Positions 1 through 45,106 of a stretch of DNA of 45,106 nt are shown here, piece by piece; position 1 is the first letter of the stretch, and each line of letters opens with the position of its first letter. The translations under genes and the position numbers were made by a program. Source of the stretch: Gammaproteobacteria bacterium. Lineage in GTDB: Bacteria > Pseudomonadota > Gammaproteobacteria > GCA-001735895. The stretch covers positions 1 through 45,106 of the forward strand of contig JANTFI010000008.1 of NCBI GenBank assembly GCA_024763505.1, read 5' to 3'. The notes under the pieces were generated by a model. It searched no databases and had not been told where the DNA came from. It worked only from the letters and a program-made list of their open reading frames with translations.

Positions 1-386
1 AGCCAGGCCTTGTAAGGAAAACTTTTGATGAACATTGGTATCATCAATGCAATCAACAGCAAAAAGGTGGTATCAACCCGCCATTTTTCTTCGTCCGGAT
101 AGAATCCGTAAAAGAATTGATCCAGACGATTATTGATAAAGACCCAGCAGGCTCCACCACTGGTACAACTGTCGCGACTGTCGCCCACCCAGTCAGACGA
201 GACAAAGATCCAGTCGATGGAAGGTACCGCCAACAGGTACACCACATACAGCGATAACAAGGTCATCACTGAATTACTGAAATTGGAAAACAGGTTGGTA
301 CGCAACCAGCCGATCAGGCCGACCGAAGTCGATGGCGGAGGCAGGCTCGGGTGATTACCCGGGGCATATTGAGATTCGGAACTCAT
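1..386 (-). CDS. aapM: General L-amino-acid ABC transporter permease AapM (5'-terminal part only)
   Basis: Inner-membrane permease of a type-1 ABC importer for polar amino acids (AapJQMP family). Only the first 128 or so codons are present; the gene runs off the left edge. The start ATG (386-384) lies 4 nt behind the aapQ stop, and its GGAG ribosome-binding site lies inside the end of aapQ, so the two are translationally close. The translation begins MSSESQYAPGNHPSLPPPS, then a hydrophobic segment (about residues 40-55), then a periplasmic stretch with DSCTSGGACWVF, as in AapM proteins, which carry a long N-terminal region before the permease domain. The ATPase gene aapP would be expected to the left. 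Confidence 0.85.
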   Translation of the reverse strand, partial: MSSESQYAPGNHPSLPPPSTSVGLIGWLRTNLFSNFSNSVMTLLSLYVVYLLAVPSIDWIFVSSDWVGDSRDSCTSGGACWVFINNRLDQFFYGFYPDEEKWRVDTTFLLLIALMIPMFIKSFPYKAW

Positions 387-390
387 GAAA

Positions 391-1581
391 TTATCTCTCC
401 ACGATTGCAATTTTTGCGTTATACCAATTCATGAACATCGATATCAGTAATGAAATAGCCAGATAAACACCCATGGTGATCAAAATGATCTCCACTGCCT
501 GGCCGGTCTGATTGAGTACAGTACCGGCAAAAACAGAGACCAGTTCGGGATAAGCGATCGCGGCCGCCAGAGACGAGTTTTTGGTCAGGTTCAAATATTG
601 ACTGGAAAGCGGTGGCACAATCACGCGCAATGCCTGCGGCAGGATCACCAGTCGCATAGTGATCGAAGGTTTGATACCGAGCGCATAGGCAGCCTCGGTT
701 TGCCCGTGGCTGACCGACTGGATTCCGGCGCGAACGATTTCGGCTATGAACGATGCGGTATAAATCGACAGTGCAAACCACAATGCCATAAATTCAGGGA
801 TGATCACCATGCCACCGACAAAGTTGAACCCTTTCAACTCCGGCACATCCCAACTGATCGGAAACCCGGTAATAATCAGCGCCAGCAGCGGCAGACCGAT
901 CAGGATGCCGATAGACACATACACGGTGTGAAACTGCTGGCCAGTCAATTCCTGGCGTTTATGCGCCCACTTGACCAGAAAGTAAACCGCGACGAACGCC
1001 AGTATTATGGCCCAGGTCACCAGAGAAAATCCTTCACCAAAAACCGGTGACGGCGTGTACAGACCGCGATTATTCAAAAACATCCCATCGAACAGGTTGA
1101 CACTTCCCCGCGGTGCAGGAAGCGCCCGCAAGACTGCGAAATACCAGAAAAAGATTTGCAGCAGTAACGGGATGTTACGGAAAATTTCGATATAAACACT
1201 GGCCAGCTTGGCAACCAGCCAGTTTTTCGAAAGTCGCGCGATGCCGATGATCACGCCGAGAATGGTCGCGGCTACAATCCCCATGAAAGAAAGGATCAGG
1301 GTATTGAGCAAACTAACCAGAAAGGCACGGCCGTAAGTGGACTCTTCCGAATATGGAATCAAGTGGGTAATAATGCCAAAGCCGGCGGTGGTTTCCAGAA
1401 AACCGAAACCCGAGGCGATGCCCTGTCTTTCCAGATTTTCGGTCGTGTTATTGAACAGATACCAGCCGGAATAGAATACAGCGATCAGCAAAATGGCTTG
1501 ATAAAAAACAGCCCTGATTTTGGGGTCATTCCAGAAAGACGCCCGGGCAGCGGGCGGAGCGATATGAGAATCTTTATTCAC
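391..1581 (-). CDS. aapQ: General L-amino-acid ABC transporter permease AapQ
   Basis: Second permease of the amino-acid importer, about 396 aa. I chose the GTG at 1581 because GGAG sits 9 nt upstream and the protein then starts VNKDSHIAPP; an in-frame ATG at 1644 adds 21 residues but has no ribosome-binding site that I see. The features are an N-terminal membrane helix (IRAVFYQAILLIAVFYSGWY), a cluster of hydrophobic segments, and near the C-terminus the EAA-type loop with EAAYALGIKPSITMRLVILPQALR, which docks on the ATPase. The length matches AapQ, which is longer than HisQ-type permeases. It follows aapJ after a 246-bp gap and abuts aapM. Confidence 0.9.
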   Translation of the reverse strand: MNKDSHIAPPAARASFWNDPKIRAVFYQAILLIAVFYSGWYLFNNTTENLERQGIASGFGFLETTAGFGIITHLIPYSEESTYGRAFLVSLLNTLILSFMGIVAATILGVIIGIARLSKNWLVAKLASVYIEIFRNIPLLLQIFFWYFAVLRALPAPRGSVNLFDGMFLNNRGLYTPSPVFGEGFSLVTWAIILAFVAVYFLVKWAHKRQELTGQQFHTVYVSIGILIGLPLLALIITGFPISWDVPELKGFNFVGGMVIIPEFMALWFALSIYTASFIAEIVRAGIQSVSHGQTEAAYALGIKPSITMRLVILPQALRVIVPPLSSQYLNLTKNSSLAAAIAYPELVSVFAGTVLNQTGQAVEIILITMGVYLAISLLISMFMNWYNAKIAIVER

Positions 1582-1779
1582 GGACAGGCTCTCCAGGACA
1601 AAACATGCTGCTGAAAAAAGTGGGCTTTGATAAAGTCTATGCAACAGTTGATGAGGATTGAAAAACTGTTACGGTATTTCTGCAGGCCTGTGAAATACAG
1701 CCTCGCCTACCGATCAAGACTTGATCAAAAACTTCTAATAATTCAGTCTGAAAAATATTAGGTGTTGATTCGTATCGGC

Positions 1780-1815
1780 AAAAACGCAAACGTCCTGCTC
1801 TGGGCAGGACGTTTG
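1780..1815 (-). terminator. Intrinsic terminator after aapJ
   Basis: An 11-bp perfect stem (1788-1798 with 1804-1814, 5-nt loop) is followed on the minus strand by TTTGCGTTTTT. It sits 13 bp behind the aapJ stop and before aapQ. It probably lets the binding protein be made in excess over the permeases by partial termination. Confidence 0.8.
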
Positions 1816-1827
1816 GTAAATACAGTT

Positions 1828-2841
1828 TTAACGAATCGGCGGCGCGTATTGCAGACCACCTTCACTCCACAAGGCGTTTTTACCGCGCTTGATATTGAGC
1901 GGTGCAACCGACAGGTTACGGGCGAAAGATTCACCGTAGTTGCCGACGTTTTTCACAATATCGCCACACCAGGAGTTACTGACACCCAGGTTTTTGCCGA
2001 AGTTACCTTCCTTGCCGAGCAAACGCTTGACACCCGGATTGCTGGAAGACATTTTCGAGGCAACATTCTTGCTGCTAATACCCATTTCTTCCGCATCAAC
2101 CATGCAGAACAGAGACCATTTCACCAGATTGAACCACTGGTCATCACCCTGGCGGACAACCGGACCTAGCGGCTCTTTGGAAATTACGTCAGGTAATACG
2201 ATGTGCGCAGATGGATCTTTCAGCTTGATACGTTGGGCGTACAGGCCGGATTGATCCGTGGTGTATACGTCACAACGGCCAGCATCGTAAGCGGCGACAA
2301 CTTCGTCGGCCTTTTCAAAAGCGACCAGTTTGTAGTCCATGCCGTTGCTACGGAAGTAATCAGACACGTTTAACTCGGTGGTAGTACCGGAGTTGGTACA
2401 AACCGCAGCACCGCTCAATTCACTGGCTTTCTTGACGCCAAGATCCTTACGCACCATGAAACCCTGGCCGTCATAATAGTTGACGCCGGTAAAGTTCAGG
2501 CCCAGCGCAGTATCACGCGTCGCAGTCCAGGTTGTGTTGCGAGACAGAACATCAATCTCGCCGGACTGCAGTGCGGTGAAACGCTCTTTGGCAGAAAGCG
2601 GAGTGTATTTAACCTGATTCGCGTTCCCGAAGATCGCAGAGGAAACTGCGCGGCAGACATCAACGTCAACACCACTCCAGTTACCTTTGTCATCAAAGTT
2701 TGAAAACCCGGGCAACCCCTGGGAAACGCCACATTGGAGAAAGCCCTTAGCTTTGACATCGTCAAGAGTCGCTGCATTGGCTTGACCAGCGGCCAGCACA
2801 AGGGCAGAAGTCAACATTACCGTTGATGTGAATTTTTTCAT
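1828..2841 (-). CDS. aapJ: General L-amino-acid ABC transporter substrate-binding protein AapJ
   Basis: Periplasmic solute-binding protein (SBP_bac_3 family), 337 aa. The signal peptide MKKFTSTVMLTSALVLAAGQANA is cleaved after ANA. The mature protein has VDVDVCRAVSSAIFG, FTALQSGEIDVLSRN and the ligand-loop region GVNYYDGQGFMVRK typical of AapJ/BztA, and two conserved cysteines in the central part that may form a disulfide. A good ribosome-binding site (GAGGGGA) precedes the ATG. First gene of aapJ-Q-M; divergent from a FAD amino-acid or amine oxidase gene. Confidence 0.92.
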   Translation of the reverse strand: MKKFTSTVMLTSALVLAAGQANAATLDDVKAKGFLQCGVSQGLPGFSNFDDKGNWSGVDVDVCRAVSSAIFGNANQVKYTPLSAKERFTALQSGEIDVLSRNTTWTATRDTALGLNFTGVNYYDGQGFMVRKDLGVKKASELSGAAVCTNSGTTTELNVSDYFRSNGMDYKLVAFEKADEVVAAYDAGRCDVYTTDQSGLYAQRIKLKDPSAHIVLPDVISKEPLGPVVRQGDDQWFNLVKWSLFCMVDAEEMGISSKNVASKMSSSNPGVKRLLGKEGNFGKNLGVSNSWCGDIVKNVGNYGESFARNLSVAPLNIKRGKNALWSEGGLQYAPPIR

Positions 2842-3136
2842 GAATATCCCCTCAGATATCTAACAATTATGAAAGCAATAGTTCTGATTAACTACTGAGC
2901 GGGCAAATGTACCACCCTGTTCGGGGTTTGCAAGGCTAAATTCGGAGCAGCCAGAGTAAAATTCGGCAATCCATATTGAACCTCACCCTATATTCATCCC
3001 GCTTATACTCATATTTTTTGACATGCACCAAAAAGGCTCATTTGCGGCCGTCATTAGCGCCGGTAACATAATTTTCTGACGGCATCGGCAAACAGATTTA
3101 TAGTGGCGCCAACTCAATCAGAGTACGTCAGGTCCA
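2842..3136. promoter_or_regulatory. Divergent intergenic region, with a sigma70-like promoter for the FAD oxidase
   Basis: This 295-bp gap holds the promoters of aapJ (minus) and the FAD oxidoreductase (plus). For the plus gene I see CTGACG (3076-3081), a 17-bp spacer and TATAGT (3099-3104), with the ATG 33 bp downstream. For aapJ only a weak CATAAT box close to the start is visible and no clear -35. I saw no small ORF or riboswitch-like fold. Confidence 0.45.
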
Positions 3137-4447
3137 ATGAAAACCTACTCGAACATCAACGACCCCCAATGCGGCTGGAGCCGGATTTCCATGCCGACCC
3201 CGTTGCGCGAACCCGGTGCTGTTCCAGACAGCGCCGACTGGGTGATCATCGGCGCCGGCTTCACCGGCATTTCCGCAGCTTACCGTCTCGCTGCGCTCAG
3301 GCCACAGGATTCGATCGTCTTGCTCGATGCCGAAAAAGCCGGACACGGTGCCAGTGCCCGAAATTCCGGTTTTATCGTCGATGTCACGCTCAATGACGGC
3401 GCAACCAGTCTGGCAGACGAACAGGCACAACTGGCCAAGACCCGCCTCAATCGCAAGGGGATGTCGATCCTGAAACAGCGCGTCGAAAAATTTGGCATCG
3501 ATTGTGACTGGGATGAAGCCGGAAAATTCCACTGTGCGGCCGACCCGCGCCACGTGCCCAAATTACACCGCTTTGCACAATTTCTGCAGCGCCATGAACT
3601 GCCTTTTCAACAACTGGAGCGTGACGCCCTGAGCCAGCGCCTGGGCACCGAATATTATCTACAGGCCGTGCACACCGCCGGCAGCGTACTGGTTAATCCG
3701 GCCGCGCTGGTCAACGGATTGTTGCTGCATTTGCCAGACAATGTCCAGCTATGTGAACACACGGCGGTACTCGATTATCGAAGTGGCCCGCCCATATCCT
3801 TGCAAACCAGCCGCGGCGAGATCCGGGCCGGCAAGGTGATCGTCGCGGTCAACGCCCTGATGCCACGACTCGGGCTGAAAACTTCCCGGGTATTCCCGCT
3901 GGTCCTCACCGCCAGCCTGACCCGCCCACTCAGTGAAGATGAATACTCCGCTATCGGGCGACCGGCTCCGTGGGGCGTACTATCGGCCAGCTCGATGGGG
4001 GCGACTGTCCGGCTGACGCGAGATCGACGCATTATGGTGCGCAACACAGTGGAATGGCGACCAGAACTGACGATGCCGGATGCCACTCTGCAACAACGTC
4101 GCAAACGCCATTTGCAGGGCTTGCGCCGACGCTTTCCAACACTCGACCGGCTCGAATTCGAACACAGCTGGTCGGGAACCGTCTGCATCAGTCGCAACTC
4201 GAAACCGGTTTTTGAAAAAGCACAGGACAATCTCTATCTGGCCGGATGCTACAACGCCGGAGGCATCGCCATGGGCACTCTGTTTGGCGAATTGATCGCC
4301 GACTATGCCTGCGACAGACAAAGCGAAACGCTTGCACAAGTGTTGCAACAGGAAAAACCGACCCGGCTGCCGCCGCGCCCGCTGTTTACCCTCGGACTGA
4401 AAACCCGGCTCGCCTTCAACCGGTTTCAGGGTCGCAAGGAAGCTTGA
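3137..4447 (+). CDS. FAD-dependent amino-acid/amine oxidoreductase (DAO family, PuuB/OrdL-like)
   Basis: Flavoprotein of the D-amino-acid oxidase fold, 436 aa, expected to oxidise an amine or amino acid to the imine or aldehyde in the cytoplasm. The dinucleotide-binding GAGFTG lies at residues 39-44, preceded by VII and followed by the beta2 acidic end LLDAEKAG. GASARNSGF (70-79) is typical of the gamma-glutamylputrescine oxidase/sarcosine oxidase branch. The C-terminal flavin segment is GCYNAGGIAMGTLFGELIAD. It is divergent from the aap importer, so it may act on an imported amino acid, but that is inference; the exact substrate cannot be read from the sequence. Its stop lies 3 bp from the stop of the convergent EamA gene. 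Confidence 0.85.
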   Translation: MKTYSNINDPQCGWSRISMPTPLREPGAVPDSADWVIIGAGFTGISAAYRLAALRPQDSIVLLDAEKAGHGASARNSGFIVDVTLNDGATSLADEQAQLAKTRLNRKGMSILKQRVEKFGIDCDWDEAGKFHCAADPRHVPKLHRFAQFLQRHELPFQQLERDALSQRLGTEYYLQAVHTAGSVLVNPAALVNGLLLHLPDNVQLCEHTAVLDYRSGPPISLQTSRGEIRAGKVIVAVNALMPRLGLKTSRVFPLVLTASLTRPLSEDEYSAIGRPAPWGVLSASSMGATVRLTRDRRIMVRNTVEWRPELTMPDATLQQRRKRHLQGLRRRFPTLDRLEFEHSWSGTVCISRNSKPVFEKAQDNLYLAGCYNAGGIAMGTLFGELIADYACDRQSETLAQVLQQEKPTRLPPRPLFTLGLKTRLAFNRFQGRKEA

Positions 4448-4450
4448 ACA

Positions 4451-5344
4451 TCAACTGACAAAGATCAGTGTGGTTCCGATCGTGACCAGTAAAGCGCCAG
4501 CCCAGGCACCTGCTGCCGGCGCTTCACCGGTGCGCAGCCAGATCAATGGCAACACCAGAATCGGCGAAGTCGCCGACAAGGTCGAGACGATACCCGTCTG
4601 ACCACCCACCAGCGCGAAGATAAACAATGTCATGCCAACCCCCATACCGACAAACCCCGCCAGCACCACCGCCAGCGCGATACGCGGAGTAAACGGAGCC
4701 AGTTGCTTGAACTGGCGAAACGGCAATTGCATCAACAGTGACAGCGCCAGTGCCGCTACCCCGATCCGCACCGCCGAAGCGGCTACCGGATCAAGCCCGG
4801 TTTGCATGATCGGCCGCATAATCAGCGTACCGACCGCTTGTGCCAAAGCAGTCAACACCCCCAGCGACACCCCCAGCCACAGTGGGCCGCTGATTTTTTC
4901 CCAATGATGCCGATGAGTCGAGCGATGACCGTAGGCAATCGCCAGCACGACCCCGCCGATGACCAGAACAATCCCCAACAAGGAAAGCAGCGACATCACT
5001 TCGCCCAGCCAAAGCCAGCCGAGCAGAGTCGCGATGGGCGCATTCATCGAAAACATGATCGCGGTACGACGGGGGCCGAGCCGGTTCAGCGTCAGAAAAA
5101 GTGCCGTATCACCGATGAAGATACCGATAATGCCCGACCAGATCATCGGCGCCCAATGCTCGGGCGCGATCGTTGACCAACTGTCATCCAGCGTCACAAA
5201 CGCAGCCAGCATGACAAACACCACGCTCATACGCGCCCGGTTATAGCCGATCGCTCCGAGGTGCTTGGCAGGCGCTACCGAAATCAGTCCGCCCACAGCC
5301 CAGCAGGCGGCAGCACCCAGCGCGGCCGCTTCATGAATCAGCAT
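4451..5344 (-). CDS. EamA/DMT-family membrane transporter
   Basis: Inner-membrane drug/metabolite-transporter superfamily protein, 297 aa, with two EamA repeats and about ten hydrophobic helices. Repeat 1 includes GIIGIFIGDTALFLTLNRLGPRR followed by the conserved SMNAPIATLLGWLWLGE. Repeat 2 includes GMTLFIFALVGGQTGIVSTLSATSPILVLPLIWL. Such proteins usually export metabolites or amino acids; the substrate is unknown here. It is convergent with the FAD oxidase, with almost no gap. Confidence 0.85.
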   Translation of the reverse strand: MLIHEAAALGAAACWAVGGLISVAPAKHLGAIGYNRARMSVVFVMLAAFVTLDDSWSTIAPEHWAPMIWSGIIGIFIGDTALFLTLNRLGPRRTAIMFSMNAPIATLLGWLWLGEVMSLLSLLGIVLVIGGVVLAIAYGHRSTHRHHWEKISGPLWLGVSLGVLTALAQAVGTLIMRPIMQTGLDPVAASAVRIGVAALALSLLMQLPFRQFKQLAPFTPRIALAVVLAGFVGMGVGMTLFIFALVGGQTGIVSTLSATSPILVLPLIWLRTGEAPAAGAWAGALLVTIGTTLIFVS

Positions 5345-5517
5345 AAGATTTGCTGCATCTTTGCAAGGGGTTCAGACATACTCGGTTTCCACAAAAAGAC
5401 AGCGCGGCATCTTCTCATTACCCAACTTCACCGGCAACCGCTGCATCCCCGTCGTGTTTAAATAAATCACACGATCATGTACAATACCTGACAACTTTAC
5501 TAGGTTATTAAATTCAC

Positions 5518-5760
5518 ATGGCATTTTATTACATATACAAGGTTACCCAGATCCCCGGCAGCATGATTAAACAGTTGGAAAAGGTCGAGCAGCATGAAAA
5601 ATACAAGGACGCGAAGACACAGGTACGCGGCCTGCGCGAAAACCAGCCTGCCGACGAATATTCGATGTATCGCATTATGTTTGCCGAAAACGAACTGGAA
5701 GCCGAAGAAAAGCTGCAGGAAAAGCGCGAAGAACAAATCATTCAGGAGTGGGAAAAATAA
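5518..5760 (+). CDS. Small conserved hypothetical protein
   Basis: An 80-aa soluble, highly charged protein that I recall only as a conserved hypothetical type in sulfur-oxidising proteobacteria. It starts with an aromatic strand (MAFYYIYKVTQ). The middle has KDAKTQVRGLRENQPADE, followed by YRIMFAENELEAEEKL and a Glu/Lys-rich C-terminal helix, probably a coiled coil. A possible -10 TACAAT (5480-5485) lies upstream with only a weak -35. The next gene starts 12 nt after its stop, so the two are probably one operon. I do not recognise a function. Confidence 0.65.
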   Translation: MAFYYIYKVTQIPGSMIKQLEKVEQHEKYKDAKTQVRGLRENQPADEYSMYRIMFAENELEAEEKLQEKREEQIIQEWEK

Positions 5761-5772
5761 CCCCCGACCGCA

Positions 5773-6240
5773 ATGGACGAAAACGAATATCGCCACGCCT
5801 ACAACAGCATAAATGATCAGCGCTGCGTTTTCGAGAAATCGATACTGACGCTGAATTGCCATTGTCGCCATCATGAAAAATTCAATCTGGCCGAACGCGA
5901 AGGCGTGCGCTGCAAACAGTCATCGGCGCATCAGCGCTGCAAGAACTTTCTCGACAACAGTCGAGCCAAAGCCCGCTTCGCATTACAACTGACCAACATC
6001 GTCGGCAACCTGCTGCCTCACAGCAAAGAGATACAGGTACAAAAAGGCGCTTTGCTTGGATTACAGCCGGACTTGCCCAATCAACCCGACACCCCCATTG
6101 ACGATATTTACGCGCTGATCGAAATTGCGCTGCAGCAAAGCGATGGTGATCTGCAGCAATTCGACTACCAGCCAATCATCGCATCGATTTCGCATCACCC
6201 GGTGCGGCAACGCTTGCGCCGCAAGAAAAGCAAGCGCTAG
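5773..6240 (+). CDS. Conserved hypothetical protein with a cysteine-rich N-terminus
   Basis: A 155-aa protein of unknown function. Five cysteines cluster at positions 18, 29, 31, 47 and 56, with His at 30, 33 and 34, which could bind Zn or an iron-sulfur cluster. The middle is an amphipathic helix (ARFALQLTNIVGNLL) and the tail is basic (RQRLRRKKSKR). There is no signal peptide or membrane segment. It is in tandem with the 80-aa gene upstream (12-nt gap) and 127 bp before ilvD. The metal site is inference from cysteine spacing. Confidence 0.65.
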   Translation: MDENEYRHAYNSINDQRCVFEKSILTLNCHCRHHEKFNLAEREGVRCKQSSAHQRCKNFLDNSRAKARFALQLTNIVGNLLPHSKEIQVQKGALLGLQPDLPNQPDTPIDDIYALIEIALQQSDGDLQQFDYQPIIASISHHPVRQRLRRKKSKR

Positions 6241-6367
6241 CCCGGTTGCGCGGACAGGGGCCGCGAAACTTTGCACAGACGAACCCTAAGTTGCTATTGC
6301 CGCTTGCAACTGAACCGCGCATTGCTTAGTCTTCTCCCCCGATCTTTTCAACCCGAAAACCAGACCT

Positions 6368-8101
6368 ATGCCTGCGAAAAAATCCCCGGCCAAAAAAGCC
6401 GCGAGCACAGCCCGTAAACCCAACAACCCGCGCCAGTTTTCATCACAGGTCGTCGATGGTGTCGAGCGCGCACCGAGCCGCTCGATGCTGCGCGCCGTCG
6501 GCTTTGAAGATGCCGACTTCAAGAAGCCTCAAGTCGGCATCGCCTCGACCTGGAGCATGGTTACCCCGTGCAACATGCACATCGACAAACTGGCCGATGA
6601 CGCCGCACGTGGAACCAACGCGGCCAACGGAAAGGCCGTTGTGTTCAACACAATCACCATTTCAGACGGCATCTCGATGGGCACCGAAGGGATGAAGTAC
6701 TCGCTGGTATCGCGTGAAGTCATCGCCGATTCGATTGAAACCGTGGCGGCCTGTGAAGGCTTTGATGCGATCGTCGCGATCGGCGGTTGCGACAAAAATA
6801 TGCCCGGCTGCCTGATCGGTCTGGCACGCCTCAATCGCCCTTCGGTTTTTGTCTATGGCGGCACCATCATGCCCGGCTGTCATGACAACAAACCGACCGA
6901 TATTGTTTCTGTTTTCGAAGCGGTCGGCGCGCATGCACAAAAGAAAATCAACAAGAAAGAATTGATCGAAATCGAAAAGACCGCCATTCCCGGCCCCGGC
7001 TCCTGCGGCGGTATGTACACCGCCAACACCATGGCCAGTGCGATCGAGGCCATGGGTATGAGCCTGCCCGGCAGTTCGGCTCAGGCAGCGATTTCCCGCG
7101 ATAAAACCAAAGACTGCGAAGAAGCCGGACAAGCCGTCGTCAAGTTACTGAAAAAAGGCATCCGACCGAAAGACATCATGACCAAAAAAGCATTCGAAAA
7201 TGCCATCACCATGATCATTGCGCTGGGCGGCTCCACCAATGCCGTGCTGCACATGCTGGCGATGGCATCCTCGATTGGCGTCAAGCTCAAGCTCGATGAC
7301 TTCACCCGCATCGGAAAAAAGGTGCCAGTGCTGGCCGACCTGCGTCCGAGTGGCAAGGCAATGATGTCGGAACTGATTGAAATCGGTGGCATTCAACCAC
7401 TAATGAAAATGCTGCTCGACGCCGGCATGCTGCACGGCGACTGCCTCACCGTTACCGGCAAAACGCTGGCGCAAAATCTGCAAAAGGTAAAGCCTTACCC
7501 CAAGAGTCAGGACATCGTGCACGCCCTCAACAATCCGATCAAGAAAGACAGCCATCTGGTCATCCTCAAGGGCAACCTGGCGCCGGACGGTTCAGTTGCC
7601 AAAATCTCCGGCAAGGAAGGGTTGAAATTTACCGGCCGCGCGCGCGTCTTTGCTTCCGAAGAACAGGCGCTGAAAAAGATACTCGACGGCACGGTCAAGA
7701 AAGGCGATGTCATCGTCGTTCGTTATGAAGGCCCGGTTGGCGGCCCCGGCATGCGCGAAATGCTGAGCCCGACCGCTGCCATTATGGGCAAGGGACTGGG
7801 CAAGGATGTGGCTTTCTTAACCGATGGCCGATTCTCTGGTGGCTCGCACGGATTCGTGGTCGGGCATGTCACTCCGGAAGCTGCTGTCGGCGGGCCGATT
7901 GGTCTGCTTAAAAATGGCGACGAAATCACCATCGATGCACAGAAGCGCGAAATCAACGTCAAGGTTTCGGCCGCAGAAATGGAAAAACGGCGCAAGGCGT
8001 GGAAAGCACCAAAGCCAAAATACAAGCGTGGCGTGCTGGCTAAATATGCTCGTCTGGTCAGCTCGGCCTCGCTCGGTGCAGTCACCGATTTGCCGGATTA
8101 A
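6368..8101 (+). CDS. ilvD: Dihydroxy-acid dehydratase IlvD
   Basis: Dehydrates 2,3-dihydroxy-isovalerate and 2,3-dihydroxy-3-methylvalerate in Val, Leu and Ile synthesis (cytoplasm), 577 aa. Cluster-ligand cysteines are visible at C68 (TPCNMH), C141 ([10 protein letters not shown]) and C213 ([12 protein letters not shown]). The set and length resemble the [2Fe-2S] type found in mycobacteria and many proteobacteria rather than the longer E. coli type. The [21 protein letters not shown] segment is near the C-terminus. The N-terminus carries an unusual Lys/Ala/Pro-rich tail ([18 protein letters not shown]) before the conserved core. The next in-frame Met is residue 40, inside conserved sequence, so the tail is probably translated. 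Confidence 0.96.
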
Positions 8102-8289
8102 TATCCACTCACCAGTTGCCGACAGGGAAGTCAGGGTGGAAGCGGCGGATCGCCCGATTTTTTCAAGTTCTGTTTTGCCCGTGCTGTCTGGCCGGCCCAT
8201 AAAATAATAGCCCAAACAAATGCCCGCGACCCGGAACCCGAACTCTGTGAATCATGACGCTATTCCCTGCGTAGAAATTGGTTAAAGCG

Positions 8290-9438
8290 ATGACTCGAAA
8301 TACTCCCCGACTGATCGAAATGATGACCCGGTTGATTGGCACCCCCTCGATCAGTTGCGTGCGTGATGAACTCGACATGAGCAATGAACCGGTCATCGAT
8401 CACCTCGCCAACTGGCTCGACAGCGCCGGTTTTAGCACACGCAAACAAGCGGTCAGCCGCGGTAAATTCAATTTGATAGCAACGCTCGGCAAAGGCTCGG
8501 AAGGACTGGTCTTGTCCGGCCACACCGACACCGTTCCCTGTGACGAAGCACTGTGGCAGTCTGACCCCTTTCAATTGACCGAGCGCGACGGCCGCTTTTA
8601 CGGCCTCGGCAGTTGCGACATGAAAAGCTTTCTGGCGATGGCACTACACGCCAGTCAGGATTTTGATTTCAGCAAGGCTCGCCACCCGCTGACCCTGGTT
8701 GCCACCGCAGATGAAGAAACCACCATGAATGGCGCCCGCTTGCTGGCCGAGAATGATCAACCGCTCGGGCGTTATTGCGTGATCGGCGAACCCACCAGTC
8801 TGACCCCGATTCGCGAGCACAAGGGCATTATCATGGAGTTGATCCGTTTTCGCGGGCAATCCGGTCACTCCAGCAATCCGGCGCTCGGCAATTCGGCGCT
8901 GGAAGCCATGCATGAATTTATTCATCAATTACTGGATTATCGAGCGCAATTGCAACAGCAGTTCCGTAATGAAGCCTTTGCCGTGGCACAACCGACGCTG
9001 AATCTGGGACATATCCACGGGGGCGATAACCCGAATCGAATCTGCGGAGAATGCGAATTGCATATCGACCTGCGTTTTTTACCGGGCATGCAAATCGAAG
9101 AGCTGCGCGACGGCATTCGCAATCTTGCCAGACAGGTCGCTGCCAGGCGGGGACTGCAAGTGGAATTCAACGCCCTGCTCAATGGAGTTCCGGCGATGCA
9201 TACTCGCAGTGATAGTGACATCAATGAATTTCTGCAGGAAGTGACCCAGCGGCAGAGCCAGTCCGTTGCCTTTGGCACTGAGGCCCCTTTTTATAACCAG
9301 ATGGGAACCGAGACCATCGTCATCGGTCCCGGCTCGATCGATCAGGCGCATCAGCCCGATGAGTTTCTGCCTGCCAGCCAGATCGAGCCCACCATTTCTC
9401 TACTCAAAAACCTGATTCAACGTTACTGCTTTAGATGA
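8290..9438 (+). CDS. argE: Acetylornithine deacetylase ArgE
   Basis: M20-family zinc hydrolase that releases ornithine from N2-acetylornithine in arginine synthesis, 382 aa from the ATG at 8290 (a TTG 12 nt upstream is in frame but less likely). Metal ligands are seen in LSGHTDTVP, RFYGLGSCDMKSF and ADEETTMNGA; IGEPTSL and the dimerisation-domain GQSGHSSNP follow. TEAPFYNQMGTETIVIGPGSIDQAHQPDE marks the C-terminal catalytic His region. Its TGA overlaps the ATG of pdxB (ATGA), which indicates translational coupling. The 188-bp gap from ilvD shows no clear promoter. Confidence 0.93.
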   Translation: MTRNTPRLIEMMTRLIGTPSISCVRDELDMSNEPVIDHLANWLDSAGFSTRKQAVSRGKFNLIATLGKGSEGLVLSGHTDTVPCDEALWQSDPFQLTERDGRFYGLGSCDMKSFLAMALHASQDFDFSKARHPLTLVATADEETTMNGARLLAENDQPLGRYCVIGEPTSLTPIREHKGIIMELIRFRGQSGHSSNPALGNSALEAMHEFIHQLLDYRAQLQQQFRNEAFAVAQPTLNLGHIHGGDNPNRICGECELHIDLRFLPGMQIEELRDGIRNLARQVAARRGLQVEFNALLNGVPAMHTRSDSDINEFLQEVTQRQSQSVAFGTEAPFYNQMGTETIVIGPGSIDQAHQPDEFLPASQIEPTISLLKNLIQRYCFR

Positions 9439-10568
9439 AAATCATCGCCGATGAAAACATTCCCTTCGCTCGTGAAGCCTTTTCGGCGCTGGGCGAAGTT
9501 TCCACCCTGCCCGGTCGAACCATGCAGTCCGCTGACCTGCAAGATTGCGAATGCCTGCTGGTGCGCTCGATTACCCGGGTCGATGCCGATTTGCTGAAAA
9601 ATACTCCGGTTCGTTTCGTCGCCTCGGCAACCATCGGCACCGATCACATCGATCTCGACTATCTTAAAGAACAAGACATTGGTTTCGCCAATGCACCCGG
9701 CTGTAATGCCGAGTCCGCTTCGGAGTACATCATCAACGCCCTGTTTGCACTGGCTGAAAAAAATGGCTTTGACCCGTTTTCATTGACGGCTGGCGTGGTT
9801 GGTCATGGCAATGTCGGTTCGCGGGTCAAAAAGAAACTCGATACTCTGGGCATCAATACGCTGGTCAATGATCCGCCATTGCAGGAAACCGGCGACGATC
9901 GCGTCAACTATGTTTCACTGCAGACGATTCTACATGAATGCGATTTCATCACCTGCCATGTGCCACTGACTGACCATGGCGGTCACCCAACCCGACATTT
10001 ACTCAACGCCGAGCGACTGCAGGAATTACAACCGGACTGCATCCTGTTCAATGCCGCTCGCGGCCCGGTGATCGATAATCTTGCCCTGTTGCAGTTTTTG
10101 TCCGAGCGTAAAGACTTGACCGTTTTCCTGGATACATGGGAAGGCGAACCGGCAATCAACCGGGCATTGCTCGAACAGGTCGATCTGGCCACACCGCATA
10201 TCGCAGGTTACAGTTTCGAGGGAAAACTGCGCGGTACGCAAATGATACTGGATGCCGCCTGTCGTTTTTTTCATGCGCAAAGCGAATGGAGCCTGCAACA
10301 CCATTTGCCGCCGCGCCAGACACTGCACATCAGCCACAGCGAAAGCCCTGATTTCTGGCAGGCGTTATTCCGCCAGCATTATGACGTCTGGCAAGACCAT
10401 CAGCGTCTGCGGGCGACAGCCGAACTTGAAACCGGCGAAGCTGCGCGCTTGTTTGACCGGTTTCGAAAAAACTACCCACTGCGCTATGAGTACAACCGCT
10501 TTAGCATCGACAGCAAAGCAGACAAAGATTTGTCGCATGTAGCAGTAGAATTAGGTTTTTTGAATTGA
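9435..10568 (+). CDS. pdxB: Erythronate-4-phosphate dehydrogenase PdxB
   Basis: NAD-dependent D-2-hydroxyacid dehydrogenase of the DXP-dependent pyridoxal-5'-phosphate pathway, 377 aa. The N-terminus MKIIADENIPFAREAF and SATIGTDHIDLDYL are characteristic. The Rossmann motif is GVVGHGNVGSRV, the catalytic Arg is in FNAARGPVIDN, the Glu in TWEGEPAIN and the His in TPHIAGYSFEGK. The C-terminal PdxB dimerisation domain ends with FDRFRKNYPLRYEY. It overlaps argE by 4 nt, an unusual partner for pdxB. Confidence 0.95.
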   Translation: MKIIADENIPFAREAFSALGEVSTLPGRTMQSADLQDCECLLVRSITRVDADLLKNTPVRFVASATIGTDHIDLDYLKEQDIGFANAPGCNAESASEYIINALFALAEKNGFDPFSLTAGVVGHGNVGSRVKKKLDTLGINTLVNDPPLQETGDDRVNYVSLQTILHECDFITCHVPLTDHGGHPTRHLLNAERLQELQPDCILFNAARGPVIDNLALLQFLSERKDLTVFLDTWEGEPAINRALLEQVDLATPHIAGYSFEGKLRGTQMILDAACRFFHAQSEWSLQHHLPPRQTLHISHSESPDFWQALFRQHYDVWQDHQRLRATAELETGEAARLFDRFRKNYPLRYEYNRFSIDSKADKDLSHVAVELGFLN

Positions 10569-10761
10569 CGAGAAGCATCCAGGGTTAGCTTATAAACAGC
10601 TTTAATTGACAACCTGTCATTATAAACGCTCCCAATATTATCAAACTCTGATCGATCTTTACTTTTCAAATCATATTGGTGATACTCCGGCGCGGTATAG
10701 AGCAAGAAAAACTCAAAAAAGCTTACTTATCAATCACCTATTAGAAAAAAGAATTATACAT

Positions 10762-12012
10762 ATGAAAAAAATCATCCTTTTTACCACCAGTCTCGCGATG
10801 GCTTCCGGCGCATATGCAGGCGGATACCGTGTTTCTATTCAAGGCCAGCAGGCACTCGGCATGGGACATGCCGGCGTTGCCATGTCAGACAGTGCGGAAA
10901 CCGTTTTCTTCAACCCGGCGGCCATGACCCGGCTCGAATCCGAACAGCAATTGACCGCGGGTATCACCTTCCTGTCCGGCGAAACGATTTTCCAGAATGA
11001 AACCACCGGCGCAACGGCTGATACCGATAACCCGATCGGCACACCGCTGAATGTCTATTTCGTCAGTAGCCCCGAAGACGATAATTTTGCCTTCGGTCTC
11101 GGTCTGTACACACCCTACGGGAATTCGGTGGAATGGCCGACCGACTGGTCCGGCTCGCATCTGGTCAACAATATCGAACTGAAAGCGATTTTCGTCCAGC
11201 CCACACTGGCCTACAAGTTCAATGACAGCTTCAGCGTCGGCTTCGGCCCGGCTTTCGCCTCCGGCGTGGTCGACTTCAATCGCAACCTGTCGACTTCTCT
11301 GGTCGATAATCAGGGCAACCGCTCCAACGTCACGATTTCGGCCAGCAACGTCGATGCCTGGGGTTACAACCTCGGCTTCATGATCACGCCTTCACAGGAT
11401 TTTTCTATCGGCATCAGTTACCGCTCGAAAATCACGCTGGAAGCCCGTGGTGGTGAGGCGGACTTTGAAAATATTCCTTCCAGTCTGGTCACGGTATTTG
11501 CCGACACTACCTTCGATGCCGACCTGATTCTGCCCGCGGAACTAACCATCGGTATCGCCTACAACCTAAGCGAAAACACAACCATCGCCGTTGATATCAA
11601 CCAGACCTACTGGAGTGAGTATGAATCTCTGGATGTCCAGTTCAATAATGGCGCCGGTTTATCCTCCAACCCGCGCAACTGGGAAGATGCCTCGATATAT
11701 CGCATCGGCGTGCAACACCAGTTGAACGAAGACCTGACCCTGCGAGCCGGACTCTACCTCGACAAGACCCCGATCAAGGAAGGTTATTTCGCACCGGAAA
11801 CACCGCGTAACGATGCTACCGGATTTACTGCGGGTGCCAGCTTCAAACTGGCCGAAAATCTTGATCTGGATCTGTCATTTCTGTACATCACCTCCAACGA
11901 ATTCGATGCCGAATACGACCACTACAACCAGTCAGGCACCGAAGTACCTTTCGGCGGAACATACGAAACCACCGCAACCTCCATCGGTGCCGGTATCAAC
12001 TATAAATTCTGA
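10762..12012 (+). CDS. OmpP1/FadL family outer-membrane transport protein
   Basis: A 416-aa outer-membrane beta-barrel for uptake of long-chain fatty acids or other hydrophobic compounds. I start at the ATG at 10762 because it begins a signal peptide (MKKIILFTTSLAMASGAYA, cut before GGYRV). A longer in-frame reading begins at a TTG at 10606 and has no plausible leader. The mature N-terminus GYRVSIQGQQALGMGHAGVA and the SAETVFFNPAAMTRLE segment are the FadL hatch signature. The C-terminus ends in Phe (SIGAGINYKF), as expected for BAM recognition. It sits 10 bp before a GDSL-esterase lipoprotein gene and probably shares its operon. Confidence 0.9.
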   Translation: MKKIILFTTSLAMASGAYAGGYRVSIQGQQALGMGHAGVAMSDSAETVFFNPAAMTRLESEQQLTAGITFLSGETIFQNETTGATADTDNPIGTPLNVYFVSSPEDDNFAFGLGLYTPYGNSVEWPTDWSGSHLVNNIELKAIFVQPTLAYKFNDSFSVGFGPAFASGVVDFNRNLSTSLVDNQGNRSNVTISASNVDAWGYNLGFMITPSQDFSIGISYRSKITLEARGGEADFENIPSSLVTVFADTTFDADLILPAELTIGIAYNLSENTTIAVDINQTYWSEYESLDVQFNNGAGLSSNPRNWEDASIYRIGVQHQLNEDLTLRAGLYLDKTPIKEGYFAPETPRNDATGFTAGASFKLAENLDLDLSFLYITSNEFDAEYDHYNQSGTEVPFGGTYETTATSIGAGINYKF

Positions 12013-12022
12013 GATAATAAAA

Positions 12023-13552
12023 ATGAATAGTAAAACAATCACGATATCAAAACTGTTGATCTCTTCGTTGGCCGGCCTCAGTCTGGTCGGCTGTGCCCCG
12101 GAATTCGATAACCCGGTGGATGACAGTTCCAATTTTGATAGCGGCAGTGCCGATTTCAGCAACTATGTTTCAGTCGGCGATTCGCTTACCGCCGGTTATG
12201 CCGATGGCGCGCTGTACAAGATGGGACAGGAAAATTCTTTCCCCAACATTCTGGCGACCCAGTTGAAGCAGGTCGGTGGGGGTGAATTCAAGCAGCCACT
12301 GGTCAACGATAACCTTGGTGGTCTATTGTTCGGCGGACAGGAAAACCCGGATTTTGGAAACCGTCTGGTTTTTAACCCGCAAACCCAAAGTCCCGAACCA
12401 CTGCTCGGCATGCCAACCACAGAAGTCTACGCTAATGGTCCATTGATGGGACCCTTTAACAATATGGGCGTACCCGGAGCCAAGTCTTTTCATCTGGCTT
12501 CCACCGATTATGGCAATCCGGCCGGACTGTCTGCAGACCCGGCCACGGCCAACCCCTACTATGTGCGCTTTGCCTCGTCCACCAGTGCCAGTGTAATCAG
12601 TGATGCTGCCGGACAGGCACCCACCTTTTTCACCCTGTGGATCGGCAATAATGATGTGTTGTCCTACGCCACTTCCGGCGGTGTCGGTGAAGACCAGACC
12701 GGAGTAACACCGATTACCGCGGCCGGCCCGGATTTTTCTGATTACGGGAGTAACGATATCACCGACCCGACTGCTTTCGGACTGGTCTACGGCTCGTTTG
12801 TAAATGCCTTGACTGCAACCGGCGGCAAGGGCGTGTTAATCAACATACCGGATGTTTCCTCGATCCCGTTTTTTACCACCGTACCTTACAACGCGGTACC
12901 ACTGGATGAAACTACGGCTACCACCCTGAATGCTGCTTATGCCGAATATAATGGAGGTCTGGCTCAGATGGTAACCAACGGGCTGTTGAGCCAAATCGAA
13001 GCTGATCAGCGCAGCATCAGTTTCGCAGCCGGTCAAAATGCTGTCGTCATCGAAGATGAGGATTTGACCGACCTGAGTGATTTCGGGTTACCTTCCATGC
13101 GTCAGGCGACTGCGGATGACCTGATCGTGCTGACTGCATCCAGCAAGATCGGAGCATTGGCTGATGAAGAAGATCCCAACTCGGCCTGGGGCGTCGGTGT
13201 TCCGCTGGAAGACGGTGACGTACTGGTTGCCTCCGAGCAGCAGGCCATCGCTACGGCCACGGCCGCATATAACGCAACCATCCAAAGCTTCGCCGATAAC
13301 AGCGACGAACTTGCGCTGGTGGATGTCGCCGCACTGATGTCACAGATCAAGGATGGCGGATTCAACTACGGCACCGGTGCTGTCAACGCAGGTTATGTCA
13401 CTGGCAATGCCTTCTCGCTGGACGGCGTACATCCGACGGCGCGCGGCTACGCGATCGTTGCCAATGTTGTGATGGCTGCCATCGAGAATGAATTCGGTGC
13501 CAGCCTGCCAAGAGTGGATCCGAATAATTACACGGCGGTTCTTTTCAAATAA
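12023..13552 (+). CDS. SGNH/GDSL-family hydrolase, outer-membrane lipoprotein
   Basis: Predicted lipoprotein esterase or lipase, 509 aa from the ATG at 12023. An upstream in-frame extension overlaps fadL and is rejected. The lipobox LVGC puts the lipidated Cys at residue 24; Ala at +2 argues for outer-membrane sorting. The catalytic Ser is in VGDSLTAGY (S54), the oxyanion Asn block is WIGNNDVLSY, and the Asp/His pair is D467 and H470 in DGVHPTARGYA. It is downstream of a FadL-type channel, which suggests that it frees acyl chains from esters at the surface for uptake; this is inference from gene order. A strong terminator follows. Confidence 0.88.
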   Translation: MNSKTITISKLLISSLAGLSLVGCAPEFDNPVDDSSNFDSGSADFSNYVSVGDSLTAGYADGALYKMGQENSFPNILATQLKQVGGGEFKQPLVNDNLGGLLFGGQENPDFGNRLVFNPQTQSPEPLLGMPTTEVYANGPLMGPFNNMGVPGAKSFHLASTDYGNPAGLSADPATANPYYVRFASSTSASVISDAAGQAPTFFTLWIGNNDVLSYATSGGVGEDQTGVTPITAAGPDFSDYGSNDITDPTAFGLVYGSFVNALTATGGKGVLINIPDVSSIPFFTTVPYNAVPLDETTATTLNAAYAEYNGGLAQMVTNGLLSQIEADQRSISFAAGQNAVVIEDEDLTDLSDFGLPSMRQATADDLIVLTASSKIGALADEEDPNSAWGVGVPLEDGDVLVASEQQAIATATAAYNATIQSFADNSDELALVDVAALMSQIKDGGFNYGTGAVNAGYVTGNAFSLDGVHPTARGYAIVANVVMAAIENEFGASLPRVDPNNYTAVLFK

Positions 13553-13570
13553 CCAACTCGTTCAACAATG

Positions 13571-13604
13571 AGCCGGTGCCGGGAAACCTGCACCGGCTTT
13601 TTTT
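13571..13604 (+). terminator. Intrinsic terminator after the GDSL-esterase gene
   Basis: A 9-bp perfect GC-rich stem (13571-13579 with 13590-13598) is followed by seven T (13598-13604). The start codon of the next gene (SET-domain protein) is at 13608, directly behind the T-tract. Confidence 0.9.
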
Positions 13605-13607
13605 ATC

Positions 13608-13916
13608 ATGCCTGATCACAAATCATTCAAATTACTGGTTCGCAACAGCCCGATCCACGGCAAGGGGTTATTCGCGGCAGAAGCCATTCCGGCGCATCAA
13701 ATCATTGGAAATCTGCAAGGCAAGCAGACTGATGAAGATGGCATGTATGTTTTATGGCTGGATCATGAAACTGGCTTCCGGGTCGAATGCGATCTGAAAT
13801 ACATCAATCACTCCGATTCACCCAATGCCTGTTATTACGATGACCTGTCGGTTATGACGCTGCGCGATATCGCGGCCGGTGAAGAAATCACCCATAACTA
13901 CGAGGCGGACTGGTAA
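13608..13916 (+). CDS. Small SET-domain protein (putative protein-lysine methyltransferase)
   Basis: A 102-aa stand-alone SET domain. The N-terminal motif HGKGLFAAEAIPA, the cofactor-binding motif YINHSDSPNACY and the C-terminal GEEITHNYEADW are in the right order and spacing. There is no post-SET cysteine cluster. SET proteins transfer methyl groups from S-adenosylmethionine to lysines; the target is unknown. The ATG is 3 bp behind a terminator T-tract, and no Shine-Dalgarno sequence is visible outside the hairpin, so expression may need read-through. It is convergent with the HIT gene. Proteins of this size occur in many bacteria, so it need not be a recent eukaryotic import. Confidence 0.85.
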   Translation: MPDHKSFKLLVRNSPIHGKGLFAAEAIPAHQIIGNLQGKQTDEDGMYVLWLDHETGFRVECDLKYINHSDSPNACYYDDLSVMTLRDIAAGEEITHNYEADW

Positions 13917-13958
13917 GGTTTGGCCTTGCCTGGGCGCATGGCCAGATAAAATTCGGGA

Positions 13959-14303
13959 TCAGCCCGGTGGCCAACTCATGGCCCGTCCACCGAGCACATG
14001 CAGATGGATATGAAAAACCGTTTGCCCGCCGTCGGCATTGCAATTCATCACCAGTCGATAACCGTCTTCGGCAATACCCTGCTCTTTAGCGACTTGCTTG
14101 GCAGTCAGCACCAGCTTGCCGATCAGTTCGGCCTGATTCGGCTGAATATCATTAATAGTCGGTATTTCCAGTTTCGGGATCACCAGAAAATGCACAGGCG
14201 CCTGCGGGCTGACATCGCGAAACGCCAGCACATCGTCATCTTCATACAGAATCTCGGCGGGTATTTCGCGGTTGATAATCTTGCTGAAAATCGTATCGGA
14301 CAT
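13959..14303 (-). CDS. Histidine-triad (HIT) nucleotide-binding protein, HinT-like
   Basis: A 114-aa HINT-branch protein, expected to hydrolyse purine nucleoside phosphoramidates. The N-terminus MSDTIFSKIINREIPAEILYEDDDVLAFRD and the triad HIHLHVLGGRAMSWPPG are complete. It starts 4 nt after the recR stop and is the last gene of the dnaX-ybaB-recR-hit run. The short C-terminal end is normal for the family. Confidence 0.93.
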   Translation of the reverse strand: MSDTIFSKIINREIPAEILYEDDDVLAFRDVSPQAPVHFLVIPKLEIPTINDIQPNQAELIGKLVLTAKQVAKEQGIAEDGYRLVMNCNADGGQTVFHIHLHVLGGRAMSWPPG

Positions 14304-14307
14304 CGGT

Positions 14308-14919
14308 TCAGGATTCCTCTGTGGTTATGGTTTGACGGCCGCTGAAAGCGCGACTGAGCGTGCCGCTATCGACATATTCGAGTTCCCCACCGACCGGCAC
14401 GCCATGTGCGATACGACTGGTTGGAATGGCATATTCAGCGGCAAGATCGGCAATAAATTGAGCCGTGATTTCACCCTCGATGGTCGGATTGGTGGCCAGA
14501 ATGATTTCACGGATGTTTTCCTGTTGCAGGCGCTTGCGTAGTACATCCATGCCCAGCTGATCGGGCCCGATACCATCGATCGGTGACAGCTTGCCCAGCA
14601 GCACGAAATACTTTCCCTCGAAACTGCCGGAAGCTTCGATCGCCAGCACATCCGAAGGGGTTTCCACCACGCACAGCGTCGATGGATCGCGTTTCGGGTT
14701 ATCGCAAATCTGGCAATGCGGCGTATCCGAAAAATTTCGGCACAACTCGCAATGCCCGACCTTTTGCAGCGCAGTTTGCATCGAATCCGCGATCTGTTTT
14801 GCGCCGTCGCGGTTTTTGTCGATCAGATACAAAGCCATACGCTGGGCCGATTTTCGGCCGACGCCGGGCAAGCAGCACAATGCTTCAATCAATTGATCGA
14901 GTGTGGGCGAGGATGACAT
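14308..14919 (-). CDS. recR: Recombination mediator RecR
   Basis: DNA-binding subunit of the RecFOR pathway that helps load RecA at gaps, 203 aa. An N-terminal helix-hairpin-helix (LCCLPGVGRKSAQRMALYL) is followed by the C4 zinc finger (CELC...CQIC within residues 57-72) and the Toprim domain (CVVETPSDVLAIEASGSF, LGKLSPIDGIGPDQL). The C-terminal Walker-like region includes HGVPVGGELEYVDSGTLSRA. It lies 4 nt after ybaB, the classic dnaX-ybaB-recR order. Confidence 0.97.
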   Translation of the reverse strand: MSSSPTLDQLIEALCCLPGVGRKSAQRMALYLIDKNRDGAKQIADSMQTALQKVGHCELCRNFSDTPHCQICDNPKRDPSTLCVVETPSDVLAIEASGSFEGKYFVLLGKLSPIDGIGPDQLGMDVLRKRLQQENIREIILATNPTIEGEITAQFIADLAAEYAIPTSRIAHGVPVGGELEYVDSGTLSRAFSGRQTITTEES

Positions 14920-14923
14920 GGCA

Positions 14924-15247
14924 CTAAAACGGGAGTTTGAATCCCGGTGGCAGGTTCAACCCGGCCGTCATATCAGCCATCGAATCCTTGTTTTGCTTGG
15001 CCACCTTGTGCACCGCATCATTCATCGCAGCCGCGATCAAATCTTCCAGCATCTCCTTGTCGTCTGCCATCAACGCCGGATCGATGTTGACCCGCATTAC
15101 TTCATGCGTGCCTTTCATCACCACCTTGACCATGCCGCCACCGGCTTCACCGGTGACTTCCAGGTTTGCCAGTTCGGCCTGCGCTTTTTGCATATCTTCC
15201 TGCATTTTCTGCGCCTGCTTCATGATGTTGCCTAAACCGCCTTTCAT
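14924..15247 (-). CDS. ybaB: YbaB/EbfC family nucleoid-associated protein
   Basis: A 107-aa dimeric DNA-binding protein. [26 protein letters not shown] forms the N-terminal helix, then [20 protein letters not shown] and the C-terminal [35 protein letters not shown], all family hallmarks. It is between dnaX (158-bp gap) and recR (4-nt gap). AGAGAGG serves as ribosome-binding site. Confidence 0.96.
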
Positions 15248-15404
15248 GCGTATACCTCTCTTTACTTTCTATTGGTTCGTGATCAACCCGCAACACACTG
15301 CGACGCAAAAAAGATAGCCGCTGACACTGACTGTTGCAGGGTTGAAAATATCTTCCCGGGGGAAACCCGCCGAAATCTGATTGGACGAGCGTATCGTGCA
15401 CGCC

Positions 15405-17227
15405 TCAATCGAGTTTTCTTACACTGGCCTCGTTCAATTCTACGCCGAAGGCGGACTGTAGCTGTTGCACCATTTCATCCTGCCGGATTGCGTGGATGGC
15501 CTGTTGCCGTTGCTGTTCCAGCTTGCGCGCCCGGGCTTCGCTGGGCGTCTCGACCGCAAGCGAGTCCTGGCTGGACATTTCAAGGCTGAATTTTACCCCA
15601 AGTTGTTGTTCGATCGCCTGCTTTATTTGCGCCTCGATCTCCGGGTTTCGCATCACTTCCAGCTCCGCTTTAAACTGCAATTGCAAGCGCTGCTGGTCCC
15701 ACAACGTGACGATACTATTGATCGCAAACTCTCTTGCGATGCCTTCGAGTTTCAATTCAAAAGCCAGTTCCGACCAGTTCAGTTCATCGCTGGCCTGACG
15801 CTTGCCCGGCTGCGGGTTTTCCGGCTCTTCCACGGCCGCAGGCGCAGAAGGGCCCTGTACTGGTGACGCTGTCGGAATCTCGGGGGGTGGTTCTGTTGAC
15901 AGCTCAGCCGCAAACGAATTAGCATTATCGCGATCACTTCCTTGCTTTATTGGTGATTGTGCAGCCTTGTGTTCTTTTCGACGCGGCTCGGGGCTTGCAG
16001 AAAGAGTAGAGTCCGGCCGGGATGCGGATGCCGGGGATGGATCAGGCGGCTTGCCTGTATCAACTTCAGGCTTCGGCTTTGACGGAATTACAGGCTTTTT
16101 TTTTGTGTCGTAGCGTCAGTCTGCCCGGCTTCGTGGAGTTGCGGCGTGGGCGAAAAAGCCAGCAATCGCAGCATCAGCATTTCAAAACCCATAGCCGGAT
16201 CCGGCGTCAAATCGAGATCCTTGCGACCCTGCAACAAAATCTGGTAGTACAACTGCACTTCTTCCGGTGACAGCCGACTGGCGCAATCCATGATCGGCTG
16301 TTGCAGCTCGCCTGCCTCCGGTTCGATACGGGCATCACTGAGGTACAACGCCATCTGGTGCAATAGACTGACCAAATCGGCGCAAACACGCTGATAATCG
16401 GGGTTGCGTTCGGTCAACTCGGCGGTCGCCTTGAGCAAGGCCGTGGCATCCTGCTCGATCAGGGCTTGCAGCAATTGAATCAGATAGTCGCTGGAGATCG
16501 CACCGAGCATGGTTTCGATCGCATCGGTTTTCAGGTCGCTGCCACTATAGGCAATGGCCTGGTCGAGCAAGCTCAGGGCGTCGCGCATACTGCCATCAGC
16601 GGCATGCGACAATAACATCAGGCCCGGCGCTTCAAACTCGATACCTTCTTCGCCGAGCAACCGTGCCAGATGGTTTTCAATTTGCTGCGCCGACATGCGT
16701 TTGAGATTGAATTGCAGGCAGCGCGACAGAACGGTCACCGGCAATTTTTGCGGATCGGTGGTGGCGAGCAGAAACTTGATGTGCTCTGGCGGTTCTTCCA
16801 GCGTTTTCAACAAAGCATTGAAGCTGCTTTTGGACAGCATGTGCACTTCATCAATCAGATAAACCTTAAAGCGATTGCGGGTCGGCGCATATTGCACATT
16901 GTCAATCAATTCGCGCATGTCATCGACACCGGTTCGGGAAGCGGCATCGATCTCGATCAGATCAACACTGCGCCCTTCATCGATTTCGAGGCAGGACGGG
17001 CATTCGCCGCAGGGCGTCGAGCTGATCCCTTTTTCGCAGTTCAGAGATTTGGAAAAGATGCGCGCGATGGTGGTTTTGCCGACGCCGCGGGTGCCGGTAA
17101 ACAGATAGGCATGATGCAGCCGCTGACTGTCCAGCGCGTTCACCAGTGCCTGCAGCACATGCTGCTGCCCGACCATTTCGGTGAAATTTTTAGGACGCCA
17201 TTTTCGCGCTAAAACCTGATAGCTCAT
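15405..17227 (-). CDS. dnaX: DNA polymerase III subunit tau (DnaX full length, by -1 frameshift)
   Basis: The full clamp-loader subunit, about 607 aa, made by reading 17227 to 16097 in frame 0 (377 codons), slipping back one base on the A9 run (16104-16096) and continuing 230 codons in the -1 frame to 15405. I translated the -1 frame by hand from the slip to the stop and found no stop codon. It first encodes a Pro/Ser/Glu-rich linker (about 80 residues), then the tau-specific domain that binds the polymerase alpha subunit (SELAFELKLEGIAREFAINS ... VQQLQSAFGVELNEASVRKLD). A later in-frame GTG at 15833 is only an internal codon of this extension. Confidence 0.9.
16053..16105 (-). promoter_or_regulatory. 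dnaX programmed frameshift element (A9 run plus downstream stem)
   Basis: On the minus strand the run of nine A (16104-16096) contains the heptamer A AAA AAA in the right phase. Immediately after it, GCCTGTA (16095-16089) pairs perfectly with TACAGGC (16059-16053), with a 29-nt loop. The frame-0 stop TAA (16090-16088) lies at the end of the first arm. No strong Shine-Dalgarno-like stimulator is seen upstream. Both ribosomal -1 slippage (E. coli) and polymerase slippage on A9 (Thermus) would give tau and gamma. Confidence 0.85.
16088..17227 (-). CDS. dnaX: DNA polymerase III subunit gamma (DnaX short form)
   Basis: Frame-0 product of dnaX, 379 aa, ending TQKKSL-stop just behind the slippery run. 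AAA+ ATPase of the clamp loader: Walker A GTRGVGKTT (about 44-52), a four-cysteine zinc module (residues about 63-81, CEKG...CGECPSC), Walker B LIDEVHML, sensor 1 LLATTDPQK and the Arg-finger SRCLQF. The C-terminal collar domain follows. It is somewhat shorter than E. coli gamma because the slip occurs earlier. SRP RNA lies upstream on the same strand. Confidence 0.93.
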   Translation of the reverse strand: MSYQVLARKWRPKNFTEMVGQQHVLQALVNALDSQRLHHAYLFTGTRGVGKTTIARIFSKSLNCEKGISSTPCGECPSCLEIDEGRSVDLIEIDAASRTGVDDMRELIDNVQYAPTRNRFKVYLIDEVHMLSKSSFNALLKTLEEPPEHIKFLLATTDPQKLPVTVLSRCLQFNLKRMSAQQIENHLARLLGEEGIEFEAPGLMLLSHAADGSMRDALSLLDQAIAYSGSDLKTDAIETMLGAISSDYLIQLLQALIEQDATALLKATAELTERNPDYQRVCADLVSLLHQMALYLSDARIEPEAGELQQPIMDCASRLSPEEVQLYYQILLQGRKDLDLTPDPAMGFEMLMLRLLAFSPTPQLHEAGQTDATTQKKSL

Positions 17228-17356
17228 GCGTTTTTCTTTATCGTTAGTGAGCGACGACTAAACCGCGAAGGGCGCGAAAAACATGTCGGCAATAAAATAG
17301 ATATTGTTAGTTTAACCAGCATGCAGCTCATCTTTCATTTTCGTTTGTCAGTGCGG

Positions 17357-17457
17357 TTGCCGGGTTCTCAGGCAAGGCGCCAGTGCGCGCAGAAGCGGAG
17401 TGTATGCTAATACATGAGCATTTGAGCACACTGGCAACGCCGCATGAGAGCTCGGCA
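17357..17457. repeat. Long coaxial imperfect palindrome between SRP RNA and dnaX
   Basis: Outer arms 17357-17384 and 17429-17457 are inverted copies (about 22 of 28 positions match). An inner dyad TGTAT-GCTA-ATACA (17401-17414) has the same centre, near 17407. The rest of the dnaX/SRP-RNA gap (17228-17356) shows nothing I can name. It could be a dispersed intergenic repeat, a terminator-like fold for the SRP RNA, or a former integration or MITE-type element. Confidence 0.6.
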
Positions 17458-17480
17458 GTCGTACTGACGAGCGAAAATTG

Positions 17481-17597
<117 letters not shown>

Positions 17598-17737
17598 AAT
17601 GCGATTAGCCGGCACAGGCCGGATCAAAATCGAATGCGGATAGTACTGTTTGTCGGCAGAAAATGAAAGACGGCTTTCGCTTGTTTTGCAAACTATTTGC
17701 CGTGACAATACGCGCTTTCAGTTTTCAGCCAGCCATC

Positions 17738-18214
17738 ATGGGTAAAAAGAAGCCATCCAAAACACCGGATAACACGATCGCAAGAAACAAATCGGCCCGC
17801 TTCGAATATTTTATCGAAGAAACGCTGGAAGTCGGTATTGCGCTGGAAGGCTGGGAAGTCAAGGCATTGCGCGCCAAAAAGGTCCAGATCAACGAGAGTT
17901 ATGTATTCGTCAAGAATGGTGAATTGTGGCTTTCGGGCGTGCATATCACCCCGCTGACATCGGCCTCGACCCATATCAAACCCGACCCGACCCGGATCCG
18001 CAAACTGCTCGCGCATCGCCATGAAATCGATCGCATCACCGGGCTGGTCGAGCGTAAGGGTTATACCCTGATTGCACTGTCGATGTACTGGAGCCGCGGC
18101 CGCGCCAAGGTCAGCATCGGTATTGCCAAGGGCAAGAAACTGCGCGACAAGCGCGCGACCCAGAAAGACCGTGACTGGTCACGCGACAAGGCGCGTATGC
18201 TGAAATCTCGATAA
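17738..18214 (+). CDS. smpB: SsrA-binding protein SmpB
   Basis: Binds tmRNA and delivers it to stalled ribosomes for trans-translation, 158 aa. I use the ATG at 17738 ([11 protein letters not shown]), because the 25 extra residues of the longer frame are not family-like. The conserved run is [20 protein letters not shown], then [27 protein letters not shown], and the C-terminal basic tail [17 protein letters not shown] that enters the decoding centre. It is divergent from the SRP RNA. The tmRNA gene is not in the window. Confidence 0.97.
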
Positions 18215-18217
18215 CCG

Positions 18218-18254
18218 CCCGGCCGCAGTCTTTCGGCCGCGACCGGCTTACCGG
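18218..18254. terminator. Hairpins between the convergent smpB and VOC genes (possible bidirectional terminator)
   Basis: CGGCCG repeats around CAGTCTTT (6-bp stem), and ACCGG-CTTA-CCGGT forms a second small stem next to the VOC stop. No T-tract follows either, so a factor-independent terminator is not proven. Confidence 0.35.
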
Positions 18255-18635
18255 TTAATATTCCACCACTTCAAATTCGATGCCATCCGGGTCGTAAAAA
18301 TAGAAACGCCGACCCGGTTCGTAATTGCCATGATTGAACGCCGTCAACCCTTCTGCCTTGACGCGTTGCTCGATTTCGTCGAGATCTTCCACCTGCAGCG
18401 CGACATGATTGAATGACCCCGGCACAGTGGCCGACCCCGTGGCACCGCTCTCTGTTTTTTTCGGAGTGTAGAGAGCGAGATATTGTTGGTCGTCACCGAC
18501 ATGCACGGTTTTTCCACCATTCATTGCATCGCCCTGCCAACGAATATGCCAGTCGAAAATACGGCTTAGCAAGGCGGCTCGTTGCTGCGGATCGCTGACG
18601 GTCAGGTTGACGTGTTCCAGATGATTGCGCGACAT
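18255..18635 (-). CDS. VOC/glyoxalase-superfamily protein
   Basis: A 126-aa vicinal-oxygen-chelate protein with two beta-alpha-beta-beta-beta modules. Likely metal ligands are the His in HLEHVNLTVSD near the N-terminus, the His in FNHVALQVEDLDE in the middle, and the Glu in FYDPDGIEFEVVEY at the end. Substrate unknown; family members include glyoxalases, dioxygenases and antibiotic-resistance proteins. It is divergent from soxR and its promoter has the long spacer and dyad of SoxR-activated promoters, so a role in redox-cycling compound or electrophile resistance is a reasonable inference. Confidence 0.88.
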   Translation of the reverse strand: MSRNHLEHVNLTVSDPQQRAALLSRIFDWHIRWQGDAMNGGKTVHVGDDQQYLALYTPKKTESGATGSATVPGSFNHVALQVEDLDEIEQRVKAEGLTAFNHGNYEPGRRFYFYDPDGIEFEVVEY

Positions 18636-18667
18636 GATTTTCTCCGTTTGTTGTGAAAGGAGTGGCC

Positions 18668-18698
18668 ATGCTAATATCTAAACCTTACTTGAGGTCAA
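18668..18698 (-). promoter_or_regulatory. SoxR-type promoter of the VOC gene
   Basis: On the minus strand: -35 TTGACC (18698-18693), a 19-bp spacer, and -10 TAGCAT (18673-18668). The over-long spacer is the hallmark of MerR/SoxR-activated promoters. The spacer starts within ACCTCAAGT, identical to the left half of the known SoxR box, and CTCAAGTAAGGTTTAG has dyad symmetry (CTnAA-N6-TTnAG). A GGAG ribosome-binding site and the ATG follow at 18635. Confidence 0.7.
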
Positions 18699-18723
18699 GA
18701 TTAAATTTTACCGTTATTCTGCC

Positions 18724-19194
18724 ATGCCTGAACTGAACTCACTGACTATCGGCCAGGTCGCGAAACGCACCGGACTGGCAATTTCTACCATCCGTTTTTA
18801 CGAATCGCAACGATTGGTGCAGCCAACCCGAAACAGCGCCGGGCATCGGCGATTCCGCTCTTCGGATATCCGCCGATTATCTTTTGTGATGATTACCCAG
18901 CAACTGGGGTTTACGCTGGAAGAGATTCGCGCACGTTTGCAGGCGTTACCGGATGGACGTACACCGACCAGGGCGGACTGGGCCAGAATCAGCCGGGCAT
19001 TTCGCGATGAATTGAGCCGTCGCATCGAAATCATGAGCCGGATGCGCGAGCGGCTGGATGGCTGTATCGGTTGTGGTTGCCTGTCGTTAAAGAAATGCAG
19101 TCTGTATAATCCGCAAGACCAGGTTGCCCGCTCCGGGCCTGGGCCGCGTTTTTTGCTGGAGGACAAACCGGATGGTTCAACCTCGTCATCCTGA
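18724..19194 (+). CDS. soxR: Redox-sensitive MerR-family activator SoxR
   Basis: A 156-aa transcription activator. The N-terminal MerR winged helix (LTIGQVAKRTGLAISTIRFYE, residues 7-27) is followed by a dimerisation helix. The [2Fe-2S] ligands are C114, C117, C119 and C125 in CIGCGCLSLKKC, the exact SoxR spacing. It responds to redox-cycling compounds by cluster oxidation. It is divergent from the VOC gene with an 88-bp shared region; no soxS gene is nearby, which fits the usual non-enteric pattern in which SoxR directly controls a few genes. Confidence 0.95.
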   Translation: MPELNSLTIGQVAKRTGLAISTIRFYESQRLVQPTRNSAGHRRFRSSDIRRLSFVMITQQLGFTLEEIRARLQALPDGRTPTRADWARISRAFRDELSRRIEIMSRMRERLDGCIGCGCLSLKKCSLYNPQDQVARSGPGPRFLLEDKPDGSTSSS

Positions 19195-19198
19195 AGGA

Positions 19199-19408
19199 TC
19201 AGTTTTCAGCGTCTGACAGAGCTGCAGTCGGCAGACGACGGTCTTTCACGACGCCACGGCGATCGATGCGCTTGCGCCGGTATTCGCCATTGTAAAGAGG
19301 GTTAAAGCCGCCCCGCCGTTCGCTGCGCAACCGACGATCAATCTTGCGCCGGCGCTCCGCCACTGCCTGCTTCGATAAAGGGTCTACTTTCTGGTGATTG
19401 TGGGTCAT
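19199..19408 (-). CDS. Small Arg-rich hypothetical protein
   Basis: A 69-aa very basic protein (start ATG at 19408; a TTG 12 nt upstream is possible). It has repeated Arg-Arg motifs: ERRRKIDRRLRSERR and YRRKRIDRRGVVKDRR. No membrane segment or signal. It is convergent with soxR (4 bp between stops) and upstream of nothing obvious. The composition suggests nucleic-acid or phosphate binding, but I do not recognise a family. Confidence 0.5.
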   Translation of the reverse strand: MTHNHQKVDPLSKQAVAERRRKIDRRLRSERRGGFNPLYNGEYRRKRIDRRGVVKDRRLPTAALSDAEN

Positions 19409-19497
19409 CTGGTACAACAACTATTCACGAAACGTTCGCTATTATACCGACAAGCCAGCCCCCGAATTGTTAAATAAAAGTAAATACTTCGCCGTGC

Positions 19498-20427
19498 TTA
19501 CACCCGCTGGTTACCGTGGTACAGGGTGACCACATGGCGGGCTTCGGCGAAGAACAACCAGCGTTCAACAAAGACGCCAATAAATGCCAGCACCAGAAGC
19601 ACCATCAGGCTGTCAAATTCGAGGTTATAGGCGAGCAAGGTACCCGGAATCAGAAATGCAGCCAGATAGACGACCCAGCGCAGCAGCAAAATCTTGAAGC
19701 GCGCTACCTGATAACCGAATTCATCAGTCAGAAAGGTACCGGAGGTGTGACCGACATCGAACAGCCGCACAGTGGCACGGGTAAAAGCGGTGGCGGTATT
19801 GATGCTCGGGCCATGCGGTTTACCGATCCAGAAGTAATACATAATCTTGAGGATGCCGGCGGTAGCAATCAGGCCGATATTGATGATCAGCATTTGATCG
19901 ATCGGCAAGCCGTAATACAGACGCAACAGGGTCAGCAGCAAGCTGCCCAGCATCAAGCCGAGCATGATGTAATTGGCCGGAACCAGCGAAGTGTTCCACT
20001 GCGGAATTGTCTTCAGGCTAGCATACAGCATACCGGTGGCGAAGTTGACTGCGATCGAACCGGCAAACAGCAAGAAGGTCAGCACCAGCGTGACAACATT
20101 ACTCATGCTGCTATCGAGATACCATTGCAGCAGCCACAGCGCAGCCATCGGATAAAAACTCACGGCCAGCACCGCTTCGCGCGATAACCACGAGGTGCGA
20201 AAGCGGCTCATCGAACGCCAGGCATTCTTCGGGTTGGCCAGATGCAGACTGGACGACATCAACCCGATGGTGATCAGAATCATCGCCAGCGTGCCGCTGA
20301 CCAATACCTGATCATGATCCAGGCCGCCGTCGATCTTGAACAGCATGCTCAGGGTGACCAGGGCCATCAGCCCATAACCGGCGCCGGAGACGACGGTAAA
20401 AAATATCACTGAAATTGCAGGATGCAT
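19498..20427 (-). CDS. soeC: DmsC-type membrane anchor, probable SoeC subunit of sulfite dehydrogenase
   Basis: A 309-aa inner-membrane quinone-reactive subunit with about eight hydrophobic helices. The N-terminus MHPAISVIFFTVVSGAGYGLM and the LHLANPKNAWRSMSRFRTSWLSREA loop are typical of DmsC/SoeC anchors. GTFLTDEFGYQVAR and FVERWLFFAEARHVVTLYHG follow near the C-terminus. It is the third gene of soeA-soeB-soeC, 157 bp behind soeB, with hairpins in the gap. It would pass electrons between the iron-sulfur subunit and the quinone pool. Confidence 0.82.
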   Translation of the reverse strand: MHPAISVIFFTVVSGAGYGLMALVTLSMLFKIDGGLDHDQVLVSGTLAMILITIGLMSSSLHLANPKNAWRSMSRFRTSWLSREAVLAVSFYPMAALWLLQWYLDSSMSNVVTLVLTFLLFAGSIAVNFATGMLYASLKTIPQWNTSLVPANYIMLGLMLGSLLLTLLRLYYGLPIDQMLIINIGLIATAGILKIMYYFWIGKPHGPSINTATAFTRATVRLFDVGHTSGTFLTDEFGYQVARFKILLLRWVVYLAAFLIPGTLLAYNLEFDSLMVLLVLAFIGVFVERWLFFAEARHVVTLYHGNQRV

Positions 20428-20584
20428 GTTAGTACTCCAAAACTTTTATCTTTTTGTGCCGGGCTATCAAAACTTGAAAGCCCGCAACATTGTAATTACG
20501 GCCCTGTAAACTCGATTGCTGCGTCCCTGCGGCACAAGCCCGGACTATCAGATTCTGATGTCCCGACATTTCGTTCGGTAAAAA
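20428..20584 (-). other. soeB-soeC intergenic hairpins
   Basis: ATCAGA-T-TCTGAT (20547-20559) with flanking GGAC/GTCC forms a compact hairpin, and GGGCT/AGCCC (20461-20483) a second one. Neither is followed by a T-tract on the minus strand. They may set subunit ratios through mRNA processing. No gene is seen in the gap. Confidence 0.4.
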
Positions 20585-21274
20585 TTATCTGGCAACGGAT
20601 TTATTGACCCAATCCTTGACCTTGCTGATCAAGGATTCCTTTTCCAGCGCCGGTTCGTTTTTGACCGCACGCGGTGGCAGGTACATATTGGTCGGGTTAT
20701 AACCTAATTCCGGCATCAGCGCATTGCCGCCACGCTCGCGCACCAACTTGTTGACGTTGGAATTGGGGTCGTCGAAATCGCCGAAATGACGCGCATGCGC
20801 CGGACAGGTAATGACGCAGGAAGGCTGACGATCGATCGGGTCCAGACTCTGGTCATAGATGCGATCGACACACAGCGTGCATTTCTTCATCGTGCCATCT
20901 TCCCTGTCCAGTTCGCGCGCGCCGTAAGGACAAGCCCAGGAGCAATAATTACAGCCCATGCATTTGTCCTGATCGACCAGCACGATGCCGTCTTCCTTAC
21001 GCTTGTAGGAAGCGCCGGTCGGGCATACGGTGACACAGGCGGCATCTTCACAGTGCATGCACGACATCGGGAAGTGCACAGTCTTGTTGTTCGGATAATC
21101 GCCGATTTCATAGTTGCGAATCCGGTTGAACCAGACCCCGCTGGGGTCTTTGCCGTAGGGCATGTAATCGGTCAGCGGGCCGGTGGTACCGGAGGTATTC
21201 CACTGCTTGCAGGATACAGTGCAGGCATTACATCCGACGCAAACATCCAGATCTATAACCAAGCCTAAACGCAT
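20585..21274 (-). CDS. soeB: 4Fe-4S ferredoxin-type electron-transfer subunit, probable SoeB
   Basis: A 229-aa iron-sulfur protein. I take the ATG at 21274 because MRLGLVIDLDVCVGCNACTVSC is the usual start and it overlaps the soeA stop as TAATG; a longer frame to 21409 lies inside soeA. Four cysteine clusters are visible: CVGCNACTVSC, CMHCEDAACVTVC, CMGCNYCSWAC and CTLC...CVITC. WNTSGTTGPLTDYMPYG matches the DmsB/SoeB type. It links the molybdenum subunit with the membrane anchor. Confidence 0.88.
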   Translation of the reverse strand: MRLGLVIDLDVCVGCNACTVSCKQWNTSGTTGPLTDYMPYGKDPSGVWFNRIRNYEIGDYPNNKTVHFPMSCMHCEDAACVTVCPTGASYKRKEDGIVLVDQDKCMGCNYCSWACPYGARELDREDGTMKKCTLCVDRIYDQSLDPIDRQPSCVITCPAHARHFGDFDDPNSNVNKLVRERGGNALMPELGYNPTNMYLPPRAVKNEPALEKESLISKVKDWVNKSVAR

Positions 21275-24261
21275 TATTTCTGCCCCCGTGTCAGGATATC
21301 GCACAGCGAACGCGTCAGGCGTACCGGTGCATGAGTGTGATAACGTAGTTTGTCCATGAAGCGCTGACCGCGTCCGGGCAATGGTTTGACCGCATCGAAA
21401 CGTGGCCACACGCCAACCTCGTTGGTCGCAGCCGGATAAATCTTCACCTTCAGGTCATACCACGCGGCCTGACCGGTAACCGGGTCGGAATTGGTCAGCT
21501 CGCGGCGATCCTTTTTCGATGGCAGTAATTCCGAGATCAAGTGATTCATCAGAAAGCCTTCAGTTGATTCATTGGCATTTTCATCCAGACCCCAGGCACC
21601 CTTCTGCTTGCCGATGGCGTTCCACGTCCACACCGAATCGGTTTGCACGCCTTCCATCAACTTGACCTGACAGCGAATCTTGCCATTGTGCGACTCGACC
21701 CAGATCCAGGATTCATCCTTGATGCCGAGCTTTTGCGCCTGCTTGCGGTTCATGTACAGAAAGTTACGCGCGATAATCTGACGCAGCCAGGCGTTTTGCG
21801 AATCCCAACTGTGGTACATCATCATCGGTCGCTGGGTGAAGGCGAAGAAGGGATATTCTTCATCACAGGTGTCTTCCTGCTCCAGCGGAACGTGATACAT
21901 CGGCAGCGGGTCGAAATACTCAGCCAGCCGCTGCTTGTCGGTTTCATCGGTCGGCTGCGGGCCATCGTAAAGCCCTTGCCCGGCGAGACGGAATTTCTGC
22001 AGCGTCTCGGAATACAGCTCCATCACGATCGGCTCGGCGCTATGGTTGAAACCCGCCTTGTGCGCTAACTCGAGATAGTCTTTGTTGGCGAACTTGTTGT
22101 ACTTCATGTGATCCGGCAAGTGGTATTCGAAGAACGCCTGATTCTTTTCATAGGCTTCCCACTGCTTCGGATTCGGCTTGCCGTACAGATGCGACTCGCC
22201 ATCTTCGCCACGCCAACCAGCCAGAAAACCGATGCCCGGTGCCTTCTCGAAATTGACGATGAAATCCTTGTAGTCCTTGAATTTGGGCTTGCCATCGTCA
22301 TTGGTGAAGGCAGGAAACTTGAGACGACCGGCGAGATCGATCATGACTTCCTGCCACGGGCGTACATTGCGGTCGGCTTCGATCACAGGAATACGCACCG
22401 AATCGCAAATCGCATCCGGTTCGGAGATCGGGCGATCGAGCAGCGAAATCGTGTCATAACGCTCCAGATAAGTGGTATCCGGCAACACCAGATCGGCGAA
22501 GTTGACGGTTTCCGAATGAAACGCATCGACCACCACCAGAAACGGCAGTTTGTACTCGCCATTCTCGTCTTTCTCCTTGAGCTTTTTCTGCGTGTTGGCG
22601 GTATTCATGCTGGAATTCCACGCCATATTGGCCATGAAGAAAATCAGCATGTCAAGCTTGTACGGGTCGCCCTTGACTGCATTGTTGATGACCATGTGCA
22701 TCAGGCCGTGGTTGGCCAGCGGCGCTTCCCACGAGTATGCCTTGTCGATGCGCAGCGGATTGCCGTCGTCGTCGATGACCAGGTCTTCCGGCGACTTGGG
22801 GAAGCCCAGCGGCGGGGAAGACAGTGGCGTGTTGGGCTTGGCTTCTTTGGCCGGTTTGATTGGCGGCGGTACATGCTTCGGGTAAGGCGCTTTCGAGCGA
22901 TGTCCACCGGGGCAATCGACCGAACCGAGCAGAATCTGCAGAAAATGAATTGCGCGCGCGGTCTGGAAACCATTGGAATGCGCCGCGATGCCACGCATGC
23001 CATGCATCGATACCGGACGGCCGATGAACTTGTCGTGCTTGCGTCCGGCCCAGTCGGTCCATTCGGTTTCGATTTCAATGATTTCCTTGAACGCAACATG
23101 CGCCATTTCCAGCGCGATGCGTTCGATATCCCTGGCTGGAATGCCGCAGACATTGGCTGCATTCTCAGGTGAATATTGATCATCGAGATAACGCTCGGCC
23201 AATAGGGTGAACGAGGTTCTAACCTTCGTGCCGTCGGGCAACTCAAAATCGCCAAACAGGGCCGGCTCGATATCGGCTTGCAAGCCATCGACGAAGGATT
23301 CGGATTTCTGATCCCATACCAGTGGCTTGTCGTTTTCATCGCGGGCAATCAAGCCATGCTTGGAGGTGCCGGGTGCTTCGATGACCAGATGCGGACCATT
23401 GGTATAACGCACGATAAATTCGTAATCGAACAAGTCTTTCTGCAGCAAGACATGAATCATCGACAGTGCGAAGATGCCATCGGTGCCGGGCTTGATCGGC
23501 ACCCATTCATCGGCAATCGCCTGATAACCGGTACGCACCGGGTTGATGGTAATGAACTTGCCGCCGTTGCTCTTGAGCTTTTCCAGACCGATCTTGAACG
23601 GGTTGGAAGAATGGTCTTCCGCCACACCCCACAGCATGAAATATTTGGTGCGTTCCCAGTCTGGATCGCCGAATTCCCAGAAGGCATGCCCCATGGTGTA
23701 CAGACCGGCGGTCGCCATATTGACGCTGCAAAATCCGCCATGCGCGGCCCAGTTGATGGTGCCGAATTGCTGTGCCCACAGACCGGTCAGGGCTTGCATC
23801 TGGTCACGTCCGGTGAAGAACCCGAGTTTGTTGGGGTCGGTTTCACGGATTTTCTTGAGCTTGCCGTACAGCGTATCGAGCGCTTCTTCCCACGAGATTT
23901 CTTCAAACTCGCCAGCTCCGCGTTCGGTGCCGGGCTTGCGCCGTAACGGCGTGCTCAGGCGAGCCGGTGAAATCTGTTTCATGATTCCGGCATTGCCTTT
24001 GGCGCACAGCACACCCTTGTTGATCGGGTGATTGCGGTTGCCCTGAATGTAGCGAACCTTGTTGTCTTCGACCGTTACCTTGATGCCGCAACGGCAGGCA
24101 CACATGTAACAGGTGGTATATTTGATATCCTGCTTTTCGTGCGGCTCGAACTGTGGCAACGGGTTTGCCTGACAGCTTTTGTCGGTATTGCTGTCCAGAT
24201 AAATTTCATCTGGATTGTTTTGCAGATACTTGTAGGTAATATCGGAACTCAGAGAGGACAT
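21274..24261 (-). CDS. soeA: Molybdopterin oxidoreductase, probable SoeA catalytic subunit of cytoplasmic sulfite dehydrogenase
   Basis: A 995-aa DMSO-reductase-family enzyme with bis-MGD cofactor. The N-terminal [4Fe-4S] ligands are C51, C54, C58 and C86 (CYMCACRC ... GVLCAKGNAG). C178 in HGGFCSVNM is the likely Mo-ligand position. There is no twin-arginine signal, so it should face the cytoplasm, as SoeA does and unlike most PsrA/PhsA and DmsA enzymes. Together with a four-cluster SoeB and a DmsC-type anchor this fits SoeABC, which oxidises sulfite to sulfate in sulfur oxidisers. Alternatives are other NrfD/DmsC-anchored enzymes of the family. Confidence 0.8.
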   Translation of the reverse strand: MSSLSSDITYKYLQNNPDEIYLDSNTDKSCQANPLPQFEPHEKQDIKYTTCYMCACRCGIKVTVEDNKVRYIQGNRNHPINKGVLCAKGNAGIMKQISPARLSTPLRRKPGTERGAGEFEEISWEEALDTLYGKLKKIRETDPNKLGFFTGRDQMQALTGLWAQQFGTINWAAHGGFCSVNMATAGLYTMGHAFWEFGDPDWERTKYFMLWGVAEDHSSNPFKIGLEKLKSNGGKFITINPVRTGYQAIADEWVPIKPGTDGIFALSMIHVLLQKDLFDYEFIVRYTNGPHLVIEAPGTSKHGLIARDENDKPLVWDQKSESFVDGLQADIEPALFGDFELPDGTKVRTSFTLLAERYLDDQYSPENAANVCGIPARDIERIALEMAHVAFKEIIEIETEWTDWAGRKHDKFIGRPVSMHGMRGIAAHSNGFQTARAIHFLQILLGSVDCPGGHRSKAPYPKHVPPPIKPAKEAKPNTPLSSPPLGFPKSPEDLVIDDDGNPLRIDKAYSWEAPLANHGLMHMVINNAVKGDPYKLDMLIFFMANMAWNSSMNTANTQKKLKEKDENGEYKLPFLVVVDAFHSETVNFADLVLPDTTYLERYDTISLLDRPISEPDAICDSVRIPVIEADRNVRPWQEVMIDLAGRLKFPAFTNDDGKPKFKDYKDFIVNFEKAPGIGFLAGWRGEDGESHLYGKPNPKQWEAYEKNQAFFEYHLPDHMKYNKFANKDYLELAHKAGFNHSAEPIVMELYSETLQKFRLAGQGLYDGPQPTDETDKQRLAEYFDPLPMYHVPLEQEDTCDEEYPFFAFTQRPMMMYHSWDSQNAWLRQIIARNFLYMNRKQAQKLGIKDESWIWVESHNGKIRCQVKLMEGVQTDSVWTWNAIGKQKGAWGLDENANESTEGFLMNHLISELLPSKKDRRELTNSDPVTGQAAWYDLKVKIYPAATNEVGVWPRFDAVKPLPGRGQRFMDKLRYHTHAPVRLTRSLCDILTRGQK

Positions 24262-24404
24262 GTAACACCATCAGATTTTTGCTCAATCTAATATATTACA
24301 ACTTCGATATATTATAATAAAGATATATAAAGAGGTAGAGGCTCTACCCATTTGGGATAGATTTTAATTATAAGCCTTTTCTACCTATTATTATTATTTA
24401 TAAC
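24262..24404 (-). promoter_or_regulatory. AT-rich region upstream of soeA with palindrome and -10 box
   Basis: A strongly AT-rich 143-bp gap between the parC stop and soeA. It contains the perfect dyad GGTAGAG-C-CTCTACC (minus strand, 24348-24334) and, 17 bp further, TATAAT (24316-24311) without a consensus -35. CTATCCC-AAAT-GGGTAG just upstream can form an alternative hairpin sharing one arm. The dyad may be an operator near -35 or a weak parC terminator. Confidence 0.45.
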
Positions 24405-26666
24405 CTAACTTGAAGTTTCCAACTGTTCGACCCAATCAATATTCTGCCACCCACGAGGAAGTTTACTGCCACGCTTGCCGCGTTCGATCAGGTAGTCCTG
24501 CAACTCCTTGAAGTTCATCGACTTGAATTTCTTGCCGACATGGATGGTAAGTTTGTCATCTTCACTGACACAGTGCATCGCACCGACAATCTCTTCGCCG
24601 GCTTTCAGCTTCTTCGGTGGCACATTGATGATTTTATTACCCTTGCCTTTCGACAGTTGCGGCAATTCCTTCAGCGGGATCACACCGATATAGCCCTGGC
24701 TGGTAATCGCCACGATAAATTGTTGCTCGACATCTCGGATCGCCACTGGCGGCAATAACTCGGCACCAGCCGGTACCGTAATCAACGCTTTGCCATTCTT
24801 GTTGCGCGTCACCATGTCGGAGAATTTGCAGATAAAGCCATAACCGAAAGTAGTCGATAACAAAAACAGATCGTCATCACGCCCCATCACAACAGTGGCA
24901 AATTCAACCCCGGCCGCTGGTTTGAAGCGCCCGGTCAGCGGTTCGCCCTGCCCGCGTGCAGATGGCAGGGTGTGTGCCGGTGCGGCATAACTGCGCCCGC
25001 TGGTGTCGATGAAGACTGCCATCTGGTTACTCTTGCCGCGTGCCGCCGCCAGAAAGTGGTCACCCGATTTGTAATTGAGCGCAGCGGCATCGACATCATG
25101 CCCTTTGGCGGCACGCACCCAACCCCGTGCGGATAACACAACGGTCAAAGGCTCGGACGGCACCAGATCGGATTCATCCATGGCCCTGGCCACCGCGCGC
25201 TCGACGATGGGTGAGCGTCGGTCATCGCCATAGACTTCAGCGTCGGCCAGAATCTCTTTTTTGATCAGGGTTTTCAAGCGGCGATCTGACCCCAATAATT
25301 TTTCCAGCTCGACTTTTTCCTTGAGCAATTCATCCTGCTCGGCGCGAATCTTCATCTCTTCCAGCCTGGCCAGATTGCGCAACCTGGTTTCGAGAATCGC
25401 TTCGGCCTGAATCTCGGAGATGTTGAAGGTACTCATCAATTTTGCTTTTGGATCGTCTTCGTAGCGCACGATTCGTATGACTTCATCGAGATTCAGAAAG
25501 GCCACCAGCAAGCCTTGCAGAATATGCAAGCGCTTGTCGACCTTGTCGAGCCGCCATTGCAGGCGGCGTCGCACGGTGGCGATACGAAACGCAATCCATT
25601 CCTGCAGGATCATCTTCAGGTTTTTCACCTGCGGCCGACCATTGGTGCCGATCATATTCATGTTGACGCGGTAGGTTTTTTCCAGATCGGTGGAGGCGAA
25701 GAGGTGGTTCATCAGGGCGTCGATATCGATCCGGTTGGAACGCGGCACAATCACCAGCCGGGTCGGATTTTCGTGATCGGATTCATCGCGCAAGTCATCC
25801 ACCATCGGCAGTTTTTTGGCTTGCATCTGACTGGCAATTTGCTCCAGCACTCTGGCACCGGAGACTTGATACGGCAACGCGGTGATGATGATATCCCCTT
25901 CTTCCTTTTCGTAAACCGCACGCATGCGAATACTGCCGTGGCCGGTTTCATACATCGATTTGAGGTCTTGCGCCGAGGTAATGATTTCTGCCTCGGTCGG
26001 GTAATCCGGCCCCTTGATGTGTTCGAGCAATTCATCCACTGAGCTGCGTGAATTTTCCAGCAGGCGGATACAGGCGGTGGCGACTTCGCGCAGGTTGTGC
26101 GGTGGTAAATCGGTGGCCATGCCGACTGCGATGCCGGTCGTGCCATTGAGCAGAATATGTGGCAGGCGCGCCGGCAGTAGCGAGGGTTCCTGCAGCGTGC
26201 CATCGAAATTCGGCACCCAGTCGACTGTTCCTTGCCCGAGTTCCTGCAGCAATACCTTGGCAAATGGCGACAGCCGCGATTCGGTGTAACGCATGGCGGC
26301 AAAAGACTTGGGGTCATCCGGCGAGCCGAAGTTACCCTGCCCATCGATCAGCGGATAGCGATAAGAGAATTGCTGCGCCATCAACACCATCGCTTCGTAA
26401 CAGGCGCTATCGCCATGCGGATGAAATTTACCCAGTACGTCGCCCACTGTGCGCGCCGATTTCTTGTGTTTGGAGCTGGCCGATAAACCGAGTTCGGACA
26501 TCGCATAGATGATCCGCCGCTGCACCGGTTTCAGGCCATCCCCGATATGCGGCAAGGCGCGATCGAGGATGACGTACATGGAATAATCGAGGTAGGCTTT
26601 TTCGGTGAATTCGCGTAGCGGCTCGAGTTCGACCCCTTCGTAATTGAGTTCCAGGTTTTGTGGCAT
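24405..26666 (-). CDS. parC: DNA topoisomerase IV subunit A (ParC)
   Basis: Catalytic breakage-rejoining subunit that decatenates sister chromosomes, 753 aa. The N-terminus [20 protein letters not shown] and [18 protein letters not shown] are typical. The quinolone region is [15 protein letters not shown], with S87 and E91 (E. coli S80 and E84) in the susceptible form. The active-site Tyr127 lies in AAMRYTES. Residues to about 490 form the cleavage domain, followed by a short C-terminal beta-pinwheel as in ParC rather than GyrA (no GyrA box found). It partners with parE at 27648. Confidence 0.96.
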
Positions 26667-26741
26667 GAAGTAATTGTACAGATGGAATAATGCGCTATAT
26701 TTTACCCGCCAACTGCATTATTCACTAATGCTTTTGCAAAT

Positions 26742-26774
26742 AAAAAGGCGCAGTGCAGTACACAGCGCCTTTTC
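26742..26774 (-). terminator. Intrinsic terminator after the DUF481 gene
   Basis: A 9-bp stem (26743-26751 with 26765-26773) flanked by A and T runs on the two sides, so it could work in both directions. It lies 23 bp behind the stop of the DUF481 gene and upstream of parC. Confidence 0.85.
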
Positions 26775-26796
26775 GCAACACGCAAAAAAACCTGTA

Positions 26797-27519
26797 TCAG
26801 AAGCTGTAGATCAGGCTGACAGAAGTGATGGTATCAGACTTGTTCGTGCCAACTGGTACGACCGAAGACTGCTTCAGATTGTATCCGATTTTCAGAGCCA
26901 GCGAACTACTCAAGGAATTGACGTAACCGAGGGCCAAAGCGGTGACGGTTTGGTCCGAGCCGGTATCGACCACCAGCGTGCCATCAACCGAACTTCCCTT
27001 GTTGATAATATATTTGCTGGTCGCTCCGAGATGCAAAATACCCTCGTTTTCATCTCCGCCGTTTTTGAGCTGACTAAAGCGATAACCAGGACCGATTTCG
27101 ATCGATAATTGATACTCGTCCGTATCGTACAACTTTCGTCCATAACCTGCTGTCAACGCAGTTTGGTAATCATAACCGCTAAATTTATCGACATCGTGGT
27201 TCATGCCAACAAATAAGAATTGATCCTGCTGCAGTTTATAATTCGACTTGGCCTTAAGCACATAGCGTTCAGCCGTTTTAACATTCTCCGACTCGGCGCG
27301 TATCATATCCAGCGAAGCTGTATGCAACCATTGCGAAGTATCATTTGTCAGTCCAAATTTTCCATTCAGGGTGGCGCTATCACTATTACCTGCTGTTAAT
27401 ACCATGCCGAATTCGGCTGATCCAGACATCCCTTTCGGTGCAGATTCTTCAGCGGCAAATAGCGGGGTAACACTGATGCCCAGCAGCATGGCTGCGGTAA
27501 ACAATCTTTTCGATAACAT
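26797..27519 (-). CDS. DUF481-family outer-membrane protein (YdiY-like)
   Basis: A 240-aa predicted small beta-barrel. I start at the ATG at 27519 because MLSKRLFTAAMLLGISVTPLFA is a signal peptide cut before AEES; the extra upstream residues are not leader-like. The DUF481 features are GSAEFGMVLTAGNSDSATLNGKFGL, the alternating strands in KAKSNYKLQQDQFLFVGMNH, LSIEIGPGYRF and a C-terminal aromatic, VSLIYSF. Function unknown; YdiY-like proteins are often acid or salt induced. It separates parE from parC and has its own terminator. Confidence 0.85.
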   Translation of the reverse strand: MLSKRLFTAAMLLGISVTPLFAAEESAPKGMSGSAEFGMVLTAGNSDSATLNGKFGLTNDTSQWLHTASLDMIRAESENVKTAERYVLKAKSNYKLQQDQFLFVGMNHDVDKFSGYDYQTALTAGYGRKLYDTDEYQLSIEIGPGYRFSQLKNGGDENEGILHLGATSKYIINKGSSVDGTLVVDTGSDQTVTALALGYVNSLSSSLALKIGYNLKQSSVVPVGTNKSDTITSVSLIYSF

Positions 27520-27647
27520 GATTTTCTTTACCTGTGAGCTAAGATAGTGCGCCAGCATGGTAAGAGATAATGTCAGGCAAGACAATTATTCGGTTGGACA
27601 AAAGCCCTAAAATTAACAAAGATTTACTTTCAAGCATTCACCAGACT

Positions 27648-29534
27648 TTACACTTTGGCAAGGTCACCTTTTTCCTGCAACCAGGATTTCCGATCGCCGG
27701 CCTGTTTTTTGGAAAGCAGCATATTCATGATTTCGAAGGTGCTATCGCCCGGCTCGATGGTGAGTTGGGCCAGCCGGCGGGTATCCGGGTCGATTGAGCT
27801 TTCACGCAGTTGCAGCGGGTTCATTTCACCCAGCCCCTTGAAGCGCGTGACCGTGACCTTGCCCTTGCGCTTTTCGGCGGCAATGCGATCGAGAATGCCA
27901 TCGCGTTCGGCGTCATCCAGCGCATAGAATTTATCCTTGGCGACATCAATGCGATACAGCGGCGGCTTGGCGACATAGATATGTCCATTTTCAACCAATG
28001 GCCTGAAGTGGCGCAGAAAAAGGGCGCAGAGTAATGTCGCGATATGCGCGCCATCGGAATCCGCATCGGCGAGGATACAGACCTTGCCGTAGCGCAAGCC
28101 GGACAAATCATCCGACCCCGGTTCAACCCCGATCGCGACCGAGATGTCATGCACTTCCTGCGAAGCCAGCACCTGATCGGAGGAGACTTCCCAGGTATTG
28201 AGGATCTTGCCGCGCAACGGCATGATGGCTTGAAACTCGCGGCTGCGCGCCTGCTTGGCCGAGCCACCGGCCGAATCACCCTCGACCAGAAACAATTCGG
28301 TTCGGCGCACATCCTGACTCGAACAATCGGCCAGTTTGCCGGGCAAGGCCGGGCCGGTAGTGATTTTTTTACGCACCACTTTCTTGCCGGACTTGAGTCG
28401 TTTCTGCGCGCTGGCAATCGCCATTTGCGCCAGCAAATCACCGATGTCGGCATGCTGGTTCAAATACAGGCTGAAGGCATCCTTGGCCACGCCGGAGACA
28501 AACGCAGCGGTTTCTCGTGACGATAACCGCTCTTTGGTCTGGCCGGAAAATTGCGGGTCCTGCATCTTCACCGACAGCACGTAGCTGACCTTGTCCCAGA
28601 CATCGTCCGGCGCCAGTTTGACCCCGCGCGGCAGCAGATTTCTGAATTCGCAAAATTCGCGGATGGCATCGGTCAGGCCGGTACGCAAGCCATTGACATG
28701 GGTACCGCCGAGTGCGGTCGGAATCAGGTTGACGTAACTTTCGGTGACCGCTTCACCGCCTTCAGGCAACCATTGCACGGCCCAGTCGACCGCTTCCTTT
28801 TCCCCCTGCATTGAACCCATGAAGGGTTCGGCGGGCAATAGCTCATATCCCTGCAGGGCTTCTTTTAAATAATCGGACAGGCCATCTTCGTAATACCATT
28901 CATCACTTTCAGCGGTTTTCTCGACAAAAAATTTGACTTGCAAACCGGGGCATAAAACGGCTTTGGCACGCAGGATATGTTTTAACCGGGGAATCGAAAA
29001 ATTGGCGCTGTCAAAATACTTCGGGTCGGGCCAGAAATGAATGGTGGTGCCGGTATTCTTTTTGCCAACGCTGCCAATCTCGATCAATTCGCTGACCTTT
29101 TCACCATCGGCAAAGCTGATGGCGTATTCCTTGCCATCGCGGCGCACCCGCACATCGAGCTGTTTCGACAAGGCATTGACGACCGATACGCCGACGCCGT
29201 GCAGGCCGCCGGAAAATTCATAATTCTTGTTGGAAAACTTGCCGCCCGCGTGCAACTTGGTGAGAATCACTTCGACCCCTGGGATATTCTGCTCGGGGTG
29301 CAGATCGACCGGCATGCCGCGGCCATTGTCGATCACCGACAAGGAATTGTCCTTGTGCAAAATGACACTGATCTTGCTGGCATGACCGGCGATGGCTTCA
29401 TCCACCGAATTGTCGATGACTTCCTGTGCCAGATGGTTCGGCCGGGCGGTATCGGTGTACATGCCGGGGCGTTTTTTTACCGGGTCCAGACCGGTCAGGA
29501 CTTCAATGGACGATGCATCGTATTGACTGTTCAA
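27648..29534 (-). CDS. parE: DNA topoisomerase IV subunit B (ParE)
   Basis: ATPase subunit of topoisomerase IV, 628 aa. The GHKL ATP site shows EVIDNSVDEAIAG, IDNGRGMPVDLHPE and GGLHGVGVSVVNALS. The transducer Lys loop and the Toprim motif ELFLVEGDSAGGSAKQARSR and DADSDGAHIATLL follow, and PLQLRESSIDPDTRRL is near the end. The length is that of ParE (about 630) rather than GyrB (about 800). It is divergent from cnoX. Confidence 0.96.
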   Translation of the reverse strand: MNSQYDASSIEVLTGLDPVKKRPGMYTDTARPNHLAQEVIDNSVDEAIAGHASKISVILHKDNSLSVIDNGRGMPVDLHPEQNIPGVEVILTKLHAGGKFSNKNYEFSGGLHGVGVSVVNALSKQLDVRVRRDGKEYAISFADGEKVSELIEIGSVGKKNTGTTIHFWPDPKYFDSANFSIPRLKHILRAKAVLCPGLQVKFFVEKTAESDEWYYEDGLSDYLKEALQGYELLPAEPFMGSMQGEKEAVDWAVQWLPEGGEAVTESYVNLIPTALGGTHVNGLRTGLTDAIREFCEFRNLLPRGVKLAPDDVWDKVSYVLSVKMQDPQFSGQTKERLSSRETAAFVSGVAKDAFSLYLNQHADIGDLLAQMAIASAQKRLKSGKKVVRKKITTGPALPGKLADCSSQDVRRTELFLVEGDSAGGSAKQARSREFQAIMPLRGKILNTWEVSSDQVLASQEVHDISVAIGVEPGSDDLSGLRYGKVCILADADSDGAHIATLLCALFLRHFRPLVENGHIYVAKPPLYRIDVAKDKFYALDDAERDGILDRIAAEKRKGKVTVTRFKGLGEMNPLQLRESSIDPDTRRLAQLTIEPGDSTFEIMNMLLSKKQAGDRKSWLQEKGDLAKV

Positions 29535-29611
29535 ACTGGGCTCTCTGGTTGTGTTTTACTGAGGCGGCGAAAGTATAACCGAATCCGTGGCGGCAGGTGA
29601 TATTTGCATGG

Positions 29612-29641
29612 TTGAATTTTTTTGGTAAACCCCTATATAGT
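29612..29641 (+). promoter_or_regulatory. Putative sigma70 promoter of cnoX
   Basis: TTGAAT (29612-29617) and TATATAGT (29634-29641), with a spacer of 16 or 18 bp depending on the -10 register. The start codon is about 30 bp downstream. Confidence 0.5.
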
Positions 29642-29671
29642 CGCCATCTTTTCAGCAAGTCGGAAATGAAC

Positions 29672-30535
29672 ATGAGCGAATCCCCCTTTATTCATCAAGT
29701 GACCCTGCAGAATTTCCAGACCGAGGTGATCGATCGGTCGTTCAACCAGCCGGTGCTGGTCGATTTCTGGGCCGACTGGTGCCAACCTTGCCAGTCATTG
29801 ATTCCGGTGTTGCACAAACTGGCTGAAGAATATAACGGCGCATTTCATCTGGCGATGGTTAATTCCGATGAGCAAGGTGAACTCGCAGCGCAGGCCGGGG
29901 TTCGCAGCTTGCCCACGGTCAAGCTGTTCGTCGATGGCCAGATCGTCAATGAATTCATGGGCGCACAGCCGGAATCGGAAGTGCGTAAATTTCTCGACCC
30001 TTACATCAAAACGGAATCCGATGCGGTACTCGATGAAGCGATCTCGGCATACACCCAGGGCAACAAGGATCAGGCGCTGGAATTACTCAACGCCGCACTG
30101 GCCAAGGATCCGGACAATGCCCGGTTGAAAATCAATATTGCCAAACTGGTCGCCAACGAAAACGATTTTGACAGCGCTACCGCGTTGATCGAAAGCCTCA
30201 GCGCCGAAGACCGCGAATTACCGGAAGCCAAAGAAATTCTGGCTCACATCAAACTGGCAAATAAATTGAAAGAAGCCGGTGACCCGAAGGAACTCGAACA
30301 GCGAATCAAAGACAATCCGGATGATCTCGAAGCTTTGCTGAAGATGAGTGATTACCTCACAGCAGCGGAGAATTATGAAGCCGCCATCGATTTATTATTC
30401 CGGGTGATGCAAAAGGATGCCTCGTATAACGATGGTGCAGCGCGAAAAGGTTTGCTCGACCTGTTCGATTTACTAGGGAGCGAACACCCGTTGGTGAAAG
30501 CCTCCCGCCGTAAGATGTTTACCTTGCTGCATTAA
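29672..30535 (+). CDS. cnoX: Thioredoxin-TPR co-chaperone CnoX (YbbN family)
   Basis: A 287-aa cytoplasmic chaperedoxin. I chose the ATG at 29672 because GGA lies 7 nt upstream; an ATG two codons earlier and a longer frame are possible. The thioredoxin domain (about 1-110) has the active site W36-CQPC (C37, C40) and the cis-Pro in RSLPTVKLF. TPR-like helices (about 115-287) follow, with AISAYTQGNKDQALELLNAAL. E. coli YbbN has SxxC at this site; this one keeps both cysteines, so it should be redox-active. It works with GroEL and DnaK in the known family members. Confidence 0.9.
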   Translation: MSESPFIHQVTLQNFQTEVIDRSFNQPVLVDFWADWCQPCQSLIPVLHKLAEEYNGAFHLAMVNSDEQGELAAQAGVRSLPTVKLFVDGQIVNEFMGAQPESEVRKFLDPYIKTESDAVLDEAISAYTQGNKDQALELLNAALAKDPDNARLKINIAKLVANENDFDSATALIESLSAEDRELPEAKEILAHIKLANKLKEAGDPKELEQRIKDNPDDLEALLKMSDYLTAAENYEAAIDLLFRVMQKDASYNDGAARKGLLDLFDLLGSEHPLVKASRRKMFTLLH

Positions 30536-30593
30536 AATTGACTGGCGCTGGCGGATTCCAAGGATAGGACATTCGCCAGACCGATTTCCCTAT

Positions 30594-31499
30594 TTAACCT
30601 CTGGGGTGATGTTTTTGATGCAGCGCCTGTAACCGTGCCTGAGCGACATGGGTATATATCTGGGTGGTCGATAAATTACTGTGGCCGAGTAACATTTGCA
30701 CAGTTCGTAAATCCGCCCCGTGGTTGAGCAAATGAGTGGCAAAGGCATGGCGTAATGAATGGGGTGTGTAACTGTCTTTCAATCCGGCTTGAGCCAGATA
30801 TTTCTTGATATGCTGCCAGAAAGCCTGACGCGTGATTGCGCTGCCGCGGCTGGATAAAAACAAGTCGTCATTGAGGTTGTGCATACGCATCAATTCGGGT
30901 CGGCCTTCTTTGAGATAGCGCTTCAGCCAGTACAATGCTTCTTCCCCGACCGGAGTGACACGTTCCTTGCTGCCTTTTCCGATCAATCGCACCAGGCCCA
31001 GATTCTGGTTGATCTGATTCAGTTTCAGGGACACTAATTCACTGACCCGCAAGCCGGAGGCGTACATCAATTCGAGCATGCTGCGATCACGCAGGCCATA
31101 GGATGAACCGATATCGGGGGCAAGCAATAATTTTTCACAATCCAGTTCACTCAGGCTATCCGGAAGTGAGCGACTCAGTTTCGGCATGCTGATCAATTCG
31201 GTCGGATTATCGGGCCGCAGTCCTGTACGCAGTTGAAACCGATAATACTGTTTCATCGATGAAAGCAATCGCGCGTTGGATCTGGCGGCCATTTTTTGAT
31301 CAGCACGCTCGGCCAGATACCCAAGAATCTCTTTTTGCCCGGCCTCCTGAATACCCAGATTCTTTTCATCCAGCCATTTGGAAAATAATTTCAGGTCGCG
31401 ACGATAAGCATCCAGCGTCAGACGCGACAAGCCTTTTTCCGACCAGGTGGTGTCGATAAAATAATCGATCGATTGCAATGAGGATTCGAATTTTTTCAT
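30594..31499 (-). CDS. xerD: Site-specific tyrosine recombinase XerD
   Basis: Chromosome-dimer resolvase subunit acting at dif with XerC, 301 aa. The SAM-like N-terminal domain has SRLTLDAYRRDLKLFSKWL. The catalytic set includes the Arg of ASGLRVSELV, HSLRHAFATHLL, LLGHSNLSTTQIYTHV and the Tyr therein. The C-terminal tail QARLQALHQKHHPRG is XerD-like rather than XerC-like. The ATG is 7 bp behind the T-tract of a strong terminator and I see no Shine-Dalgarno sequence. No dif site was found. Confidence 0.94.
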   Translation of the reverse strand: MKKFESSLQSIDYFIDTTWSEKGLSRLTLDAYRRDLKLFSKWLDEKNLGIQEAGQKEILGYLAERADQKMAARSNARLLSSMKQYYRFQLRTGLRPDNPTELISMPKLSRSLPDSLSELDCEKLLLAPDIGSSYGLRDRSMLELMYASGLRVSELVSLKLNQINQNLGLVRLIGKGSKERVTPVGEEALYWLKRYLKEGRPELMRMHNLNDDLFLSSRGSAITRQAFWQHIKKYLAQAGLKDSYTPHSLRHAFATHLLNHGADLRTVQMLLGHSNLSTTQIYTHVAQARLQALHQKHHPRG

Positions 31500-31506
31500 A
31501 ACGCAT

Positions 31507-31534
31507 AAAAAAAGGCACTGAAACAGTGCCTTTT
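31507..31534 (-). terminator. Intrinsic terminator between the H1-like gene and xerD
   Basis: An 11-bp perfect stem (31510-31520 with 31524-31534, 3-nt loop) ends in seven T on the minus strand (31513-31507). It lies 37 bp behind the H1-like gene and 7 bp before the xerD start. Confidence 0.92.
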
Positions 31535-31571
31535 CAAACCGGATAAGGTCGAACCTACCCAGAAATGCAGA

Positions 31572-32078
31572 TTAGCCCTTCGGCTCTGCTTTCTTGGCTC
31601 TTTTCTTTCTTTTCTTTGGCTTCAAGGCCTTTTCGAGACTGGTCAGTTCCGACTTCATCATCTTGGCAACCGATTTCTCGATCGCAGTACTCATGTTTGA
31701 TGCAATCTTTGCCAGACCCGCTTCACGTTTCATCGAGGCTTTTAATGCCGCTTTTAATTCGGCAATTTCATCTCTCAATCCTTTCATGCGCTCGGTTGCA
31801 GGGTTTGCAACTCTACCCGCCTTTTTCTTGACCACAGGACTTTTACGCACAGCTTTTTTAACAGCAGGTTTTTTTGCCGAAGCTTTTTTAACGGCAGCTT
31901 TTTTAACGGCAGCTTTTTTAACGGCAGCTTTTTTGGTTACCGCTTTGATTGCAGCTGTCTTGGGGCGACCACGACCTGCTTTTTTCATAGATGCTTTTTT
32001 CATGGTGGATTTTTTGGTCGCCGATTTTTTGGCGGCCGGTTTTTTTGCTTTCGTCGCAGATTTTTTCTTGATAGCCAT
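31572..32078 (-). CDS. Histone H1-like Lys/Ala-rich DNA-binding protein with AT-hook
   Basis: A 168-aa protein with three parts. Residues 1-90 are a Lys/Ala/Pro tail like H1 or AlgP, including an AT-hook core GRGRP at 35-39 and three KKAAV units at 49-63. Residues about 95-152 form a charged amphipathic helix, probably a coiled coil (MKGLRDEIAELKAALKASM). Residues 153-168 are a second basic tail (KPKKRKKRAKKAEPKG). It should bind DNA non-specifically or at AT-rich minor groove and dimerise. The coding DNA carries a 15-bp tandem repeat. It is related in style to AlgP/AlgR3, but I cannot assign orthology. Confidence 0.82.
   Translation of the reverse strand: MAIKKKSATKAKKPAAKKSATKKSTMKKASMKKAGRGRPKTAAIKAVTKKAAVKKAAVKKAAVKKASAKKPAVKKAVRKSPVVKKKAGRVANPATERMKGLRDEIAELKAALKASMKREAGLAKIASNMSTAIEKSVAKMMKSELTSLEKALKPKKRKKRAKKAEPKG
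31881..31934 (-). repeat. 15-bp tandem repeat inside the H1-like gene
   Basis: Three perfect copies of AGCTTTTTTAACGGC (plus strand; 31881-31895, 31896-31910, 31911-31925) and a partial fourth (31926-31934). It encodes the KKAAV pentapeptide units, keeps the frame, and could change length by slippage. Confidence 0.95.
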
Positions 32079-32203
32079 CGATTATCCTGTTTTAGTGATT
32101 AAGGTGTAGTGATTATAAAAAGGGATTTATTTTTTTCAATCAAGTATTGTTGATTATTGCTAACTTTTTCTATATATCGGCACTTTCTTCGTTAATTTTC
32201 TTC

Positions 32204-32641
32204 ATGAATACAAAAAACCTATTGCAATGCCCACCTGCCGGCCTGTTGAAACAATTACTGGCAATGCTGTACGACAGTTTTTTAATCGCGGCCATTTTAT
32301 TTATTGGTACCGCAATTCTTCTTCCCTTCACTCATGGCGAAGCCATCCACAGTTTTTCTTATTCGTTATATTTACTCATGCTAATTTTTATTTTTTATAG
32401 CTGGTTCTGGAGTAAATCGGGTCAGACTCTGGGTATGAAGGTATGGAAAATCCGGATCATCAATGATTATGGTTTCAACCCTTCCTGGACGGAAAGTTTT
32501 TTGCGCCTTGCATTTGCCTTTTTTTCCATGGCCTGTTTCGGTCTGGGCTACCTGTGGCGTTTATTCAAACCCTATACCTGGCACGACCGATTGAGCCATA
32601 CCAAAATCATTGATGTAAAATGTCTGGGCAACACAAAATAA
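32204..32641 (+). CDS. RDD-family inner-membrane protein
   Basis: A 145-aa membrane protein. I start at the ATG at 32204 (MNTKNLLQCPPAGLLKQLL); a TTG at 32147 would add 19 hydrophobic residues. The RDD pattern is LLKQLLAMLYDSFLIAAILF, with the conserved Asp, then a second helix (LYLLMLIFIFYSWFWSKSGQTLGMKVWKIRI) and TWHDRLSHTKII at the C-terminus. The RDD family has been linked to ion transport, but the role here is unknown. It is divergent from the H1-like gene and convergent with lptG. Confidence 0.85.
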   Translation: MNTKNLLQCPPAGLLKQLLAMLYDSFLIAAILFIGTAILLPFTHGEAIHSFSYSLYLLMLIFIFYSWFWSKSGQTLGMKVWKIRIINDYGFNPSWTESFLRLAFAFFSMACFGLGYLWRLFKPYTWHDRLSHTKIIDVKCLGNTK

Positions 32642-32679
32642 TTAACGAGCGGGTAAAACCGATTCGTCACATTGCATCG

Positions 32680-33753
32680 TCAGCTCGGGTTGGATATTTT
32701 TCTTTGCAGCAGAAAAGAAGTCAGTACGATAAAAATCAAGGTCGGAATAAAGGCATTGAGCATGGCCGGTAAATGCAGTAATTCACCAGCCTGAACCAGT
32801 AACTTGTCCAGCATCGAATAGCTCAACCCCAACACGATACCGATCACCAGGCGTTGCCCTGTATTACTGTCACGCTGCGAACCCAGTACAAAAGGCACCG
32901 CCAGCAGGGCCATCACAAACAACGCTAATGGAAAATAAATCTTGCGCCAGAAAGACAACGATTCTGCAGAATAGCTCAAGTGATTCTGCTTGAGAAACTG
33001 CATGTACTGGTAGACATCGAAGATCGACATTGTCCTCGCATCCAGCACCAGAGATTGCAACAGCTGACGGGATAACTGCCCGCTGTATTTTTCCTTGGCA
33101 ACGTGTTCAGTCATAACCCGTTCGTCTGTCACCCTGATCTTGTTCAACCCCTGCAACTGCCACGCCTTGCCAACAACTCTGGCAGATTTCGCCATGGTCT
33201 TCATTTGTAATCGGTTATCTTCATCGAGTTGATAGATTTCAACATTTTTCGCATGGCCACCCGGAAACAATTGTCGGATGAAAATAATATTTTGGCCATC
33301 CTTGATCCATAGTCCACGTTTCGAGTGTAGCGCCGCGCGAGAAGTCAGACTCGAGGATTTCAACTGCCTGGCAGCTGATTCAGTTTTCGGCACGATCAGG
33401 TTATCGAGCAAAAACGAAAACACGGAAAACAACAGTGCAACCTGAGCCACGATCAAGACCAGTTTTTTAACCGCTAACCCGGCGGCCTGCATCGAGATAA
33501 TTTCACTATTGGAAGCCAGAGAGCCTAGACTTAGCATGGCTCCCAACAGCACCGCCATCGGCATGAAAAAAACGGCCATTCCCGGTGCCAGCAGTGCAAT
33601 ATACTGAATAAATTGCGGCCACAGGAAATCTCCTTTTCCTACATCATCGAGCTGCTGAACCATGGTAAAAAAAAGATTCAGGCAAACCAGTGTAATCAAC
33701 ACCAGCAAACTGCTTTTGATTATCTGGGCTACGATATAGCGTGCTAAAATCAT
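32680..33753 (-). CDS. lptG: LPS export permease LptG
   Basis: Inner-membrane permease of the LptB2FG complex that extracts lipopolysaccharide towards the outer membrane, 357 aa. It has three N-terminal helices (ARYIVAQIIKSSLLVLITLVCL and following), a periplasmic beta-jellyroll (about 135-260), then three C-terminal helices. It has the LptG features GDFLWPQFIQYIALLAPGMAVFFMPMAVLLG and SNSEIISMQAAGLAV. Its start overlaps the lptF stop as TAATG. Confidence 0.93.
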   Translation of the reverse strand: MILARYIVAQIIKSSLLVLITLVCLNLFFTMVQQLDDVGKGDFLWPQFIQYIALLAPGMAVFFMPMAVLLGAMLSLGSLASNSEIISMQAAGLAVKKLVLIVAQVALLFSVFSFLLDNLIVPKTESAARQLKSSSLTSRAALHSKRGLWIKDGQNIIFIRQLFPGGHAKNVEIYQLDEDNRLQMKTMAKSARVVGKAWQLQGLNKIRVTDERVMTEHVAKEKYSGQLSRQLLQSLVLDARTMSIFDVYQYMQFLKQNHLSYSAESLSFWRKIYFPLALFVMALLAVPFVLGSQRDSNTGQRLVIGIVLGLSYSMLDKLLVQAGELLHLPAMLNAFIPTLIFIVLTSFLLQRKISNPS

Positions 33754-34841
33754 TAACCAGAACTCCGTTTTGAAAACGGCGAAACCCGATTACGCAGCAG
33801 AAGCAAGAAAGCCGCCAATAGCAAAAACAATCCATGCACCCACCAGAAATTAAGCCATAGAGGTAACTCGCCTTGTTCCACCGCCTTGAAGGTAAAACCG
33901 AGCAGGTTCTGGTAAATGATAAAAATCAGCAGTGCTGCGGCAACCTTGCCATACTTACCCTGCCGGGGCGCGATACGGCTTAGCGGGATCGCGATCAGCG
34001 CAAGCACCAGCAATGAAATCGGCGGATTCAATCGCCAGTAAAACTCCACCTGCTCATAACGCGATGTGGACTGGCGTAATTCTTCGGGTGTTTTTTCCAC
34101 CGGGCGAAGCTTCGAGATTTTCGGTTTGCTTTTTTCCAGCAAGATGCCGTGCTTTTCGAATTGAATAGTTTTGTAGTCCAGCTTACCGGGTGTGTTTTCA
34201 TAGCGTACACCCGGCCCCACCTCAAGAAATAGATCGCCGGTTTTTTCATCTGTTGTGTTACGTCCCTGAACTGCGGTTTCAATCGCTTCTACGCGGTCAT
34301 TTTTTTGCGTGATAATGACATTTTCGACCTTTAGCTTATCGGCCGACATGGATTGCATGAAAAAGACATTCTTCTGGTCTTTGCTGAGGTTGAATTGTCC
34401 AATCTTGAGTTGCTGGAACTGGTTGACATGACTGCTTTGGTCGACGATCTGTTTGGCACTGCGTAATACCGAGGCACTCAGCCACATGCTCGAAAACAGG
34501 GTGAAAATAAACAGTGGTATCAGAATCCACAGTACCGTTGCATATAGTTGCCGATATCCAAAACCGCATGCATGCAACACGACCAGTTCATGATCCTTGT
34601 ACAGTTGTCCGAAAGCAAACACAATGCCGAGAAACAAACCCAGCGGCAGCAAAAAAGCCAGCACTTGCACCGATTGTCCGAGCAGGATCGGCCACAATCC
34701 GGCAGCCGGCAAATCTCCGGCAGAGATATCCGATAACAGTCGGCCAAGCGTATTGCTCATCATGATAGCAAACAGTATCAGGGTCGTTGCGCTGCTGCTC
34801 TTGAAGATTTCACGCAATAGATAGCGATTGGCAATGGGCAT
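33753..34841 (-). CDS. lptF: LPS export permease LptF
   Basis: Partner permease of LptG, 362 aa from the ATG at 34841. The frame extends 47 residues upstream to 34982, but MPIANRYLLREIFKSSSATTL is the usual LptF start. Six membrane helices flank a periplasmic jellyroll. LVVLHACGFGYRQLY is the coupling-helix region that contacts LptB, and NPPISLLVLALIAIPLSRIAPRQGK marks the second half. It is divergent from pepA, the same arrangement as in E. coli. Confidence 0.93.
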   Translation of the reverse strand: MPIANRYLLREIFKSSSATTLILFAIMMSNTLGRLLSDISAGDLPAAGLWPILLGQSVQVLAFLLPLGLFLGIVFAFGQLYKDHELVVLHACGFGYRQLYATVLWILIPLFIFTLFSSMWLSASVLRSAKQIVDQSSHVNQFQQLKIGQFNLSKDQKNVFFMQSMSADKLKVENVIITQKNDRVEAIETAVQGRNTTDEKTGDLFLEVGPGVRYENTPGKLDYKTIQFEKHGILLEKSKPKISKLRPVEKTPEELRQSTSRYEQVEFYWRLNPPISLLVLALIAIPLSRIAPRQGKYGKVAAALLIFIIYQNLLGFTFKAVEQGELPLWLNFWWVHGLFLLLAAFLLLLRNRVSPFSKRSSG

Positions 34842-34980
34842 GTCGGGCTGATTATACGGGCAGGACGATGAACAGTCCGTGAATGATTTTTCGGCGGTTG
34901 TTATTTGCAACTTTAGGCAACATGCACCATTATACGGGCTTATCGCCGGAGGATTCCAGTTGGGAGTCATCCGCCCAGTC

Positions 34981-35042
34981 AAAAAGCCTTGCTGTTACCC
35001 GTTATTGCGGGCCGACTTCAGGGCTTTTCATTTATATAAGGT
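34981..35042 (+). promoter_or_regulatory. pepA leader with nested hairpin and AT-rich box
   Basis: AAAAGCC (34982-34988) can pair with GGCTTTT (35022-35028), enclosing a small stem CCCG-TTATTG-CGGG (34998-35011). TTTATATAAGG follows, 10 bp before the pepA start. It may be a terminator in either direction or a leader fold; the TATATAA could also be a -10 box. The rest of the 210-bp lptF-pepA gap shows nothing I can name. Confidence 0.35.
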
Positions 35043-35051
35043 ATCGGATCG

Positions 35052-36554
35052 ATGGAATTTAATGTAAAAAGCGGAAACCCTGAAAAGCAGCGCACCGCCT
35101 GCCTGATCATCGGAGTCTCGCAACCACGAAAATTATCACGCGCCGGCCGTCTGATCGACAAGATCAGTGAAGGCTTTCTTTCCACCATTATTCGTCGCGG
35201 AGACATGGATGGAAAACTCGGACAAACGCTGGTTTTGCACAATGTTCCCGGCACCTTGTCCGACCGCTTGCTGCTGGTCGGATGCGGCAAGGACAAGGAC
35301 CTGAACGAAACCAATTACCTCAAGATACTTGATAGCGTATCGAGCGCGCTGGAAAATATCGGCGCGATGGAAGCCTATTCCTATCTCACTGACCTCAACC
35401 TTAAAGGGCGCGATATTCACTGGAAGGTTTTGCAAAATGTGATGCAAATGAATAGCAGCCGATACCAGTTTGAACAATTGAAATCCAGCAAAAAGGAGCC
35501 GGTCAAAGGCATTCGCAAACTGGTGATGAATGTACCGAGTCGACGCGACCTCGGCATCGGTGAAGCCGCCATCAAGCAGGGCAATGCAATCAGTGCCGGC
35601 GTCAGTCTGACGAAAGATCTCGGCAATTTGCCCGGGAATATCTGCACCCCGACCTATCTGGCGGAACAATCGGTCAGACTCAGTAAAACCTTTCCGACCA
35701 TTGTGACCGAAGTACTGGAAGAAGAAGACATGAAAAAGCTCGGCATGGGCTCGCTGCTATCGGTTGCCGCCGGAAGCCGGCAACCAGCAAAACTGATCTC
35801 GATGGAATATCACGGTGGCGATAGCCAGCAAAAGCCGGTGGTTCTGGTTGGCAAGGGCGTCACCTTCGACTCTGGTGGCATTTCGCTCAAGCCCGGCGCA
35901 TCGATGGATGAAATGAAGTATGATATGTGTGGAGCCGCTTCCGTCATCGGAACCCTGTCGGCTGTGGCTGAAATGCAATTGCCAATCAATGTCGTCGGCA
36001 TCATTCCCGCCACCGAAAACCTGCCCGACGGACTCGCTACCAAGCCCGGCGATATTGTCACCAGCATGTCTGGGTTGACTATTGAAATCCTCAACACCGA
36101 TGCCGAAGGGCGCTTGATTCTGTGTGATGCGCTTAGTTATGCCGAAAAGTTCGACCCCGATGTCGTGATCGATATCGCGACCCTGACCGGCGCCTGCATC
36201 ATCGCACTGGGACGCAACCCGTCTGCGGTTATTGGCAACCATGGCCCACTGGTAAATGACTTGATCGGCTCCGGTAAAAAGGTACAGGACAAGGTTTGGG
36301 AATTGCCACTGTGGGACGAATATCAGGACCAGCTGAAATCCAATTTTGCCGATATCGCCAATATCGGCGGACGCGAAGCGGGTACCATCACTGCGGCCTG
36401 TTTTCTGTCTCGCTTCACCAAGAAATACAAATGGGCGCACCTTGATATCGCCGGTACCGCCTGGGTCAGCGGTGACAACAAGGGCGCTACTGGCCGCCCG
36501 GTCCCGCTGCTGACGCAATATATCATCGATCGAATGGAAGAAATGCAAGGCTGA
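35052..36554 (+). CDS. pepA: Leucyl aminopeptidase PepA
   Basis: Hexameric M17 zinc/manganese aminopeptidase, 500 aa. In enterics it is also a DNA-binding accessory factor for Xer recombination at cer and a carAB regulator. Metal and active-site motifs are VGKGVTFDSGGISLKPGASM, DEMKYDMCGAA, ATENLPDG and the signature NTDAEGRLILCDAL. The N-terminal DNA-binding-type domain is present (1 to about 170). It lies divergent from lptFG and 16 bp before holC. Confidence 0.96.
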   Translation: MEFNVKSGNPEKQRTACLIIGVSQPRKLSRAGRLIDKISEGFLSTIIRRGDMDGKLGQTLVLHNVPGTLSDRLLLVGCGKDKDLNETNYLKILDSVSSALENIGAMEAYSYLTDLNLKGRDIHWKVLQNVMQMNSSRYQFEQLKSSKKEPVKGIRKLVMNVPSRRDLGIGEAAIKQGNAISAGVSLTKDLGNLPGNICTPTYLAEQSVRLSKTFPTIVTEVLEEEDMKKLGMGSLLSVAAGSRQPAKLISMEYHGGDSQQKPVVLVGKGVTFDSGGISLKPGASMDEMKYDMCGAASVIGTLSAVAEMQLPINVVGIIPATENLPDGLATKPGDIVTSMSGLTIEILNTDAEGRLILCDALSYAEKFDPDVVIDIATLTGACIIALGRNPSAVIGNHGPLVNDLIGSGKKVQDKVWELPLWDEYQDQLKSNFADIANIGGREAGTITAACFLSRFTKKYKWAHLDIAGTAWVSGDNKGATGRPVPLLTQYIIDRMEEMQG

Positions 36555-36570
36555 ACAGCCTCGGCCTGAC

Positions 36571-36987
36571 ATGACCCGCATCGATTTTTACGACATCGCT
36601 CAATCGCAACGTCACCAGCTCGAAGAACTGGTGTGCAAACTCTGCGAGAAAGCCTTCAGCCAGAAAAAAAAATTGCTGCTGTACACCACTGATGCGAATC
36701 AGACTGACCAGCTCGACCGCCTGTTGTGGACCAACAACGATGAAAGTTTTCTACCTCACGACCAGCAAGAACAGGATGGATTTTTAACCCCGATCCTGAT
36801 CAGTCATCAAATCGAACCGCGAGGAGAGCGCGATTTGCTGATCAATCTGTCGAGTGAAATCCCGAGCTGGTTTGCCCAGTTTGACCGGGTGTTGGAAATC
36901 GTAACCGAGCACAATAAAGCCGAGGCGCGCGCGCATTACAGCTTTTACAAAGATCGCGGTTACCCGCTGGAGCATCACAAATTATGA
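36571..36987 (+). CDS. holC: DNA polymerase III subunit chi (HolC)
   Basis: A 138-aa clamp-loader accessory protein that contacts SSB and psi. The N-terminus RIDFYDIAQ, the KLLLYTTDANQTDQLDRLLWT strand-helix, ESFLPHDQ and the C-terminal RVLEIVTEHNKAEARAHYSFYKDRGYPLEHHKL are characteristic. The stop overlaps the ATG of the next gene as ATGA. pepA-holC order as in E. coli. Confidence 0.93.
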   Translation: MTRIDFYDIAQSQRHQLEELVCKLCEKAFSQKKKLLLYTTDANQTDQLDRLLWTNNDESFLPHDQQEQDGFLTPILISHQIEPRGERDLLINLSSEIPSWFAQFDRVLEIVTEHNKAEARAHYSFYKDRGYPLEHHKL

Positions 36988-37466
36988 GTGGGCAAAGCAG
37001 CGTTCCGGTCTTGCGCGAAGTCATCCGACGCGGTGAGCTACCCGAACCAGCCGAGCCGGAGTTGGATTCAACCTTGCCTGCGGATTCTGACCAGTTCCAT
37101 CACCCCGAACTCAGTGACCAGAATAACCACGGGGAAACAAACCCGGATCAACCTGCCGAGAATCCAGTGCTGACTGAACCGGCAGATTTAGCACAAACCA
37201 GCTTCGAACCATCCGATTCCGCGTTGACCCGACTCGATGAAACGGCGATCGAGCGACAGTATCGACTTTCTCTTGAGCAGATTCAGAACGACCAGCAGCA
37301 AATCAACATCACCCCTGGCACCGCCGGTGAAGAATCGGCACTACCCGAGCTGGAGCCGGATGTTCGGGAATTGCTGGTCGATGAAGAAATCCGCCAGATT
37401 CTCGATCGCCACATGGACAATGCCTACCGGGAAATTATCGCCCTGCTCAGCCACAAACTGAAATAA
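36984..37466 (+). CDS. Hypothetical acidic protein overlapping holC
   Basis: A 160-aa protein of unknown function. Residues about 15-75 are Pro/Glu/Asp-rich and probably disordered (EPAEPELDSTLPADSDQ). The C-terminal third looks helical (VRELLVDEEIRQILDRHMDNAYREIIALLSHKLK). It has no membrane segment or cysteine cluster. The 4-nt overlap with holC implies co-translation and possibly a role near the replisome; that is inference. Its stop is 2 bp from that of the convergent thioesterase-like gene. Confidence 0.7.
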   Translation: MSGQSSVPVLREVIRRGELPEPAEPELDSTLPADSDQFHHPELSDQNNHGETNPDQPAENPVLTEPADLAQTSFEPSDSALTRLDETAIERQYRLSLEQIQNDQQQINITPGTAGEESALPELEPDVRELLVDEEIRQILDRHMDNAYREIIALLSHKLK

Positions 37467-37468
37467 CA

Positions 37469-37948
37469 TCATCCTGTTTGTTCCGGTCCGATCAGCCATT
37501 GAGCCTGAGCCGTTGCGACCACTTCATTATCGGTGTTGACAATTTCTGTCTCTAACCGGACTTCCTGCTCACGATTATCGGTCGGAATCTGGCAATGGCA
37601 ACTCGCCGTCAAGATGCCACGGGCTTTTTTCAGATAGCGGATATCGAGGCCAGTAAGAATACCCCGCGTGTTATCCGGCAGGCTGTTCATCAGGGTTAGA
37701 CCGGTCGCAATTTCAGCCAGATTGACCAGTGCCACTGCATGAACCGATTTGAGATGATTTCTTACCTTACGATGGTCGGATAACTGCACCACTCCGAAAC
37801 CCGGCTCCAGCGTTTGCACCCGCGCCGAAATACTGCCCGAATACGGTGCCATCCACCCGATTGCACGACTGAATATCCACTTGCCCAAAGGCAGCACCGA
37901 AAGCCAATTCCAGTAACTGCGTAAGGCGGGGCCAATGGATCTGGACAT
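37469..37948 (-). CDS. DUF4442 / hotdog-fold thioesterase-like protein
   Basis: A 159-aa protein resembling the DUF4442 (YiiD C-terminal) hotdog family. Family-like features: an N-terminal helix with LPLGKWIFSRAIGWMAPYSGSI, the VRNHLKSVHAVALVNLAEIATGLTL segment (hotdog helix with the His/Glu that usually line the active site), and RYLKKARGILTASCHC. Acyl-CoA or acyl-carrier substrates are typical of the fold but unproven here. It is on the opposite strand to holC and the gene next to it. Confidence 0.78.
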   Translation of the reverse strand: MSRSIGPALRSYWNWLSVLPLGKWIFSRAIGWMAPYSGSISARVQTLEPGFGVVQLSDHRKVRNHLKSVHAVALVNLAEIATGLTLMNSLPDNTRGILTGLDIRYLKKARGILTASCHCQIPTDNREQEVRLETEIVNTDNEVVATAQAQWLIGPEQTG

Positions 37949-38101
37949 CTGAGTGATACCTGCTCGGTGCGAGAAACAACGCGAAGTATACCCGCATCAA
38001 CTAGATTTCGGCAGTGTTGCAAATTGTAAGGAGCTGTAAATAATGGCTGACAGAGAGGATATCAGACCTGAAATCAACGGATGATCCTATCAGGATCCGA
38101 A

Positions 38102-39061
38102 TTAATTCACCCCGAACCAGAAGCTGTTATCCTTATCCAGGAATTCCCGGTAAAGCACGTAATGTGAGCCATCACAAGAAAAGTTTAGGCCAATCATGCC
38201 ATTGACAATATTCAGCGAGGCCGACCGAAGATAGATGGTTTCGTCGGCAAATCGCAATTTCTTGAATTGACGGAAAACTTTCTTGATTTTTTTCGGAGGC
38301 ACCGTAGCCTGCTGGAAATATTCACGCCTGGGGAAGGCCAGGCACAGGCTCGGGTCGGTTAATTCATCGATGCTGAGTATCTGGTAATCGTAAGGGTTAT
38401 CCACCAGCCAGACCGTAGCGCGGCTACTGGAAAAATGAAGTTTGGCGTGAAACACGCCTTGTGCCACCATCAACTCCACCATCAGGCTGAGCACATCATC
38501 AATCTTTTCATCCATTGCACTGATCGCGCGTTGCTGGGCGAACAGCCCGCCCCGGATGGCCGGGTCTCCTTTCATCTGCTGCCAGCCCTTCTTGCCCAGT
38601 TTCAACTTGCTGGTGTGCGGTAATTTGCGTAAATCAAAATCCGCGCCAAGGTAACCAATCGAGGTGCCAAACTCATCCTTGATCACTTGTACCGCAGTCA
38701 ACGACGGGCGCTTGCGGTGACGACTGATATAGGCTTCGGAAAGATAAAAAGGTTCTCCACTCAAGCCGCGTTGCAGATAGGGTCGTGCTGCACGGTCACG
38801 TCCCACCTGTTCGGTTTTGAGCTTTTTACGAGAAACCGTCGCCGTGAGCTGGATGCCGGCATGATCCAGCACCCATAAATACTTGAAGAAACTGCGCTTT
38901 GAAAATTGTTTTTGCAACAGTTTTTCCAACGCTTGCGGTTGATCCATCAGTGGCTGGCAGCGTTGCGCCAGCTTGTGCATGTCGTCCGCCAGCAATAGCT
39001 TCAAGGTGTGGCGCTGACGCGCAACATGTGCCTGTATATCAGTCGGGATTTTTTCAGTCAT
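38102..39061 (-). CDS. PDC/Cache-type sensor-domain protein without membrane segments
   Basis: A 319-aa soluble protein. Residues about 20-165 look like a PDC (Cache) fold: a long helix (LKLLLADDMHKLAQRCQPLMD), FKYLWVLDHAGIQLTATVSR, RDRAARPYLQRGLSGEPFYLSEAYISRHRKRPSLTAVQVIKDEFG and TSIGYLGADFDLRKLP, the last being the typical closing motif. Residues 165-319 contain further strands that I do not recognise. Cache domains normally sit outside the membrane; here neither a signal peptide nor a helix is seen. It lies upstream (by coordinates) of the betaine transporter genes and is transcribed in the same direction. Confidence 0.7.
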   Translation of the reverse strand: MTEKIPTDIQAHVARQRHTLKLLLADDMHKLAQRCQPLMDQPQALEKLLQKQFSKRSFFKYLWVLDHAGIQLTATVSRKKLKTEQVGRDRAARPYLQRGLSGEPFYLSEAYISRHRKRPSLTAVQVIKDEFGTSIGYLGADFDLRKLPHTSKLKLGKKGWQQMKGDPAIRGGLFAQQRAISAMDEKIDDVLSLMVELMVAQGVFHAKLHFSSSRATVWLVDNPYDYQILSIDELTDPSLCLAFPRREYFQQATVPPKKIKKVFRQFKKLRFADETIYLRSASLNIVNGMIGLNFSCDGSHYVLYREFLDKDNSFWFGVN

Positions 39062-39192
39062 GGTTTACGACAGTAGCTTACGGCAGGCGGGTTTCAATTC
39101 AATGACATAAAAGGGTCGTATGCAACAAAAAACATTCGCTCAAAACAGGAAGACAGCAAGATATCGACAGTCAGCGACATAATCCGACCATG

Positions 39193-40236
39193 TCAGGCTG
39201 CAGATTTTTTCTCGATCTGGAATACTGAATCGGCCAGCGTTTCCTTATCGATATACCCTACTCGCTTGCCTTTGGAATTCTCGACAATGACATAGCTGCC
39301 GTCTTCCGAAAGTAGCGTGTGCAGCACTGTGTCGACGGTTTCGTCATCCCGGCAAGTCACCGAGTCGGCATTCTGTTCGGGCTTTTCATCGACCATAATG
39401 GATTTCGCCAGCAGCACCCGGGTTCGATTGACATCGGCCACAAATCGGTCGACATAATCATCTGCCGGATTGAGCAAAATCTGTTGCGGCGTGTCATGTT
39501 GCACCAGCTTGCCCCCGTTGAGAATCGCGATACGATCACCGATTTTGAGTGCTTCATCCAGATCATGAGTGATGAAAACGATGGTCTTGTGCAACTCGGC
39601 TTGCAGCTCAAGCAATAAATCCTGCATGTCAGAACGGATCAGCGGATCGAGCGCACTGAAGGCTTCATCCATCATCAGGATATCGGCATCGCAGGCCAGC
39701 GCACGCGCCAGACCGACGCGTTGCTGCATGCCGCCGGATAATTGAGCGGGATAATGGTTTTCATAGCCCTTGAGGCCGACACGATCCAGCCACATCCGCG
39801 ACTGATGATCGATAAATGACTTTTCCTTTTTCTGGGTTTGCAGCCCGAAGGCAACATTTTCCAGCACATTGCGATGCGGCAACAGGGCAAATTTCTGGAA
39901 CACCATCGCGGTTTTCTGTTGACGAAAATTACGTAACGCACCGGGCGTCATCGCCAGAACATCCTCGCCATCGACCATCACCTTGCCACTGGTCGGCTCG
40001 ATCAGGCGGTTGATGTGCCGGATCAGCGTCGATTTACCCGAACCGGAAAGCCCCATCACCACTTCGATGTTGCGTTCGTGCAATTGCATGTTGATGTCGT
40101 GCAAGCCGAGCACATGGCCATGCTTCTTTAGCAGGGTTTCCTTGTCCATACCGGCATCGACGAGCTTGAGCATGGCGGACGGGTTCTTGCCAAAAATCTT
40201 GGTCAAACCTTCAATGCTGATCTTGATCTCAGGCAT
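39193..40236 (-). CDS. proV: Glycine betaine/proline-type ABC transporter ATPase (ProV-like)
   Basis: A 347-aa ATPase of an osmoprotectant importer. I start at the ATG at 40236 because AGGGAGG precedes it; the longer frame overlaps the permease gene. The sequence shows Walker A GLSGSGKST, the signature LSGGMQQRVGLARAL, Walker B ILMMDEAFSALDPLIR and the switch His in VFITHDLDEAL. The N-terminus IFGKNPSAMLKLVDAGMDKETLLKKHGHVLGL is typical of the ProV family. A C-terminal CBS-like region (about 280-335) includes VIVENSKGKRVGYI. It is the last gene of proX-W-V; the start overlaps proW by 8 nt. Confidence 0.93.
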   Translation of the reverse strand: MPEIKISIEGLTKIFGKNPSAMLKLVDAGMDKETLLKKHGHVLGLHDINMQLHERNIEVVMGLSGSGKSTLIRHINRLIEPTSGKVMVDGEDVLAMTPGALRNFRQQKTAMVFQKFALLPHRNVLENVAFGLQTQKKEKSFIDHQSRMWLDRVGLKGYENHYPAQLSGGMQQRVGLARALACDADILMMDEAFSALDPLIRSDMQDLLLELQAELHKTIVFITHDLDEALKIGDRIAILNGGKLVQHDTPQQILLNPADDYVDRFVADVNRTRVLLAKSIMVDEKPEQNADSVTCRDDETVDTVLHTLLSEDGSYVIVENSKGKRVGYIDKETLADSVFQIEKKSAA

Positions 40237-41131
40237 GGTGACCTCCCTGACGGTGTTTCTGCAGTCGCAGGCCGTATCGCTGTGAAACGCGGTCGAAAAT
40301 AATCGCAATCGCTACAATCGCCAGACCATTTAACAGGCCGAGTGAAAAATACTGATTGGTGATCGCCTTGAGTACCGGTTGTCCCAGCCCGGTGACGCCG
40401 ATCATCGAGGCGATGACGACCATCGATAAAGACATCATGATGGTTTGATTGACCCCGGCGAAAATCGAAGGCAAGGCCAGCGGTAACTGTACATTCACCA
40501 GCTTTTGCCAGGCGTTACAGCCAAACGCATTGGCCGCTTCCACCACACTGCTGTCAACCTGGCGAATGCCAAGATTGGTCAGCCGTACGACCGGCGGCAG
40601 TGCATAAATGATCACCGCCATCATGCCCGGCACCTTGCCGATGCCGAGCAGCATCACCACCGGAATCAGGTACACGAAACTCGGCATGGTTTGCATCACA
40701 TCGAGTATCGGGTTGATCATCGCCTGCAAGCGATTGGAACGCGCCATCACTATGCCCAACGGAATCCCGATCGCAATCGCCACCAGTGTGCAAACCGTGA
40801 TGATGCTGAGCGTGCGCATGGTGTCTTCCCACATGCCGAAATAACCGATCAGCAGTAATGAAATGATGACACCGGCGACCACTTTCAGACTACGACTGCC
40901 GAGCCAGGCCAGCCCGGCGATGGCTGCAATCACCAAAGGCCAGGGCGCGGCCAGTAACATTCTTTCTGACCAGATCAGAAAACTCAGCAACGGGTCGAAA
41001 AAACTTTCCAGTCCAGCGCCGTACTGCTGGGTAAATTCGCGAAAGGCTTGATCGATACCTTTGCGAAAGTCGCGCAGTTCTCCACGCGACAAACTGGGAA
41101 ATTCCGATAACCAGACGATCAGGCTCTCCAT
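40229..41131 (-). CDS. proW: Glycine betaine/proline-type ABC transporter permease (ProW-like)
   Basis: A 300-aa permease with about seven helices after a cytoplasmic N-terminus. ALPPVVRLTNLGIRQVDSSVVEAANAFGCNAWQKLVNVQLPLALPSI holds the EAA loop for ATPase docking, and GVNQTIMMSLSMVVIASMIG is the usual ProW motif. It starts 4 nt after proX and overlaps proV by 8 nt, so the three are one operon. Confidence 0.93.
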   Translation of the reverse strand: MESLIVWLSEFPSLSRGELRDFRKGIDQAFREFTQQYGAGLESFFDPLLSFLIWSERMLLAAPWPLVIAAIAGLAWLGSRSLKVVAGVIISLLLIGYFGMWEDTMRTLSIITVCTLVAIAIGIPLGIVMARSNRLQAMINPILDVMQTMPSFVYLIPVVMLLGIGKVPGMMAVIIYALPPVVRLTNLGIRQVDSSVVEAANAFGCNAWQKLVNVQLPLALPSIFAGVNQTIMMSLSMVVIASMIGVTGLGQPVLKAITNQYFSLGLLNGLAIVAIAIIFDRVSQRYGLRLQKHRQGGHHA

Positions 41132-41135
41132 CGAA

Positions 41136-42137
41136 TCAAAGAGCCTTCTTGACTTTCTTTACTTGTTCCGGAGTCAGCCATTTAGACCAGACGGATTCAT
41201 GATTTTTCAGAAAATAGAATGCACCATCCTCACCATTGGCCTGATTATCGGCCATATAAGCCAGCACGCCACCGACCGTATCCATGCCATAACTACGCTT
41301 ATCGAAATACGATGCGAGAACAGGGTTGGCTTTAGCGAACTTGCTGGTCATGGCGGTGGATACCTGTGAAACCGCCCAGCCATTTTTCTTTGGTGTCGCG
41401 CAATCCGGAGATTTCGAAATACAGTTGTCCCAGTTTTCCTTGTCATGCGGCACACCCCAGTCCAGCTTGAACATCGGGTATTTATACAATACCGCTGTTG
41501 GCTGCCAGTAATAACCGAACCACGGTTCCTTACGCTCGTAAGCCTTGGCAATCGAAGCCGCCAGAGCCGCGCCCGAACCCGGGTCAATTACATCAAAGTT
41601 ATGACCGGCTGCATCGAATGCGCCCGGCTTCATCAGATTATTATTGGAAATCTGGCAACCCCAGCCGGACGGACATCCATAAAAAGCACCATGCGACGGA
41701 TTTTCCTTATTGGGAAAGTACTCCGGATGCGCCATGACATCGTCCACAGTTTTCAATTCAGGATGTTTTTTATGCGCCGCCTCGGAGATAAACCAGCCTT
41801 CGCTGGCACCCTCGATCAATTTACTACCCAAAGTAATATCGCCTTTCGCGACGGAAGCCTTGAGGCGCTCTGCCACACCGTTGGTCCACAACTCGGGAGC
41901 GACATCGGGTTGCCCTTTGGATTCCATCGAGGCAAACGTGGTTACGGTTGCACCCGGTACCAGTTGAACCTTGCAATCGAATGCTTCTTCAAGAATGATC
42001 TTATCGAGATTGGCGAGAAATTCGGCCGAAGGCCAGTTCATTTCAGAGATCGTGACAGTACCGCATTTGGCAGCCTGGGCAGGAAAAATAAAAACAGACA
42101 GCGCCAAAAAAGTCAGCGCTTTGATTAGATTTTGCAT
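41136..42137 (-). CDS. proX: Glycine betaine/choline-type substrate-binding protein (ProX-like)
   Basis: A 333-aa periplasmic binding protein with signal peptide MQNLIKALTFLALSVFIFPAQA. MNWPSAEFLANLDKIILEE, VAPELWTNG, GASEGWFI and PWFGYYWQPTAVLYKYPMFKLDWG are the aromatic-rich OpuAC segments that form the cation box for quaternary amines. Several paired cysteines (GCPSGWGC, NCISKSPDC) suggest disulfides. Whether betaine, choline or carnitine is bound cannot be decided here. The ribosome-binding site is AGAGGA. Confidence 0.9.
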   Translation of the reverse strand: MQNLIKALTFLALSVFIFPAQAAKCGTVTISEMNWPSAEFLANLDKIILEEAFDCKVQLVPGATVTTFASMESKGQPDVAPELWTNGVAERLKASVAKGDITLGSKLIEGASEGWFISEAAHKKHPELKTVDDVMAHPEYFPNKENPSHGAFYGCPSGWGCQISNNNLMKPGAFDAAGHNFDVIDPGSGAALAASIAKAYERKEPWFGYYWQPTAVLYKYPMFKLDWGVPHDKENWDNCISKSPDCATPKKNGWAVSQVSTAMTSKFAKANPVLASYFDKRSYGMDTVGGVLAYMADNQANGEDGAFYFLKNHESVWSKWLTPEQVKKVKKAL

Positions 42138-42359
42138 GTAATCCTCTTTGTTGGTGATACATGCCTATTCATTCAAACATTTCCAGACCGATAACACAAC
42201 CCGCAGGCGCGACTATTCATTACCCGGCATTCTTTGGACAGCCATCAACAGGCGCTAAAAGTTGATTGCAGCAGTACACCTTTCGATACGCTGATTATCG
42301 ACTCACTCCGGCTGCAGCATGTATAATCACTCGTTTTAACCGGACCCGCTAACCGCCTC
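42138..42359. promoter_or_regulatory. Divergent proX/valS intergenic region with a valS promoter
   Basis: For valS: TCGACT (42298-42303), an 18-bp spacer, and a perfect TATAAT (42322-42327), 32 bp before the ATG. For proX no convincing promoter is seen. No T-box or leader peptide was found. Confidence 0.55.
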
Positions 42360-45106
42360 ATGGAAAAAACCTACGCCCCGCACACCATCGAACAGGACTG
42401 GTATCAAAAATGGGAAGACAATGGCTACTTCCGCCCTGCTGATGAGGGTGACAAAAGCTATTGCATCATGATCCCGCCGCCGAATGTCACCGGCAGCCTG
42501 CACATGGGTCACGGCTTCAACAATGCGATCATGGATACCCTGATTCGCTACCACCGCATGAGCGGCGACAAAACCTTGTGGCAACCGGGCACCGACCACG
42601 CCGGTATCGCGACCCAAATGGTGGTCGAACGCCAACTCGAAGCCGAAGGCAAAACCCGACACGACCTCGGCCGTGACAAGCTGATTGAACGCATCTGGGA
42701 ATGGAAGAAAGAATCCGGCGGTCGCATCACCCAGCAATTACGCCGCCTCGGTTCATCGCTGGACTGGGAAAACGAACGCTTCACCATGGACGAAGGGCTA
42801 TCCAAAGCGGTGCAGGAAGTATTCGTACAACTGTTTGAGGAAGGCTTGATCTATCGCGGCAAGCGACTGGTCAACTGGGACACCAAGTTCCACACCGCGA
42901 TCTCCGACCTCGAAGTCATCTCGGAAGAAGAAAATGGCAGCATGTGGTACTTGCGCTACCCGTTCAGCAATCAGGAAGGTCACCTCGTCGTCGCTACCAC
43001 ACGCCCCGAAACCATGCTCGGTGACTGCGCCATCGCGATTGCACCCGGCGATGAACGCTTCATGCATCTGGTCGGACAAACCGTCGAGCTGCCACTGACC
43101 GGTCGCCATATCCCGATCATCGTCGATGAACATGTCGATGCCGAATTCGGCACCGGTTGCGTCAAGGTCACAGCCGCGCACGATTTCAATGACTACGAAG
43201 TCTGGCAGCGTCACAATAAAGAGACTGCGATTCAGCAGCAGCCGCATGGCGGGCTGATTAATATCTTCACCATCGATGCGGCCATTCGCAAAAACACGCA
43301 GGAAGAAGGTGACCTGATCCCGGAAAAATATATCGGCATGGACCGCTATGTCGCGCGCAAACAAATTATCAAGGATCTCGAAGCACTCGACTTGATAGAA
43401 AAAATCGAGCCGCATAAATTGATGGTACCGCGTGGTGACCGCTCTGGCACCGTTATCGAACCTTTCCTCACCGACCAGTGGTACGTCAAGGTCGCACCAC
43501 TGGCCAAACCGGCCATCGATGCAGTCGAAACCGGCGCAATCAAATTCGTGCCTGACAGTGCGCGCAACACTTACTTCGAATGGATGAACAATATTCAGGA
43601 CTGGTGCATCAGCCGCCAGATCTGGTGGGGCCATCGCATTCCGGCCTGGTACGATGATGAAGACAATCTCTATGTCGGTCACAGCGAAGCGGAAATCCGC
43701 AAAACGCATAGCATCCCCGATGACGTCAAACTGCGTCAGGATGAAGACGTACTCGACACCTGGTTTTCTTCGGCACTCTGGCCCTTTTCCACGCTGGGCT
43801 GGCCCGGCAAAACGCAACGACTGGAAGATTTCTACCCGACCTCGGTGCTGGTCACCGGCTTCGATATCATCTTTTTCTGGGTCGCGCGTATGATCATGTT
43901 TGGGCTCAAATTCATGGATGGCCAGGTGCCGTTCAAAGAGGTTTATGTGCACGGTCTGGTGCGTGATTCGCTCGGCCACAAGATGTCGAAATCCAAGGGC
44001 AATGTACTCGACCCGATCGATTTGATCGATGGCATCGACCTTGAAGCACTGGTCAAAAAACGTACCAGCGGCATGATGCAACCGCAACTCGCAGCCAAAA
44101 TCGAAAAGCAGACGCGCAAGGAATTTCCCGACGGCATCCAGAGCTATGGCACCGATGCGCTGCGTTTTACCTTCACCGCGCTGGCTTCGACCGGACGCGA
44201 TGTTAAATTCGACATGGGCCGCATCGAAGGCTACCGTAATTTCTGCAACAAGATCTGGAACGCCACACGTTATGTGCTGCAAAACACCGAGGGCGAAGAT
44301 ACCGGTCTCGGCGATGCGCCGGTCAAATTGTCACTGGCCGACCGCTGGATCGTGTCGCGCCTGCAACAGGTGTCCGGCGAAGTCGCGCGTCATATCGACA
44401 GCTACCGCTTCGACCTTGCCTCGCGCGAACTATACGAATTTATCTGGAACGATTACTGCGACTGGTATATCGAGTTGTCCAAGCCGGTTTTATACTCCGA
44501 TGATTCCAGCGCTGAACAGAAACGCGCGGCGCGGCGCACGCTGATCCGTGCACTCGAAGCGATGCTCCGCCTGCTGCACCCGATCATGCCATTCATCACC
44601 GAAGAATTATGGCAAAAGGTTGCGCCGCTGGCCGGAACAGAAGGCGACACCATCATGTTGCAACCCTACCCGCAACGCGACGACAGCCAGATCGATGCAG
44701 CCGCCATCGCCGAACTGGAATGGGTCAAAACCTTCATCATGGGCATCCGCTCGATACGCTCCGAAATGGATATCAAGCCCGGCAAGCCGCTGCCGGTGCT
44801 CTTGCAAAACGGGTCAGAGCAAGACTCATTACGATTGAAAAATAATGAAGGCTTTTTGAAGTCACTGGCCAAACTCGAATCCATTACCTGGCTCGACGCC
44901 GGCGAAAATGCGCCGGAGTCTGCCACCGCACTGGTCGGCGACATGAGCCTGCTGATTCCACTGGCTGGCCTGATCGACAAACAAGCCGAGCTGGCGCGAC
45001 TGGAAAAAAACATGGCCAGATTCGAAGGTGAAATCAAGCGCATCTCGGGCAAGCTCGGCAATGCCAATTTCGTCGATCGAGCGCCCGAAGCCGTGGTCAA
45101 TAAAGA
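42360..45106 (+). CDS. valS: Valyl-tRNA synthetase ValS (3' end beyond window)
   Basis: Class Ia synthetase charging tRNA-Val, 915 codons present and truncated at the right edge. It begins [19 protein letters not shown]. The HIGH-type motif is [15 protein letters not shown] (about residue 40), the editing (CP1) domain has [13 protein letters not shown] and [11 protein letters not shown], and the catalytic core has [17 protein letters not shown]. The KMSKS loop is in [16 protein letters not shown]. The anticodon-binding domain and the start of the C-terminal coiled coil ([29 protein letters not shown]) follow. Only the last few dozen residues are missing. Confidence 0.97.

Follow-up and report, generated by a model that had tools for sequence, protein, structure and literature searches.

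A predicted SoxR box in the promoter of a VOC-superfamily gene divergent from soxR is conserved across orthologous loci

The intergenic region between a VOC-superfamily gene and a divergently transcribed soxR gene in a gammaproteobacterial contig (the window, a stretch of 45,106 nucleotides analyzed at full length) very probably contains a SoxR operator, with the VOC gene as a direct SoxR target, as judged from its sequence and that of its relatives. The case for this putative site is made by conservation, beyond what the single sequence could offer: the box and its −35 element recur at the same place before VOC orthologues in two proteobacterial classes.

Organization of the VOC-soxR locus

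The genes run in the order smpB, VOC and soxR, with the last two divergent and separated by 88 bases (Table 1). The sequence-only reading had placed the site next to soxR, and the neighboring gene is indeed recognized as such: its product scores 177.8 bits against the TIGR01950 cut-off of 116.9, it carries the four-cysteine [2Fe-2S] motif CxxCxCxxxxxC as CIGCGCLSLKKC, and its best PDB match is the solved SoxR structure 2zhg (E 1.8e-36). The predicted identity of this protein as SoxR is thus firm. The VOC protein is single-domain, and its PF00903 score compares with a gathering score of 20.6.

Table 1. Coordinates of the VOC-soxR intergenic features in the window
Feature	Position	Strand	Evidence
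126-aa gene of the VOC superfamily, proposed as a direct target of SoxR	18255..18635	-	PF00903 47.9 bits; 19-sequence alignment
CGGAGAA, resembling a ribosome-binding site, before the VOC ATG	18640..18646	-	Read off the sequence
VOC-promoter hexamer TAGCAT, -10-like	18668..18673	-	Hexamer begins with TA in 35 of 42 loci; A at second position in 42 of 42
Predicted SoxR box CCTCAAGTAAGGTTTAGA	18677..18694	-	Box score and matrix; shares 2 bases with the -35
-35 TTGACC of the VOC promoter	18693..18698	-	TT(G/T)A kept in 42 of 42 loci
soxR, 156 aa	18724..19194	+	TIGR01950 E 9.1e-53; cluster motif CIGCGCLSLKKC at residues 114-125

Other features surround the pair. A bacterial small SRP RNA (RF00169, 68.7 bits; 17490-17586, minus strand) lies between smpB and an open reading frame that is dnaX-like as named by eye. 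The mechanically called start of the smpB frame (17663-18214, plus strand) is probably too early, and the ATG at 17738 (MGKKKPSK...) is likelier, since the family match begins only at residue 29. Just downstream of soxR is a short arginine-rich open frame of about 69 aa (19199-19408, minus strand) containing RRKIDRRLRSERR and RRKRIDRR. At locus L006 the pair again adjoins a membrane-protein gene resembling, as judged by eye, the window neighbor at 19498-20427, and no third gene recurs beside the pair in the gene lists of 19 plus three loci, also judged by eye.

A predicted SoxR-type promoter upstream of the VOC gene

The minus-strand sequence of the promoter region is CTTGACCTCAAGTAAGGTTTAGATATTAGCATG, and the TTGACC and TAGCAT elements reported in the sequence-only reading are present on that strand with a spacer of exactly 19 bp, most of which is filled by the box CCTCAAGTAAGGTTTAGA. 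A box between the −35 and −10 elements with a 19-bp spacer is the arrangement of SoxR-type target promoters. The −10 element ends 32 nt from the VOC ATG (18635), and the box lies 29 nt from the soxR ATG (18724). The −10 hexamer agrees with the consensus at only four of six positions, and a consensus sigma-70 promoter scan finds nothing at the VOC promoter because it permits only 16- to 18-bp spacers.

The exact SoxR-box half-site described earlier is also confirmed, as ACCTCAAGT, with the opposite half, GGTTTAGA, being degenerate, such that the site agrees with 12 of 16 box positions. Relative to the full dyad CCTCAAGTTAACTTGAGG, the left half is exact and the right half degenerate, with GGTTTAG or GGTTGAG right halves found in other orthologues. 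The GGTTTAG right half of the window is shared with loci L022, L024, L026, and L097, and its degenerate half is therefore within natural variation.

The strength of the site depends on how it is searched for. When the 250 bp upstream are shuffled 200 times with dinucleotides preserved, the window score of 12 is never reached, and the palindrome alone, allowed up to three mismatches in the whole genome, gives 35 sites compared with 37 for a reversed-pattern control. This palindrome-only scan is uninformative, and the window site is by itself modest. With the orthologue-derived pattern TTGACCTNAAGTNNNNTTNAG, which includes the −35, there is one exact match in the 3.08-Mb genome, namely the window site, and a matrix built without the window scores that site at 44.9, the second-ranked site in the 45 kb reaching 3.0. 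When the 41 other orthologue loci are left out one by one, the same matrix gives scores of 21.1 to 48.4. The best of the other fetched candidates (L071) scores 15.1, under the orthologue minimum of 21.1, and those from the palindrome search (L108-L113) score below zero.

Apart from the window site, no site in the genome has fewer than two mismatches to TTGACCTNAAGTNNNNTTNAG, and the runners-up have exactly two. A single-target SoxR regulon is likely in this genome, rather than proven, as the assembly is about 91% complete.

Conservation across orthologue loci

The comparison includes 42 orthologue loci, the window and 41 others. Two come from the window's family (57 genomes), 16 are among 40 loci from a species collection, 10 are new in a sample of 369 genomes of the window's class, and 13 are new from a second class, assumed to be that of Monaibacterium marinum, of which 385 genomes were searched. 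Orthologues were separated from more distant VOC loci at a gap in both E-value and identity, and rows duplicating a genome were dropped (L101, same genome as L032; L083 and L084, same genomes as L006 and L007). Two additional loci, L105 and L106, were counted apart from the 42 and have matrix scores of 38.3 and 39.3; a third plasmid hit, H2, was left out.

A TT(G/T)A start is present at a constant offset before the box in all 42 loci, and the box scores at least 11/16 in 41 of them, the exception being L097, with a score of 10, a value reached by 72 of 200 shuffles. The hexamer at the 19-bp position does not begin with TA in seven of the 42. Presence of the box before VOC orthologues had been proposed in advance as a check on the SoxR assignment, and it bears the assignment out: the 41 loci other than the window all have TT(G/T)A, and 40 have a box of at least 11/16. 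The pattern was first suggested by 19 loci, and the next 10 to be fetched all fit; the 13 second-class loci were also fetched after the pattern had been seen. No box of at least 11/16 is found in the 32 more distant VOC loci that were scored (of 33, with L011 dropped for having no VOC match). A chance origin, in which one palindrome half-site happens to accompany a weak promoter, would account for the palindrome-only counts of 35 and 37, but it is extremely improbable given the retention of the site at an equivalent position in every one of the 42 orthologue loci versus none of 32 distant ones, and the gulf between the matrix scores of the window site and its nearest competitor.

The box faces the VOC gene

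A shared intergenic region invites the question of which gene the box serves. The box is close to soxR, and soxR genes lacking a VOC partner have boxes beside divergent neighbors annotated as MFS transporter, HPP family, flavodoxin, or SDR (found with the same matrix), so that the site could serve soxR autoregulation alone with the VOC gene as a bystander. This is very improbable, however, because the 42 loci all have a −35 that faces VOC, and none has one that faces soxR, and because VOC adjacency holds across two classes. Moreover, although soxR is divergent and next to VOC in 36 of the 42 loci, the six without a divergent soxR (L021, L027, L032, L081, L091, and L094) all keep the box before VOC; in the first five, soxR is absent from the fetched locus and present elsewhere in the genome, and in L094 it adjoins VOC but is convergent. 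Since the box occurs before VOC without a divergent soxR, and beside other soxR partners, it appears to track SoxR regulation, and here it faces VOC. Direct control is also expected because no SoxS-sized AraC-family protein is found in the genome, the two AraC-domain matches belonging to open reading frames 1332 and 459 aa long.

Several SoxR loci have other arrangements. At L057 (1489-2605), a SoxR of the VOC-linked group is transcribed divergently from a gene that, named by eye, resembles a flavin reductase and has a SoxR box of its own, and the VOC gene of that genome (L021) is at another locus. Within the window's family, soxR genes of genus g3 that lack VOC (L085-L090) have a variant box, TTGACTT(A/C)AAGT..., alongside. 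The SoxR at L120, encoded in the genome that also carries the L081 VOC, is unusual in its cluster motif, CMRCGCLSLEHC; no box is present inside the fetched locus, yet the VOC box in the same genome (L081) is a perfect palindrome.

Association of the VOC and SoxR lineages

In a SoxR tree, all 39 VOC-linked SoxRs are in one 40-member group (support 99/94), and the fortieth member is the SoxR of a genome whose VOC sits at another locus. VOC and SoxR distances are correlated (r 0.65, 28 pairs), with none of 2000 permutations as high; both this correlation and the tree grouping are partly expected from species relatedness. The pair is sparsely distributed close to the window: among seven other genomes of its own genus, none has a VOC orthologue and none has soxR (E 1e-25 or better), and among 40 relatives searched for soxR, all three genomes with a VOC orthologue have it. 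VOC and soxR behave together as a module of two genes, one that is frequently lost.

The VOC protein

The VOC fold is predicted with a mean pLDDT of 85.4, with residues 63-73 being poor. Fold matches at Z 11.4-14.1 are to GloA, FosX/FosA, the ChaP oxidases, and the drug-binding TnmS and bleomycin proteins, although identity to GloA, FosA/FosX, ChaP, and TnmS is only about 12-26%. Residues H8, H77, and E122 are invariant in all 33 VOC sequences, these being from the 33 of 44 loci at which VOC was extracted automatically. GloA has four metal ligands (His, Glu, His, and Glu), and hhalign pairs H77 and E122 with GloA H74 and E122; together with H8, these are presumably the candidate metal ligands of the VOC protein. 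The GloA metal-binding Glu, which we take to be E56, corresponds to A54 when placed by eye in a stretch that hhalign does not cover, and this position is Ala in 32 of 33 sequences and Ser in one.

That the VOC protein is glyoxalase I, or a fosfomycin enzyme of the FosA type, under SoxR control is very improbable, and both are rejected as family assignments. FosA and GloA models are the best NCBIfam matches of the VOC protein, and the fold resembles both enzymes, but the scores are far under the curated cut-offs (26.8 bits vs 180 for FosA; 23.2 vs 165 for GloA). It falls below every curated GloA and Fos cut-off tested, and the Ala at the presumed position of the GloA metal Glu may also count against a glyoxalase. 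A site of three residues, His-His-Glu, would fit an enzyme of the Fos or dioxygenase type.

A non-catalytic drug-binding protein that acts by sequestration, like the bleomycin- or tiancimycin-binding VOC proteins, is a rather unlikely alternative: the fold comparison also matches TnmS3, TioX, and bleomycin-binding proteins (Z 11.6-12.9), but the invariance of H8, H77, and E122 suggests a metal site over pure binding. Our tentative reading, held at a little under even confidence, is that the VOC protein acts on a small molecule that is redox-active or electrophilic, either by binding it or by changing it chemically, and probably does so with a metal on H8, H77, and E122.

Proposed mechanism and significance

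By analogy with studied SoxR systems, we infer that SoxR binds the window site, activates VOC, and represses its own gene. SoxR would sit between the TTGACC −35 and the TAGCAT −10, whose 19-bp separation would be too long for ordinary promoter use, and reduced SoxR would keep this overlong promoter off, as at E. coli soxS and Stenotrophomonas maltophilia mfsA. Oxidation of the SoxR [2Fe-2S] cluster by a redox-active molecule would cause SoxR to twist the DNA, enabling RNA polymerase to initiate towards VOC. The same bound dimer, just upstream of soxR, probably also limits soxR expression. A link between the VOC protein and redox-cycler or electrophile resistance, raised in the sequence-only reading, can be reasonably inferred from SoxR biology. 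More speculatively, and doubtful at present, SoxR could be a dedicated one-target switch that senses a redox-active antibiotic or quinone and induces just one VOC enzyme, a metal-dependent one, which would destroy or oxidize compounds of the same class, a sense-and-degrade pair kept in Alpha- and Gammaproteobacteria.

An uncharacterized VOC clade in two proteobacterial classes would thereby gain a regulator, and hence an inducing signal, making its role in chemical defense testable. Because one member of the clade comes from a named strain, Ruegeria sp. TM1040 (soxR, TM1040_RS04190; VOC, TM1040_RS04195), the VOC role can be tested directly with redox cyclers. The arrangement also supports the view that non-enteric SoxR governs proteins that handle small molecules, and not a general stress response.

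Comparison with known systems

In the literature searched, most subscription papers excepted, no paper was found in which SoxR is described as controlling a VOC or glyoxalase gene. The 'soxR/soxS' names in Ruegeria pomeroyi presumably denote a sulfur-oxidation cluster. Several reports were considered as precedents and set aside, as far as the accessible portions of each describe them: the R. pomeroyi genes over their naming (PMC9769926); the Sphingomonas glyoxalase Swit_3298, which is given no SoxR link (PMC4219479); a Shewanella lactoylglutathione lyase, which is controlled by a different regulator, AzrR (PMC3223726); a Caballeronia study in which 'VOC family' appears only once, for a catechol dioxygenase with no tie to SoxR (PMC13210998); and Paraburkholderia SoxR, with no VOC target (PMC8859910).

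Among VOC proteins, GloA, FosA/FosX, ChaP, and TnmS are like the window protein in fold and in the candidate ligands H8, H77, and E122, and differ from it in their low identity and in curated cut-offs that it misses in every case tested. At the E. coli soxS-soxR locus, the box is between the −35 and −10 of the divergent target and a single site serves both genes, resembling the placement within the target promoter proposed here; the E. coli target is the regulator SoxS, whereas the proposed target in the window is a VOC gene. Streptomyces coelicolor SoxR directly activates a few small-molecule-modifying enzymes, a similar class of direct target, although no VOC protein is named among them in the accessible parts of that report (PMC4146615).

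The closest parallel is S. maltophilia mfsA-soxR, for which the available text of PMC4411124, which also quotes the E. coli soxS-soxR box consensus, describes a proven SoxR promoter (TTGACC, 19 bp, CATGCT) divergent from soxR, with transcription starts and SoxR binding mapped and the same box also repressing soxR. Like the window, it has a divergent target and soxR, a TTGACC −35, a 19-bp spacer, and one shared box; unlike the window, its target is an MFS efflux pump and its box is a better palindrome. As far as the literature searched shows, the VOC gene is thus a previously undescribed partner in an already known type of promoter.
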